A stretch of 64,000 nt of DNA from Arthrobacter bambusae (GTDB lineage: Bacteria; Actinomycetota; Actinomycetes; Actinomycetales; Micrococcaceae): contig NZ_JAUSSZ010000002.1 in NCBI RefSeq assembly GCF_030812595.1, positions 248,001-312,000 of the forward strand, in the 5' to 3' direction. The position numbers were made by a program, and so were the translations under genes. The notes beneath the pieces were generated by a model. The model did not search any database and was not told the origin of the DNA. It was given only the letters and a program-made list of their open reading frames with translations. Of this stretch, positions 1 through 64,000 are shown piece by piece; position 1 is the first letter of the stretch, and every line of letters starts with the position of its first letter.

Positions 1-922
<922 letters not shown>

Positions 923-964
923 TCAGCACCCGTGCTGGCAATGCCGGAACAACGGGGAAGGGCC

Positions 965-1315
965 CTAGACGTGGCCGTCGACGGTCAAGCCAGGTGGAAG
1001 GTTGGGGGTGTCTTCGGATTCTTTGACCATGATCTGGCCATCCACTACGAGGACTTCGTGGACCCTGACGGGCAACTTGGCGGGAGGCGCGTCGGCGGCT
1101 CCCGTGCGGAGATTGAACTTTGAAGCATGAAGGGGGCACTCCACCCAGCAGTCCTCTACCCAGCCGTCGGCGAGGGAGGCGTCTTGGTGGGTGCAGGTGT
1201 CGTCGAGTGCGAAGAGTTCGCCCTCTTCGGTGTGAAACACGGCAATGGGCGGAGACGTCTCGAGTCGAATCGCGTCCCCCGGAGCCAACGAGCTGAGCGG
1301 GCAAGCACTGTGCAT
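965..1315 (-). CDS. Rieske [2Fe-2S] ferredoxin of a three-component oxygenase
   Basis: A 116-residue soluble Rieske protein. Cluster ligands are visible as C41-T-H43 and C60-P-L-H63, the spacing seen in ferredoxins of aromatic and alkylamine oxygenases (BphA3/BedB type). It would carry electrons from the FAD reductase encoded divergently to the Rieske oxygenase encoded after that. The ATG at 1315 is preceded by AAGAAGG. It is transcribed away from its presumed partners, sharing a 249-bp intergenic region with the reductase gene, and heads toward dimethylglycine oxidase. Assignment to glycine betaine demethylation is inferred from context; the ferredoxin alone does not identify the substrate. 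Confidence 0.88.
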   Translation of the reverse strand: MHSACPLSSLAPGDAIRLETSPPIAVFHTEEGELFALDDTCTHQDASLADGWVEDCWVECPLHASKFNLRTGAADAPPAKLPVRVHEVLVVDGQIMVKESEDTPNLPPGLTVDGHV

Positions 1316-1481
1316 CTCACGAACCTTCTTTCACCGGACTGGTCAAAACCTGTGGAGCGGTTGTCTCATGATCAACGCTGATCACAATACGCAACAGAGT
1401 GATCGACATCACAGCACCTTGTCAAGGGGTTCAATTTCTTACGCAGATTCCTTGACATGGGATGTGAAGTAGGTCACGCTG

Positions 1482-1533
1482 TTTCGCATAATGAAGCCTG
1501 TTGCAGATCGCGCAATAAACGTATTGCGCAATA
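1482..1533. promoter_or_regulatory. Palindromic operator candidates between the divergent oxygenase genes
   Basis: The 249-bp gap between the Rieske ferredoxin and reductase genes holds two kinds of symmetric site. GCGCAATA at 1510-1517 and TATTGCGC at 1522-1529 are a perfect inverted repeat with a 4-bp spacer, and TATTGCGCAATA at 1522-1533 is itself a perfect 12-bp palindrome. Just upstream, TTCGCATAATGAA (1483-1495) has TTC/GAA half-sites like those bound by some IclR-family proteins. A TTGACA hexamer lies at 1452-1457, with no convincing -10 at normal spacing. The obvious candidate regulator is the IclR protein encoded at 5727-6578; this is inference. Confidence 0.45.
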
Positions 1534-1564
1534 AGCAGGCGAACGGCTCTGCGAGGAGGAAGCC

Positions 1565-2761
1565 ATGGAGACATTGGCGATCGTGGGTGCATCACTGGCG
1601 GGACTTTCTGCCGCCCGCGCGGCCCGGGCGCAGGGCTTTTCCGGGCGGCTGCTTATCATCGGCGATGAGCAGCACCGCCCCTATGACCGCCCGCCCCTGT
1701 CCAAGGAGTTCCTGGCAGGGAAGATCGGCATCAAGCATGTCATGTTGGAAGACGGGGAGGCGGGAGGGGATGACCCGCTCCAGGCCGAATGGCTGCTCGG
1801 CTCGCCGGCACGGAGCTTTGACGCCGCCACCAGGACCATCACCCTGGGCGACGGGCGCACTGTGGCGGCTGACGGCGTCGTGATTGCCACGGGAGCCTCG
1901 GCCCGCACATTGCCCGAACTTGCGGGCCTTGCCAATGTTTTTACCTTGCGGACTCTCCAAGATGCCCAGGACCTGGCCCCGGAGCTCGTTGCCGGCGGCC
2001 GCTTGTTGGTTGTGGGCGCCGGCTTTATCGGGGCCGAAGTCGCGTCAACAGCCAAAGGCTTGGGGATGGACGTGACCATCATCTGCAAGAGCGAAGTGCC
2101 GCTCAGTGCTCCGCTGGGTCCGGAGATGGCTGCCGTCATGGCAACGCTCCATGGGATCAATGGCGTGGAGCTGATTTGTGACACGGGAATCGACTCGTAT
2201 TACAGCTATGAGGGAAATGTGACCGGTGTCCGGCTCAGCGACGGACAGTACCGTTCCGCCGACGTCGTGCTCCTCGGAATCGGCGCGGTCCCCAACGTGG
2301 GATGGCTGACCGATTCGGGCGTGGAGCTCGACGACGGCGTGGCGTGCGATTCGATGGGACGGACGAACGTCCCCGGCGTGGTCGCCGTGGGGGACTGTGC
2401 GGCCTGGTTCGACGAACGAAACGGCCGGCGCCACCGCGTAGAGCATTGGACCGGAGCCCAGGAACGCGCAGCGCTGGCCGTGGCCGCGCTCCTGGACCAC
2501 TCTGCGGCTCCTCTTCCTCTCAATGTGCCGTACTTCTGGTCCGAGCAGTACGGAGTGACGCTGCAGTTCGCCGGCCACGCGCGGGACGCAGAACGCGTCG
2601 AGATCGAGGCGGGGCAGCTCGAGAACCACAGCTTCCTGGCCGTGTACTACCGGGGCGTGGAACCGGTGGGCGTTCTGGGCGTGAACCAGCCGCGCCTGTT
2701 CACCCGCTGGCGCCGGCAACTCAACGCACGCCACGCCCCGCCAGTCCTGGCAACCCCTTAG
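1565..2761 (+). CDS. FAD-dependent NAD(P)H:ferredoxin reductase
   Basis: A 398-residue flavoprotein of the BphA4/rubredoxin-reductase class. The N-terminal FAD motif (GASLAGLSAARAAR, residues 8-21) is followed by the typical RPYDRPPLSKEFLAGK stretch. A second dinucleotide motif (VVGAGFIGAEVAS, about residues 150-162) binds NAD(P)H, and the FAD-contacting GVVAVGDCA lies near residue 275. It would feed electrons to the divergent Rieske ferredoxin. The ATG is preceded by GAGGAGG. The oxygenase gene follows 45 bp downstream. Pseudomonas glycine betaine demethylase instead uses a single reductase-ferredoxin fusion (GbcB), so this is a different electron chain for a similar oxygenase. Confidence 0.9.
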   Translation: METLAIVGASLAGLSAARAARAQGFSGRLLIIGDEQHRPYDRPPLSKEFLAGKIGIKHVMLEDGEAGGDDPLQAEWLLGSPARSFDAATRTITLGDGRTVAADGVVIATGASARTLPELAGLANVFTLRTLQDAQDLAPELVAGGRLLVVGAGFIGAEVASTAKGLGMDVTIICKSEVPLSAPLGPEMAAVMATLHGINGVELICDTGIDSYYSYEGNVTGVRLSDGQYRSADVVLLGIGAVPNVGWLTDSGVELDDGVACDSMGRTNVPGVVAVGDCAAWFDERNGRRHRVEHWTGAQERAALAVAALLDHSAAPLPLNVPYFWSEQYGVTLQFAGHARDAERVEIEAGQLENHSFLAVYYRGVEPVGVLGVNQPRLFTRWRRQLNARHAPPVLATP

Positions 2762-2806
2762 GCACCCTCAAGCCCCACCCGCTTTCATCACTGAATAGGA
2801 GTCAGC

Positions 2807-3943
2807 ATGACCACTGAAGTTGTTTCCCCCAGCCTGATCCCCACTCTTCCCGGCCACACTTATGTCAGCGAAGACATCTTCCACGCCGAGCAAGAGCACA
2901 TCTTCGAACAAATGTGGTTCTGCGCGGTGCGGACCGCCGATCTGGAAAAGGCCGGCTCATTCAAAACAGTGCAGATCGGCCGCGAGAGCGTGCTCATCAA
3001 CCGCACCCGCAAGGGGGAAATCCGCGCGTTCTACAACATCTGCCGGCACCGGGGCGTGAAGCTGTGCATGGAGGAATCCGGCGAGGCCAACCGCTCCTTC
3101 CAGTGCCCGTACCATGCCTGGACTTACGACCTTGAGGGAAAGCTCATCGCGGCCCCCAACCTCACCAAGATGCCCGATATTGACCGCAACGAATACGGAC
3201 TGGTCAAGGTCCATGCCCGCGAATACATGGGCTACGTTTGGGTTTGCCTCGCCGACGAGCCACCGTCGTTCGAAGAAGACGTCATGGGGGCGATCGAGGA
3301 GCGCCTCGGAGACCTGCGGGCCGTTGACGACTATGACATCGCCAACCTGAGCCTTGGCCGCCGCATCAAGTACGACGTCAAGGCCAACTGGAAGCTCATC
3401 ATCGAAAACTTCATGGAGTGCTACCACTGCGCCACGATCCACCCCGAGCTCACCGAAGTGCTGCCCGAGTTCGCCGACGGTCTGGCGGCGCAGTATTTCG
3501 TGGGCCACGGAGCCGAGTTCGGTGACGACATCAAGGGCTTCACGATCGACGGTTCCGAGGGGCTGGACCGAATTCCCGGAGTGGGCGATGACCAGGACCG
3601 CCGGTACTACGCAGTGACCATCAAACCGAATGTCTTCGTCAACCTGGTTCCCGACCATGTCATCATCCACCGCATGTTCCCGCTGGCAGCGGACCACACG
3701 ATCGTCGAATGCGATTGGCTGTACCTGCCCAGCGTGGTGGAATCCGGCAAGGACGTGAGCGCTTCGGTGGAGCTTTTCCACCGGGTCAACGAGCAGGACT
3801 TCGACGCCTGCGAACGCTGCCAGCCAGCCATGGGTTCCAAGATCTATGCCAAGGGCGGCGTCCTGGTGCCCAGCGAGCACCACATTGAGGCGTTCCACAG
3901 CTGGGTCACCGGCAAGATCGCTGATGTCCCCGTTGAAAGCTAG
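2807..3943 (+). CDS. gbcA: Rieske non-heme iron oxygenase, probable glycine betaine monooxygenase
   Basis: A 378-residue oxygenase component. The Rieske ligands are C79-R-H81 and C100-PYH103. In the catalytic domain the iron ligands are H207 and H212 inside NFMECYHCATIH. The residue bridging the Rieske centre and the iron is Glu204 rather than the usual Asp. As known from carnitine oxygenase CntA, this Glu is typical of enzymes acting on quaternary ammonium compounds. The ATG has AGGAG five bases upstream. Its neighbours (formaldehyde dehydrogenase, dimethylglycine oxidase, sarcosine oxidase) make glycine betaine demethylation to dimethylglycine plus formaldehyde the best prediction. Stachydrine or carnitine are less likely alternatives. 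Confidence 0.85.
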   Translation: MTTEVVSPSLIPTLPGHTYVSEDIFHAEQEHIFEQMWFCAVRTADLEKAGSFKTVQIGRESVLINRTRKGEIRAFYNICRHRGVKLCMEESGEANRSFQCPYHAWTYDLEGKLIAAPNLTKMPDIDRNEYGLVKVHAREYMGYVWVCLADEPPSFEEDVMGAIEERLGDLRAVDDYDIANLSLGRRIKYDVKANWKLIIENFMECYHCATIHPELTEVLPEFADGLAAQYFVGHGAEFGDDIKGFTIDGSEGLDRIPGVGDDQDRRYYAVTIKPNVFVNLVPDHVIIHRMFPLAADHTIVECDWLYLPSVVESGKDVSASVELFHRVNEQDFDACERCQPAMGSKIYAKGGVLVPSEHHIEAFHSWVTGKIADVPVES

Positions 3944-4003
3944 CCTGAAGTATGTCTGTCGTTGCGACGAGCTAACGGGAACCAAGGAAAAGGGACGCAG
4001 CCA

Positions 4004-5092
4004 ATGGTTTACAAAGTAAAAGCGGTCATCGCCAAGGAGAAGAACGCTCCGGTCTCGTTGGAGACCATCCTGGTGCCGGAACCCGGTCCGGGTGAAGCGC
4101 TGGTGGACATCCTGACGTGCGGCGTCTGCCACACCGACCTGCACTATAAGCAGGGCGGCATCGGTGAAGACTTCCCGTACCTGCTGGGCCACGAGGCAAC
4201 CGGGGTGGTTAGTGCCGTTGGCCCCGATGTAACCTCCGTGGCACCCGGTGACCGGGTGATCCTGAACTGGCGGGCCGTGTGCGGCGAGTGCCGGGCTTGT
4301 GCCAAGGGCCAGCCGCAGTACTGCTTCAACACTCACAACGCTACCCAGAAGATGACCCTCGAGGACGGCACGGAACTCAGCCCGGCCCTCGGGATCGGCG
4401 CGTTCGCGGAAAAGACGCTCGTGGCCGCCGGGCAGTGCACCAAAGTGGATCCCGACGTCGATCCGGCCGCCGTCGGGCTGCTTGGTTGCGGCGTGATGGC
4501 GGGAATCGGCGCCGCCATCAACACCGGTGAAGTCAAGCGGGGCGAGTCCGTGGCCGTGATCGGTTGCGGTGGTGTTGGCATCGCTGCCATCGCCGGGGCA
4601 AAGCTCGCCGGCGCCACGACGATCATTGCGGTGGACATCGACGCCAACAAAATCGGGATGGCCACGTCCCTGGGAGCAACTCACGGTGTCAACTCCAGCC
4701 AGGAGGACCCCGTTGAGGCGATCCGGGCACTGACCGGCGGCAACGGTGCGGACGTGGTGATCGAAGCAGTCGGACGCCCGGAGACGTACAAACAGGCCTT
4801 CTACGCGCGCGATCTCGCCGGCCGGGTTGTGCTGGTAGGGGTCCCGACGCCGGACATGAAGCTCGAGCTGCCCCTGCTGGATGTCTTTGGCCGCGGCGGT
4901 TCGCTGAAGTCCTCCTGGTACGGGGACTGCCTGCCTTCCCGGGACTTCCCGATGCTGGTCCAGCACTACAAGCAAGGCAACCTGGACCTGGACGCGTTCG
5001 TGTCCGAACGGATCACCATCGACCAAGTGGAAGAAGCGTTCGCCAAGATGCACGAAGGCAAAGTGCTCCGTTCGGTGGTGGAGATCGGATGA
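4004..5092 (+). CDS. adhE2: S-(hydroxymethyl)mycothiol dehydrogenase (formaldehyde detoxification)
   Basis: A 362-residue zinc-dependent medium-chain dehydrogenase. The catalytic zinc site is CGVCHTDLH (Cys39 onward) with GHEATG following. The structural zinc lobe is [15 protein letters not shown]. The Rossmann motif is [13 protein letters not shown]. This matches the mycothiol-dependent formaldehyde dehydrogenase of actinobacteria (Rv2259 type), which oxidises the spontaneous mycothiol-formaldehyde adduct with NAD+. ATG 4004 was chosen because AAGGAAAAGGGA lies upstream; an in-frame TTG at 3962 lacks such a site. Its place directly behind the oxygenase suggests that it removes formaldehyde made by betaine demethylation. 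Confidence 0.9.
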
Positions 5093-5697
5093 GCGTCACC
5101 ATTGAAAACCTCGTCACCTCGGGCACTTTTTCGCTCGACGGCGGCACCTGGGACGTGGAGAACAACGTCTGGATTGTCGGCAACGACGACGAATGCGTGA
5201 TCATCGATTCGCCACACGATGCCGCGGCGATCATCGACCAGGTCCGCGGCCGAAAGGTGCGCGCCATCCTGCTCACCCATGCGCACAATGACCACATCGG
5301 AGCAGCGCTCGACGTGGCGAAGGCCGTGAACGCGCCGATCCACCTGCATCCCGAAGACATGGTTCTGTGGGAGCAGGTGTATCCGGATGTCCGGCCTGAC
5401 CGTCACATTGCACATGGCGACATCTTCGAAGTGGCGGGCACGGCCCTGCAGGCCATCCACACGCCGGGCCACTCACCGGGCTCTACGTGTTTCTACCTGG
5501 AAAGTGAACGGACGGTGTTCACAGGCGACACCCTCTTCAACGGCGGTCCGGGAGCGACGGGCAGGTCGTTCAGCGACCATCCGACCATCCTGGCCTCGAT
5601 CCGGGAGCGCCTTCTGACGCTACCGGGGGAAACCGTGGTCCGGACAGGTCATGGCGGGGACACCACCATCAAGGCCGAGGAGGAAAACATCGCCTAG
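5089..5697 (+). CDS. Metallo-beta-lactamase-fold hydrolase (mycothiol/formaldehyde pathway)
   Basis: A 202-residue MBL-fold protein. The metal site HxHxDH appears as THAHNDHIG, followed by [16 protein letters not shown] and a C-terminal TGHGGDT. It overlaps the dehydrogenase gene by 4 bp (ATGA), so the two are translationally coupled. The same pair occurs in mycobacteria (Rv2259-Rv2260), where the hydrolase is thought to act on the S-formyl-mycothiol product or a related thioester. That substrate is known only by association and is not shown by the sequence. It ends the first betaine operon; a strong terminator follows. Confidence 0.82.
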
Positions 5698-5704
5698 GCG
5701 GCGC

Positions 5705-5727
5705 GGGACCGCCAGATTGGCGGTCCC
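5705..5727. terminator. Short hairpin between convergent MBL hydrolase and iclR genes
   Basis: A perfect 10-bp stem (5705-5714 with 5718-5727) and a 3-nt loop, directly after the hydrolase stop and touching the iclR stop codon. There is no T-run on either side, so on its own it is a weak terminator or an mRNA end-stabilising hairpin. Confidence 0.55.
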
Positions 5728-6578
5728 TAGGCGCCGCTGGCGGCGGTGTAGCCCATCTTGACGCTGATTGAATACCCGGCTTGCTTGAGCGCATCAAGCA
5801 AGCCGGGTATTTTTTCCGGTTCGAAACGGAAAGCCGGGCCGGAAAGGCTAATGGCTCCGATCACCGTGCCGCTGTGGTTGCGGATCGGAACGGCGACAGC
5901 GTTGAGCCCGCGTTCGAGTTCTTCATACGTGGCGGCGTAACCGGCCTCCGCAATGACCGGCATTTGCCGTTCCAGTTCCTTGCGGTCGGTGATGGTTTGT
6001 GGCGTGTACCGCGCCTGGCCGGCTTCCCTGAGGACGCGGTCACGCGTCGCAGGCGGCAGGGCGGCTAGCATGACCTTGCCGCTGGACGTGGCGTGGAGGG
6101 GGGTCAGCCCACCGATCCAGTCCTGGGTGCCGAGCGTGTTGGGGCCAATGGCCTGGTCCACATTGACCGCGAAATTCGACCGCAGCACCGCCAGGTTGGC
6201 CGTCTCGGCGAACTTCTCCGCCAGGGCTTCGAGATCTTCCCGGGCCTCCCTTACCAAGCTGAGACGGGCCGGAATGGCACTGGCCAGGCGCAGGATATTG
6301 AAACCAAGCTGGTATTTTCCGCGCTCATGATTCTGCTGCACCATTCCCCGGGCGTCCAGGGCGCTCAGCAGTCGCGACGCCGTTGACTTGTGGACGCCCA
6401 TTTCCTCCGCGATTTCACTCACCCCGGCGTCGCCGTTGCGGGCGATGATTTCGAGCACGGTGATGGCCCGGTCCACGGACTGTACGCCGGCGTGGTGTGC
6501 GCCGGCGTGATCGGTATCGGGGTCGTTGGCGAAGCTTGCATCAGCGTCCATGTGGTTCATCGTCTCAAACGCGGTCAA
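5727..6578 (-). CDS. IclR-family transcriptional regulator
   Basis: A 283-residue regulator with an N-terminal winged helix-turn-helix (AEEMGVHKSTASRLLSAL, about residues 58-75) and a C-terminal effector domain containing the family-typical HATSSGKVMLA segment. The predicted start is TTG at 6578, which has GGAGG ten bases upstream; the in-frame ATG at 6560 has none. It is convergent with the oxygenase operon and divergent from the VOC gene, 76 bp apart. It is the most likely regulator of the betaine/oxygenase genes, given the palindromes near 1510. Its 3' coding end also contains a perfect terminator hairpin working for the opposite strand. Confidence 0.88.
   Translation of the reverse strand: MTAFETMNHMDADASFANDPDTDHAGAHHAGVQSVDRAITVLEIIARNGDAGVSEIAEEMGVHKSTASRLLSALDARGMVQQNHERGKYQLGFNILRLASAIPARLSLVREAREDLEALAEKFAETANLAVLRSNFAVNVDQAIGPNTLGTQDWIGGLTPLHATSSGKVMLAALPPATRDRVLREAGQARYTPQTITDRKELERQMPVIAEAGYAATYEELERGLNAVAVPIRNHSGTVIGAISLSGPAFRFEPEKIPGLLDALKQAGYSISVKMGYTAASGA
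5771..5815 (+). terminator. Strong intrinsic terminator inside the 3' end of iclR
   Basis: A perfect 18-bp stem (5771-5788 with 5794-5811) and a 5-nt loop, followed on the plus strand by an unbroken run of T to 5815. The orientation fits termination of the plus-strand oxygenase-adhE2-MBL operon. No T-run exists on the iclR side. The whole element lies within iclR codons (the region encoding GLLDALKQAGYS), so one sequence serves as protein code on one strand and terminator on the other. Confidence 0.85.
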
Positions 6579-6654
6579 GTGAGACGCGCCTCCTGGCTTC
6601 GTGTCCTGGGACGCTGCCCCCTATCCGGTCTGCCTGGTTATAGGATCGGGCGGT

Positions 6655-7392
6655 ATGGCACTGCGGCTTGTTCAGGTGAATTTCAAGGCCCGGGACGACT
6701 CGGCGCTCGGGCGGTTTTGGGCGGAGGCTCTCGGCTGGGGCGTTTCGAGCGAAGGACCCGGCGTGACCAATGTTGAACCCAGGGGCTTCGCAGGGCCGGA
6801 CCCGGCCACCGTCTGTGTTGATGTGGTCATGGTCCCGGACCCTGAGACAGTGCGGTACCGGGCGCACCTTGATCTCGCCACCACGTCTGCGGCCCATCAA
6901 GCGGAGCTCGTGGCGCGCCTGGTGAAGCTCGGCGCGACGCCCGCAGACATTGGCCAGGGCGATGTGCCGTGGACGGTCCTGGCTGACCCCGAGGGCAACC
7001 TGTTCTGCGTGTTGGAGCCTCGGCCAATCTACCGGGACACCGGGCCTATCGCGGCGGTGGTGGTCAGCTGCGCGGATCCGCGGGACATGGCCCGGTTCTG
7101 GGACGGGGCGACGGACTGGACCCTGCATGAGTTGACCGATGATCTTGCGAGGCTGCGTTCAGCCAAGGGCGTGGGACCATACCTGGAGTTCGTGCGCACG
7201 CCCGCGGCGAATGACGTGTCCGGCCGCGTCCATCTCGACCTCAGGCCGTACCCCGGCGACGATCAAGCCGCAGAGGTGGCGCGGCTGCGCGCCCTGGGTG
7301 CTACCGACGCCGACGTCGGCCAGGGCGACGTGCCGTGGGTGTGCCTCGCCGACACGGAGGGCAACGAATTCTGCGTCCTCACCCCCGGGTGA
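6655..7392 (+). CDS. Two-domain VOC (glyoxalase/bleomycin-resistance fold) protein
   Basis: A 245-residue protein made of two tandem VOC modules, roughly residues 1-122 and 125-245. Each ends in a similar GDVPW..LADPEGN or GDVPW..LADTEGN motif followed by FCVL. The repeated Glu/His-type positions could bind a metal, but no family member with a known substrate is recognised. ATG 6655 was chosen because the 18 residues encoded upstream do not look like a VOC start. It is divergent from iclR and shares its short intergenic region. A role in the betaine pathway is not evident. Confidence 0.8.
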   Translation: MALRLVQVNFKARDDSALGRFWAEALGWGVSSEGPGVTNVEPRGFAGPDPATVCVDVVMVPDPETVRYRAHLDLATTSAAHQAELVARLVKLGATPADIGQGDVPWTVLADPEGNLFCVLEPRPIYRDTGPIAAVVVSCADPRDMARFWDGATDWTLHELTDDLARLRSAKGVGPYLEFVRTPAANDVSGRVHLDLRPYPGDDQAAEVARLRALGATDADVGQGDVPWVCLADTEGNEFCVLTPG

Positions 7393-7695
7393 CACAGAGC
7401 CGCGGCTTAACGGCTCGCCGAACCAGCAGGGTTCTTTGTGCGTCTCGTCGCTAACACTCAAATATGGGCGATTTGCCACTCATTTTGATCCGGACGACCA
7501 CTCAGTGCAGTTTTCCCTTGTTAGCGTTTGCGATGAAGGCCACCGTCGCGCCGTCAGGAACCGGGTGTATCTGTTCTTTCGATTACCCAAAAGGAACATC
7601 GATGAGGCCTTCGTGAGGCGGGTCGTCGACCACGCCCATGACAGTTTCACGATTGGGGACCAAATGAATATCGGTGGAAAAGGAGATGATCAATC
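7393..7695. other. Gene-poor gap between the VOC gene and a small membrane protein
   Basis: About 300 bp with no convincing gene. A 6-bp inverted repeat (GAGCCG 7397-7402 with CGGCTC 7411-7416) just after the VOC stop may be a weak terminator. One plus-strand frame stays open to 7711 and has protein-like composition but no start codon with a ribosome site, so it could be a gene remnant. Confidence 0.4.
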
Positions 7696-7977
7696 GTGCA
7701 GCCCTTGGTAAGAAAGCGCTCAGGCGTTGCGCTCTCCAGGTTTTTCCTGCTGGGAGGGGCCATCTTGTTGATTTTGCCGCTCTATCCATTCACAGCTATC
7801 TCTGCTGTCCTGTCCGGTTCTGCCCTCTTTCTTGCAGCCGGAGAAGCCCCAAGTCGGAACCGCACCCTCACCTTGGCCGCTGCCGTTGTGCTGCTGGGAA
7901 TGGTCATCCTCTTGACGCTCCTGAGCCTGCAGACAGGAACCATTGGCCCCCACGGTGGCGAGGTCTTGAAAGCTTAG
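7696..7977 (+). CDS. Small membrane protein, function unknown
   Basis: A 93-residue protein starting with GTG; AAGGAG lies 11 bases upstream. Two hydrophobic helices are visible, about residues 14-46 (SRFFLLGGAILLILPLYPF and what follows) and 58-80 (TLAAAVVLLGMVILLTLLSL), separated by a short polar loop. There is no signal peptidase site or conserved motif that I recognise. It stands alone between the VOC gene and a GntR regulator. It is probably real because hydrophobicity and codon use agree over the whole length, but no function can be given. Confidence 0.55.
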   Translation: MQPLVRKRSGVALSRFFLLGGAILLILPLYPFTAISAVLSGSALFLAAGEAPSRNRTLTLAAAVVLLGMVILLTLLSLQTGTIGPHGGEVLKA

Positions 7978-8152
7978 CTCCCGCCCTTCAACGCTCTCCG
8001 GCCATCGACCGCCGTAAGCCGTTCCTTCTTGGGCGGCGTCGTGCCACACTTGATGGACTATCGAGTGACTGGGGGGATCCGGGTCAGGAGATTGGTATGT
8101 GTGTTGTGATGCAACGCCGCCCCTCGGGCCGCCGACTGGTGGCGATCGAGCC

Positions 8153-8260
8153 ATGATTATCGGTTGGGCTTATTTCATGGCGGGAGTGATGACGGTTGAT
8201 GCACTCTTGCTGGGGCTGCTGCTGTTGAACGTGAAGTGGTCCAAGCTCTGGAAGAGATGA
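8153..8260 (+). CDS. Possible 35-residue single-helix membrane peptide
   Basis: A short frame from ATG 8153 encodes a peptide with a hydrophobic stretch (about residues 3-26, with repeated Leu near LLLGLLLLN) and a basic tail ending in KLWKR, the layout of bacterial one-pass small proteins. The ribosome-binding site is weak. It ends 18 bp from the stop of the convergent gntR gene. It could also be a chance frame; conservation in relatives would decide. Confidence 0.3.
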   Translation: MIIGWAYFMAGVMTVDALLLGLLLLNVKWSKLWKR

Positions 8261-8278
8261 CGCCGTAGGTCCCCGAAC

Positions 8279-8950
8279 CTAAAGCACCTTGCGGATCGTT
8301 TCCTCGAAACTCACCACGTGGTGCAGGGCCAGCGCGGCCGCCCGGTCCTCATCGCCGTCGGCGATTGCGGTGAGCAGTTCAGCGTGCTCTGCGACGTGCC
8401 CGGTCACGGACGGCATCTTCTCCAGCATGTGGCACCAGATTCGGGTTGCCAGGTTGTCGTAGCGGATCAGCACGTCCTCAAGGTGCGGGTTGGCCGCGGC
8501 CTTGTAGATTAGCCGGTGCACTTGGATGTCGTAGCGCATCAGTTCCTGCTGGCTGGCGTCGTGGGCCTCCAGGGCGCTGATTGCTGCGGCGACCTCGCGC
8601 AGTTCTTCGCGCAGCCTCGGGCTGGCCATGCGGGCAGCCCGCCGTGACGCCAACGGCTCAAGCAGCTCACGGATTTCGGAGACGTCCGCCAACTGGGTGA
8701 TGTCTACGCCCGTGGCAAAGGTTCCGCGTCGGGGATACGAGACCACAAGGTGGTCGCTTTCGAGGCGCTTGATGGCCTCGCGCACGGGTGTGCGTCCGAT
8801 GCCGAGTTCCGTGGCGATCTGCCCGTCGTTGATGGGGTCTCCGGGTTTGATGTCCAGCATGATGAGCCGGTCGCGCAGAAGCAGGTAGGCGTTTTCCGCC
8901 AAGGACGTTCCCTGCGTGCCCGTGTCCAGAGCTTCCAGTGCAGTGCTCAT
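8279..8950 (-). CDS. GntR-family regulator, FCD (FadR-like) subfamily
   Basis: A 223-residue regulator. The N-terminal winged helix has the typical GNTR pattern (ATELGIGRTPVREAIKRLES, about residues 46-65). The C-terminal all-helical FCD domain shows the metal/effector positions D..VHRLI and H..LL.AI. ATG 8950 is preceded by GGGAGAGGG; a GTG seven codons upstream has none. It is divergent from glyA-soxBDAG-sdaA-purU, so it most likely controls that operon in response to a small carboxylate or amino acid such as sarcosine, glycine or serine. The effector is inferred from position only. Confidence 0.88.
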   Translation of the reverse strand: MSTALEALDTGTQGTSLAENAYLLLRDRLIMLDIKPGDPINDGQIATELGIGRTPVREAIKRLESDHLVVSYPRRGTFATGVDITQLADVSEIRELLEPLASRRAARMASPRLREELREVAAAISALEAHDASQQELMRYDIQVHRLIYKAAANPHLEDVLIRYDNLATRIWCHMLEKMPSVTGHVAEHAELLTAIADGDEDRAAALALHHVVSFEETIRKVL

Positions 8951-9007
8951 GTGCCCTCTCCCGTTTGTCACAATTCCAAGTCTGGCGGATCAGTCGTTGC
9001 CGGACTG

Positions 9008-9037
9008 TTGACGGTTGTGTGATCTCCAACATACTAT
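9008..9037 (+). promoter_or_regulatory. Sigma-70-type promoter for the glyA-sox operon
   Basis: TTGACG at 9008-9013 and TACTAT at 9032-9037 with an 18-bp spacer, 65 bp before the glyA start. It is the best promoter match in the gntR-glyA gap. Confidence 0.55.
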
Positions 9038-9054
9038 GGCAACAGTTCTAATAT

Positions 9055-9067
9055 ATCAGTTGCTGAT
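9055..9067. promoter_or_regulatory. Inverted repeat, candidate GntR operator
   Basis: ATCAG (9055-9059) and CTGAT (9063-9067) form a perfect inverted repeat with a 3-bp centre, placed just downstream of the predicted glyA transcription start. Size and position fit an FCD-type GntR operator that blocks transcription. Confidence 0.4.
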
Positions 9068-9104
9068 TAGTCAGTAAACACAAGTATCTCAAAAGGAGAA
9101 CATG

Positions 9105-10468
<1,364 letters not shown>

Positions 10469-10472
<4 letters not shown>

Positions 10473-11689
10473 GCGCAGACCAACTCCCCGAACACCCGGA
10501 TTTCCTGTGGCGTAACCCGGAGCCCAAAGCTTCCTACGACGCCGTGATCGTGGGCGGCGGCGGCCACGGCCTGGCCACGGCGTACTTCCTGGCCAAGAAC
10601 CACGGAATGACCAACATCGCCGTCCTGGAGAAGGGCTGGCTGGCCGGCGGCAATATGGCCAGGAATACCACCATCATCCGTTCCAACTACCTTTGGGACG
10701 AGAGCGCTGCCATCTATGAGCACGCGCTGAAACTCTGGGAGATCCTGCCCGAGGAGCTCGAATACGATTTCCTCTTCAGCCAGCGCGGCGTCATGAACCT
10801 CGCCCACACCCTGGGCGACGTCCGCGAAAGCGTCCGCCGCGTCGGCGCGAACAAGCTCAACGGGGTCGATGCCGAGTGGTTGGACCCGCAGCAAGTCAAG
10901 GAACTCTGCCCCATCCTCAATATCAGCGACAACATCCGCTACCCGGTCATGGGCGCCACGTACCAGCCCCGGGCCGGCATCGCGAAGCACGACCACGTCG
11001 CCTGGGCCTTTGCCCGCAAGTGCGATGAACTCGGAGTGGACATCATCCAGAATTGCGAAGTGACCGGCTTCGTCAAGGACGGCAACCGGGTGGTCGGCGT
11101 GAAGACGAACCGCGGCACCATCAACACCGAAAAGGTCGGCCTCGCGGCCGCGGGCCACAGCTCGGTCCTCGCCGAAATGGCAGGCTTCCGCCTCCCGATC
11201 CAATCCCACCCGCTCCAAGCACTGGTCTCCGAACTCCATGAGCCCGTCCACCCCACGGTGGTCATGTCCAACCACGTACATGTGTACGTTTCCCAGGCAC
11301 ACAAGGGCGAACTGGTCATGGGTGCCGGCGTGGATTCCTATAACGGCTATGGCCAGCGCGGCTCCTTCCATGTGATCGAGCACCAGATGGCTGCCGCCGT
11401 CGAGCTCTTCCCGATCTTTGCCAGGGCCCACGTGCTCCGGACCTGGGGCGGAATCGTGGACACCACCATGGACGCCTCGCCGATCGTCGGCACTACTCCG
11501 GTGGAGAACATGTTCGTCAACTGCGGTTGGGGCACGGGTGGCTTCAAGGGCACGCCGGCTGCCGGCCTGACCTTCGCCCACACCATCGCCACAGGTACGC
11601 CGCATGAGCTCAACAGGCCTTTTTCGCTGGAACGCTTCGAGACCGGTGCCCTGATTGACGAACACGGCGCCGCCGCCGTCGCCCACTAG
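10469..11689 (+). CDS. soxB: Sarcosine oxidase subunit beta
   Basis: The 406-residue flavin subunit of heterotetrameric sarcosine oxidase. The FAD motif [14 protein letters not shown] starts near residue 30. His174 in AGIAKHDH corresponds to the covalent FMN site known from Corynebacterium (His173 in the mature protein). The complex oxidises sarcosine to glycine, passes the methyl group to THF and makes H2O2. It starts with GTG overlapping the glyA stop (GTGA). Confidence 0.95.
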
Positions 11690-11713
11690 CCGCAGCCCTT
11701 TAGGAGACCAACC

Positions 11714-12034
11714 ATGCTGCTCATCAGCTGCCCCAATTGCGGGCCACGAGACGAAACAGAATTCCACTACGGCGGGCAGGCCCACGTGGCCTATCCGGAA
11801 AACCCGGATGCCCTGACGGATCGGGAGTGGGCCGAGTACCTTTTCTACCGCGACAACACCAAAGGCAATTTCGCCGAACGCTGGGTACACAGCACGGGTT
11901 GCCGCAAATGGTTCAACATGCTCCGTGACACCGTCACCTACGACATCAAGGCCGTATACAAAATGGGCGAACCGCGCCCGGACCTGACAAGCGCACGGCA
12001 AGACGCCACCTCCCCGGAAGGAGCAAGCAAGTGA
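11714..12034 (+). CDS. soxD: Sarcosine oxidase subunit delta
   Basis: A 106-residue subunit with the zinc site known for this subunit: Cys6 and Cys9 (SCPNCG), then His59 and Cys63 ([10 protein letters not shown]). AGGAG precedes the ATG. It is a structural part of the SoxBDAG complex, and its last bases overlap the soxA start. Confidence 0.93.
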
Positions 12035-14985
12035 CCCTGCAGAACGCCCGCCTCTCCACCGGCGGCCGCATCGACCGCAGCATCTCCTGGCGGTTCACCG
12101 TGGACGGCCAGGAGTACAGCGGCCACCCGGGAGACACCGTGGCCTCGGCGCTGCTGGCCAACGGCCGCGTCAGCGTGGGCAACTCGCTGTACGAGGACCG
12201 TCCCCGCGGCATCATGTCGGCCGGCGTGGAAGAATCCAACGCCCTGGTCAAGGTCGCGCCGCGCTTCGCCGGGCACGTCGCCGAGTCCATGCTTCCGGCC
12301 ACCATGGTGTCCCTCGTGGACGGGCTCAGCGTTGAGTTCCTGAACGGCCTTGGCAAGCTCGACCCCGCAGACGACCGCGCCGAATACGACAAGAAGTACG
12401 TCCACACCGACGTCCTGGTGGTCGGCGGCGGCGTTTCCGGCCTGGCGGCAGCCCGCGAGGCGGTCCGCACCGGCGCCCGGGTCATCCTGATCGACGACCA
12501 GCCCGAACTCGGCGGCTCACTCCTGTCCGGCTCCACAGCCCCGGAACTCGTCGAGGTGATCGAAGGCAAGCCGGCCCTGGAATGGATCGCCGACGTCGAG
12601 GCCGAGCTCGTCTCGGCAGCCGAATGCACCGTCCTCAACCGCACCACGGCCTTCGGCTCCTACGACTCGAACTATGTGATCGCGGCACAGAACCGCACGG
12701 ACCACCTTGGCAGCCCGGCCGCGGACGGCGTCTCCCGCCAACGCATTTGGCACATCCGTGCCCAGCAGGTGGTTCTGGCGCCCGGCGCCCATGAGCGTCC
12801 GCTTGTCTTCGAGAACAACGACCGGCCCGGCATCATGCTGGCCTCGGCGGTCCGTAGCTACCTCAACCGCTACGCAGTCGTCGCCGGACGGCGTGTGGTC
12901 ATCGGCACCACCAACGATTCCGCCTACTTGTTGGCCGCGGACCTGCTGGCCGCTGGTGTCAAGATCGCCGCCGTCGTCGACGCCCGTCCGAAGCTCAGCG
13001 GCAAGGCGGCAGAGGCCGTCGAGAGCGGCATCCGCGTCCTCGTCGGCAGCGCAGTCGCCGATACCTCAGGTGCGGGGGAGAACGGTCGGATTGACGGCGT
13101 CACCATCCGCAGCCTCAACGACGACGGCGAAGTGACCTCCGGCGTCGAACGGCTCGGTTGCGATCTGCTCGCGGTTTCCGGCGGCTGGAGTCCTGTGGTT
13201 CACCTCCACAGCCAGCGCCAAGGCAAATTGCGCTGGGACGACGACCTGGCTGGCTTCGTGCCGAACTCCGTGGTCAAGGACCAGCACGTTGTAGGCGCCG
13301 GGCGCGGAAGCTACGAGCTCGCAGATTGCCTCGGGGAAGGCGTCTCCGCCGGTGCCGCAGCGGCCATCGCCGCGGGATTCAGCTCCCGGACGGTCCCCGC
13401 CGAGACGAAGGCGCCCGTTGCCTCCGCCCCGACCCGCCAGTTGTGGCTGGTCCCTGGCCAGAGCGGAAACGCGGGGGAGTGGCACCACCACTTCGTCGAT
13501 TTCCAGCGCGACCAGTCCGTGGCCGACGTACTCCGTTCCACCGGGGCCGGCATGCGCTCAGTGGAACACATCAAGAGGTACACCTCCATCAGCACCGCCA
13601 ACGACCAGGGCAAGACCTCCGGCGTCAACGCCATCGGCGTGATCGCGGCAGCTCTCAAGCAAGCCGGGGCGGCCGGCGAAGCCTCCCGCGGCATCGGCGA
13701 CATCGGCACCACCACCTACCGCGCACCCTTCACCCCGGTGGCCTTCGCGGCGTTGGCGGGACGCCAGCGCGGGGAGCTTTTCGATCCTGCCCGCGTGACC
13801 TCCATCCATCCCTGGCATGTTGCCCAAGGTGCCCTCTTCGAGGACGTAGGCCAGTGGAAGCGCCCCTGGTACTACCCCCAGGCCGGCGAAGACATGGACG
13901 CCGCGGTGCTCCGCGAATGCGCCGCAGTCCGGGAGTCGGTGGGTTTCATGGACGCCACCACGCTGGGCAAGATCGAGATCCGGGGCCTGGATGCCGGAGA
14001 GTTCCTGAACCGCATCTACACCAACGCGTTCAAGAAGCTTGCCCCCGGCTCGGCACGTTACGGGGTCATGTGCACCCCGGACGGCATGATCTTCGACGAC
14101 GGCGTGACCCTGCGCCTCGACGAGGGCCGCTACTTCATGACCACCACCACCGGCGGCGCCGCCAAAGTCCTCGACTGGCTCGAGGAGTGGCACCAGACAG
14201 AGTGGCCGGAACTCGACGTGGTGTGCACTTCGGTGACCGAACAGTGGACGACGATTGCCGTCGTCGGGCCCAAATCGCGCGCCGTGATCGCCAAAGTTTC
14301 TCCGCAACTGGCGGCGGACGGTGGCCTGGACCCCGAAGCGTTCCCGTTCATGACATTCCGCGAAACCACGCTTGCATCCGGCGTCCAAGCCCGGATCTGC
14401 CGTATTTCGTTCTCCGGCGAGCTGGCCTACGAAATCAATGTTCCATCCTGGTACGGGCTCAACACCTGGGAAGCGGTCGCGGCCGCCGGTGCCGAGTTCA
14501 ACATCACCCCGTACGGCACGGAAACCATGCACGTGCTGCGTGCCGAGAAGGGCTACCCGATCGTCGGCCAGGACACGGACGGCACTGTCACTCCGCAGGA
14601 CGCCGGGATGGAGTGGATCGTATCCAAGGCGAAGGACTTCATCGGCAAGCGTTCCTACAAGCGCGAAGACGCTGCCCGCACTGACCGCAAGCACCTGGTC
14701 AGTGTCCTGCCGGCGGACGGCTCGTTCCGGCTTCCGGAAGGCACCCAGCTCGTGGAAAAGGGAATCCCGGTCAACCCCGCATACGGCCCCGTCCCGATGC
14801 AGGGCTTCGTGACCTCGAGCTACCACAGTGCCGCGTTGGGCCGCTCGTTCGGCCTGGCACTGATCACCAACGGCCGCAACCGCATAGGCGAGACCCTGGT
14901 GGCCTCCGTCGGAGACCAGTTGCTGGATGTCGTTGTGGGAGAAACCGTACTTTTCGACGCTGAAGGGACCCGTAAAGATGGCTGA
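12031..14985 (+). CDS. soxA: Sarcosine oxidase subunit alpha
   Basis: The 984-residue large subunit. Domains in order: an N-terminal ferredoxin-like segment without cluster cysteines (about 10-75), an NAD-binding region with [15 protein letters not shown] near residue 130, and a C-terminal aminomethyltransferase (GcvT-like) folate domain from about 590 onward, seen in [14 protein letters not shown] and [14 protein letters not shown]. The folate domain receives the methyl group oxidised at the FMN of the beta subunit, giving 5,10-methylene-THF. It starts with GTG overlapping the soxD stop (GTGA) and itself overlaps soxG by 8 bp. Confidence 0.95.
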
Positions 14986-15631
14986 AACAGCTACACCCGC
15001 AGAAACCGCCAAGTCCGCGAACCCCGAGATGCTCCGTGCGGCACGCCGCAGCCCGGCCTCGCACCTGGCATCCACGTTCGAGTCCGGGTCCGTGGACGGA
15101 ACCGTGGCATTGAAGGAGATCCCGTTCCAGACCATGGTGGGCGTCCGGGTTGACCGGGCGTCCGACGCCGGAGCCCGCCTCGCGTCCGTGACCGGCGGCC
15201 TGCCGGCTGTATGCGGTGAAACCATCCGGAATGAAAGGTCCACCACTTTGTGGCTGGGGCCGGACGAATTCCTGGTGGTCGCACCGGAAACGGCCCACGA
15301 TTCGCTCGGCGGAGACCTTGTCCGCGCATTGGTCGAGGCCTTGGGCGAGCACCCGGGCCAGGTGGTGGACTTGTCCGCCAACCGCACCACCTTTGAGCTG
15401 TCGGGAATCCGCGCCCGAGACGTCCTGGAGAAGGGGTGCTCGCTGGACCTGCACCCCCGGGAGTTCCGCACCGGCACCGCTCTCGCCACGGAAATCGGCA
15501 ACATCCCGGCGATCCTTTTCAAGACCGGAGAGGACCGCTTCAGGATTTTCCCGAGGGCCTCCTTCGCCGACTTCCTGGGCCGCTGGCTGCTCGACGGCAT
15601 GAGGGAATTCGCCTCTCCTGAGGTCCCCTGA
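14978..15631 (+). CDS. soxG: Sarcosine oxidase subunit gamma
   Basis: A 217-residue subunit with the distant GcvT-like fold of the family, seen in [13 protein letters not shown] and [18 protein letters not shown] 14978 lies inside the end of soxA, so translation is coupled. It completes the B-D-A-G gene order of heterotetrameric sarcosine oxidases. The N-terminal 30 residues are Ala/Thr-rich and probably flexible. Confidence 0.9.
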
Positions 15632-17004
15632 TGGCACTGAGCGTGCTTGACCTGTTTTCCATTGGCATCGGGCCGTCGTCTTCCCACACGGTGGGCCCGA
15701 TGCGGGCGGCAAAGCAGTTCACCGATGGCCTGGAATCCTCCGGTCAACTCGCGGCCACGGTGCGCGTCCAGGCGGAGCTTTTCGGCTCGCTGGGCGCCAC
15801 CGGCCGCGGCCATGGCTCGGACAAGGCCGTGGTCCTCGGGCTTCAGGGCAAAGCGCCGGAAACGGTGGACACGTCCACTGCAGACGACCAGGTTGCCGCG
15901 GCCGCCTTGGACGCCGAATTGCGGATCGGCGGGCATCACCGCGTCGACTTCAACTGGGACGAGGACCTGGTTTTGCACCGACGCAAATCCCTGCCCGCGC
16001 ATCCCAACGGCATGACTTTCCGGGCGCTCGACCACGCCGGGGAAGTTCTGCACGAACGCAGCTACTATTCGATCGGCGGCGGTTTCGTGGTGGACGGCGA
16101 TGCTTCCGGAAGCGACAAAGTAGTCGCCGACAGCACAGTCCTGCCCTATCCCTTCACCACGGCGGACGAACTCCTGGCGATCTGCGCACGGGAGGGCATG
16201 TCCATTTCCGACGTCATGCTCGCCAACGAGCTCGTATGGAGGAGCGAAGCCGAACTGCGCGAGCGATTGCTGCAGATCTGGGCCGTCATGCGCGAATGCG
16301 TGGACAACGGCTGCGCCGCGGAAGGCTTCCTTCCGGGAGGCTTGAACGTGAGGCGACGGGCGCCGTCGTTGTTCAAGACGCTGACGGCGGACACTGGCGT
16401 GACCGATCCGCTCCGGGCCATGGAATGGGTCAACCTGTTCGCGCTCGCCGTGAACGAGGAAAACGCCGCGGGCGGCCGCATCGTCACGGCACCTACCAAC
16501 GGGGCAGCCGGCATTGTGCCGGCGGTGCTGCACTACTACACGAAGTTCGTGCCGGGAGCCGACGACGACGGCGTGGTCCGCTTCCTGCTCGCGGCGGCCG
16601 CCGTCGGGATCCTGTTCAAGATCAACGCGTCCATTTCGGGCGCAGAAGTCGGCTGCCAAGGCGAAGTGGGCTCTGCCTGTTCCATGGCCGCCGCAGGCCT
16701 TTGCGAGGTCCTCGGCGGCACTCCCGAGCAAGTGGAGAACGCCGCGGAAGTGGGCATCGAACACAACCTCGGCCTCACGTGCGATCCCGTAGGCGGACTG
16801 GTGCAGATCCCCTGCATCGAACGCAACGCCATCGCCAGCGTCAAGGCCATCAATGCCTCCCGACTTGCCCTGCACGGCGACGGCAGCCATAAAGTGTCCC
16901 TGGACAAAGCCATCAAAACCATGCGAGAGACAGGAGCGGACATGAAAAGCAAATACAAGGAGACCTCCCGCGGAGGCCTCGCCGTCAACGTAGTGGAGTG
17001 CTAG
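15631..17004 (+). CDS. sdaA: L-serine ammonia-lyase, single-chain iron-sulfur type
   Basis: A 457-residue oxygen-sensitive [4Fe-4S] enzyme converting L-serine to pyruvate and ammonia. The N-terminal beta domain ([18 protein letters not shown]) is followed by the catalytic alpha domain. Cluster cysteines appear in [10 protein letters not shown] and [14 protein letters not shown]. The last residue of the protein is Cys457; in the Legionella enzyme a C-terminal cysteine tail occupies the cluster until substrate arrives, and the same appears to hold here. The start overlaps the soxG stop by one base (TGATG). It moves carbon from betaine, via serine, into central metabolism. Confidence 0.94.
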
Positions 17005-17006
17005 CA

Positions 17007-17906
17007 ATGACTATGACCCAAAATGAGCCCGTTGCGTCGGCGCTGCCGGCCACCACCGTTGAGCATGTCCTGACGCTCGACTGCCCGGAAACACGGGGGA
17101 TCGTGCACGCCGTCTCCGGCTTCCTCCTGGAGCACGGCTGCGACATCATCGAAAGCAAGCAATTCGACTCCCAACTGGACCGCCACTTCTTCATGCGTGT
17201 CCATTTCGCATCGGAAGGGGACGAATCGACGATTGACGCGCTGCGGGAAGCCTTCGCCCCTGTTGCCGAGAAGTTCGGCATGCGCTGGGAGCTCCAACGT
17301 CACGGTGCCAAGCGGCGGGTGCTCATCATGGTCTCGAAGTTCGAGCACTGCCTCAACGACCTCCTCTTCCGGGCCCGCGTCGGGGAACTACCCGTCGAGA
17401 TCGTCGGGGTAGTCTCCAACCACCCGGACCACAGGCGGACTGTCGAATGGCACGGCATCCCGTTCTTCCACGTGCCCGTCACCCCGGACACCAAACCGGC
17501 GGCGGAGGGACAACTGCTTGACCTCATCGATCGCCTGGACGTCGAACTGGTGGTCCTGGCCCGTTACATGCAGGTCCTCAGCGACGATCTCGCGCGGAAG
17601 CTCGATGGCCGTGCCATCAACATCCACCATTCGTTCTTGCCCAGCTTCAAAGGTGCAAAGCCTTATCACCAGGCTTATGCACGAGGCGTCAAGACCGTCG
17701 GGGCAACAGCGCACTACGTCAACGGTGAGCTGGACGAGGGGCCGATCATCGCCCAGCAAGTGGTGGAAGTTGACCACACCTTCGGTCCGGACGACCTGGT
17801 GGCAGCCGGGCGCGATACTGAATGCAAAGCACTCAGCAACGCCGTCCGCTGGCATTGTGAAGGCCGGGTGATCCTGCAAGGCAACAGGACCGTAGTCCTT
17901 AAGTAG
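17007..17906 (+). CDS. purU: Formyltetrahydrofolate deformylase
   Basis: A 299-residue protein hydrolysing 10-formyl-THF to formate and THF. An N-terminal ACT domain (about 15-95, beginning LTLDCPETRGIVHAVS) is followed by a formyltransferase domain with the catalytic Asn/His/Asp region NIHHSFLPSFKGA and GATAHYVNGELDEGPII. ATG 17007 has GGAG eight bases upstream. In this operon it probably recycles THF when betaine-derived methyl groups flood the one-carbon pool, rather than serving purine synthesis. A long hairpin follows. Confidence 0.93.
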   Translation: MTMTQNEPVASALPATTVEHVLTLDCPETRGIVHAVSGFLLEHGCDIIESKQFDSQLDRHFFMRVHFASEGDESTIDALREAFAPVAEKFGMRWELQRHGAKRRVLIMVSKFEHCLNDLLFRARVGELPVEIVGVVSNHPDHRRTVEWHGIPFFHVPVTPDTKPAAEGQLLDLIDRLDVELVVLARYMQVLSDDLARKLDGRAINIHHSFLPSFKGAKPYHQAYARGVKTVGATAHYVNGELDEGPIIAQQVVEVDHTFGPDDLVAAGRDTECKALSNAVRWHCEGRVILQGNRTVVLK

Positions 17907-17923
17907 CTTCCCTCTCTCCATTT

Positions 17924-17979
17924 CGACGGTTCCCTGCGCACACGATGTTTCGAAGCATCGAGTTTGCAGGGAACCGTCG
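17924..17979. terminator. Long bipartite hairpin after purU
   Basis: A perfect 14-bp outer stem (17924-17937 with 17966-17979) encloses a small CGATG/CATCG inner stem. It sits between the convergent purU and pucR genes and is followed by TTTT and then three copies of the octamer GTTTTGGC (17978-18001). Probably a bidirectional terminator. Confidence 0.7.
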
Positions 17980-18017
17980 TTTTGGCGTTTTGGCGTTTTG
18001 GCGTCTGGCCGCGGCAG

Positions 18018-19517
18018 CTAGAGCCGGGCCAGGCGGGTTGCCAGGTGAAGCGCGACCAGCCGGCCCGTTCCCCTCGGATCCCCTCCGCACAGCTCGAAAA
18101 TCCGCTGGAGCCGGTGGTGCATCGACTGCCGTTCCAAATGCAGTTCCCGTGCCGCCTGTGCCGTGTTGCACCCGGTATCCAGCCACACCGCCAACGTTCG
18201 CAGCAGCTCCGAGCGCCGCAGCTCGTCATGCTCGACGACGGCGCCGAGTTGCCGCCGCACAAACTCCTCGCGGGTCGCGGCGTCGAGGCTTCCTTCCGCC
18301 AGGCGCTCAACCGCGAAGTCCTCGGCATCCACCACGCCATTCCCATCTCCGGATCCCGGGCCGGTTCCTGCACCCGGCATGAGCTCAAGCGTCCGCCGTG
18401 CCTCTGCCAGCGACCATGGGGCCTCGCCGATTCCCTGCGCCATCGGTCCCACGGCGATGACCGAGCCGCCGGGGATCTCCAAGGCCGCAAGCTCCCGGAT
18501 GAGGGCGATGCGCGAAGCCACGGCCGTGACGTGGGGGAGGGCGGCCAAGGCGATCAATTCGGCGTTGTCCGCATAACTCGCACTGTGCGGAACCGCGTCA
18601 TGCAGGATGCCGTCGAGCTGTGTCCGGAGCTGTCCAGCCGCCGCGGAACGCACCACGACGGCGGTTACCGGACTGCTCGCGGCAAACCCCGATGCCGGTC
18701 CCAATTGCTGGAGGCGCCATGACTGGGTGCCCGAACTGATAGCCCGCATGAGCTCGATGCCGGCAAGTTCCTTGAGTCCGGGTGGCATGCGTTGCAGCAA
18801 TGCCAAGCCGAGGATATCGACGCACCTCTCGCTCGCCACCCGCGCAAGGTTGGCATCGCCGTCGTCGGGCACTTCCAACTCCAGGCGGGCGGCCAGCACA
18901 CCACGGACTGGCACATCGACAGTAGTGATATTTCCGGGGCCGGGCCGGCCGGCGAGGGTCGCGCTTCCCAAAGTGATGCCCGACGGCGAGACGAGCCTCG
19001 CGCTGGAACCTGTTCGGCTGGCCAGCACGGCGAGGAGCTGATCCAGTCCGCCACCGTGCGCGAGTTCCGCCGCCATGGCATGGCTCGTTTCGTCGCCGAA
19101 CTGCAATTGCGCCACCGATTCGCTGACCAGGAGCGAGTTGATGGCTTGCATGATGCCCACGAAGGGGGCCACTTTGCACAACTCGATGATAGGCAGCCCG
19201 GCCGTTCGGCCGGCGTCGAGCATGGACTCCGGTATTGCCGGCAGCTCGGGACCCGTTTCGATGGCCAATGCGGCGATCCCGCGGGCCGCCAGTTGGCGGA
19301 CATAGTCCACGCGCCGCTCGTCTGACGCAGTGGCGAGAGCCTGCCCACCGCTCAGGAGCAGTTCTCCGCCTCGCAGCAAGGGAGCGATGTCCAGCACTTC
19401 GCTCGAGTGGACCCAGCGGAGCGGCCGGGTCAGCGCCTCGGGCACCTCCGTCCGCAGGACTGGTTCAGCGGCTTTCAGGCTTTCATGTTCCAACGCGTCG
19501 GCGAGGAGCAGTGGCAT
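18018..19517 (-). CDS. PucR-family transcriptional regulator
   Basis: A 499-residue regulator. The N-terminal PucR purine-catabolism-type domain (about 1-125) contains LRGGELLLSGG. A variable middle follows, and a C-terminal helix-turn-helix (AQAARELHLERQSMHHRL, about residues 455-472) belongs to the HTH_30 type. It is divergent from the NCS1 permease gene with a 107-bp gap and most likely controls the permease and the hydrolase behind it. PucR relatives respond to nitrogen-rich ring compounds such as allantoin or to amines; the inducer here is unknown. Confidence 0.85.
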   Translation of the reverse strand: MPLLLADALEHESLKAAEPVLRTEVPEALTRPLRWVHSSEVLDIAPLLRGGELLLSGGQALATASDERRVDYVRQLAARGIAALAIETGPELPAIPESMLDAGRTAGLPIIELCKVAPFVGIMQAINSLLVSESVAQLQFGDETSHAMAAELAHGGGLDQLLAVLASRTGSSARLVSPSGITLGSATLAGRPGPGNITTVDVPVRGVLAARLELEVPDDGDANLARVASERCVDILGLALLQRMPPGLKELAGIELMRAISSGTQSWRLQQLGPASGFAASSPVTAVVVRSAAAGQLRTQLDGILHDAVPHSASYADNAELIALAALPHVTAVASRIALIRELAALEIPGGSVIAVGPMAQGIGEAPWSLAEARRTLELMPGAGTGPGSGDGNGVVDAEDFAVERLAEGSLDAATREEFVRRQLGAVVEHDELRRSELLRTLAVWLDTGCNTAQAARELHLERQSMHHRLQRIFELCGGDPRGTGRLVALHLATRLARL

Positions 19518-19624
19518 GACACTCCGTAACTAATTTTAGGTATTTATCATACACATCGTATCTTGTTGCTGTGATGTGGGGCACATAAATTGAAGGGGTC
19601 CCTTTCCTACACGGAGGATCCCCA

Positions 19625-21175
19625 ATGCACGAGAACTTATCCACTGCGACGCCGGGGGCTGCAACGGCGCAGACCGACGTCGAACAGAATTTGCAGTCCA
19701 TTCCCGAATCAGCCCGCACCCGCAGCGTAGCGGGGCAATTCTGGATCTGGGCAGGGGCAAACCTTGCCCCCATCAACTGGGTCCTCGGGGCCCTCGGCGT
19801 CCAGCTTGGACTGGGCTTTGCCGACACGGTGACCGTCCTGGTGGTGGGAAACCTTATCGGCATGGCGCTCTTTGGCCTGTTTGTCCTGTTGGGACAAAGG
19901 ACTGGTGCCACCGGCATGGTCCTTGCCCGGGCTGTCTTCGGCCGCCGCGGCAACTACCTCCCGAGCGCCATCCAGGCACTCCTCGGAATCGGTTGGTGCG
20001 CCGTCAACACCTGGATCATCCTGGACCTCGTGATGGCACTCCTCGGCAAGCTCGGCCTGGTCGACCCGGAGCAGCCCAACATCGGTCCAAAAATCCTGGT
20101 TGCTTTCCTGATCATGTCCGCCCAGGTCACCATCGCCTGGTTCGGCTACAAGGCCATCGCGGCTTTCGAGAAATGGACCGTGCCGCCCACCATCTTGGTG
20201 CTGATCGCCATGTCTGCCGTGGCGTGGTTCGGCATGAACATCGATTGGGGCTACGCGGGCCCTCCCGGTGCCGTCCTTGAAGGCGGCGCACGGATCGCGG
20301 CCATGACCACCGTCATGACGGTCATCGGGATCGGCTGGGGGATCACCTGGTTCACCTATGCGGCGGACTATTCGCGCTTCGTCAGCAAATCCGTTCCCCG
20401 GCACAAGGTGTACCTCGCCTCGGTCTTCGGCCAGTTCCTCCCGGTAGTGTGGCTCGGCATCCTCGGCGCCAGCCTGGCAACGAAAAGCGGAACGGCCGAC
20501 CCTGGCCACCTCATCGTCGACAACTTCGGCGTCTTGGCGATCCCGGTGCTCTTCCTGGTGCTGCACGGCCCCATCGCGACGAACATCCTGAACATCTACA
20601 CCTTCTCGGTGGCCGCCCAGGCCTTGGACATCAAGGCCAAGCGCCGTTCCTTGAACCTCTTCGTCGGGCTCCTGGCCTTGGTCGGCGTCGTGTTCTTCAT
20701 CCTGCAGTCGGACTTCGCCTCAACTCTGAGCACTTGGCTCGGTGGCCTCGTGGCCTGGGTTGCCGCGTGGGGAGGCATCATGCTGGTGCATTACTTCTGG
20801 GTGGACAAGCGTGGCCCCGCGGGTGTCGAGCGCCTTTTCGACCCCGTGGGCACCCGGCGGCTCCCGGCATTCAACTGGGCCGGGATCACCGCACTCTTGG
20901 TGGGCATCTTTGCCACGTGGCTCTTTATGTATGGCGTCCTACCCATCATGCAGGGTCCCGTCGCCACGGCCATGGGTGGAATCGACCTGTCCTGGCTGGC
21001 AGGCGGACTCGTCGCCGCGGCCGTTTACGGTGCACTGGGCCCGCGGGTCCATGCCCGATACCTTCCGTTGCCAGCCGCAGCCGGGGCGCAATCCGCAGCT
21101 GGGACGCAATCCGCAGCCGGGGCGCCGTCGCAGCCCCTTGCGGAAGGCGCCGTCGCCAATCTGGTCAACGACTGA
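19625..21175 (+). CDS. NCS1-family cytosine/purine-type permease
   Basis: A 516-residue membrane protein with about 12 helices. The first helix carries the family motif WIWAGANLAPINWVLGALG, and the central YAADYSRFV matches the NCS1 substrate-site region. It imports a nucleobase, allantoin, hydantoin or similar ring compound with H+ or Na+. ATG 19625 follows GGAGG. The C-terminal tail contains an Ala/Gly/Ser/Gln repeat (AGAQSAAGTQSAAGAPSQP). The hydrolase gene follows 11 bp downstream, so the pair probably imports and opens the same substrate. Confidence 0.85.
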   Translation: MHENLSTATPGAATAQTDVEQNLQSIPESARTRSVAGQFWIWAGANLAPINWVLGALGVQLGLGFADTVTVLVVGNLIGMALFGLFVLLGQRTGATGMVLARAVFGRRGNYLPSAIQALLGIGWCAVNTWIILDLVMALLGKLGLVDPEQPNIGPKILVAFLIMSAQVTIAWFGYKAIAAFEKWTVPPTILVLIAMSAVAWFGMNIDWGYAGPPGAVLEGGARIAAMTTVMTVIGIGWGITWFTYAADYSRFVSKSVPRHKVYLASVFGQFLPVVWLGILGASLATKSGTADPGHLIVDNFGVLAIPVLFLVLHGPIATNILNIYTFSVAAQALDIKAKRRSLNLFVGLLALVGVVFFILQSDFASTLSTWLGGLVAWVAAWGGIMLVHYFWVDKRGPAGVERLFDPVGTRRLPAFNWAGITALLVGIFATWLFMYGVLPIMQGPVATAMGGIDLSWLAGGLVAAAVYGALGPRVHARYLPLPAAAGAQSAAGTQSAAGAPSQPLAEGAVANLVND

Positions 21176-21186
21176 GAGGAACTCCC

Positions 21187-22164
21187 ATGACCACCAACGC
21201 TTTTCCTGACGAGGCACACCGGATCACGTGGCCTGACAATTTCAAGGCCGCTGCGTCGTTCACGTTCGACGTCGACGCCGAATCCTGCACCATCGCCCAC
21301 GATCCCACGAGCACTCGGCGCATGTCCCTCATGAGCCACCAGTCCTACGGCCCAAGGGTCGCCGTTCCGCGACTCCTGGAGATCCTCAAGCGCCAAGAGA
21401 TCCAAGGGACCTTCTTTATCCCGGGGTTCACGGCGGAGAGCTACCCGGACGTGGTCCGGCGGATCGTCGACGGCGGCCACGAAGTCGCCCACCACGGTTA
21501 CCTTCACGAACCCATGCAGGGAATCGACGCCGCCACCGAGGCCAGCTACCTGGACCGAGGGCTCGAAGCCCTCGCGAACGTAGCCGGGGTCAGGCCGGTC
21601 GGCTACAGGGCACCGTGGTGGGAGCTGAACTGGCATTCGCCGGCGCTGCTCGCAGACCGGGGCTTCCTCTATGATTCAAGCCTGCTCGACGGCGATGCGC
21701 CCTACCGCATGGCGGTCGCCCAACGCGATTCCCGGGACATCGATTCACGGGACATCGATTCACAGGACATCGTGGAGATCCCGGTGGATTGGGCCCTGGA
21801 CGATTGGGAGCAATACGCGTTCTACCCTGGTGTCACAGGAAGCGGCGTCATCGAGAGTCCTGCCAAGGTCCTGGAGATGTGGACTTTGGAAGCCGAGGCC
21901 CACCATGCCCAAGGCAGTTGCTTCGTCTTGACCAACCACCCCTTCATCTCTGGCCGTCCATCCAAGGCCGTCGCCCTGGAGCAGCTGATAGCCCGCGTCA
22001 AGGCCATGGAGGGCATGTGGGTCACCACTTTGGAACGGATCGCCGAACACACCAAGGCCACGGTCAACGAGATCCACAGCCATGCCCGGATAGAGATCCC
22101 CAGTTATCCAGGCGCAGGTGCCAGCTTCGAGCCTGCCGCGCTACGGGAGGCAGCCCTCATCTAG
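21187..22164 (+). CDS. NodB-fold (polysaccharide deacetylase-like) amidohydrolase
   Basis: A 325-residue protein with no signal peptide, so intracellular. NodB-fold motifs are present: SFTFDVDAE (metal Asp), GGHEVAHHGYLH (metal His pair) and GYRAPWWE. Cytosolic members with this layout include the allantoinase PuuE and cyclic imide hydrolase, which open rings rather than deacetylate sugars. Beside an NCS1 permease and a PucR regulator, such a role is more likely here. GAGAGGAA precedes ATG 21187. A 15-bp unit is repeated three times in frame at 21727-21771, giving a repeated DSRDI peptide that looks like a recent local expansion. Confidence 0.78.
   Translation: MTTNAFPDEAHRITWPDNFKAAASFTFDVDAESCTIAHDPTSTRRMSLMSHQSYGPRVAVPRLLEILKRQEIQGTFFIPGFTAESYPDVVRRIVDGGHEVAHHGYLHEPMQGIDAATEASYLDRGLEALANVAGVRPVGYRAPWWELNWHSPALLADRGFLYDSSLLDGDAPYRMAVAQRDSRDIDSRDIDSQDIVEIPVDWALDDWEQYAFYPGVTGSGVIESPAKVLEMWTLEAEAHHAQGSCFVLTNHPFISGRPSKAVALEQLIARVKAMEGMWVTTLERIAEHTKATVNEIHSHARIEIPSYPGAGASFEPAALREAALI
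21727..21771 (+). repeat. Three tandem 15-bp units inside the NodB-fold hydrolase gene
   Basis: Units at 21727-21741, 21742-21756 and 21757-21771 differ at one or two bases. They keep the reading frame and add about ten Asp/Ser/Arg/Ile residues in a predicted surface loop. Confidence 0.8.
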
Positions 22165-22291
22165 GAGCATGCCCAACCTTGGCCTCAAGCACTGGACATA
22201 ATGCCAGGAGTCCGTTGAGCATGCCCAGCCTTGGCCTCGAGCACTGGACATAGTACTGATATGTCCACCGCTGGGGCTGAAGGGTGGGCAT
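22165..22291. repeat. Direct and inverted 36-bp repeats between convergent genes
   Basis: Two direct copies of a 36-bp element (22165-22200 and 22217-22252, two mismatches), 52 bp apart. A diverged inverted copy follows at about 22259-22291. Copy 2 and the inverted copy can pair into a long imperfect hairpin ending in GGACATA and TATGTCC. The element lies between the hydrolase and metalloprotease stops. It may be a REP-like mobile unit acting as a terminator. Confidence 0.6.
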
Positions 22292-22321
22292 GTCCGGTTG
22301 GGCGTGCGGGGCGGAACGGGG

Positions 22322-23239
22322 CTAGAGATCGCTCCGGCACGGGGCGGTGTGGAGTTTGTAGAGTCCGTTCAGGTCTCCGGCGGCCAAGCCATCGGGGGCG
22401 CCGATCTCCGGGTACATCAGCTGGATGGGATCGTCCACATGGTCAAGGCCCACCACATGGCCGAGTTCGTGCTGGATGACCGCGGAGACGTAATGGGCGC
22501 CCCCGGGGGCATCCAGCAGTTCCGTGATTTGCGGTGCGTCCAGGTCCAGGCTCCCCGAGACGTAGCTCTTGGGTCCCATGCCGAAGCTGTACATGGTGCT
22601 GCCGCCGGTGCCAATGACGGATCCAACCAACCCCGGTGCCGCCTCGGGGGTGGTCCAGGAAATCAGCAGTGGTGCCCAACGATCTCCGTAGAGCGCGGGC
22701 TGGTACGGCTTGCGCTTCTCGGCGGGTTTTTCCGTGGCGGGGCCGTCGTTAACGAATTTGAGGCCGGTGGCGGCAGCGATTTTGGCGACGGCGTCGGCGA
22801 TTAGCCCCTGTGATCCGGCCGGGGCGAGGGCTTCGTTGACCACATAGTGCACTGGCCTGCACGGAGAGTAGCCCACAGGTGTGCCGTCAGCGTTGGTGGC
22901 CAGGAACTTGTAGGAGCTGCTGGCCACGGCGGGCTTGGCGGGGGAGCCGAGCGGATGTCCGGCTTCCTCCAAGCCAGGCGGCGGAGTGTCCGGCGCACGG
23001 GCAGCCTTTGGGGTGGGCTGCCCGGGAGCCGCCTGACCCGGGCCGTTGGCTGTGGCACGGGCAGAGGGAGCGAGGTTCGGAAGGAACCCCGTGATGGCGG
23101 GGTCCCCCCGGAGGAAACCACTGGCAAGTACTGCTACGGCCGCAACGACCGTAACCACCATCACGTTTCGGAACAGCGCCACCGCGGTATTGGCGCGCTT
23201 GTGCGGTGGGCTGCCGTCGTACCCGTAGTTTGAATGCAA
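22322..23239 (-). CDS. Membrane-anchored matrixin-like zinc metalloprotease
   Basis: About 305 residues. A basic N-terminus is followed by one hydrophobic helix (VMVVTVVAAVAVLASGF, about residues 24-40), a Pro/Ala-rich linker, and a catalytic domain ending with HELGHVVGLDH, the HExxHxxGxxH zinc motif of matrixin/metzincin proteases, then a MYPEIG segment supplying the Met-turn. The protease should sit outside the cell, tethered by its N-terminus. No ATG lies before the helix except inside it. TTG 23239, with GGGGGAA upstream, is the best start and TTG 23251 an alternative. The gene begins 47 bp after the VIT1 gene on the same strand. Confidence 0.75.
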   Translation of the reverse strand: MHSNYGYDGSPPHKRANTAVALFRNVMVVTVVAAVAVLASGFLRGDPAITGFLPNLAPSARATANGPGQAAPGQPTPKAARAPDTPPPGLEEAGHPLGSPAKPAVASSSYKFLATNADGTPVGYSPCRPVHYVVNEALAPAGSQGLIADAVAKIAAATGLKFVNDGPATEKPAEKRKPYQPALYGDRWAPLLISWTTPEAAPGLVGSVIGTGGSTMYSFGMGPKSYVSGSLDLDAPQITELLDAPGGAHYVSAVIQHELGHVVGLDHVDDPIQLMYPEIGAPDGLAAGDLNGLYKLHTAPCRSDL

Positions 23240-23286
23240 GTCTTCCCCCAAGTCCTTGATCCCGGCGCCCCAGCGGGCCGGCGCTA

Positions 23287-24450
23287 CTAACCGATGACAG
23301 CGCCGAAGACGAGTCCGAGCCCATACGTGGCTGCGGCCGCCCCGAGACCGATGGCGAGTTGCCGGAGGCCACGGGTCAGCGGCGAGGTTCCGGACAGCAA
23401 GCCGACGACGGCGCCTGTCGACAGAAGCGCGATGCCCACCAGCGTACCGGCCACAGCCAGCGCCGCGAAGCCCGTCATGCCGAAGATGAACGGCAGGATG
23501 GGCACGATGGCGCCCGAAGCAAAGAAGCAGAAGCTCGAGATTGCCGCGCCCCAAGCGGAGCCTACGGCCTCGTGCTCATCGACGGTTTCTTCCACTTCGG
23601 GGTGGAGCGAGAGGCTGGGATCGCAATCGCAGCTGTACAGGCCCATGCGTTCGGCAGCCCGGTGTTCGGCGGCTTCGCGGGACATGCCCCGGGCCAGGTA
23701 CACCAGGACCAGTTCATTGTGTTCGATGTCCAGGGCCGGGGCTGCTGTCAGCGTGGCCTGGGTGGGGCGGGTGGCCCTGAGGAGTTCGAGCTGCGAGCGG
23801 ACCGAGACATATTCGCCGGCACCCATGGACAGGGCGCCCGCGAGCAGGCCAGCGATACCGCTGAACAGGACCACGGTTGCGGGGACGCCGGTGGCCGCCA
23901 TGCCCATCACGAGGGAAAGGTTGCTGACCAGGCCGTCGTTGGCGCCGAATACGGCGGCCCGGAAGGTGCCGGACAACCTGTTGCGCCCACGCGTCGCCAA
24001 ACCGCGGACTACTTCTTCGTGGATCTGTTCGTCCGCGGCCATGGCACGGGTCGCTGCCAGATCCTTCGTATAAGGCGAGCGCCCTTCCGCCCGTTGGGCG
24101 AGCGCCAGTACGAACACTGACCCGAAATTCCGGGCCAGGAAGCCGAGCATTTGGCTTCGGATCGAGGCAGCCTTCGGCATGCCGGCATGTTCGCCGAGGA
24201 GCTTGAGCCAGTGTGCCTCGTGGCGACCTTCGGCGTCTGCGAGGGCCAGGAGGATTTCGCGTTCCTCGCCGTCGCGGCGCTGCGCCAGTTGGCGGTACAC
24301 AGCGGCTTCGGCCCGCTCGTCCGCCAGGTACTGCCGCCAGCGCTTGATGTCCGACGACGACGGGGGGGTCTTGGTGGCTGCTGTGTCTTGCGACCGACTG
24401 CTTGAGTCCGAGGGGTTGTCTGAGTGCGAGGGTTTTGTGTGCGGTTGCAC
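23287..24450 (-). CDS. Ferritin-like/VIT1 fusion, probable iron or manganese transporter
   Basis: A 387-residue protein. The N-terminal ferritin-like four-helix segment (about 40-165) has Glu/His metal positions in ERAEAAVYRQL, EGRHEAHW and DEQIHEEV. The C-terminal VIT1/CCC1 domain (about 170-387) has FGANDGLVSNLSLV, MGAGEYVSVRSQLE and four to five helices. Fusions of this kind (MbfA type) export iron or manganese out of the cytosol. It starts at GTG 24450 with AGGAG five bases upstream. It probably forms a transcription unit with the metalloprotease behind it. Confidence 0.88.
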   Translation of the reverse strand: MQPHTKPSHSDNPSDSSSRSQDTAATKTPPSSSDIKRWRQYLADERAEAAVYRQLAQRRDGEEREILLALADAEGRHEAHWLKLLGEHAGMPKAASIRSQMLGFLARNFGSVFVLALAQRAEGRSPYTKDLAATRAMAADEQIHEEVVRGLATRGRNRLSGTFRAAVFGANDGLVSNLSLVMGMAATGVPATVVLFSGIAGLLAGALSMGAGEYVSVRSQLELLRATRPTQATLTAAPALDIEHNELVLVYLARGMSREAAEHRAAERMGLYSCDCDPSLSLHPEVEETVDEHEAVGSAWGAAISSFCFFASGAIVPILPFIFGMTGFAALAVAGTLVGIALLSTGAVVGLLSGTSPLTRGLRQLAIGLGAAAATYGLGLVFGAVIG

Positions 24451-24717
24451 CGGGACTCCTGGGTTGCTGGGGCGGGCTTCATCGCCTCATTGCAGCTCCA
24501 CTTTATCGCCAATTTCCGCGCTTTTTCGGCTGGCAATCCTCACTGGACTTTTTAGGCGCGCCTCAAAAGCGGGAGTCCCAAAGGAGGTCTTGACCGCCGC
24601 ACGGGGCAGTGCTGGGATGGATGGACAGGGTCCACGAAGTGGCGGGGGTGGCGTGGCGACCGGCTGCCTGACCTGCCTCGCGATGGGCTCAGCGGCACGT
24701 CGAACGGAGGTTGCACC

Positions 24718-24906
24718 ATGGACAGCACCGAAACCCACGCCCGCCACCCGGACCGTCCCACGGTCGAGTCCGATCCGGCCTACGACTACGGCGAGGACCT
24801 CGAGGTGGACGAGGACCTGGAAGAGCAATCCGAGGTTATCGACGACGACGAACGGCCCGTTCCCCTCGACGTCGACGAACACCGTGAAGCTGAAGAGATT
24901 GAGTAG
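24718..24906 (+). CDS. Very acidic small protein, function unknown
   Basis: A 62-residue protein with 26 Asp/Glu and almost no hydrophobic core. GGAGG lies seven bases before the ATG, which strongly supports translation. It is likely disordered; it may bind cations or a basic partner. No family is recognised. It is divergent from the VIT1 gene, and the 267 bp between them shows nothing else. Confidence 0.6.
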   Translation: MDSTETHARHPDRPTVESDPAYDYGEDLEVDEDLEEQSEVIDDDERPVPLDVDEHREAEEIE

Positions 24907-24973
24907 CCAGGCCCGCTGAATCCGGGTGTCCGTGGGTACAGCCTGGGCACGGGGTGGCGGGTCTTAAGCGGGA

Positions 24974-25013
24974 GCGGCGCCGCATCTTCTCGAAGGAGAA
25001 GGTGCGGCGCCGC
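24974..25013. terminator. Hairpin between the acidic protein and symporter genes
   Basis: A GC-rich stem of about 17 bp (perfect 10-bp GCGGCGCCGC/GCGGCGCCGC base, then one G-U pair) with a 5-nt loop, between convergent genes. A bidirectional terminator is likely. Confidence 0.65.
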
Positions 25014-25037
25014 CGTCGTACTTGATGCTATCGATGC

Positions 25038-26570
25038 TTAGTGGCTGGCCACCGGGTGGACATCCAAGGCGAGTTCCTCCACGGCCGTTCCGGCAACTCG
25101 GCGGTCCCAGGCTTCGCGCACCGCGGGTTCGGTTGGCGGCGTCAGCACGGAGATCACAACGTAGACCAGCAGCGAGGCGCCCAGGCCCCAGTAGATGGGA
25201 TCGTTGGCGTAGACGCCGTCTTCGCTGGGGATGATCCCCGTGGCGTAAGCGATCAGCAACGCCAGGGTCAGCACCGAGCCGACGGCCATGGACCAGGCCG
25301 CGGCCATACCGGTTCCGCGCTTCCAGACCAAGCCACCGAGGATGGCAACCAGGAGGCCGCCCACCAGGATGTCGTACGCGATGGTCAGCGCCACCACGAC
25401 GTCTTGCGCCGCCATGGAGATCAGCACGGCCAGGATGCCCAGTCCAAGGACCCAGTAGCGGTTGGCCTTGACGTCGTGCTCGGGGTTCTCGGTGTCGTTG
25501 GTGTTGATCGTCTTGCCGAACCAGCTGGCCACGAACGGGACCACGTCGGCGCGGGCAACGGTGGCGGCGGCGATGAGGGCTCCGGAAGCGGTGGACATCA
25601 TGGCCGCGACCGCGGCGGCCATGACGAGGCCGCCGATGCCGATCGGCAGGATGTGGGTGGCAACCTCGGCGTACACAACGTCCTTGCCAAGGGCCTTCAC
25701 GTCGATGTTGGGCAGCGCCACGCGGGCGGCAAGTCCGATCAATGCGCCGGCGACGCCGTACAGGACACAGTAGATTCCGGCAGTGGCGCCGCCCCAACGG
25801 GCCACCTTGGGGGTCTTGGCGGTGAAGACGCGCTGCCAGATGTCCTGGCCGATCAGCAGGCCCAGGGTGTAGACCACGAAGTAGGTGATGATGGTCTGCG
25901 CTCCGATTCCGTCCAACTGGAAGAAGCTGGCGTCAACGCGGGCACGGATGCCGTCGAAGCCGCCCGCGGCGTTGAGCACGAACGGGAGCATGAGGAAGAA
26001 GATGCCGACTGTCTTGATGATGAACTGCACCTGGTCGGCGAGGGTAATGGACCACATACCGCCGATGGTGGAGTAGACCAGGACAATTGCGCCGCCGACG
26101 GCGATGGCAAGCCAACGCTCCCAGCCGAAAAGGACAACGAAGATGGTGGCGTAGGCGCCCGTGGACGTGGCGCACAGCATGAGGGTGTAGGCGAGCATGA
26201 CGATGCCGGAGGTCTGCGTGGCGCGCTGGCCGTAACGCAGGCTCAGCATCTGGGAGACCGTGTAGATCTTCAGCCGCTGGATGGTGCCGGCGAAAAGCAG
26301 GCTCAGGAGGAGCACGCCCGAGCCGATGGCGACTACCAACCACATGCCGGATACGCCGAACTTGTAGCCGAGGCCGACGCCGCCAACCGTTGATGCACCG
26401 CCGAGGACGACCGCGGCCATGGTTCCTGTGTAGAGCATCGGACCGAGGCGGCGCCCTGCCACCAGGAAGTCGCTGTTGTTCTTGGTGCGCGACTTGCCCC
26501 ACCAGCCGAAGGCCAGCATGGCGAGCAAATACACCACCACGATCGCAATATTGATGAACGAAGAGTCCAA
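25038..26570 (-). CDS. Sodium:solute symporter (SSS family)
   Basis: A 510-residue transporter with about 13 helices. The first helix begins SSFINIAIVVVYLLAML, followed by the family's GRRLGP turn and a GGASTVGGVGLGYKFG Na+-site helix. The substrate is unknown; relatives carry amino acids, polyamines, urea or carboxylates. TTG 26570 was chosen because AGGAG lies five bases upstream and the length then equals the family norm. An in-frame ATG at 26690 would add 40 polar residues whose codons have much lower third-position GC, which looks like leader rather than protein. It is divergent from the XRE-cupin regulator, its probable controller. Confidence 0.82.
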   Translation of the reverse strand: MDSSFINIAIVVVYLLAMLAFGWWGKSRTKNNSDFLVAGRRLGPMLYTGTMAAVVLGGASTVGGVGLGYKFGVSGMWLVVAIGSGVLLLSLLFAGTIQRLKIYTVSQMLSLRYGQRATQTSGIVMLAYTLMLCATSTGAYATIFVVLFGWERWLAIAVGGAIVLVYSTIGGMWSITLADQVQFIIKTVGIFFLMLPFVLNAAGGFDGIRARVDASFFQLDGIGAQTIITYFVVYTLGLLIGQDIWQRVFTAKTPKVARWGGATAGIYCVLYGVAGALIGLAARVALPNIDVKALGKDVVYAEVATHILPIGIGGLVMAAAVAAMMSTASGALIAAATVARADVVPFVASWFGKTINTNDTENPEHDVKANRYWVLGLGILAVLISMAAQDVVVALTIAYDILVGGLLVAILGGLVWKRGTGMAAAWSMAVGSVLTLALLIAYATGIIPSEDGVYANDPIYWGLGASLLVYVVISVLTPPTEPAVREAWDRRVAGTAVEELALDVHPVASH

Positions 26571-26875
26571 GGTGGCTCCTGAGGGTGACTGCGCAGAGCG
26601 CTTGGGGGTTCCGACGCCGGTTCGCTGGGTTTGGCTGCGGGTTGCGGAAGGTCTCTGCGCTGGTGAGTGGGGAGATGTAGTCTGTGACATGTGACTCACA
26701 AACAACACTTGTTGCCTATGAGAATACGTAGTGATGCGAGTAACAGTCAAGGCCCGGATCCGCACAGTGGTCACATTGGCGGTCCCCAAGCTAGCCATAA
26801 GGCCCTGCCAAGCGGGCCGTCCGGCTACTATTGCTGCAATGACAGGGCCGCGAATATGGCCTGAAAGGTTCGTGA
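26571..26875. promoter_or_regulatory. Divergent control region for the symporter and XRE-cupin genes
   Basis: On the minus strand, TTGACT (26745-26750) and TATTCT (26721-26726) with an 18-bp spacer form a promoter for the symporter. The symmetric CAAC-ACTT-GTTG at 26703-26714 lies right at the predicted start and is a good operator candidate for the divergently encoded regulator. The symporter leader would then be about 145 nt. No other feature was seen. Confidence 0.5.
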
Positions 26876-27451
26876 ATGAAGGCTCTCCCCGTTGAACCGA
26901 GCAACGTCCCCGTTGCCATCGGTTCCAGAATCCGCGCCGCCCGCCAATCGCAGCGGCTCACCATCGAGCAGGTCGCCGACGCCACCGGCCTGACCAAAGG
27001 GTTCCTGAGCCGTGTGGAGCGTGACTTGACATCGCCGTCGGTCGCTTCCCTTGTGACGCTTTGCCAAGTTCTTTCGGTGTCCATCGGAGACCTTTTTGCC
27101 GCACCGGAGACGCACCTGACCCGGCGGGACGATGGGCCCCGCATTTCGCTCGGCGGCCAGGGAATCGTGGAGCGCCTCCTGACTGCCAGATCGGAACGGA
27201 GGCTGCAGATCCTGCAGGCCACCATCGAGCCGGGCGGCCGGGGAGAAGCCGAGCTCTACGCCGTGGATTGCGACGTCGACGTCCTGCATGTAGTCAAGGG
27301 CCGCATCAAGCTGATCCTCACCAACGACGAGTACGAACTCGAAGAAGGGGACACCCTGTCCTTCCCGGGCCGCGAACCCCACACCTGGGTCAATCCCACG
27401 GACGAGCCCGTCGAGGTGCTCTGGATACTGGTGCCTGCAGCCAGCCGCTGA
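26876..27451 (+). CDS. XRE-family regulator with cupin domain
   Basis: A 191-residue protein with an N-terminal Cro/CI-type helix-turn-helix (TIEQVADATGLTKGFLSRVE, about residues 29-48) and a C-terminal cupin sensor domain (about 105-188) with VDVLHVVKGRIKLIL and DTLSFPGREPHTWVN. Proteins of this layout (PuuR-like) often sense amines, polyamines or amino acids. It is divergent from the sodium:solute symporter and probably represses it. The guanidinobutyrase/ThDP operon 4 kb away could also be a target, but no matching operator was found there. Confidence 0.85.
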   Translation: MKALPVEPSNVPVAIGSRIRAARQSQRLTIEQVADATGLTKGFLSRVERDLTSPSVASLVTLCQVLSVSIGDLFAAPETHLTRRDDGPRISLGGQGIVERLLTARSERRLQILQATIEPGGRGEAELYAVDCDVDVLHVVKGRIKLILTNDEYELEEGDTLSFPGREPHTWVNPTDEPVEVLWILVPAASR

Positions 27452-27491
27452 CGCGATCCTCCCGCGGCCGGACGACACCGACACGCCGGGT

Positions 27492-27560
27492 GTAACACGC
27501 CTGAAACCGGACTGACTTCTGGATTTAACCCACAGGCCTTCGGTGTTACGTGCCTGAAAC
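27492..27560 (+). promoter_or_regulatory. Two GlnR boxes upstream of amt-glnK
   Basis: GTAAC-6-GAAAC at 27492-27507 and GTTAC-6-GAAAC at 27545-27560. Both match the actinobacterial GlnR half-site pattern (GTnAC, six bases, GAAAC) exactly. They are 53 bp apart, about five helical turns, on the same face and orientation. This predicts activation of amt-glnK by GlnR under nitrogen limitation. Confidence 0.8.
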
Positions 27561-27728
27561 GATCCGTGCTGAACGCCGAAACAGGGCGACTGTAGCTTCG
27601 AGTCAAGGCAACTCGTCAAGGTCGGCACCGCGGTTGGTAATTCCCCAGGTACCAGGACCTGTTCGTTTTAAAAATGGTCTCGCCGTGCGGGCGCCATGGA
27701 GCGCCGTATATGCAGGAAGGCTCCCGAA

Positions 27729-29141
27729 ATGAACCCAGCATTTTTCAGCGTAGGGCTGGACGTCAACCCCCAGACCCTCGATCCGGGCTCCACAGCCTGG
27801 ATGCTTGCAGCATCTGCCCTCGTCCTCCTCATGACGCCAGGTTTGGCGTTCTTCTACGGCGGCCTGGTCCGGATGAAGTCCGTCCTCAACATCATGATGA
27901 TGAGCTTTGGCGCCATGGGTGTGGTCGCGGTCGTCTGGGCCTTGTGGGGCTACGGACTCGCGTTCGGGCCTGATACCCTCGGCGGCTTCATTGGAGACCC
28001 CTTCGCGAACTTCGGACTCACCGGCTTGGCCTCCGTGATTGGCGGGAAAGCGCCCGGGCTGCCGGACATGGTCTTCATAGGATTCCAAGCCACCTTCGCC
28101 ATCATCACGGTCGCCCTGATCAGTGGAGCCGTAGCCGAACGTGTTCGTTTCGGCCCGTGGCTCCTGTTTGCCGGCCTGTGGGTCACCATCGTCTACGCGC
28201 CTATTGCCCACTGGGTCTGGGGTGGCGGGCTCTTTGGATCCACAGGCATCATCGGCAGCAAGATTTCAGCCCTCGACTTTGCTGGTGGCACAGTCGTTCA
28301 CATGAATGCGGGCATGGCCGGGTTGATGCTTGCAGTAGTGCTCGGCAAACGGCTCGGCTTCATGAAAGATCCCAACATCCGGCCGCACAACCTCCCCTTC
28401 GTGATGCTCGGGGCCGGCCTGCTGTGGTTCGGCTGGTTCGGCTTCAACGCCGGTTCTGAACTGGCTGCCGACGGAATTGCAGCCCTTGCCTGGACAAACA
28501 CCCTTCTGGCAACGAGCGCCGCGCTCCTGGGCTGGCTGCTCATTGAACGGCTCCGGGACGGCCACGCGACATCGCTCGGCGCGGCATCAGGCGCCGTCGC
28601 GGGCTTGGTGGCAATCACCCCCGCGTGTGGGTTCGTGGACCCCGTGGGCGCCATCATCATTGGAATCGCCGCCGGGGCAGTCTGCGCACTGGCCATCGGG
28701 CTCAAGTTCAAAATCGGCTTGGACGACTCCCTCGACGTGGTTGCTGTCCACTTTGTCGGCGGCCTGTGGGGGACCTTGTCCCTCGGTTTCTTCGCCGTAC
28801 CCTCGGCCAAGACTCAAGGCGGCCTCCTCTACGGCGGAGGCCTGACCCAATTCTGGCCCCAAATACTGACGGCCATGATCGTTACGGTATGGACGGCGGT
28901 CATGACCACGCTGATTGGCCTCGCCATCCACAAGACGGTGGGCATGCGCGTCAAGGAGCACGAAGAGCTGGCGGGCATCGACATCACGGAGCACGCGGAA
29001 ACCGCCTACGAGTTGGCCATGGTGGGCGGATCGTTCAATCCCGGAGAACCACAGAACGGCAAGTCCGCCCCGAGTTCCAGCGGAGAGGAAGCCAGCTCTG
29101 ACGGGAAAACAGATCGGATCCACAGCAAGGCGTCGACGTGA
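27729..29141 (+). CDS. amt: Ammonium transporter
   Basis: A 470-residue, 11-helix Amt protein importing ammonium. Family segments are visible: MTPGLAFFYGGLVRMKSVLN (helix 1-2), GGTVVHMNAGMAGL with the first pore His, and VVAVHFVGGLWGT with the second pore His. The cytoplasmic C-terminal tail is long (about 70 residues, Ser/Glu-rich at the end). ATG 27729 follows AGGAAGG; an upstream in-frame start at 27696 is not supported. It is controlled by the two GlnR boxes 170-240 bp upstream and coupled to glnK. Confidence 0.94.
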   Translation: MNPAFFSVGLDVNPQTLDPGSTAWMLAASALVLLMTPGLAFFYGGLVRMKSVLNIMMMSFGAMGVVAVVWALWGYGLAFGPDTLGGFIGDPFANFGLTGLASVIGGKAPGLPDMVFIGFQATFAIITVALISGAVAERVRFGPWLLFAGLWVTIVYAPIAHWVWGGGLFGSTGIIGSKISALDFAGGTVVHMNAGMAGLMLAVVLGKRLGFMKDPNIRPHNLPFVMLGAGLLWFGWFGFNAGSELAADGIAALAWTNTLLATSAALLGWLLIERLRDGHATSLGAASGAVAGLVAITPACGFVDPVGAIIIGIAAGAVCALAIGLKFKIGLDDSLDVVAVHFVGGLWGTLSLGFFAVPSAKTQGGLLYGGGLTQFWPQILTAMIVTVWTAVMTTLIGLAIHKTVGMRVKEHEELAGIDITEHAETAYELAMVGGSFNPGEPQNGKSAPSSSGEEASSDGKTDRIHSKAST

Positions 29142-29479
29142 AGCTTGTCACGGCCATCGTGAGGCCGGAGCGGATCGATAAGGTCCGGGAAGCCTTGGAA
29201 CGCTTTGGAGTCAACGGGATGACGGTAAGCCACGCGAACGGCTACGGCCAACAACGTGGCCACGTGGAGGTATACCGGGGCGCGGAGTACAGCTCCGATC
29301 TCCTGCCCAAAATCCGGGTGGAAGTCCTGGCCGCTGACGATCTGGTGGACGGAATAGTGGAAGCCATCATCTCCGGTGCCCGTACCGGCCAGTTCGGGGA
29401 CGGCAAGATCTGGACCGTCGCGGTCTCCCAGGCGGTGCGCGTCCGGACCGGGGAGCGTGGCGCCTCCGCGATCAGCTAG
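29138..29479 (+). CDS. glnK: P-II nitrogen regulatory protein
   Basis: A 113-residue PII protein. The T-loop GYGQQRGHVEVYRGAEYSSD carries the Tyr that is uridylylated (or adenylylated in actinobacteria), and the C-terminal GDGKIWTVAV nucleotide-binding region is intact. It would bind Amt and shut it when nitrogen is sufficient. The GTG start overlaps the amt stop (GTGA), which couples production of channel and regulator. Confidence 0.94.
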   Translation: MKLVTAIVRPERIDKVREALERFGVNGMTVSHANGYGQQRGHVEVYRGAEYSSDLLPKIRVEVLAADDLVDGIVEAIISGARTGQFGDGKIWTVAVSQAVRVRTGERGASAIS

Positions 29480-29488
29480 GAAGACTGT

Positions 29489-29530
29489 GTTGGTGCCGCA
29501 CCTTTCGATAAGAGGGGGAGCGGCACCAAC
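29489..29530. terminator. Hairpin after glnK
   Basis: A perfect 11-bp stem (29489-29499 with 29520-29530) with a 20-nt loop, between the convergent glnK and permease genes. There is no T-run; probably a transcript-end hairpin. Confidence 0.5.
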
Positions 29531-29540
29531 ACTGCCATGT

Positions 29541-31529
29541 TCAGCCGACGTGCACCCACGGCCTGCGGGTGATGTCCGGTTCGGCTTCGCGCAGCACTTC
29601 GCGGGTTACCGGGGCGATCTCGCCCTCGCCGAAGAAGAGGAACTTGCTCAGGTTGGCGATGGGATTGCCTTCGGTCCAGCGGAAATAGATATGCGGCATG
29701 AGTCCGGTGACGTCGCGGATGTGAAGCAGCACTGCGGCCAGGGTATTGGGCACGTTGTTGCTGTGGATCTCCAGGATCTTGAAGCCGTGCCGGAGCTTGC
29801 CTTCCACCAGGAGTTCCTGCTCGAAGTCGGAGCTGTCATCCACGATGATCTCGATGAAGATCGCGTCGCTGTCTACTGGCAAGTGGTTTGCCTGCTGGGC
29901 GTGCTGCAGCTTCAACTGGTACCGGTCCGCGCTCAGTCGCTTAGGCTCATGCGCGATGATCCGGATGGGGCCTTCCTCGTTGGAGGCCGTGAATTCGAGG
30001 GCCATTTGGTCCATCTTGATGTGTGTGGCCCTCAGCTCGAAGGAGCGGCGTACCCTCGACGCGAAGCTCACCAGGACAATGCCGAGGATGAACAGGGCGG
30101 CGATCCTGATGCCGTCCGGGCGCTCCACCACATTGGCCACGGTGGTGTAGGCGAAGACGACGGCCACCACGCCGAAAGCGAGGGTCTTGGCCTTCTCCTT
30201 CTTCCTGCGTGCGGAGAGGGTTACCGCGATCGACGCCGAGGTCATGAGGACCAGGACGCCGGTGGCGTAGGCGCCGCCTTGGGCTTCCACATTTGCCTCG
30301 AAGACCAAGGTGATGATGAAAGCTACCGCGGTGAAGACCAGGACCAAGGGCCGCACGGCTTTGGTCCACGCCGGGGCCATGCCGAAGCGGGGCAGGTAGC
30401 GCGGCACGAGGTTCAACAAGCCGGCCATGGCAGAGGCGCCGGCGAACCACAGGATGGCGATGGTGCTCATGTCATAGAGCGTGCCGAAGCCGTCGCCCAG
30501 GAATTGGTGCGCAAGGAATGCAAGGGCGCGTCCGTCCGCTTTTCCTCCCGGCTGGAATTCGGCGGCGGGAATCAGGAACGTGGTGATGAAGCTCGAGGCC
30601 ACCAGGAAGGCGCTCATGATGAGTGCCGCCGTCGTGAGCAGTTTGTGGGTGCCGCGGATGCGGCCAACGGGATGCTCCTCAGTATCGCTGGGGCTGCCCT
30701 TGATCTGCGGCATGACTGCGACGCCGGTTTCGAATCCTGAGAGGCCCAGGGCAAGTTTCGGGAAGACCAGAAGCGCGATGCCCACCATGATTAAGGGGTT
30801 TCCGTGCTGCTGGTTCAGTGCGGCCCACCAGTCGGTCACCACATGTGCCTCGGTCACTACGTGCACCAAGCCGACCGCGACGACGACGGTGTTCAGCGCC
30901 AGGTAGATGCCCACCAGCACGACGGCGACGTTGATGGCCTCCTTGAATCCCCTGAGGAACACCACGCCGAGGCCTGCGATGAGGGCCAAGGTGATGGTGA
31001 TTTCCTGCCCGTGGAGCCATTCCGGCGCAAAGGGGTTTTCGATGGCATGGGCGCTCGCGTCGGCGGCCGAGAGGGTCATGGTGATCATGAAGTCCGTGGC
31101 GGCGAATCCCAGCAAGGCAAGCACGAAGAGCTTGCCGCCCCAGCGGGGGAGGAGCCGCTCGAGCATCGCGATGGAGCCTTCGCCGCGAGCGCTTTCGGCG
31201 GCGACCCGGCGGTAGACCGGCAGGGCGCCGAGCAAGGTGACGGCGACCAGGACGATCGTGGCCAGCGGTGAGACGATACCGGCCGCGAGGGCCGCAATGG
31301 CGGGCTGGTAGCCGAGGGTGGAGAAGTAGTCGACGCCGGTGAGGCACATGACCTTCCACCAGGCCTGGGGCGTGTGGTCTTCGTCAGGCTTGCCGTGTGG
31401 ACCCTGGCGCTTCCCCGACGTCTCAGGCATTCCGTCGAGCAGCCATCGCTTGAATTGGCTTTGGTTGGTTTCGCCCGCGGGGTTGCGCCGGTCAGTGGGT
31501 TCGGCAGGCGGCCTGGTCAGCGTTGTCAC
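29541..31529 (-). CDS. APC-superfamily permease, KimA-like (probable K+ importer)
   Basis: A 662-residue protein with about 12 helices (residues 70-480) and a soluble C-terminal domain of about 150 residues. The length, the [20 protein letters not shown] start of helix 1 and the large cytoplasmic tail resemble KimA/YdaO, a high-affinity potassium importer controlled by c-di-AMP in Bacillus, more than ordinary amino acid permeases. The GTG start has AAAGGA upstream. The 319-bp region before it shows no obvious c-di-AMP riboswitch. Some databases call such proteins amino acid transporters, so the substrate remains open. Confidence 0.72.
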
Positions 31530-31848
31530 GTGGTCCTTTCACGCAGCCTGGAAGCTGCTCCTGATGGAGCGTACGGGTGCGTCCGGGAGCGGATGGCCGT
31601 CTTTATGGAATCTTTACGCCTCCTGTGAGGGGAGTCACCTCGGTGCACGACGCATTTGATGTAGTTGTCGTGTGAGCGACATTGCGGAGCGAATGGAACC
31701 CCGATGTCGGGGTCGGCAGCGTCGTCTTTCGGGGAGTTGCCTGCTTTTTGCTGGCGTAAACAAGTGATGCATATAAGGCAACTTTGAGTGTATGATTGGT
31801 GTCACAGTCACGGTCCGACCCCACCTATCATCAAAGGAGTGGCGCATT
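31530..31848. promoter_or_regulatory. Divergent region between the KimA-like permease and guanidinobutyrase genes
   Basis: On the plus strand TTGCTG (31748-31753) and TATAAG (31772-31777), with an 18-bp spacer, form a promoter for the hydrolase operon; transcription would start near 31784. No riboswitch, operator palindrome or small gene was recognised in the rest. Confidence 0.5.
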
Positions 31849-32913
31849 TTGGAAGAGCTTCGTATTGAGGCCAATGGCAACCTTGGTCCTATTGATTCGG
31901 CCCGAATCCCGCGCTATGCCGGTGCTGCCACGTACGCCCGCTTGCCCCGTTTGGACCAAGTCTCCAAGGCTGACGTGACGGTGGTCGGCGTCCCCTTCGA
32001 CTCCGGAGTTTCCTACCGCCCGGGCGCCCGCTTCGGTGCCAACCATGTCCGTGACGCCAGCCGTTTGCTGCGCCCGTACAACCCGGCCTGGGACGTCAGC
32101 CCGTTTGAGAACATCCAGGTTGCCGATGCCGGCGACATGGCTGTGAACCCGTTCAACATCAATGAAGCCATCGAGACCATCCAGCAGAACGCACTGGACT
32201 TGACGGCCAACGGAAGCAAGCTCGTCACGCTCGGTGGCGACCACACCATCGCCCTGCCCCTGCTCCGCGCGGCCGCAGAACGCGCCGGTGAGCCCGTTGC
32301 CATGCTGCACTTCGACGCCCACCTCGATACCTGGGACACGTACTTCGGCGCCGAGTACACGCACGGCACCCCGTTCCGGCGCGCCGTTGAGGAAGGCATC
32401 CTCGACACCGAGGCGATCAGCCATGTCGGTACCCGCGGCCCGCTTTACGGCAAGAAGGACCTCGACGACGACCACCGCTTCGGCTTCGGCATCGTCACCT
32501 CGGCGGACGTGTACTACCAGGGCGTCCTGGAGACCGTGGCCAAGATCCGGGACCGCATCGGCAACCGCCCGCTGTACATTTCCGTGGACATCGACGTCCT
32601 CGATCCGGCCCACGCTCCTGGCACCGGCACGCCTGAAGCCGGCGGCATCACCAGCCGCGAACTCCTCGAAATCATCCGCGGATTCCGTGGCATGAACCTT
32701 GTGGGCGCAGACATCGTCGAGGTCGCACCGGCCTATGACCATGCTGAGATCACAGCTGTGGCGGGCAGCCACGTTGCCTACGAACTCGTGACCCTCATGG
32801 CCGACAACGCCGTTGAAGGCAATCGGCACGGCGCGCCGAACGGCTACGCCGCCCAGGCCCTTGGCCAGGAATCCCGGCGTCCTGCCGGTTTTGCCCCGGC
32901 GGTCACGAAGTGA
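31849..32913 (+). CDS. Ureohydrolase: guanidinobutyrase or agmatinase
   Basis: A 354-residue member of the agmatinase/arginase family, releasing urea from a guanidino compound. Mn-binding motifs: [21 protein letters not shown] and [22 protein letters not shown] 31849 has AAGGAG nine bases upstream. The ATG at 31792 would sit only about 8 nt after the predicted transcription start and has no ribosome site. The gene is coupled by GTGA overlap to a ThDP-dependent enzyme. That pairing recalls the arginine transaminase route, where 2-ketoarginine decarboxylase AruI makes 4-guanidinobutyraldehyde and guanidinobutyrase acts later. Guanidinobutyrase is therefore slightly favoured over agmatinase. Confidence 0.82.
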
Positions 32914-34574
32914 CGGACCAGCGCAATGGTGGGGACCTCGTCGTCGAGACCCTCGAGGCGCTCGGTGCGAAGACGGTTTTCGGAATCCCGGGCCAGCACG
33001 CCCTCGGCCTGTTCGATGCGATGGGCCGTGGCAATCTGCACTTCGTGTCCTCCCGTGTGGAGAACAACTCGGCTTTCGCTGCGGACGGTTATTCCCGTGC
33101 GACGGGCGAGGTCGGGGTGCTCTTCCTGTCCACCGGTCCGGGCGCGTTGACGTCCCTGGCCGGTTTGCAGGAAGCGTATGCGACCGGCGTGCCGATGGTG
33201 GTCGTGGCGAGCCAGATCCCCTTGGAAGGTTTGGGCGCGCGCCGCAAGGGCATGCTGCACCAGCTCGATGACCAGAAGGCCTCGGCCGCCAACGTCACCA
33301 AGAGCCAGCGCCTCATCCAGCACGCATCCGGGATTCCCTCGGCCATCCAGGATGCCTGGACCGAGGCCATTTCCTCCCCGCAGGGTCCGGTGTGGATCGA
33401 GATTCCACAGAATGTGCTCCTGGACCCCATCATGGTCCCGCCGGTGGAGGACGCCCTCGCTGAAGCGGCCGACAACCCGCCGCGCGTTGAGCTGATCCGC
33501 GAAGCCGTCAAATGGCTCTCGACGGCGGAGCGTCCGGCGATCATCGCCGGTGGCGGCACGCGCCGTGGCCGGGCCGAGAAGTCGCTGCTTTCGATCGCCG
33601 AGAAACTTCGTGCGCCGGTGATCTGCACGCCTGGCGGCAATGGTGCTTTCCCCTGGACCCATGAGCTGAGCCTGCAGTCCTGGATCGAAGACCGACACAT
33701 GACGGACGTCCTCGAGGACGCCGACGTGCTGATCGTCATCGGCTCCTCCCTCGGCGAAGTCACGTCGAACTACTTCACCTTCGAGCCGCGCGGGCGCATC
33801 ATCCAGATCGACGCCGAACCCCGGGTCCTGGAGTCCAACCGGCCCGGCCTGGGCATCCGCGCCGACGCCGGCCAGGCCCTTGCGGCCCTTGATGCTGCCT
33901 TGGACGAGGCGTTGTCGGCGTCGGCGACGGCACCGAACTGGCATGGCGTCACACCGGAAGACATGGTCAAGGCGTCCCTCGCCAAGGTCATGGCACGCCT
34001 CGAAGAGCAGGACCTCGGCAAGGAACTGAAGTTCATGGCCGATATCCGCGAAGCCGTTCCGGCAGACATGCAGACCTTCTGGGACATGACGATCTCCGCG
34101 TACTGGGCATGGAGCTGCTGGGATTCCCGTGAGGGCCAGTTCCACTCGGCACAGGGCGCCGGTGGCCTCGGCTACGGTTTCCCGGCGGCCATCGGCGGTG
34201 CCGTGGGGCTGGAAACCGTCGGCAAGCCGAGCCGAGTTCTCGCTGTATCCGGCGACGGCTCCTCGATGTACTCGATCTCCGAGCTCGCCACCGCCAAGCA
34301 GCACAACGTCCCGGTCACGTGGCTGATCGTGGACGACGGCGGCTACGGCATCCTGCGTGAATACATGGTGGGTGCCTTCGGCAAGGCTACGGCCACCGAG
34401 CTCGCCCGTCCGGACTTCGTGAAGCTCGCGGAGGCATTCGGCGTGCCGGCCCGCAGGGTTGCCCCGGAGGACATCGGGGACGCGCTCCGCGAAAGCTTCG
34501 CCGCGGACGGCCCCAACGTCGTCGTGGTTGAAACCCTCCTGAAGATGTTCGGCCCAACGCACCTGGGCGACTAA
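32910..34574 (+). CDS. Thiamine-diphosphate-dependent enzyme, possibly 2-ketoarginine decarboxylase
   Basis: A 554-residue protein with the three domains of the acetolactate synthase/decarboxylase family. The catalytic Glu lies in the [13 protein letters not shown] stretch near residue 50. The diphosphate-binding motif starts GDGSSMYS near residue 449. About 27 residues later the usual Asn-Asn is replaced by VDDGGYG. No FAD-binding helical insert is obvious. It starts with GTG overlapping the ureohydrolase stop. AruI (2-ketoarginine decarboxylase) is the best functional guess from context; a benzoylformate or other 2-oxoacid decarboxylase, or a lyase, is also possible. Confidence 0.75.
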
Positions 34575-34589
34575 GTCACCTCCCTATCC

Positions 34590-34654
34590 AGCGCGAGCTG
34601 GCAGCACCTGCCCTCAAAACCCGTTTTTGAGGGCATCAGCTGCCAGCTCGCGCT
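34590..34654 (+). terminator. Two-part long hairpin after the ThDP gene
   Basis: An outer perfect 16-bp stem (34590-34605 with 34639-34654) encloses a perfect 11-bp stem (34609-34619 with 34625-34635) whose apical side has AAAA/TTTTT. It ends the ureohydrolase-ThDP operon and lies before marR. Confidence 0.75.
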
Positions 34655-34690
34655 TGGTGTTTAACGCACCTCACACATCATTAGTTTCCC

Positions 34691-34726
34691 AAAGCAATCA
34701 AATAGGCGTATAGTTGCTTTAGGCAA
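34691..34726. promoter_or_regulatory. marR promoter with embedded inverted repeats
   Basis: TATAGT at 34709-34714 is a good -10. It is flanked by AAAGCAA (34691-34697) and TTGCTTT (34714-34720), a perfect 7-bp inverted repeat. The nearby TTGC-TTTAG-GCAA (34714-34726) is a second symmetric element. Overlap with the -10 fits MarR autorepression. Confidence 0.5.
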
Positions 34727-34746
34727 ACAAAAGTGAGGTGTCTTCC

Positions 34747-35229
34747 ATGGCTGTCGCATCCAGCACGGCAACCGAACTCGTCCATCAGATCTTCGATCTC
34801 CAGAGGGTTCTGCGTTGCATCGTGACCGCAAACATCGCGAAGGATGCCGACGTCGGCTTCGCCTTGCAGGGCGTCATGCGCTTCATCGGCGAGGGGGAGT
34901 CCCGCGCCACGAAGCTCGCATCCCGGCTCGGCGTCAGCCCTCCGGTCCTCAGCCGGCACATTGCCGAACTGGAGGAACTCGGCTTGGTGGTCCGACGCCC
35001 GGATCCCGCGGACGGCCGGGCGCAGCTCGTGGCCCTTTCGGAAACGGGCGTAGAAAAGGTCCGCCAATTCGAAGAACAGCGCAGCCTCAATTTGCGGGCA
35101 TACCTCGAAGAGTGGAGCGAGGAGGACGCCTTGGAAGCAGGGCAAGTCCTGGAGAAATTGACTGCATCACTCAACCACTCAGTCCGGGCAACGGCGGCCG
35201 GCTCCCACCACTCGAACCACAAAGCTTAG
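34747..35229 (+). CDS. MarR-family transcriptional regulator
   Basis: A 160-residue regulator with the winged helix at about residues 55-120 (RATKLASRLGVSPPVLSRHI and the RRPDPADGRAQ wing). ATG 34747 has GAGGTG six bases upstream. It is followed 11 bp later by the DHA2 efflux pump, so it should repress both until a drug or phenolic ligand binds. Palindromes over its own -10 support autoregulation. Confidence 0.88.
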   Translation: MAVASSTATELVHQIFDLQRVLRCIVTANIAKDADVGFALQGVMRFIGEGESRATKLASRLGVSPPVLSRHIAELEELGLVVRRPDPADGRAQLVALSETGVEKVRQFEEQRSLNLRAYLEEWSEEDALEAGQVLEKLTASLNHSVRATAAGSHHSNHKA

Positions 35230-35240
35230 GAGCAGCAGCA

Positions 35241-37298
35241 ATGGCAACCCGAATACAAGAACGTTCGACGGCGGTGCCGGCGTCATCCGCGCCCATGACG
35301 CACCGCCAGATCATGGAGGCCTTGACGGGCCTGCTCGCGGCATTCTTCACCGCGATCCTCAGCAGCACCATCGTGGCCAACGCCCTGCCGACCATCATGT
35401 CGGACCTGCATGGCACCCAGACCGACTTCGCCTGGGTCATTACGGCCGCATTGCTCGCCAACGCCGCCACCACGCCTATTTGGGGCAAGCTCGCGGACCT
35501 CTTCGATAAGAAGCTGCTGGTCCAGCTGAGCATCGTGGTCTTCGTGGCCGGCTCGGTCATGGCAGGGTTCTCCCAAAGCATTCCCTTCCTGCTCACCGCA
35601 CGCGTGATCCAAGGCATCGCCCTAGGTGGCCTCACCGCCCTGGCCCAGGCCATCATCGGCACCATGATTCCGCCGCGGGACCGTGGCAAGTACTCCGGCT
35701 ACATGGGCGCCGTCATGGCGGTCGGTACCGCCGGCGGCCCGCTGTTGGGCGGTTTCATCGTTGACAGCCCGCTCGGCTGGCGCTGGACGTTCTTCGTCTG
35801 CGTGCCGCTCGCGGTCATTGCGCTCATCCTGCTCCAGGTGACCCTCAAGATCCAGCACGTCAAGCGCCCTGCCAAGATCGACTGGCTCGGATCCCTCCTC
35901 CTGACCTCCGGCGTGAGCCTGCTGCTCGTGTGGGTGTCCTTCGCCGGCAACCCGGACTACTACGACTGGATCTCCTGGCAATCCGCGCTTATGGTTGGCG
36001 GCGGCGTACTCCTGCTGGCGCTGCTGGTGCTCGTGGAGTCCAAGGTGGCGCAGCCCATCATCCCCCTGAAGATCATCTCCGAGCGCACCACCGCGCTGGC
36101 GATCCTCGCCTCGGTTGTGGTCGGCATCGCGATGTTCAGCTCCTCGACCTTCCTCGGCCAGTACTTTCAGGTAGCCCGCGGCGCCACGCCCACCGAGGCC
36201 GGCCTGCTGACGCTGCCCATGATTGCCGGAAACCTGATGGGCTCCGTCGTCTCGGGCCAGTTGATCAGCCGATTCGGTAAGTGGAAGCGGTTCCTTGTGG
36301 CGGGAACGGTATTGCTGGCCGGCGGCCTCGCCTTCACCGGCACCATCGACCACACCACCGAACTCTGGATCACCTGCTGCTACACCGCCGTCTTCGGCCT
36401 GGGCCTTGGCCTGCTGATGCAAAACCTGGTCCTCGCGGTGCAGAACACGGTCCGTGCCCAGGACATCGGTACGGCCAGTGCATCCGTCGCATTCTTCCGC
36501 TCCTTCGGCGGTGCGATCGGCGTGTCCGTCCTTGGTGCGATCATGGCGAACCACGTCAAGGATCTGGCCACCCAGGGACTCGCGGCGGCGCACATCCCGG
36601 TGAAGGGCGGTTCGAGCGATGCGAGCATGGACCTGACGGACCTGCCGGCGCCCATCCGCGACATCATGCGTGCCGCCTACGGCGACGCTACCGCGCAGAT
36701 CTTCATGATCGCAGCGATCATCGCCATTGTCGGCTTCCTCGCGGTGCTCTTCATCAAGGAAGTTCCGCTGCGGAAAACCGTGGACGCAACGCCTGCGAAG
36801 GACCTGCTCGCCAACGCTTCCGGCGAGGCCGCGATGAGCCTCGATACCGCCGCACTGCCGGTGATCGGGGACGGCGATGTCCTTACCGAAGCAGGGCAGC
36901 TTTCAACGCCCGACGACGGCGGCACCCCCTTGGGTGCCAGCCGAGCCCGGGCGGCAGCAGAAAAAGAGCACGATGAGCTGGACCTTGAGTTTGCCCGGAT
37001 CCTGACCCAGGAACGGCCGGACCCTGCCGCGGGCCTGCGCGAGGTCCAGGACCAGCTTGCCCGCACACAGCGGCTGCTGGCCGAGCAACAGCTTCAACTG
37101 AGCAGGTCGCAGCGCGAGCTCCAGGTGCGCGTCCAGGAACAGCAGGCCACCGCCGTCGAGCAGGCCCGGATCGCCGAGGAGTTGGCTGCGCTGCGCAAGG
37201 AACTCAAACGGGAGCGCCGCCGCCAGGAAAGGGCTGCGTTGCTGCTCCTCGCCGGCGACGCCCCAAGGACCGGGGAAACCGGGCGCCACGCCGGCTAG
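35241..37298 (+). CDS. DHA2-family MFS efflux pump with coiled-coil C-terminus
   Basis: A 685-residue drug:H+ antiporter of the EmrB/QacA type with 14 helices (about residues 25-515). Motif A-like GKLADLFDKK and antiporter motif C-like AVGTAGGPLLGGF are visible. After the last helix comes an unusual cytosolic tail of about 170 residues. Its last 90 residues are Gln/Glu/Arg/Leu-rich with heptad spacing (QRLLAEQQLQLSRSQREL), a predicted long coiled coil. AGGAG lies eight bases before ATG 35241. It is in an operon with the marR gene. Confidence 0.88.
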   Translation: MATRIQERSTAVPASSAPMTHRQIMEALTGLLAAFFTAILSSTIVANALPTIMSDLHGTQTDFAWVITAALLANAATTPIWGKLADLFDKKLLVQLSIVVFVAGSVMAGFSQSIPFLLTARVIQGIALGGLTALAQAIIGTMIPPRDRGKYSGYMGAVMAVGTAGGPLLGGFIVDSPLGWRWTFFVCVPLAVIALILLQVTLKIQHVKRPAKIDWLGSLLLTSGVSLLLVWVSFAGNPDYYDWISWQSALMVGGGVLLLALLVLVESKVAQPIIPLKIISERTTALAILASVVVGIAMFSSSTFLGQYFQVARGATPTEAGLLTLPMIAGNLMGSVVSGQLISRFGKWKRFLVAGTVLLAGGLAFTGTIDHTTELWITCCYTAVFGLGLGLLMQNLVLAVQNTVRAQDIGTASASVAFFRSFGGAIGVSVLGAIMANHVKDLATQGLAAAHIPVKGGSSDASMDLTDLPAPIRDIMRAAYGDATAQIFMIAAIIAIVGFLAVLFIKEVPLRKTVDATPAKDLLANASGEAAMSLDTAALPVIGDGDVLTEAGQLSTPDDGGTPLGASRARAAAEKEHDELDLEFARILTQERPDPAAGLREVQDQLARTQRLLAEQQLQLSRSQRELQVRVQEQQATAVEQARIAEELAALRKELKRERRRQERAALLLLAGDAPRTGETGRHAG

Positions 37299-37338
37299 GG
37301 AGATCCAGGCGGGCAACCACATGCCGAATGCCTGACGG

Positions 37339-37376
37339 GAGCCGCTGCAGCGAGTTTGTAATCGCTGCAGCGGCTC
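37339..37376 (+). terminator. Terminator after the DHA2 pump gene
   Basis: A perfect 15-bp stem (37339-37353 with 37362-37376) and an 8-nt loop, 40 bp after the stop. No strong T-run follows. Confidence 0.65.
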
Positions 37377-37474
37377 AGCTACGCCGTAAGGATGATATCC
37401 GGCTAGCGATATTTCGTTGAGGCAACGGATTTCGTAGAGTTGAGCGACTGATACTGTCAGCGCCTGCTGTTATC

Positions 37475-37494
37475 CATGTATCGACTCATACATG
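37475..37494. promoter_or_regulatory. Palindrome upstream of the ABC exporter genes
   Basis: CATGTAT (37475-37481) and ATACATG (37488-37494) are a perfect inverted repeat with a 6-bp spacer in an AT-rich stretch about 60 bp before the first ABC gene. A repressor site is plausible, but no regulator gene is adjacent. Confidence 0.35.
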
Positions 37495-37550
37495 TATTAA
37501 TTCACGCGCATATCAATTCTTTCGCGCACTCTCATTAAGGATCCGTGGGC

Positions 37551-39284
37551 ATGCTTGTCACCCTGATACGGCGCTACTCCAAGCCGTATTTGCCGCAGAT
37601 ACTAGCGGTCATCATCTTCCAGCTGGCGTCTACCATTGCCACCCTTTACCTTCCAAGCCTCAACGCAAAAATCATCGATGAAGGCGTCTCCCGAGGGGAC
37701 ACCAACTACATCTGGCAAACCGGTGCCCTGATGCTCGTGGTCGCGCTCGGCCAGGTCATCGCGGCCATCGCGGGAGTCTACTTCGGATCCCGTGTGGCCA
37801 TGGCCATGGGCAGGGACCTGCGCAGGGACGTCTTCCGCAAGGTCAGCAGCTTCTCGGCCAAGGACGTCAACACCTTCGGCGCACCCACGCTGATCACCCG
37901 CGGCACCAATGACGTCCAGCAAGTCCAGATGCTCATGCTGATGGGCCTGAACTTCATGGTTTCCACGCCCATCATGTGTGTCGGCGGCATCATCATGGCC
38001 CTCCGTGAGGACCTCAGCCTCTCCTGGCTCGTCTGGGTCTCGGTGCCCGTCCTCGTGGCCGTGGTTGGTTACCTCGTGGTCAGGCTCATGCCGCTCTTCC
38101 GTTCCATGCAGAAGAAGATCGACGCGATCAACGACGTCCTGCGCGAACAGATCATCGGCATCCGCGTGGTCCGGGCCTTCGTTCGTGAGCCCTACGAGGC
38201 CAAGCGCTTCGGCGACGCCAACAAGGACCTCACCCTGGTCTCGGTCAAGATCGGCAACCTTTTTGTCCTGATGTTCCCGGCCATCGGAATGATCCTGCAC
38301 CTTTCCACAGCGGCAGTGCTGTGGTTCGGCGGCCACAGGGTGGATGCGGGCAACATGCAGGTGGGCTCCTTGACTGCCTTCCTGCAGTACCTCCTGCAGA
38401 TCCTCATGGCCGTCATGATGGGTACTTTCATGGCCATGATGATCCCGCGGGCGTCCGTCTGCGCGGACCGCATCGGCGAGGTTCTCGGCGTCGAACCTTC
38501 CATCCACAATCCGCAGGCGCCGGTAGCGCCTGCGGAAATGAAGGGTCGCGTCGAATTCCGCGACGTCACTTTCAAATACCCCGGCGCTGAAGCTCCCGTC
38601 TTGAGCAACATTTCCTTCACGGCGGAACCAGGCCAGACCCTGGCCATCATCGGCTCCACAGGCGCGGGCAAGACCACCTTGGTCTCGTTGCTGCCGCGCC
38701 TGTACGACGTCGCGTCCGGCGATGTATTGCTCGACGGCGTTCCGGTCACCAGCCTGGACCGCGACGAAATCACCAGCCGGGTGGCCACGGTGCCGCAGAA
38801 GCCGTACTTGTTCTCCGGAACCATCGAGCACAACCTGCGCTTCGGCAAGACCGACGCCACGGACCAGGAACTGTGGGATGCGCTGGAAACGGCCCAGGCC
38901 AAGGACTTCGTGATGGAAAAGTCCGCCGGCCTCAACCGAAGGGTCGCCCAGGGCGGGACCAACGTCTCCGGCGGCCAGAGGCAGCGCCTCTGCATCGCCC
39001 GGGCGCTGGTGACCCAGCCCAAGGTCTACCTCTTTGACGACTCGTTCTCGGCCTTGGATGTGGCCACGGACGCCCGCCTTCGCAGGGCACTGAAGGAAAA
39101 GACGCGGGATGCCACGGTCATTATCGTGGCCCAGCGCGTCTCGACCATCGCGGACGCGGACCAGATCCTGGTCCTGGACAACGGCAGAATCGTTGACCGC
39201 GGCACCCATGAAGAACTCTTGGAAACGTCACCCACCTACCAGGAGATCGTCGAATCCCAGCTGAGCGCGGAGGAAGTGGCATGA
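37551..39284 (+). CDS. ABC exporter half, degenerate-site subunit
   Basis: A 577-residue fusion of a six-helix transmembrane domain and an ATPase domain. Walker A is GSTGAGKTT, the signature is VSGGQRQR, and Walker B is VYLFDDSFSALD. The residue after the Walker B Asp is Asp instead of the catalytic Glu. In heterodimeric exporters such as TM287/288 and BmrCD this marks the subunit forming the degenerate ATP site. ATG 37551 is nine bases after AAGGA; GTG 37545 is closer and less likely. It overlaps the partner gene by 4 bp. Likely role: multidrug or lipid export. Confidence 0.9.
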   Translation: MLVTLIRRYSKPYLPQILAVIIFQLASTIATLYLPSLNAKIIDEGVSRGDTNYIWQTGALMLVVALGQVIAAIAGVYFGSRVAMAMGRDLRRDVFRKVSSFSAKDVNTFGAPTLITRGTNDVQQVQMLMLMGLNFMVSTPIMCVGGIIMALREDLSLSWLVWVSVPVLVAVVGYLVVRLMPLFRSMQKKIDAINDVLREQIIGIRVVRAFVREPYEAKRFGDANKDLTLVSVKIGNLFVLMFPAIGMILHLSTAAVLWFGGHRVDAGNMQVGSLTAFLQYLLQILMAVMMGTFMAMMIPRASVCADRIGEVLGVEPSIHNPQAPVAPAEMKGRVEFRDVTFKYPGAEAPVLSNISFTAEPGQTLAIIGSTGAGKTTLVSLLPRLYDVASGDVLLDGVPVTSLDRDEITSRVATVPQKPYLFSGTIEHNLRFGKTDATDQELWDALETAQAKDFVMEKSAGLNRRVAQGGTNVSGGQRQRLCIARALVTQPKVYLFDDSFSALDVATDARLRRALKEKTRDATVIIVAQRVSTIADADQILVLDNGRIVDRGTHEELLETSPTYQEIVESQLSAEEVA

Positions 39285-41377
39285 GCGAGCAGGATCAGCA
39301 AAAGCGCGGCTGGGCCGCGAAAGCCAAAGCAGCGAAGGCCGCGCGCGAAACCGCGGAAGCGAAGGACGCAGCCGCAAGCGATGCCGTCACGGCGGTGGAC
39401 GATGACGACATCGAAGAAACCGAATACACCCCTGGCGAAGCCGACGGCGGCATGTTCGGCAGCCTGCCGGCCAAGAAGGCCAAGGCGTTCGGCCCCTCAG
39501 CCAAGCGGCTCCTCGGACTGCTCAAGCCGGAGGCTGCCGGAGTGGTCTTCGTCATCTGCCTCGTGGTGGTCTCGGTCGTCCTGAACGTCATCGCCCCGAA
39601 GATCCTTGGCAGCGCCATGGACGTCATCTTCGGCGGTGTCATGGGCAAGCAATTGCCGCCCGGCGTCAGCCAGGCAGCCTTCGCCGAAGGGCTCCGCCAG
39701 GCCGGCCAGAACAATTTCGCGGACATGGTCTCCAAGATGGAGCTCACCAACGGGATCAACTTCTCCAAGCTCACGTTCCTGATCTCGATCGTGCTCTTGA
39801 TGTACTTCGTGGCGAACATCTTCCTGTGGGCCCAGGGCTACATCCTGAACAAGATCGTCATGAAGGTCATCAACCGGCTCCGCAACGACGTCCAGGCCAA
39901 ACTCAACCGCCTGCCCTTGAACTACTTCGACACCCGCCAGCGCGGAGACATCCTCTCCCGCGTGACCAACGACGTCGACAACGTCCAGCAAGGGCTTCAG
40001 CAGGCGTTCGCGCAGCTGGTCAGCTCAGTGCTGACGGTCTTCGGAATCACCATCATGATGTTCATCGTGTCCTGGCAGCTGGCCCTGATCGCGCTGGTAG
40101 CCCTGCCGCTCTCCGGTGTCCTTGCCGGAGTGATCGGCTCGCGCAGCCAGAAGCTCTTCGCTGCCCAGTGGAAGAACACCGGCTCGCTCAACGGCCAGAT
40201 CGAGGAATCGTTCTCCGGCCACGAACTCGTCAAGGTCTTCGGACGCGACGCGGACATGCTGGAGCGTTTCGACGAACGCAACGAAGCCCTATACAAGGCC
40301 TCGTTCGGGGCGCAGTTTGTTTCCGGCATCATCTTCCCGGCCATGAACTTCGTCTCGTACCTCAGCTACGTGGGCATCGCCGTCGTCGGTGGCCTGCGAG
40401 TGGCCTCCGGTTCCATGAGCCTTGGCGACGCCACGGCGTTCATCCAGTACTCACGCGAATTCACCCAGCCCCTCGGCCAGATCGCCGGCATGGCCAATAT
40501 GCTCCAGTCCGGTGTGGCTTCGGCCGAGCGCGTCTTCGAGTTCCTGGATGCCGATGAGGAAATGCCCGAGAACGCGGCCCGCCACCTGCCTCCGCGCACG
40601 GACGGTCATGTCGAGTTCGAGAACGTGTCCTTCAGCTACGTTGCCGACAAACCGCTCATCGAAAACTTGTCGCTGAGCGCGGAGCCCGGACACACGGTGG
40701 CGATCGTCGGACCCACAGGGGCGGGCAAGACCACGCTCGTCAACTTGGTCATGCGTTTCTACGAGCTCAACTCGGGCCGGATCACCTTGGACGGCGTGGA
40801 CATCAAGGAGCTCAGCCGTTCCGAGCTTCGCGCCAAGGTGGGAATGGTGCTCCAGGACGCCTGGCTGTTCGGTGGGACCATCTACGACAACATCAAGTAC
40901 GGCAACCTTGACGCCACCGAGGAACAGATCATGGAGGCGGCCAAGGCGACGTACGTGGACCGTTTCGTGCGTGCACTGCCGGACGGCTACCAGACCATCA
41001 TCGACGAGGAAGGCAACAACGTCAGCGCGGGCGAGAAGCAGCTCATCACCATCGCGAGGGCTTTCGTCTCCGATCCCTCGCTGTTGATCCTGGACGAGGC
41101 CACGAGCTCGGTGGACACCCGTACCGAGTTGCTGTTGCAGAAGGCCATGGCGGCCCTGCGCACGGATCGCACCAGCTTTGTCATCGCCCACCGCTTGTCC
41201 ACCATCCGCGACGCCGACACCATCCTGGTGATGGAAAACGGCAGCATCGTGGAACAGGGCAACCACAACCAGCTGCTCTCATTGCAGGGCGCGTACTACC
41301 GCCTGTACATGTCGCAGTTTGCCGGTGAGGATGCCGAAGAAACCGTGGTGGATGACTCGACGGCGGTGCACAGCTGA
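39281..41377 (+). CDS. ABC exporter half, catalytic subunit
   Basis: A 698-residue fusion of transmembrane and ATPase domains with a charged Ala/Lys/Glu-rich N-terminal extension of about 60 residues. Walker A is GPTGAGKTT and Walker B is LLILDEATSSVD with the catalytic Glu. The signature is VSAGEKQL, departing from LSGGQ. Canonical Glu with altered signature in this subunit, and the reverse in the neighbour, is the expected split for a heterodimer with one working ATP site. ATGA overlap with the first half ensures equal synthesis. Confidence 0.92.
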   Translation: MSEQDQQKRGWAAKAKAAKAARETAEAKDAAASDAVTAVDDDDIEETEYTPGEADGGMFGSLPAKKAKAFGPSAKRLLGLLKPEAAGVVFVICLVVVSVVLNVIAPKILGSAMDVIFGGVMGKQLPPGVSQAAFAEGLRQAGQNNFADMVSKMELTNGINFSKLTFLISIVLLMYFVANIFLWAQGYILNKIVMKVINRLRNDVQAKLNRLPLNYFDTRQRGDILSRVTNDVDNVQQGLQQAFAQLVSSVLTVFGITIMMFIVSWQLALIALVALPLSGVLAGVIGSRSQKLFAAQWKNTGSLNGQIEESFSGHELVKVFGRDADMLERFDERNEALYKASFGAQFVSGIIFPAMNFVSYLSYVGIAVVGGLRVASGSMSLGDATAFIQYSREFTQPLGQIAGMANMLQSGVASAERVFEFLDADEEMPENAARHLPPRTDGHVEFENVSFSYVADKPLIENLSLSAEPGHTVAIVGPTGAGKTTLVNLVMRFYELNSGRITLDGVDIKELSRSELRAKVGMVLQDAWLFGGTIYDNIKYGNLDATEEQIMEAAKATYVDRFVRALPDGYQTIIDEEGNNVSAGEKQLITIARAFVSDPSLLILDEATSSVDTRTELLLQKAMAALRTDRTSFVIAHRLSTIRDADTILVMENGSIVEQGNHNQLLSLQGAYYRLYMSQFAGEDAEETVVDDSTAVHS

Positions 41378-41820
41378 GCGCGCGAATAACCGTCCAGGTG
41401 CCGATGCGTTGGGGAGACATGGATGCGTACGGGCACATCAACAATGTCCAGATCGTGCGCATGCTCGAAGAGGCGCGCGTCGCGGCCTTCGGCCCGCCTC
41501 GCGGTGCCGGACTCCCCGGAGTGGAACCGCCGGTCTCTGTCTTCGACTCGGTTGAAGACGGGGTCATGAGCCTCGTGGTGGAGCACAAGGTCCGGTACGT
41601 CCGGACCCTGGAATACCGGAACATACCGGCAGTCGTCGAGATCTGGGTAGGCGCTGTGAAGGGGGCCAGCTTCGACCTTCACTATGTCATCAAGGATCCC
41701 GTGACCGGAGAGGACTGCGTCAAGGCAAGTACCCATCTGGCATTCGTCGACGAGGCCACCGGAAGGGTCCGCCGGCTCACTCCTGAGCAGAAGCAACAGT
41801 TGGAGCCCTACCGGGCGTAG
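41374..41820 (+). CDS. Hotdog-fold acyl-CoA thioesterase with unclear start
   Basis: A hotdog-fold thioesterase (4HBT family) of about 140-148 residues. The catalytic Asp lies in RWGDMDAYGHINNV, and the C-terminal STHLAFVDEATGR strand is present. The first normal start codon is GTG 41398, but the usual family N-terminal strand continues upstream (SARITVQVPM). In that frame the codon overlapping the ABC gene stop is CTG at 41374, where an ATG would give a typical ATGA overlap. The gene may use CTG, may use GTG 41398 with a shortened strand, or may have lost its start by mutation. Confidence 0.72.
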   Translation: MSARITVQVPMRWGDMDAYGHINNVQIVRMLEEARVAAFGPPRGAGLPGVEPPVSVFDSVEDGVMSLVVEHKVRYVRTLEYRNIPAVVEIWVGAVKGASFDLHYVIKDPVTGEDCVKASTHLAFVDEATGRVRRLTPEQKQQLEPYRA

Positions 41821-41867
41821 CTCCTGTACGACGATCTGGGGACCGCCGGTGGCCGTAGAGTTTCCCC

Positions 41868-42608
41868 ATGAAACTCGAGATCGTCGCCGTCGGTGCCCAG
41901 GGCGCCGCTGTTGCCGCAGAAGAAGGCGCAGACCGGATCGAACTGTGCAGCGCCTTGGAGCTCGGGGGACTGACCCCGAGCCAAGGCCTCATGGAGGCCG
42001 CGCAGGAGGCTGCCGGTGGGCGGCTGGAGATCCACCCGCTCATCCGCAGCCGGCCCGGCGATTTTCTGTACTCCAGCGCCGATGTGGACACCATGGACCG
42101 CGAGATCCGATTCCTGCTCACCCAGGGAGCCCAGGGCGTGGTGATCGGAGTGCTCACGGCCGCTGGCGACATCGACGTGCGGACCACCCGAAAGCTCGCA
42201 GACACGGCACTGGAGACCAACCCCAAGGCCCAACTGACATTCCACCGGGCCATCGACCAAACCCCGGACCCGGCCGCCGCCGTCGAGCAGCTCGTGGACC
42301 TTGGGTTCACGCGAGTGCTCAGCTCCGGGGGAGCGCCCACCGTTGGGGCCGGGATCGCGACTCTCGAGCGCATGGTCCAGCGGGCAGCAGGCCGGCTTGA
42401 GGTCATGGCAGGCGGCGGACTCGCCCTGGACGATATCCCCGCCCTGCACAGGGCAGGACTGAGTGCCGTCCATCTGTCCGCCAAGGCCACGGTTTCCACG
42501 TGGAAGAACCCGGCGGGCGCCACCGATAAACCGGCTGCTTCAGACCCGACGGCGTACATGGTCACCGACCGGGAGCTGGTGAGGGCCGCACGCGCCGCGG
42601 CGGGGTGA
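41868..42608 (+). CDS. cutC: CutC-family protein (copper homeostasis)
   Basis: A 246-residue TIM-barrel protein. Family segments: EEGADRIELCSALELGGLTPS near the N-terminus, IHPLIRSRPGDFLYS, and RVLSSGGAPT in the second half. CutC was linked to copper tolerance in E. coli, but its biochemical activity is unsettled. It stands alone, 47 bp after the thioesterase gene. Confidence 0.88.
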   Translation: MKLEIVAVGAQGAAVAAEEGADRIELCSALELGGLTPSQGLMEAAQEAAGGRLEIHPLIRSRPGDFLYSSADVDTMDREIRFLLTQGAQGVVIGVLTAAGDIDVRTTRKLADTALETNPKAQLTFHRAIDQTPDPAAAVEQLVDLGFTRVLSSGGAPTVGAGIATLERMVQRAAGRLEVMAGGGLALDDIPALHRAGLSAVHLSAKATVSTWKNPAGATDKPAASDPTAYMVTDRELVRAARAAAG

Positions 42609-42748
42609 GCTCCGCAGCGGACGCGCACTTTTCCGTTCATAACGACATTAACTGCGAGCCAGTTGGGTAGGGCCCTTTACAAGGCGGTGACTTGGGCCAA
42701 AGATGGATGAAACATTGCGATTGAAAATGCCATCCGGGAGTCATAAAG

Positions 42749-44680
42749 ATGCAAAACCTGAGCTTCTCCACTATTACCCTGAACATGGCGGAGTTGGGCC
42801 CCAATAGCCCGTTGCCAGTGGTCGCGGCGGAAATGGACCAGCCGTACAGAATCGGCGACGGCGTCCCGGAGGAACTGCAGGCCGCGGCACGCTACGGTCA
42901 AGTGCCGAACATGTTCCCCTACTTGATACAGGACGGCTACTCCCGTGAGCGGACCGCCCATGAAGTGCCAGCCGTGGTGCTCGAGAACAGCAAACTGCGT
43001 GCCGTCGTCCTCCCCACCTTGGGCGGCCGGCTGTGGGAACTCTTCGACAAGGCCTCGGGAAAGCACCTCCTGCACACCCACGGGACCCTGCAGTTCGCCA
43101 ACATCGCGCTGCGTAAAGCGTGGTTCGCCGGCGGGCTCGAATGGAACATCGGGACCCGCGGGCACTCACCCACCACTTGCGATCGGCTTCACACGGCCAT
43201 CGTCAAAACACCCGAGGGCCACGACGTCTTGCGCATGTGGGAGTTCGAGCGCCTTCGCGAGGTGGTTTTCCAGGTGGACATGTGGCTTCCGGAGGACTCG
43301 GACGTCCTGCTGACTGCGGTCCGGATCCGGAACCCCCATGACCATGAGGTCCCCATGTACTGGTGGAGCAATGCCGCTGTTCCCGAGACGGCGGAAACGC
43401 GCGTGGTCGCGCCCGCCTCGGAAGCTTTCGGCAGCGACTACACCACCGATATCGCCCGCGTCCGGCCCACGGAACACGAAGGCATGGACGCCACCTGGCT
43501 GGTCAATAGCACGCACGCCGCGGATTTCTTCTTCGACATCCAACCGCGACACCGGCACTGGATCGCCGCAGTGGACCGCGACGGCGACGGCCTGGCCATG
43601 CTGTCCACAAGCCTCCTGCGCGGGAAGAAATTGTTCGTGTGGGGCCAGGGCGACGGCGGCAAGCGCTGGCAGGAATGGCTCAGTCCCGGAGCCGGCCACT
43701 ACGCGGAGATCCAGGCCGGGTTGGCGCAGACCCAGTTCGAGCATCTGGCCATGCCTGCCGGCGCCGAGTGGAGTTGGGTGGAGGCCTACGGCAACGCCAA
43801 GCTGGATCCCGCACGGTCCCACAGCCAGGATTGGGATGCTGCCGTGACCCACGCCAGCGCCCGGCTCGAAGAGCTTGTCCCGGACTCGGAGCTCGAAATC
43901 GCCCTCGCGGAAGCCGCGCGGAACTATGCGCTGCCCCCGGCCGAAATGCTGGTTCGCGGCAGCGCTTGGGGTGCTTTGGAAAGTGCCCGATGGCGACACT
44001 GGGGCCGCGAGTGGTTGGACGAAAACGGCACTCCCTTTGCCGAAGATCCAACCCCTGAAGCGATCGAGGAAACAGGCCCGTGGCACAGCCTGCTGGATGG
44101 AGCGAGTTTCCTGGGCTCCGGGACCTTCGTGGCTGGAGCCGATTGGGAAGAACTGCTGGCCAAGGATGGCGGGGCGGAAGCGCAGTTCCACCTGGCCACC
44201 ATGAAGCACGCCCGCCAGGACCTCCAGGGGGCGCTCGCCGGATACGGCACGGCTTTGATCGCCGATAACCTTTCGCCACGTTCCACGGTGCTCGCCCATC
44301 GGGGACGAGCCCTTGCGCTCCTGGCCACCGGCAACATTGAGGAGGGCGTGGCTGAACTTGCCGCAGCGAGCCGATTGGAACCATCCAACGTCCCGTTGCT
44401 CAGCGAAGCCATGACACTCAGCATCCGGCACGGAAACCCGGCCCAAGCGCTCGCCTTGGCGAGCGAGGCACCTGCCGGAATGTCCGACGTCGGACGCATC
44501 CGCTTCCTGACGGCGCTCGCCCTCGCGGGCCTCGGCAGGGGCCAGGACGCGGCAGCGGTGCTGCGGTCCGGCGTCGAGATACCCGACATCCGGGAAGGTG
44601 AAGACGGGATCGCGGCCCTGTGGCAGGAGGTCTGCCCTGGGGAGCCGGTGCCTGCCGACTACCGCTTCGCAATGCATTGA
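42749..44680 (+). CDS. DUF5107 protein with C-terminal TPR-like helices
   Basis: A 643-residue cytosolic protein. The N-terminal half (about 40-340) is a DUF5107 beta-sandwich domain recognisable by LPTLGGRLWELFDKASG and the GGLEWNIGTRGHSP stretch, related to aldose-epimerase-like folds. The C-terminal third (about 480-620) consists of helical TPR-type repeats (HLATMKHARQDLQGALAGYGTAL). The likely ligand is a carbohydrate and the TPR part may bind a partner. DUF5107 genes often lie in sugar-use clusters, but no sugar gene is next to this one. GGGAG precedes the ATG. Confidence 0.8.
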   Translation: MQNLSFSTITLNMAELGPNSPLPVVAAEMDQPYRIGDGVPEELQAAARYGQVPNMFPYLIQDGYSRERTAHEVPAVVLENSKLRAVVLPTLGGRLWELFDKASGKHLLHTHGTLQFANIALRKAWFAGGLEWNIGTRGHSPTTCDRLHTAIVKTPEGHDVLRMWEFERLREVVFQVDMWLPEDSDVLLTAVRIRNPHDHEVPMYWWSNAAVPETAETRVVAPASEAFGSDYTTDIARVRPTEHEGMDATWLVNSTHAADFFFDIQPRHRHWIAAVDRDGDGLAMLSTSLLRGKKLFVWGQGDGGKRWQEWLSPGAGHYAEIQAGLAQTQFEHLAMPAGAEWSWVEAYGNAKLDPARSHSQDWDAAVTHASARLEELVPDSELEIALAEAARNYALPPAEMLVRGSAWGALESARWRHWGREWLDENGTPFAEDPTPEAIEETGPWHSLLDGASFLGSGTFVAGADWEELLAKDGGAEAQFHLATMKHARQDLQGALAGYGTALIADNLSPRSTVLAHRGRALALLATGNIEEGVAELAAASRLEPSNVPLLSEAMTLSIRHGNPAQALALASEAPAGMSDVGRIRFLTALALAGLGRGQDAAAVLRSGVEIPDIREGEDGIAALWQEVCPGEPVPADYRFAMH

Positions 44681-44822
44681 GTTCCGGGGTGCACTCGGGC
44701 GGGACGCGTGCGGCAGGAGACGAGATGTGGGACCCATGTGGCAGAACGCGTGAGGCGGGACGCATGTGGCGGGGGTGCTGGCTTTGCTGATGCCAGCCCC
44801 AAGACAAACCATGTAAGTTGGC

Positions 44823-47057
44823 ATGGTGACTCCCTCCACCAAAACCCCACTGACCCGTGCCCCCGGTATCTCCAAGGAGATCGAAGATGCGGCGTGGTTC
44901 GTGTTGGGCCCGGGGCTGCAAGGCAAGGCTTCGGCGCTCGACGCCAGCACCCGCACTTGGACGGTGGACGCTGCCGCCGAGCTCTTGGAGCGTTTGGAAC
45001 GCGGCGTCGGAGATGCCAAGGCGCCCATGATGACCAACCTGCGCCACAACCTGGAAGGCGCCTCGCGCGAGGCCAAGCTGCTCGCCGTCGAACTCCTCTT
45101 TCTCCAGTCCCTGCCGCTCGCCCACGAGGTCAAATCCCTCAAGGTGAAGCGCGCCCGCGTTGCCGAGGCGGCGTCCTGGCTCGATCCCGAGCTCGAGCTC
45201 CCGAAGGAGCTGTACAAGGGGATGACCGATCACGGCGTCATCCGTGACCGGACTGCCGAATTCAACTGGACGATCTGGGACCACCTGACCTGGTTGTGCC
45301 GCTTCGTGGCGCACGTGGATGGCCAGACCAACGCGAGCATCAACAAAGCCCTCAAGGACCCGCTCAAATTCCACGAACTCGCGGCGGCAACCCCCGGCGA
45401 TCAGCCCGCCATCCGGCGAAGCATCGAATACTTGGCGTGGCCCAGTTACTTCGAGCCCGTGGTTGCCGACGTTGAGCGCCGCGAAATCCGGGACGCTTTC
45501 GCTTCGCTCGTTGGCGGTGCCCACGGCGAGAGCGAAACCGACATCACCGCGGACATCCACCGCATCCGCTTGTATCTGGACGAACAGGCCGGCCAGCGGA
45601 TCGATTGGTACGATCGCCAGCTCGTCAGCCAGTGGCGCAAAGTGGGAGATCCCGGCCGCCGTGCGTGGCTGCTGCGCACGCACCAGGACTCCGCCGAGCT
45701 CCTCGCCGCCTGGCGGGACGAGGAAAAGGCGACGCTCGACGCCGAACACCTCCGCGAACTAGCCCCCGGCGTGACGGCAGGCCTGGTCCAGCATGCCGTG
45801 GACGAAGACTACAAGCACCTCGGTTACGTGGAACGGGAGGACACCAAGACGGCTGTTTTCGCGTTCCTGACCGTGATGAAGCCCGGCGACCTCGCCCTGT
45901 TCCAAAACTCAGGAGCCATCAGGATCGGCGTGGTCCTGGGTGAGCCGGAACACAACGAGGATAATCGCCGGCTCCGCCGGAAGGTGCGTTGGTTCGACGA
46001 GACCCACCCGATTGCCGAGGCGCCGCGGCACGTCCAGCGCCAGCTCTCCACCTCGGGGATCGTCGTGGACGTCACCAAGGTCATCCAGTCGCTGCAGGCC
46101 CTCCTGCCCGCCGAAGCTGAATCCGACGGCGAGGAAACCGCCGCCCCGGACGCCGTGGGCGAGCCCGTGATTGAAGGGTTCCGACCCCTCACGGAAGAGT
46201 TCGCAGCTTCCCTCCACATGGAGCTCGAGCCGCTCACCGAGATCGCCGAGCTCCTCGAAGAGAACCGCCAACTGGTGCTCTACGGCCCTCCGGGAACGGG
46301 AAAGACCTACCTCGCCAAGCACTTGGCCGCCGAGCTCGCTGGAGACAGCACCGATGAGCGCGTCAAACTGGTGCAGTTCCACCCGTCCTACGCCTACGAG
46401 GACTTTTTCGAGGGATATCGGCCGGACAAGACCGACGACGGCCAGGTCTCGTTCAAGCTCGTGGCCGGACCGCTGCGTCGCCTTGCGGAAGAAGCCGCGA
46501 AACCCGGGAACTCCAATAAGCCGTACTTCCTCATCATCGACGAGATGAACCGGGCCAATCTGGCGAAAGTGTTTGGTGAGCTGTACTTCCTGCTGGAATA
46601 CCGCGACGACCGTATCTACCTCCAGTACAGTCCCAACGAACCGTTCAGCCTGCCGGACAACCTTTACATCATCGGCACCATGAACACGGCGGACCGCTCG
46701 ATCGCCATGATGGATGCGGCCATCCGCCGTCGCTTCGCGTTCGTGGAATTGCATCCGAAGGTGGAGCCGATCCGCGGATCACTCCGGCGGTTCCTCACGG
46801 CCCGCGGCCTGGACACCCTCAACGCGGACCTGCTTGACGCCCTGAACGACTCCATCGACGACTGGGACCGGGACCTGATGATCGGCCCCTCGTACTTCAT
46901 GAAGAACGCGGCCCAGAACCCCGCCGGGCTGCGCCGGATCTGGAAGTACGAACTCATGCCGCTCCTCGAGGAGCACTACCACGGTCAGCTGAACCGGGCA
47001 CAACTGGAGGAGCGCTTCGGTCTGGACCAGTTGTTGGGTCGACTTGCGCTCCGCTAA
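44823..47057 (+). CDS. mcrB: McrB-like AAA+ GTPase/ATPase with EVE/PUA-like segment
   Basis: A 744-residue motor subunit of a modification-dependent (type IV) restriction system. An N-terminal helical region (1-300) has the family's LAWPSYFEPVV segment. A beta-rich segment (about 340-425) with FLTVMKPGDLALFQNSG, IGVVLGEPE and RRKVRWFD resembles EVE/PUA-superfamily readers of modified bases. The AAA+ domain follows: Walker A GPPGTGKT near 487, Walker B LIIDEMNRANLAKVFGE near 570, and IIGTMNTADRS. The domain with the McrB-typical MNR..L signature threads DNA and drives the McrC nuclease. The reader-segment assignment is inference; the AAA+ call is secure. The ribosome site before ATG 44823 is weak. 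Confidence 0.88.
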   Translation: MVTPSTKTPLTRAPGISKEIEDAAWFVLGPGLQGKASALDASTRTWTVDAAAELLERLERGVGDAKAPMMTNLRHNLEGASREAKLLAVELLFLQSLPLAHEVKSLKVKRARVAEAASWLDPELELPKELYKGMTDHGVIRDRTAEFNWTIWDHLTWLCRFVAHVDGQTNASINKALKDPLKFHELAAATPGDQPAIRRSIEYLAWPSYFEPVVADVERREIRDAFASLVGGAHGESETDITADIHRIRLYLDEQAGQRIDWYDRQLVSQWRKVGDPGRRAWLLRTHQDSAELLAAWRDEEKATLDAEHLRELAPGVTAGLVQHAVDEDYKHLGYVEREDTKTAVFAFLTVMKPGDLALFQNSGAIRIGVVLGEPEHNEDNRRLRRKVRWFDETHPIAEAPRHVQRQLSTSGIVVDVTKVIQSLQALLPAEAESDGEETAAPDAVGEPVIEGFRPLTEEFAASLHMELEPLTEIAELLEENRQLVLYGPPGTGKTYLAKHLAAELAGDSTDERVKLVQFHPSYAYEDFFEGYRPDKTDDGQVSFKLVAGPLRRLAEEAAKPGNSNKPYFLIIDEMNRANLAKVFGELYFLLEYRDDRIYLQYSPNEPFSLPDNLYIIGTMNTADRSIAMMDAAIRRRFAFVELHPKVEPIRGSLRRFLTARGLDTLNADLLDALNDSIDDWDRDLMIGPSYFMKNAAQNPAGLRRIWKYELMPLLEEHYHGQLNRAQLEERFGLDQLLGRLALR

Positions 47058-47142
47058 GGCCGCTCCGCCGCGGCCGACCCGGGCTCCCGGGGTCGGATCC
47101 CCGGGCAGGCCTGCTATCCGCGCTTCCACGAAGGCTCCGGCT

Positions 47143-48348
47143 GTGCGGCACCTCGTCATGGACGAGCTCTCCGGCGGCATCGTGGACAAGCTTGATCCGG
47201 AAACCGCCGCGGTCCTCAACTCGAGCGGGCTTGCGAAGGCCTCGCCCATGGGGATGGGCCTCTACCGCATAGAGCCTGTGGGCAAGGTCGGCTCGGTGCG
47301 GACGCAGACCGTCCAGTTTGAGGTACGGCCCAAGGACCGCCTGGGCTTGAACCGGCTGCTGTTCCTCCTCAGCTACGCCGGGGACCAGGGGTTCCGTGAA
47401 GACTCCGTGGCCGCCGTCGAGCACCAGGACCTGTGGAGCGCACTCGCGGAGTCCCTCGCCCAGTTGGCGGAGCGGGCACTCAGCCGGGGTCCGCTGCAGG
47501 GTTATCTCACCGTGGACGAGTCCCTCCGGACGGTCAAGGGCCGCATCCGCATCTCGGACCAGATCTCACGCCGCCCGGGGATGCTGGTACCGCTGGAAGT
47601 CTCCTATGACGAGTTCACCGAGGACATTGCGGAGAACCGCATCCTGCGCGCCGCGCTTGAGCGGATGGGCAAGGTTCCCGCCGTACGGCAGAATGTCCTG
47701 AGCCGCTTGCGGCAACTCATGGGAAAGCTCGACGCCGTCACGCGGCTCCAGTCCGGAGCGCCCCTCCCGAAGTGGAAAGCGAACCGGATGAACCTCCGCT
47801 ACCATACTGTCCTCCGCTTGGCCGAGCTCATCCTGCGGAATTCCTCTGCCGAAGCGGGGGAGGGCAAGCAGCAGACCGCCTCGTTTGTGGTGGACATGTC
47901 GACTGTGTTTGAGGAATTCGTGGGTGTGGCTTTGCGTCACGCCATGCGGGCACATCCAGGTGAAATGCGGCTCCAATACGGCGCCACCCTCAACGAAGCA
48001 GTCCGGGATTCGGACCGGCTCACAGTTCGCCCCGACGCCGTGCACTTCCTGGGTGGCAGGCCCGTGGTGGTGTACGACTCCAAATACGCCTCGGCGACGG
48101 ACTCCGGAGCATCGCTGAACGCGGACCACTACCAGCTCCTGGCCTACTGCACTGCCCTGCAGGTGCCCACTGCGTGGTTGGTCTACGCGGGCAAGGGCGA
48201 GATGAAGCTGCGGCGGATCCTCAACACGGACATCGACATTGTCGAGTACCCCCTGGACTTGTCGCTGCCACCGGCGGAGATCCTTGCCGCCGTCACGGAT
48301 CTCGCCCAGCAGTCCTGGGGAGAAGTGGTGCGGCAGGCGCGACTGTGA
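47143..48348 (+). CDS. mcrC: McrC-like nuclease subunit
   Basis: A 401-residue protein. The N-terminal half holds the McrC helical/beta region that contacts McrB (VRPKDRLGLNRLLFLLSYA, DEFTEDIAENRILRAAL). The C-terminal half is a PD-(D/E)xK nuclease, visible as RPDAVHFLGGRPVVVYDSKY with the Asp and the D-x-K pair. GTG 47143 follows AAGG eight bases upstream. A TTG at 47044 overlapping mcrB is possible but would add 33 Pro/Ala/Arg residues unlike the family. With McrB it should cut DNA carrying modified cytosine or another modification. No DNA methyltransferase is nearby, as expected for type IV systems. Confidence 0.88.
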   Translation: MRHLVMDELSGGIVDKLDPETAAVLNSSGLAKASPMGMGLYRIEPVGKVGSVRTQTVQFEVRPKDRLGLNRLLFLLSYAGDQGFREDSVAAVEHQDLWSALAESLAQLAERALSRGPLQGYLTVDESLRTVKGRIRISDQISRRPGMLVPLEVSYDEFTEDIAENRILRAALERMGKVPAVRQNVLSRLRQLMGKLDAVTRLQSGAPLPKWKANRMNLRYHTVLRLAELILRNSSAEAGEGKQQTASFVVDMSTVFEEFVGVALRHAMRAHPGEMRLQYGATLNEAVRDSDRLTVRPDAVHFLGGRPVVVYDSKYASATDSGASLNADHYQLLAYCTALQVPTAWLVYAGKGEMKLRRILNTDIDIVEYPLDLSLPPAEILAAVTDLAQQSWGEVVRQARL

Positions 48349-48441
48349 GGACGGCCGTGGGACCGGTTCCGTTCGCGGTGGTTCCGTCAGCGGGGCAGGC
48401 GGACTAGCCTGAGAGGGCAGTCATTCCCAGATGGAGGCATC

Positions 48442-48678
48442 ATGCACAGCAAGAAAAAGAAGAAGTCCTGGAAGGAAATGACCCCGGGGCAACGGGTAGG
48501 CGTGGTGGTGATGGGTGCGGGACAGATGGGGTTGCTCGTCGCGGCACAACGCAGCATCTCCAAGACACCCGCTGCCCAGATCCGCGGCAACAAAGCCCTA
48601 TGGCGGGCCGCAAGCTTCATCAATTTCTTTGGACCGCTGAGCTACTTCCTGTTTGGCCGTCGTCGAGGAACTGTGTGA
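48442..48678 (+). CDS. Small membrane protein with PLDc_N-like segment
   Basis: A 78-residue protein with a Lys-rich start (KKKKKSWKEM), one hydrophobic helix (QRVGVVVMGAGQMGLLVAA) and a second shorter helix ending FFGPLSYFLFGRRRG. The W...N..GPL.Y..FGRR pattern resembles the N-terminal domain of phospholipase-D nuclease family proteins (PLDc_N), without any nuclease domain. GGAGG lies about seven bases before the ATG. Its last 59 bp overlap the convergent vsr gene. No function is known for isolated forms. Confidence 0.65.
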   Translation: MHSKKKKKSWKEMTPGQRVGVVVMGAGQMGLLVAAQRSISKTPAAQIRGNKALWRAASFINFFGPLSYFLFGRRRGTV

Positions 48679-49087
48679 GCTGATTCTCCAAAGCCGAACG
48701 GTCCCGGAGTCCGCATTCCCACACGGTGAGGACCTCCCATCCCGAGGCTCTCAGCAGTTCCCGCTGTCCGGCGTCGCGCTCCCGCGTGCGGTTGCGCTTG
48801 GCTGCCCAGAAATCCGCGTTGCCCGCGGGTGCGTGCTGGCCTGCCTTGCAATCGTGGAAGTGCCAGAAGCATCCGTTCACGAAAATCACCTTGTGTCGGC
48901 TGGCAAACACGAGATCCGGGCTGCCGGGCAACTTCCCGCCCGCGGCCCGGCCATGGAGTCGGTAACGGTAACCCTTGGCATGCAGGAGCCGGCGCACCAA
49001 GAGCTCGGGCTTAGTGTTCTTTCCCCGGATCTTGGACATGTTCAGGCTGCGTTGCTCAGGCGTCAGTAGGTCGCGGCTCTCGCCCAT
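48620..49087 (-). CDS. vsr: Very short patch repair endonuclease
   Basis: A 155-residue Vsr-family nuclease. Motifs: LNMSKIRGKNTKPELLVRRL, SPDLVFASRHKVIFVNGCFW and the catalytic Asp/His region WHFHDC. Classical Vsr nicks at T:G mismatches left by deamination of 5-methylcytosine and normally travels with a cytosine methyltransferase. Here no methyltransferase is visible. Instead the gene stands beside mcrBC, suggesting either a role in the defence island or repair for a methylase encoded elsewhere. It overlaps the end of the convergent small membrane protein gene. Confidence 0.88.
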   Translation of the reverse strand: MGESRDLLTPEQRSLNMSKIRGKNTKPELLVRRLLHAKGYRYRLHGRAAGGKLPGSPDLVFASRHKVIFVNGCFWHFHDCKAGQHAPAGNADFWAAKRNRTRERDAGQRELLRASGWEVLTVWECGLRDRSALENQLTQFLDDGQTGSSSAVQRN

Positions 49088-49114
49088 GTCCTCAGTCTAC
49101 GCAGCGCCCCCTCC

Positions 49115-49192
49115 GACGCCCGGTCCGATATGTCGGTTTTTGGCGTGACGCCCGGTCAGATATGTGCGTGCTTTCTCCGACGCCCGGTCAGG
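49115..49192. repeat. Tandem 32-bp repeat between vsr and the histidine kinase gene
   Basis: GACGCCCGGTC starts at 49115, 49147 and 49179, exactly 32 bp apart. The first two copies continue into nearly identical GATATGT sequence. The third runs over the stop codon of the kinase gene. There are only two and a half units, and the remaining unit sequence is diverged. Confidence 0.7.
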
Positions 49193-50855
49193 CCGGAACG
49201 CGGAACGTGAACGTTGTTCCTTCGCCGGGGACACTCTGGAGGTCAATGGTTCCGCCGTGGGCATCGACGATTGCCTTGCAAATGGAGAGCCCCAAACCGA
49301 CGCCTTGGATGCCCGTATTGCGTACGTTTCCGGCCCTGAAGTACCGGGTGAAGGCGTCCGCTTGGTCCTGCTTACCCATGCCCATGCCGGTGTCTTTGAC
49401 CCGACACATTACCGCGTTCTCCTCCCGCAGCAGCGTGACGTGGACATCGCCACCGTCGGGGGAGTATTTGATGGCATTGGAAATGAGGTTGTCCAAGACT
49501 TGCGAGATGCGGTTGGCATCCACATGCGCCTCCAAGCGTCCCGGTACGTCGACGTGAAGCCGCACCCCGCCGTCGTCCGCTTTCGGCCCGGCCGAGGCGA
49601 CACTCGACTTGACGAGTTCGCACACGTCTACCGCGTGCGGCTGAACGATCAGGTGGCCCGCGCGCACGGCTAACAGGTCCGAGACCAAGGAGAGGAGCCG
49701 GTCCGCGTTTCGTTGCACGATCCCAAGTTGCTGCACCACCCAGGACGGCAGGTTTTCAGCCTCTTCCAGCATAAGGTCCACGTACCCCGTAATGGACGTC
49801 AGCGGGGTGCGGAACTCATGGGAAACGTTCGAGACGAAGTCGTCCTTCGCAGCCAGGGCGTCCACCAGGGCAGTGACATCGCCGAAGACGATCACCGAAC
49901 CCAAGTAGTTGCCGTCGTCGTCGTGCATGGAGCGGGCGCTGGTACTCAAGGCGCGCTGCTCCCCGGCCGTCCCTACCCACACCAGGTAGTCGGTGAATTC
50001 CTGTCCCAAGGCGGCCCGCCGCATCGGCCGGCGATCCGCCGCAGTGGGTGTCACCCTGTCCGCGTCGAAAACCAAAAGCTGTGGCCCGCCGTGGTGGTCG
50101 GTTTCTCCGGGAGTCGCAAGCACCTGGTTTTCCCGCTGCTTACGGTTTGCCATCATTTCGCGCCCCTCCGCGTCGATGGCCACGACGCCGAGGTGGACGG
50201 TTTCAAGAACGGTGTTGAGCAATCGTTCCTTCTGCTGGCTGTCCGCCAGGGCCCGGAGCAACGCGGCGTCCCTCTCCTCGAGGCGCTTTTGCTGCGCGAC
50301 CATGCTCTGGGTCATCACGCTGATGGACGCCCCGATGCCGAGCATCATGATGGGCAGCAGCAATCCGCGCAGCAGATCCTGCGGCGTGTACGTGCCATGG
50401 ATGAATTGTGGCGTCCAAATCATGGCGAGCGGTCCGAGGAAGGAAACAGCCAAGGCAGAACGTCGATACAGTCCCGAAGCGCAGAGCCAAATGACGGGAA
50501 AGACGGTCAGAAGGCTGATTCCGAGGGGGCTGTCTTGCCCTCCCTCACGTCCTAGCCCGATGGAAATGATATCGAGGAGCGGTATGGCCAGGAACGCCGG
50601 AAAGGGGAGTCGGTCCCACGGAACGGCGTAGCAGAGGACCCAGGCTGCAGCTTGGGTGGCCACGAAGATGGCAAAAAGGGGATTGCCGAGGGTCGCGGGG
50701 AAATAGAGGCCAACCAGGATCGCCGTGAGGCACACTGTCACGGTCAGCGGCAATTGGCTGAGTGCGACGCGATCCTTGAGCGAGTACTCGTGGAAGGCGT
50801 GCTGGAAGAACATCACCCGGCCGCTTTTGGCATCCCACTCAATCGGACGTTTCAT
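49188..50855 (-). CDS. Membrane sensor histidine kinase
   Basis: A 555-residue kinase. About six helices lie in residues 30-190, followed by a coiled linker and a PAS-like domain (about 215-325). The HisKA domain has phosphorylated His near residue 345 in NVSHEFRTPLTSI. The ATPase domain has the N box LDNLISNAIKYSP, and G boxes in DTGMGM and GVGLGLSI. It is divergent from the response regulator gene, with a 99-bp shared gap. The stop codon lies inside the third unit of a 32-bp repeat. Confidence 0.9.
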   Translation of the reverse strand: MKRPIEWDAKSGRVMFFQHAFHEYSLKDRVALSQLPLTVTVCLTAILVGLYFPATLGNPLFAIFVATQAAAWVLCYAVPWDRLPFPAFLAIPLLDIISIGLGREGGQDSPLGISLLTVFPVIWLCASGLYRRSALAVSFLGPLAMIWTPQFIHGTYTPQDLLRGLLLPIMMLGIGASISVMTQSMVAQQKRLEERDAALLRALADSQQKERLLNTVLETVHLGVVAIDAEGREMMANRKQRENQVLATPGETDHHGGPQLLVFDADRVTPTAADRRPMRRAALGQEFTDYLVWVGTAGEQRALSTSARSMHDDDGNYLGSVIVFGDVTALVDALAAKDDFVSNVSHEFRTPLTSITGYVDLMLEEAENLPSWVVQQLGIVQRNADRLLSLVSDLLAVRAGHLIVQPHAVDVCELVKSSVASAGPKADDGGVRLHVDVPGRLEAHVDANRISQVLDNLISNAIKYSPDGGDVHVTLLREENAVMCRVKDTGMGMGKQDQADAFTRYFRAGNVRNTGIQGVGLGLSICKAIVDAHGGTIDLQSVPGEGTTFTFRVPA

Positions 50856-50954
50856 CGGGCCAAAATTCGCATTCCTTCAAGGTGGCGTCGCATGCCAGAA
50901 AGGATACCGGCAGCCCGATATACTTCCATTCGTAGCGGGCTGGGAGGGCTGCAA

Positions 50955-51698
50955 ATGACTGAATTGCGGGTTGGGCTTGTCATAGAAGACGATCACGACA
51001 TCCGGGAATTGGTCCGCGTCGTCCTCAGCCAGGCCGGCTTCGAAGTTCATCTGGCAACGAGCGGGGCAGCCGGTATCCGGGCAGCGCGTGACTTGCAGCC
51101 ACACGTCATCACTTTGGACTTGGGCTTGCCGGACATTGATGGCTTCGAGGTAGCGCGCCAGGTCCGGAACTTTTCCGATGCATATATCGTCATGCTGACG
51201 GCCAAGGGCGATGAGCTGGACACCCTCCTGGGCTTGGAATCGGGCGCAGACGACTACTTGACCAAGCCTTTCCGGCCCCGCGAGCTTCGCGCCCGGGTAG
51301 CCGCCATGATGCGACGGCCACGCTCCGGAGCGACGGCGGGCCGTCCGATAGACGTTCCGCCTACCCAGCGGACCTTCCGGCACAACGGGTTGGTGTTCAG
51401 CTACGCGACGAGGACCGTTTCCATCGACGGCCAGGACGTGCGCCTGACCCCCACGGAGTTCGACCTCCTGTATTCATTGCTTGAGGCAGGCCGCACGGTC
51501 TTGAGTAAAGCGGACCTTGTGCGTCGCCTCCGGAACGAAAGTTACGACGTCGGGATCTACACGAGTGACGCCGACGAACGGTCCATCGAGGTCCATATTG
51601 GCAATCTTCGCCGCAAGCTCGGCGACGACGCGCAGAACCCGCGTTGGCTGCAAACTGTGCGCGGTGTGGGCTATCGACTGGCGCCGGCAAGGACTTAA
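50955..51698 (+). CDS. OmpR/PhoB-type response regulator
   Basis: A 247-residue regulator. The receiver domain has the acidic pocket E11-D12-D13, phosphorylated Asp55 (ITLDLGLPDIDG), the MLTAKGD switch and the Lys of LTKPF. The C-terminal winged helix includes RLTPTEFDLLYSLL and IEVHIGNLRRKLGD. ATG 50955 follows GGGAGG. It is the likely partner of the divergent kinase. The glycosyltransferase gene begins 36 bp downstream on the same strand, so the system probably controls it. Confidence 0.92.
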   Translation: MTELRVGLVIEDDHDIRELVRVVLSQAGFEVHLATSGAAGIRAARDLQPHVITLDLGLPDIDGFEVARQVRNFSDAYIVMLTAKGDELDTLLGLESGADDYLTKPFRPRELRARVAAMMRRPRSGATAGRPIDVPPTQRTFRHNGLVFSYATRTVSIDGQDVRLTPTEFDLLYSLLEAGRTVLSKADLVRRLRNESYDVGIYTSDADERSIEVHIGNLRRKLGDDAQNPRWLQTVRGVGYRLAPART

Positions 51699-51734
51699 AT
51701 TCTTCACCCGGCGAACGACTGATAGCATTCGCCG

Positions 51735-53168
51735 GTGAGTCAAGGGATTTTTCAGCGTTTGGTTGGCATTGTTATAGCGGTAACCGCGGGCGGTGCGGCG
51801 GCCCTCTTATGGTTCGCCATTGTATTGACGGGGAATTCAGCAGTCGAGTCGCGGGCTGAGGGTATCGTCCTTGGCGTCTGGAGGGTCCTCTATGATTCCG
51901 TGGCGCCGCAACCTCGCGTAATTCTCGCGGCCATCGCCTTTGCGCTTCTGCTTTCCGTTGGAGTGGCTTTGTTGGAGCGGCGCATCGCCAACAGATCACG
52001 CCGCTCCGCGAATCCGCGGAACCCGCTGGCCCCAAAAATCGTCATGGCGGAAACCCGCGGTGTATATGCTGGCCCGGTCACGGTGACCGTCTTGATCCCC
52101 GCTCACAATGAAGAAGCTTCGTTGCCGGCCACCATTTCCTCTCTTTTGTCCCAATCGCATCGCCCGGAACGCGTAATAGTGGTGGCCGACAACTGCACTG
52201 ATGCAACCGTCGCCCTTGCCCGCGAGGCGGGGGTTGAGGTTTTCGAATCGGTGAACAACACGCAGAAGAAGGCCGGCGCCCTCAACCAAGCGCTGAAGTG
52301 GCTGCTCCCTGGCCAAGGGGACAACGACGTCGTCATGGTGATGGACGCCGACACAGCCCTCGACGACGGGTTCCTGGAGGTCGCTGTTGCCCGTATGACC
52401 AATGACAGGGCGCTGATGGCCGTGGGGGGCCTCTTTTATGGGGAAGAAGGGCACGGAATCGTCGGCCAGTTCCAGCGCAACGAATATATCCGGTACTCCC
52501 GGGAAATCGGCCGACGGCGTGGCCGCGTTTTTGTCCTGACCGGTACCGCCTCGCTCTTCCGGCCCCGCGCATTGCGCACTGTTGCCCAGAGCCGCGGTGA
52601 ATCGATCCCCGGAATTCAAGGAGACGTTTATGACACGGCGTCATTGACCGAGGACAACGAGCTGACGATTGCCTTGAAGTCCCTCGGTGGCCTCATGATT
52701 TCTCCCATGCAATGCACCGTGGTTACCGAGTTGATGCCGAATTTCCGCACATTGTGGGCTCAGCGGCTCCGTTGGCAGCGGGGAGCCCTGGAAAACCTCG
52801 GTGCCTACGGAGCCACGCCGCAGACACTTCGCTATTGGGCACAGCAGTTCGGCATTGGCTATGGAGTCATTGCCCTCAGCGCTTATCTCCTGCTGATCCT
52901 CTTGATGGTCTTGTCTCTGGACAACTGGGTCTGGTTCCCGTTCTGGCTGGGTATCGGCGTCGTGTTCTCGATCGAGCGTGTGGTCACGGCGTGGAAAGGC
53001 GGTTGGCGGGCACGCCTCCTGGCCGCCACGCTCTTTCCTGAGTTGTTCTTCGATATGTTCCTCAACGTGGTTTATATCAAGGGAATCATCGACATCTCCC
53101 TGGCCAAGCAAGCCACGTGGAAACACCTCAACCATTCACAGGCCAGTGAATTTTCGAAAGCAGCATGA
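51735..53168 (+). CDS. Membrane-bound family 2 glycosyltransferase
   Basis: A 477-residue processive-type glycosyltransferase. Two N-terminal helices (about 6-30 and 53-73) precede a GT-A domain with VLIPAHNEE, VVADNCTDAT and the metal-binding VVMVMDADT. An acceptor-site TEDNELT and the polymer-binding QRLRWQRGALE motif follow, then two or three C-terminal helices. This Asp, DxD, TED and QxxRW set is that of cellulose, hyaluronan and poly-GlcNAc synthases. The product polymer cannot be told from sequence. The GTG start has little ribosome site and may be coupled to the response regulator. Confidence 0.88.
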   Translation: MSQGIFQRLVGIVIAVTAGGAAALLWFAIVLTGNSAVESRAEGIVLGVWRVLYDSVAPQPRVILAAIAFALLLSVGVALLERRIANRSRRSANPRNPLAPKIVMAETRGVYAGPVTVTVLIPAHNEEASLPATISSLLSQSHRPERVIVVADNCTDATVALAREAGVEVFESVNNTQKKAGALNQALKWLLPGQGDNDVVMVMDADTALDDGFLEVAVARMTNDRALMAVGGLFYGEEGHGIVGQFQRNEYIRYSREIGRRRGRVFVLTGTASLFRPRALRTVAQSRGESIPGIQGDVYDTASLTEDNELTIALKSLGGLMISPMQCTVVTELMPNFRTLWAQRLRWQRGALENLGAYGATPQTLRYWAQQFGIGYGVIALSAYLLLILLMVLSLDNWVWFPFWLGIGVVFSIERVVTAWKGGWRARLLAATLFPELFFDMFLNVVYIKGIIDISLAKQATWKHLNHSQASEFSKAA

Positions 53169-53428
53169 CCATGACTATTTCCGCGTCCCTTCCCGCGGGG
53201 ATTTTGTTTCCCGAAGGGATTCTCCATTCCGATTGGTTTGCCATCTTGGCGACCTTCGTTGCCATCAATACCTTGATGTATGGCGCGTTGGCCATCGCCA
53301 AGATCTTTCCCAAAGTGCACCCTAGTGACTGGATTCGCACCCGGAATCAGCGCTCGGAGACCCGGAGCATCCACCCGGATGCTCCGGCGGTGAACCACGC
53401 CACGGACTTTCGCAAAGCCCGACGCTGA
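53165..53428 (+). CDS. Small membrane protein coupled to the glycosyltransferase
   Basis: An 87-residue protein with one clear helix (WFAILATFVAINTLMYGALAIAKIFP, about residues 24-49) and a basic, polar C-terminus. Its ATG overlaps the glycosyltransferase stop (ATGA). Tight coupling suggests an accessory subunit of the synthase. No family is recognised. Confidence 0.7.
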   Translation: MTMTISASLPAGILFPEGILHSDWFAILATFVAINTLMYGALAIAKIFPKVHPSDWIRTRNQRSETRSIHPDAPAVNHATDFRKARR

Positions 53429-53458
53429 CCCGTGCGTCGTGCCGGGCATGTAGCGCGC

Positions 53459-53692
53459 TCAGGGCGTGACCTGTCCGTGGCGCGAGCATTCGGCGGTCCA
53501 GCCGAGCGGTGTGACCTGGACTTTCATGCGGCGACGGCATTGGGCGCAATAGCGTGGTGGCTCCATCGCGAGGCGCTGCTGGCAGCTCCGGTGAGCGTCC
53601 GACGTCGGGCACTCACCGTGCGTCAACAGCTCGCCTTCTAGCGAGGGTTCGCCGCAGAGGCCGCAGTAACTCTCCGGGATCACTGTGTTCAC
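53459..53692 (-). CDS. bsaP: Biotin synthase auxiliary protein
   Basis: A 77-residue cysteine-rich protein: Cys pairs in YCGLCGEP and RYCAQCRRR, with further Cys near residues 33, 45 and 71. Length, Cys pattern and position directly after bioB match BsaP, the actinobacterial protein (Rv1590 in M. tuberculosis) reported to support biotin synthase, probably by rebuilding its auxiliary iron-sulfur cluster. The GTG start overlaps the bioB stop (GTGA). Confidence 0.8.
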
Positions 53693-54717
53693 AGCGACTT
53701 CTGGAGTTCCTTGATGGGCATGTTCAGCTCCACGAGGAGGTTGAGGTCTGCATCGGCGGGACGGCCCAGGGTAGTGAGGTAGTTGCCGACGATGACTGCG
53801 TTGATTCCGCCCATGAGGCCTTCCCTTGTGCCGAGGTCGCCCAGGGTGAGCTCCCGTCCGCCGGCGTAACGGAGGACGGTCCTGGGCATCGCGAGGCGGA
53901 ACGCCGCAATCGCGCGGAGGGCGTCCTTGCCATCCATGATTCCTTGGTTTTCCAGGGGCGTCCCGGGGCGGGGATTGAGGAAGTTCAGCGGGACTTCGTG
54001 GGGTCCCAGGGCTGCGAGCTGGCTGGCGAGTTCGGCTCGCTGGGCGGTGGATTCGCCCATGCCGATCAAGGCGCCGCAACAGAGTTCCATGCCGGCCGCC
54101 TTGACCATGTTGCAGGTGTCCAGGCGCTCCTCGTAGCTGTGGGTGGTGACGACCTCGGGGAAGTAGCTGCGTGCGGTTTCGAGGTTGTGGTTGTAGCGGT
54201 GCACGCCCCATTCGGCGAGTTGGTCAACCTGGCGCTGGGTGAGCATGCCCAGGGAGCAGGCGATGTTGATGTCCACTTCTTGGTTGATGCGGTCGATCGC
54301 GAACTTGATCTGGTTCATGAGCTTGATATCGGGGCCGCGGACGGCGGCGACGATACAGAACTCCGTGGCCCCGGTGGCGGCGGTTTCCTTCGCGGCTTTG
54401 ACAAGCTCGGGAATGTCGAGCCAGACTCCGCGGACCGGACTGTCGAAAAGGCCCGACTGGCTGCAGAAATGGCAATCCTCAGGGCATCCTCCGGTTTTGA
54501 TGGAGATGATTCCCTCCACTTCCACGTCTTCGCCGCAGTGCTTCAGGCGGACCTCGTGGGCAAGCTGCAAGGCGTCGGGGATGGCCTCGTCGGGGAGCTC
54601 CAGGATCTCAAGAAGCTGGGATTCGCTGAGTCCTTCGCCTTTCGCGAGGACCTGCTCGCGCGCTGTTTCCAGGATCGGATACGCGGACGTACGCCTCGGG
54701 TTTAGCTGGGTGGTCAT
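53689..54717 (-). CDS. bioB: Biotin synthase
   Basis: A 342-residue radical SAM enzyme inserting sulfur into dethiobiotin. The [4Fe-4S] SAM motif is CPEDCHFC in [13 protein letters not shown] near residue 73. The conserved YNHNLET segment and [17 protein letters not shown] follow. The ATG at 54717 has GGAGC upstream. No other biotin genes are adjacent. Confidence 0.95.
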
Positions 54718-54951
54718 GATGCTCCTCGGCCGTTTCTTGCTGGGAAAGTGCGTTCCTTCACGACGCTAGCTGGGCCATGGGATCGGGATTTTGTTGGACA
54801 TCCATAAACCCGGGGCCGCAAACTTGGCGGCCGGCTCGCTGGATAAGTTACAGCGCAGAAACATCGTGGTGACTTCATGGTTTCATCCCGCCGATAGCGT
54901 CGAGCGCATGTTCATAGGGGAAACATGCCAAGACGAGGAAAGTTGCGGGGG

Positions 54952-56703
54952 ATGACTGACGATTCGAAGACAACGCAAGTGCTTGAAACCCCGACGGCGG
55001 GCGGCTCTCCGGTGGGGGTCGCCGTCGTCGAACCTCCGGAGGCGATAGGTGCCGGGAGCCGCCCGGCGGGCAACGCCGATGCAATGAGCGCGGCGAAGGA
55101 GAGCCTGGAGGACTACACGCTCAGGTTCGCCCCTCGCTCCTACCGCAAATGGGGTGCGGGCGTGGTGGCGACAAGTGCGCTTGGCGGGATCGCCTATTTG
55201 GCTGATTTCTCCATTGGCGCGAACATCGGTATTTCATATGGCACCGTGAACGCCATCATCGGAATTGTTGTGGCGGCCGTTGTCATTTTCGCCACCGGAT
55301 TTCCTTTGGCCTACTATGCGGCCCGGTACAACATTGATCTCGACCTCATCACCCGGGGCTCCGGCTTCGGCTACTACGGCTCGGTGGTCTCCAACGTCAT
55401 TTTCGCGACGTTCACGTTCATCTTCTTCGCGCTTGAGGGCTCGATCATGGCGCAAGGCCTGGAACTCGGGCTGGGCATTCCGCAGTGGCTCGGTTATGCC
55501 GCGTCCACACTTATTGTGGTTCCTTTGGTGATTTACGGGATGAAGGCTTTGTCCAAGATGCAGGTATGGACCACCCCGTTGTGGCTCCTGCTGATGGTGG
55601 TTCCCGTGGGGTATTTGGTGATTTCGCACCCGGACAGCATCGGGGAATTCTTCGCATTCACTGGCAAATCCGGCGCCGAAGGCACCAACCTGGCCTCCGT
55701 GATGCTGGCCGCGGGTGTTTGCCTTTCACTGATGGCCCAGATCGCGGAACAGATTGATTACTTGCGATTCATGCCGCCCAAGACCGCCGAGAACCGCGGG
55801 GCGTGGTGGCGGGTCGTGATCCTTGCCGGCCCGGGCTGGGTGATCTTCGGCGCGATCAAGCAGATCGTGGGCATGTTCATCGCCGTCTATCTGATCGCGA
55901 GGCTGGATCCAGCGGCCTCCGCGCATGCGAACGAGCCGGTGCACCAATTTCTTGGCGTGTACCAGGAAATGATGCCGGCCTGGCTGGCGATGACCTTGGC
56001 CGTGGTGCTCGTGGTCATTTCGCAAATCAAGATCAACGTCACCAACGCCTACTCCGGTTCGCTCGCATGGACCAACAGCTTCACGCGCATCACCAAGAGC
56101 TACCCGGGCCGGATGGTGTTTGTGGTGGTGAACCTGGTGATTGCGCTGGTGCTGATGGAAGCGAATATGTTCGAGTTCCTGAACACCATTCTCGGTTTTT
56201 ATGCGAATTGCGCCATGGCATGGGTGGTCACCGTTGCGTCGGATATCGCGATCAATAAGTATTTGCTCAAAATCTCGCCCAAGGTTCCCGAATTCCGCCG
56301 CGGAATGCTTTACGCGGTCAACCCGGTGGGTTTCATTTCGATGCTGGCTTCGGCCATTGTCTCGATTGCGGTGTTCTTCGGTGCTTTCGGCCCGGCCGTG
56401 CAGCCATATTCGCCGATTTTCGCCGTCGGGCTGGCGCTTGTGCTGCCGCCCGTCCTGGCGGTGTTGACCCGCGGGAAGTACTACCTGCGCCGATCCGACG
56501 ACGGAATCGATCTGCCCATGTTCGACGCCGACGGGAACCCGAGCGACGCCAAACTGCTGTGCCACGTCACAGGACTCGAGTTCGAGCGGCCGGATATGGT
56601 CCGCTCGGCCCAGGACGGGCCCGACGGCGAGCAGCAGTTCATCTCTTCGCTCGCTTTGTCGACGGATAAGTCGGGGGAGTTGCTCCTGCCGGCCGAGACG
56701 TAG
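54952..56703 (+). CDS. NCS1-family purine/cytosine-type permease
   Basis: A 583-residue transporter with about 12 helices after a disordered 60-residue N-terminus. Its C-terminal tail is long and soluble (about 75 residues, including DDGIDLPMFDADGN). The central Na+/substrate region AEQIDYLRFMPP differs from the shorter NCS1 protein at 19625-21175, so the two likely carry different substrates. ATG 54925 with AGGGGA and ATG 54952 with GAGGAA upstream are both possible starts. It is divergent from bioB, and a functional link to biotin is not evident. Confidence 0.8.
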   Translation: MTDDSKTTQVLETPTAGGSPVGVAVVEPPEAIGAGSRPAGNADAMSAAKESLEDYTLRFAPRSYRKWGAGVVATSALGGIAYLADFSIGANIGISYGTVNAIIGIVVAAVVIFATGFPLAYYAARYNIDLDLITRGSGFGYYGSVVSNVIFATFTFIFFALEGSIMAQGLELGLGIPQWLGYAASTLIVVPLVIYGMKALSKMQVWTTPLWLLLMVVPVGYLVISHPDSIGEFFAFTGKSGAEGTNLASVMLAAGVCLSLMAQIAEQIDYLRFMPPKTAENRGAWWRVVILAGPGWVIFGAIKQIVGMFIAVYLIARLDPAASAHANEPVHQFLGVYQEMMPAWLAMTLAVVLVVISQIKINVTNAYSGSLAWTNSFTRITKSYPGRMVFVVVNLVIALVLMEANMFEFLNTILGFYANCAMAWVVTVASDIAINKYLLKISPKVPEFRRGMLYAVNPVGFISMLASAIVSIAVFFGAFGPAVQPYSPIFAVGLALVLPPVLAVLTRGKYYLRRSDDGIDLPMFDADGNPSDAKLLCHVTGLEFERPDMVRSAQDGPDGEQQFISSLALSTDKSGELLLPAET

Positions 56704-56720
56704 GCGGCAGTTCAAAGGTC

Positions 56721-56779
56721 CCACGGGCCTCGACGACGGATGGGCGGCCTGGCCGCGGTCCCGCCGTCGAGGCCCGTGG
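56721..56779 (+). terminator. Terminator after the second NCS1 permease
   Basis: A 19-bp stem with one mismatch (56721-56739 with 56761-56779), a 21-nt loop, and a T-rich tail (TTTGTCTTTGTTGTG). Confidence 0.75.
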
Positions 56780-56923
56780 TTTGTCTTTGTTGTGTTGGGC
56801 ACGCCGAAAAGCGATGAGGTGTAATAAACCAGAGCCTGTGGATAACTTTCCCGCGACGAACGGCAATTACGTTACGATTTCTGGAAACGTTTAGTCTTGA
56901 AAACTATTTGGGGATAGCAAACC

Positions 56924-57559
56924 ATGACTCCACGCACCTCGATTTCTGCTCGCTCTTTCGCCATTGGCAGCCTCGCAGCAGCGTTGACCCTGACCGCCTG
57001 CGAGAACACCACGCAGCCACAGTCCGACAAATCAGCGTCACCCACGGTTTCAACGAGCGCCACGGCTACGCCCACGCCCACCCCGACGCCTGTCTACAAA
57101 CCGGCCGATGCCAAGGGCAAAGCCGAGAACGTGCCGGTTCCAGTGCTGCCGGCCGCAGCGAAGGAGAACAGCAAAGAAGGCGTGGAGGCGTTCGCGAGGT
57201 ACTGGTTCCAAGCGCTTTCGTATGCTTACGAGACGGGGGATGTGTCTGCCATTAAGCGGTCAACGGGTCCGAACTGCATTTTCTGTAATGGCCTCCAAGA
57301 ATCGATTGGCCAGTCCTGGACAGACGGGAAGTGGATCGTCGGCGGACGAATCGAGACACCCGTGGTGGAAGGAAAACCCGGAACCGGAGCAGAGTCTCGG
57401 CAGGCGACTGTCCAGGTAATTCAACAGCAAGTCGAGATCCGCAAGGCGGATGGAAGCCTTTACCAAGAACCCACTGAAGCTTCCAACAGTGCTAGCCAGG
57501 TCGTCGCCACTTTCAGGGTGGATGGTTGGGTGCTTACGGACCTCGGATTGATCCGCTAG
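56924..57559 (+). CDS. DUF6318-type lipoprotein
   Basis: A 211-residue lipoprotein. The signal peptide ends at the lipobox LTAC with Cys26, followed by a Ser/Thr/Pro linker (TATPTPTPTP) and a soluble domain (about 75-211) with the conserved EGVEAFARYWFQALSYAYET and a C-F-x-C-type pair (NCIFCNGL). This matches the DUF6318 family common in Arthrobacter and relatives; its function is unknown. GGGGA lies nine bases before the ATG. It is followed after 2 bp by another secreted protein gene. Confidence 0.8.
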   Translation: MTPRTSISARSFAIGSLAAALTLTACENTTQPQSDKSASPTVSTSATATPTPTPTPVYKPADAKGKAENVPVPVLPAAAKENSKEGVEAFARYWFQALSYAYETGDVSAIKRSTGPNCIFCNGLQESIGQSWTDGKWIVGGRIETPVVEGKPGTGAESRQATVQVIQQQVEIRKADGSLYQEPTEASNSASQVVATFRVDGWVLTDLGLIR

Positions 57560-57561
57560 CA

Positions 57562-58503
57562 ATGCGAACGGTAAGCGTCCTACTGATTGGATCTCTAGTC
57601 GTCTTGCCGTGGGTGGGTTTCGCAGCCCCGGCAAATGCCGAGAGCAAGGATCCGCCAATCAACATAGGCTACAGAAAAAACGGTGTGCGCCTGGGTTCTG
57701 AGAATTGGATCCGTGACCCCCAAACGGGCGCAATCGTTCCCGCCCCTCCAAACTTCGCCAGCGACGACCCCAACCAATACAAGGCGGAGCTCCAATGTCA
57801 TGTTGACGATGATGTCCTGGACAAGAAGTGCCTTCCTGGACAGATACAGTGCCCGCCCCGCGAGGCCGGTGGGAAGCCTGGAACGCCTGTTATTTGGAAG
57901 GTCGCGCCGAAGGCGATTTCAAATCCCACGTGGGTCGACTGGAAATCGGGCAATAACGGCCCGTCTTGCCTGTATGACCAGAAGCCTGAGGATCTCCTGC
58001 AGCGCATTGCGGAAAGAGTTGTGAGCGACTTTCGCAACCTTCCCATCAGGCCGGCGGAGCTAACGGCGCAGCCTAGCCCGCACACGCTCAAGGGCGCTGA
58101 AACCAACATCTTTGCGGACGCCGTCGAGCAGCAATTCGATGTGACGCTTCTCGGCCAGCAAGTCCATATTGTGGCAACTCCGGTGGAATATACCTACAGC
58201 TACGGGGACGGAAACGGTCTGGGGCCAACCCCGTTTGCCGGCGGTCCGCTTCCGGAGGCGGAATGGGGCCAAAAGACGAGAACAAGCCACGTTTACCAAC
58301 AGACCGGGGACTTTCAGGTCTCAGTGACCACCACCTTCCGAGGCACCTACTCCGTGAACGGTGGTCCGAACATGCCCATTCCGGGCACCGGACAGTTCGC
58401 GTCCCCACCACAGAAGGTGAGCGTCTGGCGGTCGATCACGCGCAACTATGCCGACAACTGCGTCGTGAATCCGCGCGGTGAGGGCTGCCCGGGCGTCCCT
58501 TAG
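57562..58503 (+). CDS. Secreted protein with PKD-like C-terminal domain
   Basis: A 313-residue protein with a signal peptide ending AAPANA (about residue 27). The mature part has Cys residues that could form disulfides. A C-terminal segment (about 195-290) has YSYGDGNG and SHVYQQTGDFQVSVTTTF, the pattern of PKD/Ig-like domains. ATG 57562 was chosen because it starts the signal peptide directly. It is transcribed with the DUF6318 lipoprotein and probably works with it at the cell surface. No enzyme motif is visible. Confidence 0.72.
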   Translation: MRTVSVLLIGSLVVLPWVGFAAPANAESKDPPINIGYRKNGVRLGSENWIRDPQTGAIVPAPPNFASDDPNQYKAELQCHVDDDVLDKKCLPGQIQCPPREAGGKPGTPVIWKVAPKAISNPTWVDWKSGNNGPSCLYDQKPEDLLQRIAERVVSDFRNLPIRPAELTAQPSPHTLKGAETNIFADAVEQQFDVTLLGQQVHIVATPVEYTYSYGDGNGLGPTPFAGGPLPEAEWGQKTRTSHVYQQTGDFQVSVTTTFRGTYSVNGGPNMPIPGTGQFASPPQKVSVWRSITRNYADNCVVNPRGEGCPGVP

Positions 58504-58659
58504 CTCAGCCGGAGAAAGCGGCCGACAGCGGCGCGGCCCGGACCTGAAGTAAAGCCGAGGCCCCCGCCGTCGTTGTGTGATCCCCATCTCAACAGGAATA
58601 GTTGCAGGCGCGTGGCAGTTGCCGCCAGTGGACCTGTTCCCGTTTGAAAGGCACTGCCC

Positions 58660-59730
58660 ATGTTGTTTTCCCCTTTGACCCTCGGCGAGATTGAACTTCC
58701 CAACCGTTTGGTCATGGCGCCACTGACCCGTCTCCGTTCGGGAGCTGAAGGCATTCCCGGCCCCTTGGTTGCGGAGCACTACCGGCAGCGTGCCTCGCTC
58801 GGGCTGATTGTCAGTGAGGGTACCTACCCGACGCAGGCGGGGCAGTCCTACCCTGGGCAGCCGGGCCTCGTCACGGAGGAACAGATCGCGGGCTGGAAGA
58901 AGGTAACCGACGCTGTCCATGCAGAGGGCGGCCGGATCTTCGCCCAGATCATGCACGGTGGTCGCGTTTCCCACCCCGATATCACCGGCGGACGCGAGAT
59001 CGTGGCGCCCAGTGCCGTGGCCATCGACGGCGAAGTACGCACGCCGAACGGGAAGAAGCCTTACCCGGTACCCCGCGAACTGAGCACCGATGAACTTCCC
59101 TCAGTGATCCAGGAGATTGTCACCGCCTCCCGGAACGCTGTCGAGGCAGGATTCGACGGCGTCGAACTCCACTCGGCGAACGGCTACCTGCTCCACGAAT
59201 TCCTGGCACCCAACACCAACGTCCGCACGGACAGCTACGGTGGTTCCCCGGAAAACCGTGCACGCTTCGTGATCGAGACCGTCAACGCGGTAGTGGAAGC
59301 GCTGGGCGCCAACCGGGTCGGCATCCGAATTTCCCCGGAGCACTCGGTCCAGGGCATCGCCGAGACCGACCCCGCCGACGTTCGCGCCACCTATGAAGTC
59401 CTCGTGGACACCATCGCCTCGCTCAACCTTGCGTACCTCAGCATCCTTCACCATGACCCCAAGGGTGAGCTTGTCCAAGACCTGCGCGAGCGTTTCAATG
59501 GCACGTTCCTGGTCAACACAGGCTTCGGCGTGGTCACCACACGGGACGAAGCCGTGGCACTCGTGGCCGACGGTCACGCCGACGCCGTGGTGGTCGGACG
59601 CCCGGCCATCGCCAACCCGGACCTGGCGCGCAGGTGGCGTGAGGGCCTCCCGCTCAACGAGCCGGACCCTTCCACGTTCTACGCTGAAGGCGCAAAGGGC
59701 TACACCGACTACCCGTTCTACGCCAACTAG
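58660..59730 (+). CDS. Old Yellow Enzyme-family alkene reductase
   Basis: A 356-residue FMN enzyme. The TIM-barrel starts with LFSPLTLGEIELPNRLVMAPLTR, the substrate-binding His/Asn pair lies in VELHSANGYLLHEFL, and the FMN-phosphate region is TGFGVVTTRDEA. It reduces activated C=C bonds with NAD(P)H, as NemA/xenobiotic reductases do. GAAAGG lies nine bases before the ATG. It stands alone between terminators. Confidence 0.9.
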   Translation: MLFSPLTLGEIELPNRLVMAPLTRLRSGAEGIPGPLVAEHYRQRASLGLIVSEGTYPTQAGQSYPGQPGLVTEEQIAGWKKVTDAVHAEGGRIFAQIMHGGRVSHPDITGGREIVAPSAVAIDGEVRTPNGKKPYPVPRELSTDELPSVIQEIVTASRNAVEAGFDGVELHSANGYLLHEFLAPNTNVRTDSYGGSPENRARFVIETVNAVVEALGANRVGIRISPEHSVQGIAETDPADVRATYEVLVDTIASLNLAYLSILHHDPKGELVQDLRERFNGTFLVNTGFGVVTTRDEAVALVADGHADAVVVGRPAIANPDLARRWREGLPLNEPDPSTFYAEGAKGYTDYPFYAN

Positions 59731-59743
59731 AACACCCCAACCC

Positions 59744-59776
59744 CGACGGCGGCACCTGCGAAAGGTGCCGCCGTCG
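59744..59776 (+). terminator. Terminator after the alkene reductase
   Basis: A perfect 14-bp stem (59744-59757 with 59763-59776) with a 5-nt loop, 13 bp after the stop, followed by CGCTTT. Confidence 0.8.
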
Positions 59777-59831
59777 CGCTTTAACGCCTTTGCCGCCACC
59801 GTCCTGCCCGGATTCCATGCCAGGGCGACGG

Positions 59832-59938
59832 ATTTTGCTGGATGATTCGAGGCGGCACGATCGAGGAGCCCCGCAATCAGGCGGAATTCTCCTGGCACAC
59901 GGGGAATGATCCAGCAGAATCGCGCGCTCCAGGAGAAT
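59832..59938. repeat. Interleaved inverted repeats in the gap before the MFS gene
   Basis: Element A (59832-59847) pairs imperfectly with A' (59905-59920, two mismatches). Element B ATTCTCCTGG (59886-59895) pairs perfectly with B' CCAGGAGAAT (59929-59938). The order A-B-A'-B' cannot form two simple hairpins at once and would give a pseudoknot. The rest of the 316-bp gap shows no gene. Confidence 0.5.
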
Positions 59939-60046
59939 CAGAACCAAGTCGTCGCCGCTGGGTGGTTCCCAAGGGCGGCTCCGGGTTTAGGGTTTTAGTG
60001 AGGTAACAATCCCGAAGCGGCCCCGGGCCGGGAAGGGGTGGCTGTG

Positions 60047-61783
60047 ATGGCAACAAAGACCCAGCTGGTCAGGAGCAAACGCCAAGCCCGCATCGAGCAG
60101 GCGGTTGCCAGCCCGCATTACAAGTGGACGGTCCTGGTCAACGCCACACTTGGCGTGCTGATGGCAACCATCAATTCCTCCATCATGCTGATCGCCCTGC
60201 CTGACATCTTCCGCGGTATCCAGGTCGATCCGCTGACCCCCGGCAACACAAGCATGCTCCTGTGGCTGGTTATGGGCTACATGGTGGTCACTGCGGTGCT
60301 AGTGGTTACCTTCGGCCGGCTCGGAGATATGTACGGCAGGGTGAAAATGTACAACGCCGGTTTCGCCATCTTCACCGTGTTCTCGGTGCTGCTGTCCCTC
60401 ACCTGGCTTTCCGGAACCGCGGGCGTCCTCTGGCTGATTATCATGCGCGTCCTGCAAGGCGTCGGTGGCGCCATGCTCATGGCCAATTCAACGGCCATCA
60501 TTACTGACGTCTTCGCGGTCGAGCAGCGCGGCCTTGCATTGGGCCTGAACCAGGTGGCTGGCATCGCAGGGTCCTTCCTGGGCCTCATTATCGGCGGCCT
60601 GCTGGGTCCGCTGGACTGGAGATTGGTGTTCCTTGTCTCTGTGCCAGTGGGACTGGCGGGCACTGTCTGGGCTTACCTGAGCCTGCACGACACCGGGATC
60701 AGGCAACCGGCCAAACTGGACTGGTGGGGCAACGCAACCTTCGCGGTAGGCCTGATTGCGGTACTGGTCGGCATCACCTATGGCATCCAACCGTACGACG
60801 GCAACACCATGGGCTGGACCAACCCGTGGGTCCTCGCGGCGCTGATCGGAGGCGCCGCGGTACTAGTGGTGTTCTGCTGGGTTGAGATGAGGTCAGACGA
60901 GCCGATGTTCCATCTGGCACTGTTCCGTATCCGTGCGTTCACGGCCGGAAATCTGGCCTCCCTGATGTCCGGCATCGGCAGGGGCGGCCTGATGTTCATC
61001 CTGATCATCTGGCTGCAAGGGATCTGGCTACCGCAGCACGGTTACAGCTTTGAAACCACTCCGCTCTGGGCCGGGATCTACATGCTGCCCCTTACCGCGG
61101 GGTTCCTGATCGCAGGCCCCGTCTCCGGTTGGCTGTCCGACCACCACGGGGCCAGGTTGCTGGCCACTTTGGGCATGGTGGTGGCCGCGGCCAGCTTCCT
61201 GTGGCTGCTTGTGCTGCCCGTGAACTTCACCTACCTGCCTTTCTCGCTGGCATTGTTGGTCAACGGCCTGGGCATGGGGTTGTTCGCCGCACCCAATCGG
61301 GCCGGCATCATGAACGCACTGCCGCCCAACCGTCGTGGCGTGGGGGCGGGCATGAGCACCACGTTCCAGAACTCGGCCATGGTGCTCTCTATCGGTATCT
61401 TCTTTTCGCTCATGATCACCGGGCTGGCGAGGACGCTGCCGCAGACACTGAGCTCGGGCCTGACGGCGCACGGGGTGGCTGCCGCGGACGCCGCAAAGAT
61501 CGCACAATTGCCCCCGGTATCTGTGCTGTTCTCCTCCTTGCTGGGCTACAACCCCGTGCAGACCCTGCTCGGACCGAAAGTGCTGAGCGCCCTCCCCGCC
61601 AAGGATTCGGCCTTCCTGACTGGCCGTTCCTTCTTCCCGAGCCTGATTTCCGGCCCCTTCGCCGAAGGGTTGGCTGTGGCGTTCGCTTTTGCAATTGCTG
61701 CGTGCCTGGTGGCCGCATTTGCCTCGGCCCTGCGCGGCGGCAAGTACGAGTACAAGGAACATCCGGCATCACCGAGCAAGTAA
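60047..61783 (+). CDS. MFS efflux pump, 14-helix type
   Basis: A 578-residue major facilitator. Motif A-like TFGRLGDMYGRVKMYN follows helix 2, and motif C-like LNQVAGIAGSFLGLIIGG lies in helix 5. An extracytoplasmic loop of about 95 residues sits between the last two helices (about 470-545). Likely multidrug export. ATG 60047 has GGAAGGGG eight bases upstream; GTG 60038 overlaps that site. It ends 1 bp from the convergent helicase gene. Confidence 0.87.
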   Translation: MATKTQLVRSKRQARIEQAVASPHYKWTVLVNATLGVLMATINSSIMLIALPDIFRGIQVDPLTPGNTSMLLWLVMGYMVVTAVLVVTFGRLGDMYGRVKMYNAGFAIFTVFSVLLSLTWLSGTAGVLWLIIMRVLQGVGGAMLMANSTAIITDVFAVEQRGLALGLNQVAGIAGSFLGLIIGGLLGPLDWRLVFLVSVPVGLAGTVWAYLSLHDTGIRQPAKLDWWGNATFAVGLIAVLVGITYGIQPYDGNTMGWTNPWVLAALIGGAAVLVVFCWVEMRSDEPMFHLALFRIRAFTAGNLASLMSGIGRGGLMFILIIWLQGIWLPQHGYSFETTPLWAGIYMLPLTAGFLIAGPVSGWLSDHHGARLLATLGMVVAAASFLWLLVLPVNFTYLPFSLALLVNGLGMGLFAAPNRAGIMNALPPNRRGVGAGMSTTFQNSAMVLSIGIFFSLMITGLARTLPQTLSSGLTAHGVAAADAAKIAQLPPVSVLFSSLLGYNPVQTLLGPKVLSALPAKDSAFLTGRSFFPSLISGPFAEGLAVAFAFAIAACLVAAFASALRGGKYEYKEHPASPSK

Positions 61784-61784
61784 C

Positions 61785-64000
61785 CTAGTGCGAGTCAGCT
61801 GGGCCGTTGCGCTGGCACAGCCCCACAAAACCGCCCAGCTGCTCCAGCCCTTCCGGCTGGCTAGGCAGGTAGTTGGTCAGCTCAGGTGAGCGGACGACGA
61901 CGGCGCGCCACTGACCCCGCGATACCGCCACGTTGATCCGGTTGCGTGAGAGCAGGAACTCCATGCCGCGAGGTACCTCGGCGGCAGCTGACGCGGCCAT
62001 GGACACGATCACCACGGGCGCTTCCTGGCCCTGGAACTTGTCCACCGTGCCCACCCGCACGCCGCGAAGCCCAGCCGCCCTCAGTTCGTGCTGGATGAGC
62101 TGTACCTGGGCGTTATAGGCAGCCACCACGAGGATGTCCTTTTCACGCAGCGGCCGTTCTTCCGCTGATTCCCCCGGGTCCAGCCACGCCAGGCCAAGGT
62201 GCGCCCTCACTTGGCGGACTACCTCCACCGCTTCTTCCGGAGACTGCGTGGAATTGCCGCTGTGCGGGACCAAGACGCACTCGATCCCGGCCGGAACTCC
62301 GGAGAGGCGCCGCATGGAGGCGGCCGGTGCTGAACGCAGCCGACCATCGTAGGACAGTTCCGATACCGCAGCGCACAAATCCGGGTGCATGCGCCACGAG
62401 GTTGCCAGGAAGTAGCCGAGCTTCGCGGGCAGCGTGTGCAGGCCGTGGGCAAGCCAGCCGAGGGCAGACTCATCCACCGGTTCGGGGTGCTTGCCCTGGG
62501 TGACTTGGGGAAGTTGCTGTGGGTCGCCGAGGAGCAGTAGTCGCTTGGTTGCCCGGCTTACGGCGAGGGTGTTGGCGAGCGAGAACTGGCCGGCTTCGTC
62601 GATCACCAGCAAGTCCAAGGATCCCGGAGGAACCGCTCGGCCTGTCATGGTCCACGCGGTGCCCCCGATCAGGCAACCTCCCGGGGATCCAAGCAGTCGC
62701 GCAATGTCGTCCTTGGCCTGCTGGCTCCACGGAACGGGGTCATCATGCTTCATTTCCTTGGCGATGAGCGCAGGGTCCACCTCGGCCTTCACCGCGGCAT
62801 GGAGCATGTTCTCGACGACGGCATGGGACTGTGCAACAACCCCTACCTTCCAGCCGGCACGCACCAGCCGCGCCACAACGTGCGAGCCAACGTAAGTCTT
62901 GCCTGTACCGGGTGGGCCCTGCACGGCGAGGTAGGACTGGTCCAGATCGGATACGGCGGCGGTGATCGCGTCCACATATGCATCATCACCGGAGCCGACG
63001 GCGGGCAGTTCCGGAAGCGTGGCCAGCCTCGGGGGGACCCGGCGCAACAGGTCCAACGCCGGATCCTTCAGCCACGACGGCAGATTGGAATGAACCTTGG
63101 CGGCCAGTTCGCTCAAGGCCTTCCTCTGCCCGTCGGTGTTGACCGGAGCATCCGGCGTCAAGGCCATGGGAAGCTGCCAGTATTCGCCGGCATTCTTGGG
63201 CAGTCGCTCCGAAATGGTGACAACGTCCGAGACGACGTCCCCGGGCCCCGAAAGCGTGCTGCCGTCATCAAGGTCGTCAGGACCAACAGCCTCGATCACT
63301 TCCGTGCCGGACATTCCCGATCTGCCGAGGGCGCTTTCGTTCTTGCCGAGGAAGGCATCGGGGAGGGGTGGCTCATACATCCGGAAGTACTTCTTGCCGG
63401 GCGCGAAACCGGATCCGTCGGCAGCGTGGCCGGACAGCCGGACTTTCCGCGCCGGGTTGCTGCGGGGAGTCGGCTTGGCCCAGTCCTCCACAACTTCCCC
63501 GCCCTCCACGATGAAACAGTCCCGGGTGTCTTCCCATTCGGAGACCGGCCGGTCCAGACGGTCGAAGTGCCCCCACCAGAATTGCTTGTCCTCACGCCGG
63601 TGAAAGCCCACCGCGGCAGCCACCAAGGCCACCGCCCGGTGGTCGTTTGATCGAAGTGAATCGTCCGGCAATTCCGCAAGGTAGTCGAGGAGGGCTGTTT
63701 CTTCGGGCGCGGCCTGGTATTTGTCCGGCTCTGTTTCCGCGGGTAGCTCGGGGCCCGAAGCAAGTGGAAGACCGGGGTCGATGGAGCGTTCCGCGGCCAG
63801 GCCCAGCAGCCAATTGCGCAGTTCCAGCGTGGAGAGGCAGTCGTACTCGTTGTAGTCCGAAACGCCGGCCAAGATTGTTGCCGCTTCATCTTCGCGGTTC
63901 GCGTCCCGGGCCATGCAGTAGTTGGCGTAGGCAACCACGGAGGCTCCGGCGTCGGTCACGTCGCCCGAACGCAAATGCTCGCCCATATACAGCGGCTCAA
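61785..64000 (-). CDS. TM0106-type RecB-like nuclease fused to UPF1-like helicase (cut by window edge)
   Basis: Partial: about 738 C-terminal residues are present and the N-terminal nuclease domain lies beyond 64000. The visible start EPLYMGEHLRSGD continues an RNase H-like segment ending YNEYDCLST. A linker of about 300 residues follows, then a superfamily 1 helicase: Walker A GPPGTGKTYVGS, Walker B LLVIDEAGQ, motif III LLLGDPQQL, VDKFQGQE and the motif VI region RNRINVAVSRGQW. The frame remains open through the right edge, so the ATG at 63986 is internal. The family probably processes DNA or RNA ends; its cellular role is not established. Confidence 0.85.
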   Translation of the reverse strand, partial: EPLYMGEHLRSGDVTDAGASVVAYANYCMARDANREDEAATILAGVSDYNEYDCLSTLELRNWLLGLAAERSIDPGLPLASGPELPAETEPDKYQAAPEETALLDYLAELPDDSLRSNDHRAVALVAAAVGFHRREDKQFWWGHFDRLDRPVSEWEDTRDCFIVEGGEVVEDWAKPTPRSNPARKVRLSGHAADGSGFAPGKKYFRMYEPPLPDAFLGKNESALGRSGMSGTEVIEAVGPDDLDDGSTLSGPGDVVSDVVTISERLPKNAGEYWQLPMALTPDAPVNTDGQRKALSELAAKVHSNLPSWLKDPALDLLRRVPPRLATLPELPAVGSGDDAYVDAITAAVSDLDQSYLAVQGPPGTGKTYVGSHVVARLVRAGWKVGVVAQSHAVVENMLHAAVKAEVDPALIAKEMKHDDPVPWSQQAKDDIARLLGSPGGCLIGGTAWTMTGRAVPPGSLDLLVIDEAGQFSLANTLAVSRATKRLLLLGDPQQLPQVTQGKHPEPVDESALGWLAHGLHTLPAKLGYFLATSWRMHPDLCAAVSELSYDGRLRSAPAASMRRLSGVPAGIECVLVPHSGNSTQSPEEAVEVVRQVRAHLGLAWLDPGESAEERPLREKDILVVAAYNAQVQLIQHELRAAGLRGVRVGTVDKFQGQEAPVVIVSMAASAAAEVPRGMEFLLSRNRINVAVSRGQWRAVVVRSPELTNYLPSQPEGLEQLGGFVGLCQRNGPADSH

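Follow-up and report, generated by a model that had tools for sequence, protein, structure and literature searches.

A Conserved Gene Pair for a Putative Guanidino-Acid Hydrolase and a ThDP-Dependent Enzyme in Arthrobacter bambusae

A gene for an arginase-family hydrolase and a gene for a ThDP-dependent enzyme are joined by a short overlap in the window of DNA analysed here from the soil bacterium Arthrobacter bambusae, that is, the whole stretch of 64 kb. The pair is real and beyond chance: the hydrolase gene lies 5′ of the ThDP gene in 79 of the best 80 of 326 ThDP relatives and in all seven loci examined from a single other genus, which bears out the coupling of the two enzymes proposed in the first-pass annotation. 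The pair probably represents a variant of a known use of arginine-derived compounds. In particular, we tentatively propose, with a probability of roughly 45%, that the two genes provide the decarboxylase and the guanidinobutyrase of a catabolic guanidino-acid module, operating along a route similar to the arginine transaminase one and served by an unlinked dehydrogenase.

Gene Organization and Putative Co-Regulation

The two open reading frames share the four bases GTGA, as originally described, and their junction reads GAAGTGACGG (Table 1). The overlap is again of four bases in 44 of the 79 paired loci; the script returned values from -1 to +6 in 31 others and values above 1 kb, taken for script errors, in the remaining four. 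Paenarthrobacter aurescens TC1 (L031), a harmless strain from soil, is among the carriers of the locus. The start assigned earlier to the hydrolase gene, TTG 31849, is likely the true one: it is preferred because AAGGAG, a ribosome-binding site found by sequence inspection, precedes it, and because the upstream ATG 31792, from which the frame would count 373 aa, sits inside the -10-like TATGAT.

Table 1. Coordinates of the features in the window
Feature	Position	Strand	Basis
Sodium:solute symporter, likely importer of the module	25038..26798 (ORF)	-	PF00474, 98.8 bits; start codons
Shared box AACACTTGTTGCCTA, between likely symporter start and regulator gene	26704..26718	+	Sequence comparison of loci
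XRE/cupin transcription regulator, PuuR-like layout	26876..27451	+	HTH_3 and Cupin_2
Shared box AACAAGTGATGCATA, upstream of the hydrolase-ThDP pair	31759..31773	+	Sequence comparison of loci
-10-like TATGAT, 5′ of the hydrolase gene	31791..31796	+	By eye; upstream region conserved
Arginase-family guanidino-acid hydrolase (guanidinobutyrase type)	31849..32913	+	354 aa from TTG 31849; PF00491, GbuA 3nio, ribosome-binding site, conserved upstream region
GTGA overlap of the hydrolase and ThDP genes	32910..32913	+	Sequence
ThDP-dependent enzyme, probable 2-oxoacid decarboxylase	32910..34574	+	554 aa from GTG 32910; three Pfam TPP domains; own clade in tree

A 15-base box is common to the hydrolase-ThDP pair and to a symporter/regulator pair about 5 kb upstream, and the enzyme pair looks co-regulated with the transporter. 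The symporter, whose true start is probably 26690 or 26570, is found in 69 of the best 80 of 326 loci and in four of the seven other-genus ones; the regulator, present in 75 of the same 80, scores 66 bits against a cut-off of 211 with the PuuR model PRK09943. This candidate regulon of transporter, hydrolase, ThDP enzyme and box makes the substrate testable by few assays. Elsewhere in the genome no further exact copy of the box was found; with one mismatch there are 13 further sites versus 9 for the reversed pattern, counts that are not independent of the choice of the box, as this was made from these very loci, in rows related by descent. Given this control, and with three contexts read, no reliable new member of the regulon was obtained.

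Other neighbors were considered and set aside. The ammonium transporter, PII and permease genes between the regulator and the pair do not qualify as module parts (Amt in 18 and permease in 30 of the best 80 of 326 loci). The downstream MarR and MFS genes, each in 73 of these 80, are treated as mere neighbors, since none of 74 MarR upstream regions carries the box with up to one mismatch and identity is lower in most loci (MarR 46-96%, MFS 58-97%).

The Hydrolase

The folds of both enzymes are already settled by their sequences. The hydrolase belongs to the arginase/ureohydrolase family (PF00491, 318 bits against a cut-off of 22), and its 354-aa form has a computed mass of 37,977 Da. The Zn-guanidinobutyrase/D-arginase of Arthrobacter sp. 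KUJ 8602, a member of the same genus, reportedly has 353 aa and about 37.9 kDa, a likeness judged by size.

The closest solved sequences are GbuA (3nio, E 8.8e-82) and GpuA (3nip, E 4.3e-79) of P. aeruginosa, with which the protein also shares the Arg cap. Specifically, Arg94, in the motif LLRPYN, aligns with GbuA Arg72, a residue that could bind the substrate carboxylate, according to PMC9772407. The carboxylate-capping motif is kept in all 79 hydrolase loci among the best 80 of 326 ThDP relatives. With these relatives and this Arg, the protein has the marks of a GbuA/GpuA-type enzyme and is most likely a guanidino-acid hydrolase. A difference is seen at the place of GbuA Met161, which we take to be a position with a role in specificity: here the alignment has Tyr, as in GpuA (Tyr157), and three residues before it Trp instead of Asn. 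This Tyr would make a shorter guanidino acid possible as substrate.

The first-pass annotation had described the hydrolase as guanidinobutyrase/agmatinase-like. The protein does pass the agmatinase model PRK02190 (314 bits, cut-off 302) and the agmatinase equivalog TIGR01230 (221 bits, cut-off 174). However, when six hydrolase relatives were scanned as a control, all six passed TIGR01230 and four passed PRK02190, and those over TIGR01230 include the AruI-adjacent one and others with neighbors pointing to guanidino acids. In other words, these NCBIfam models do not separate the activities, and an assignment by model name was discarded.

The ThDP Enzyme

Three TPP domains, Glu51 and Gly-Asp-Gly at 448-450 identify the second protein as a ThDP-dependent enzyme, probably a 2-oxoacid decarboxylase. 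The Asp-Asp noticed earlier in the ThDP motif is there (Asp475-Asp476), and it recurs in all of the best 80 of 326 ThDP relatives. Its reading as a sign of unusual chemistry is not supported, since the same pair occurs in an unrelated ThDP row (L162) and single changes are common in other clades. Judged by the alignments, Asp-Asp is a marker of the clade, which comprises Micrococcaceae and Streptomycetaceae, and not a freak.

With none of the 25 NCBIfam models listed, of 53 matched, does the enzyme reach the cut-off. The best-scoring one, PRK08266, for which no function is given, yields 346 bits (cut-off 571), and the 5-guanidino-2-oxopentanoate decarboxylase model PRK07524 (AruI; NF005712) yields 321 bits (cut-off 500). 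Across 198 genomes of the phylum taken as a control, 172 have a match to PRK07524 at E<=1e-80 and only 4 one over the cut-off; many ThDP paralogues reach similar scores, and identification as AruI by profile score was ruled out. The tree, which is midpoint-rooted, has several rows with long branches and omits L105 (decayed), L171 (same gene as L107) and L006 and L007 (no match), places the enzyme in a clade of its own, outside the AruI group yet within the same larger group. The AruI group is a separate, starred set of seven rows, six of them over the PRK07524 cut-off. Both the enzyme and the AruI family have PG-x-His and Leu-His-[Glu/Gln/Asp]-x-x-[Asp/Ser]-Gln in the alignment. Six of the seven AruI-group rows carry a Glu before Ile (YGEI or YAEI), and the enzyme has Ile in place of that Glu, so that guanidinium recognition, if present, must differ.

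The Proposed Module

Upon the observed gene order, conservation, protein families, shared box and unlinked genes, we infer the following succession of steps. The sodium symporter would import the substrate, and the XRE/cupin regulator would control symporter and enzyme pair via the shared box. The ThDP enzyme would decarboxylate a 2-oxo acid to an aldehyde, 2-ketoarginine (5-guanidino-2-oxopentanoate) being the likeliest substrate, and an unlinked aldehyde dehydrogenase would turn the aldehyde into 4-guanidinobutyrate. The hydrolase would then release GABA and urea, to be taken further by an unlinked GABA transaminase and urease.

The arginine transaminase route (AruH, AruI, KauB, GbuA) likewise combines a ThDP decarboxylase with a guanidinobutyrase, but the enzyme here falls outside the AruI family and comes with its own symporter and XRE/cupin regulator. 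A route of this type, suggested in the first-pass annotation, is plausible, and its plausibility is aided by Paraburkholderia PGU19 (L154), where an AruI-family gene, an aldehyde dehydrogenase gene and a GbuA-like hydrolase gene stand in a row. As had been stated, no aminotransferase or aldehyde dehydrogenase is adjacent: reference proteins for both had no match in the 64-kb window at E<=1e-6. The lack of such neighbors says little in favor of a new pathway, because aruHI, kauB and gbuA are likewise scattered in Pseudomonas aeruginosa. The search for downstream genes elsewhere in the genome gave candidates away from the pair, namely an aminobutyraldehyde dehydrogenase adjoining a GABA transaminase on contig C13, and an unlinked urease. 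The sole aminotransferase query, taken from L047, gave partial matches of 26-33% only.

A similar arrangement, to judge by its description, is the PA1416-PA1421 (gbuA) block of P. aeruginosa. It unites PA1417, which we take to be a ThDP decarboxylase, PA1418, presumably a sodium symporter, and gbuA, under a regulator assumed to differ from the one here. In a table on a mexT mutant (PMC12607905), the values for PA1416 to PA1420 and for gbuA are all negative.

Besides the nearness of GbuA, Arg94, the common motifs of a clade close to AruI, the shared box and the unlinked genes, several neighborhoods favor the module. Hydrolase relatives at about 63% have as neighbors, in Tsukamurella, a flavin amine-oxidase-family protein together with a C-N hydrolase and, in Embleya, a C-N hydrolase. 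In Nonomuraea, 2.8 kb separate a 75% relative from a dehydrogenase of the aminobutyraldehyde type. The ThDP side adds Arthrobacter MYb23, whose 94% paralogue has on its flanks a Rid-like gene and genes for an aldehyde dehydrogenase and a PLP enzyme; the last is over the PRK07324 cut-off, and its next models, GntC and VioD, both below cut-off, are named for arginine-derived substrates. About 13 kb farther on lies a hydrolase paralogue of 51% with a symporter of its own. A 37% ThDP relative comes immediately 3′ of genes for an FMN 2-hydroxyacid dehydrogenase and for an aldehyde dehydrogenase. Against the module count the window's lack of a dehydrogenase match, the AruI-model score, the Tyr and the passing of both agmatinase models. 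Of the relatives, two lie beside aldehyde dehydrogenases and four do not; for the related ThDP rows L107, L172, L173 and L175, the stretches read contain neither a hydrolase nor a dehydrogenase homologue. Moreover, the stretch analysed around the Nonomuraea hydrolase contains no ThDP gene, and at E<=1e-60 a plasmid collection has relatives of the hydrolase in 74 records and of the ThDP enzyme in only 3.

Alternative Explanations

The same enzymes might act in reversed order: the hydrolase would split 2-ketoarginine into urea and 5-amino-2-oxopentanoate, which the ThDP enzyme would then decarboxylate to 4-aminobutyraldehyde. This would explain both the adjacency of the two genes and the sufficiency of an aminobutyraldehyde dehydrogenase. 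Sinorhizobium meliloti offers a parallel in arginine catabolism: according to PMC7268258, its ureohydrolase SpeB2 has three substrates (4-guanidinobutyraldehyde, 2-ketoarginine and 4-guanidinobutanoate), and the activity of IlvB1, an AruI homologue, is seven times higher with 5-amino-oxopentanoate. SpeB2 and IlvB1 are, however, likened by their described functions, and in Paraburkholderia the dehydrogenase gene between those of decarboxylase and hydrolase fits the standard order; we regard the reversal as unlikely. An equally low place is given to a hydrolase fed with 4-guanidinobutyrate by arginine 2-monooxygenase and amidase, or by uptake from soil, with a co-regulated ThDP enzyme decarboxylating or ligating another 2-oxo acid. 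A flavoenzyme of this genome, 58% identical to that of the Tsukamurella cluster and adjoining a permease, would be such a way around the ThDP enzyme and speaks against the module; yet the 17 kb around it contain no counterpart of the Tsukamurella C-N hydrolase, and it would stay unexplained why the hydrolase gene accompanies the ThDP gene in two bacterial families.

Also unlikely, on balance, is that the Asp-Asp clade represents a new decarboxylase (or ligase) specific for some guanidino or amino 2-oxo acid of its own, and that symporter, hydrolase and ThDP enzyme constitute an undescribed actinobacterial guanidino-acid pathway. The narrower idea of a guanidino substrate outside textbook pathways, for example a hydroxylated or D-arginine-derived acid, handled by a ThDP enzyme of new specificity, is decidedly improbable, even if it agrees with the separate clade in the tree. 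It also agrees with the PLP neighbor in MYb23, for which GntC and VioD are the nearest models after its own, and with a title, cited in PMC11271267, according to which the KUJ 8602 guanidinobutyrase was identified with a D-arginase. A simple agmatinase that happens to lie next to an unrelated ThDP gene would account for the two model scores; given the control, the retained Arg and the conserved pairing and box, it hardly deserves credit.

Among open-licence papers, the literature searched, none was recognized as dealing with the hydrolase-ThDP pair. In the annotated records examined, hydrolases of this type are labelled agmatinase and the ThDP partner has a generic name only. Agmatinase-labelled hydrolases of this type are probably guanidino-acid hydrolases, and a corrected annotation would apply to a gene pair that occurs in many relatives of Arthrobacter as well as in a second actinobacterial family.

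A conserved, probable guanidino-acid module

The locus is most likely a well conserved guanidino-acid module working by a modified arginine transaminase route. It lies on contig C2 of the 4.28 Mb assembly, and its two enzyme genes stand where the first-pass annotation had placed them. In particular, the hydrolase most likely starts at a TTG codon with AAGGAG in front, giving a protein of 354 aa (37,977 Da).

Features of the locus and its surroundings (positions within the window)
Feature	Position	Strand	Basis
Sodium:solute symporter	25038..26798	-	
Shared box, regulator side	26704..26718	+	
XRE/cupin regulator	26876..27451	+	
Ammonium transporter, PII gene, permease	27696-31529		
662-aa membrane protein (PII gene to hydrolase)	29541-31529		
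Shared box, hydrolase side	31759..31773	+	
Hydrolase gene (TTG start)	31849..32913	+	
GTGA overlap, hydrolase/ThDP genes	32910-32913		sequence
ThDP gene	32910..34574	+	

A search of the genome collection returned 326 ThDP relatives, those bearing names and nearest to the window being Arthrobacter, and the best 80 were kept. Among these best 80 of 326, the hydrolase lies upstream of the ThDP gene in 79, the sole exception being a second copy in Arthrobacter MYb23 (L047). The two genes overlap by 4 bases in 44 of the 79, and the junction falls between -1 and +6 in 31; the remaining four values, above 1 kb, are taken for script errors. The regulator was found in 75 and the symporter in 69 of the same 80 loci, some of the misses being contigs that start within the locus. 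Of 296 genomes drawn from the phylum, 11 have a match to the ThDP gene at E<=1e-80. Besides the own genome and a second one from its genus, these are seven from a single other genus, which we take to be Streptomyces, and two remote ones. Identity in this other genus is 58-60% in six genomes and 48% in the seventh, and an eighth (G171) has no match at that threshold. The pair is kept in all seven loci and the symporter in four, and a PucR-type regulator replaces the XRE/cupin one in six. An Embleya plasmid carries both genes, far apart.

In one presumed Streptomyces locus (L105, 8774-10213) the ThDP gene is decayed, with 43% identity and loss of GDG and the following motif, although the hydrolase is still at 75%. 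Arthrobacter bambusae DP-A9 has two hydrolase-ThDP pairs on two contigs (L008, L013), each 96-98% identical to that of the window; symporter and regulator were looked for at L008 and neither was found. The 55-kb plasmid of Arthrobacter sp. NicSoilB11 (L108, 1-19650) holds a ThDP-MarR-MFS-ABC block twice, in inverted order and with identical protein accessions; one copy of the hydrolase there (57%) and a fragmented one of the symporter appear degraded. In the window, an ammonium transporter, a PII gene and a permease separate the regulator from the enzyme pair; only some relatives share this, the transporter being found in 18 and the permease in 30 of the best 80 of 326 loci. The 662-aa membrane protein, presumably an APC-type permease, has no Pfam or NCBIfam match at E 0.001.

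Substrate class of the hydrolase

The hydrolase belongs to the Pfam Arginase family (318 bits). Among proteins of solved structure, those nearest to it in sequence are guanidinobutyrase 3nio, guanidinopropionase 3nip and proclavaminate amidinohydrolase 1gq6. It also exceeds the cut-offs of two agmatinase models, including the equivalog TIGR01230. However, in a control scan of six hydrolase relatives TIGR01230 was passed by all six and PRK02190 by four, so that these model names do not separate activities; one of the six, the hydrolase adjoining AruI, the 2-ketoarginine decarboxylase family, exceeds TIGR01230 and falls 4 bits short for PRK02190.

According to PMC9772407, the active site of guanidinobutyrase GbuA is capped by Arg72 of an adjacent subunit, a residue that could bind the carboxylate of the substrate, and the human enzyme of this type hydrolyses guanidino acids, agmatine hydrolysis not being detected. 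Counted along the alignment, Arg72 corresponds to Arg94 of the window hydrolase, within a motif kept in 79 of 79 loci (best 80 of 326), and Tyr184 corresponds to Met161 of GbuA and Tyr157 of guanidinopropionase GpuA. Lee et al. are said to have reported in 2011 that the latter position sets chain-length preference. Judging from its sequence, the protein is therefore most likely a hydrolase acting on guanidino acids, the preferred chain length being uncertain. A D-arginase from Arthrobacter reportedly proved to be the same enzyme as a Zn guanidinobutyrase (a study cited in PMC11271267), and its size of 353 aa fits the window hydrolase.

The ThDP enzyme and its clade

The second residue of the pair in the ThDP motif binds the metal, and Asp is capable of this. 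The window protein has Asp475-Asp476, where other clades mostly have Asn-Asn, Asn-Asp (L004, L107, L160, L172, L173, L175) or Asp-Asn (L166-L170). Asp-Asp occurs in 80 of 80 fetched relatives (best 80 of 326), in six intact rows of the presumed Streptomyces, in Embleya and in remote row L106, and outside the clade in L162, distant in the tree. Asp-Asp, proposed earlier as the sign of an unusual enzyme, is a clade marker and no evidence for new chemistry.

The top NCBIfam model is PRK08266, of unnamed function (346 bits, under its cut-off of 571), followed by the AruI model PRK07524 (321 bits, under 500). The latter score says little, since 172 of 198 control genomes of the phylum match at E<=1e-80 and only four pass the cut-off. 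In a midpoint-rooted tree of 35 rows, with some long branches, the window, presumed Streptomyces and Embleya rows form one group (100/100), separate from an AruI group of seven rows (100/99), six of them over the cut-off. Both lie within a larger 26-row group (98/93), with nine other ThDP rows outside, and the fork uniting them without L160 has only 84/76. They have in common PG-x-His and Leu-His-[Glu/Gln/Asp]-x-x-[Asp/Ser]-Gln, motifs partly present in other rows of the 26-row group, and the Glu of YGEI/YAEI (6/7 AruI-group rows) is Ile in the window. The enzyme therefore falls outside the AruI family; it might still work like AruI.

The genomic settings of the clade bear on this activity. 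Arthrobacter MYb23 has a standard locus (L181) and the L047 copy, 94% identical and without adjoining hydrolase, whose neighbours are a Rid-like gene, an aldehyde dehydrogenase and a PLP enzyme (PRK07324, 547 bits, cut-off 476; GntC, 329 under 415, and VioD, 234 under 391, both arginine-derivative enzymes by name, follow). About 13 kb away on the same contig lie a hydrolase paralogue (51%), alongside class III aminotransferase-like and phosphotransferase-like genes, and a symporter (55%); the two stretches overlap, as the contig totals 361,099 and M20 and permease genes are common to both. In G218, an FMN-dependent 2-hydroxyacid dehydrogenase and an aldehyde dehydrogenase directly precede a 37% ThDP relative. 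The L047 and G218 settings fit a 2-oxoacid decarboxylase producing an aldehyde, against which count the stretches read around L107, L172, L173 and L175, with neither hydrolase nor dehydrogenase homologues, and the Embleya copy, which adjoins permeases and PucR. In L178 (7939-10760) and L179 (8085-10885) an actinobacterial AruI-family gene is followed by a glutamate-dehydrogenase-like gene, possibly a dehydrogenase and decarboxylase pair.

Precedents and candidate genes for the rest of the route

In Paraburkholderia PGU19 three genes stand in a row: one of the AruI family (858 bits), one for an aldehyde dehydrogenase and one for a hydrolase like GbuA. PMC7268258 lists 4-guanidinobutyraldehyde, 2-ketoarginine and 4-guanidinobutanoate as substrates of S. 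meliloti SpeB2, and sevenfold higher activity of IlvB1 with 5-amino-oxopentanoate. For a mexT mutant of P. aeruginosa, the values tabulated for the genes PA1416 to PA1420 and for gbuA are negative throughout (PMC12607905). In the open-licence literature we recognised no paper on the hydrolase-ThDP pair and found no assay for the ThDP clade.

The own genome has one hydrolase of this type, the sole other match at E<=1e-10 being a HutG formimidoylglutamase over its cut-off, and a urease alpha subunit. Contig C13 carries, in a row, a PucR-like gene, an aminobutyraldehyde dehydrogenase (649 bits, cut-off 615; 531 under 909 for the stricter equivalog TIGR03374) and a GABA transaminase (815 bits, cut-off 639). 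For the MYb23 PLP enzyme this genome gave only partial matches (26-33%).

A candidate regulon

Comparison of upstream regions identified AACAnnTGwTGCnTA in front of both the hydrolase and the regulator, whose upstream region serves the symporter as well. The window holds two matches when up to one mismatch is allowed, against 0.11 expected, a number reached in 0 of 100 shuffles. These are the only exact matches in the whole genome, which has 13 further sites with one mismatch, compared with 9 for the reversed pattern. Allowing one mismatch, and including the window, the box is found in front of the regulator in 66 of 75 loci and in front of the hydrolase in 62 of 80 (best 80 of 326), and upstream of 0 of 73 downstream ABC transporter genes and 0 of 74 MarR genes. 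The consensus in the regulator region is a near-palindrome, GGCAACAnnTGTTGCC. The shared box would point to a candidate regulon, a strong lead and not proof, because the motif was picked from the same data and the rows are related. Elsewhere in the own genome (contig C10, 32947-32977, L217), a stretch of 31 bases holds two box-like sites in opposite orientation, each with one mismatch; it lies upstream of genes for a SnoaL-like protein and an NCS1-like permease.

Hydrolase relatives in other settings

In Tsukamurella, an XRE regulator, the hydrolase, a permease, a C-N hydrolase and a flavin amine-oxidase-family protein follow each other, which reads like a predicted arginine monooxygenase route. 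A flavoenzyme 58% identical to that of Tsukamurella adjoins a permease on contig C5 of the own genome; the 17 kb read around it contain no homologue of the Tsukamurella C-N hydrolase. Embleya has an NCS1-like permease, a C-N hydrolase and the hydrolase in order, the reported hydrolase match spanning one TGA. The Rubrobacter order (semialdehyde dehydrogenase, alanine dehydrogenase, aspartate-aminotransferase-family gene, hydrolase) reads like a predicted conversion of 3-guanidinopropionate to beta-alanine. In Nonomuraea, PucR, the hydrolase (75%) and an NCS1-like permease are followed 2.8 kb on by an aminobutyraldehyde-type dehydrogenase, and in Caballeronia the hydrolase precedes an aldehyde dehydrogenase.
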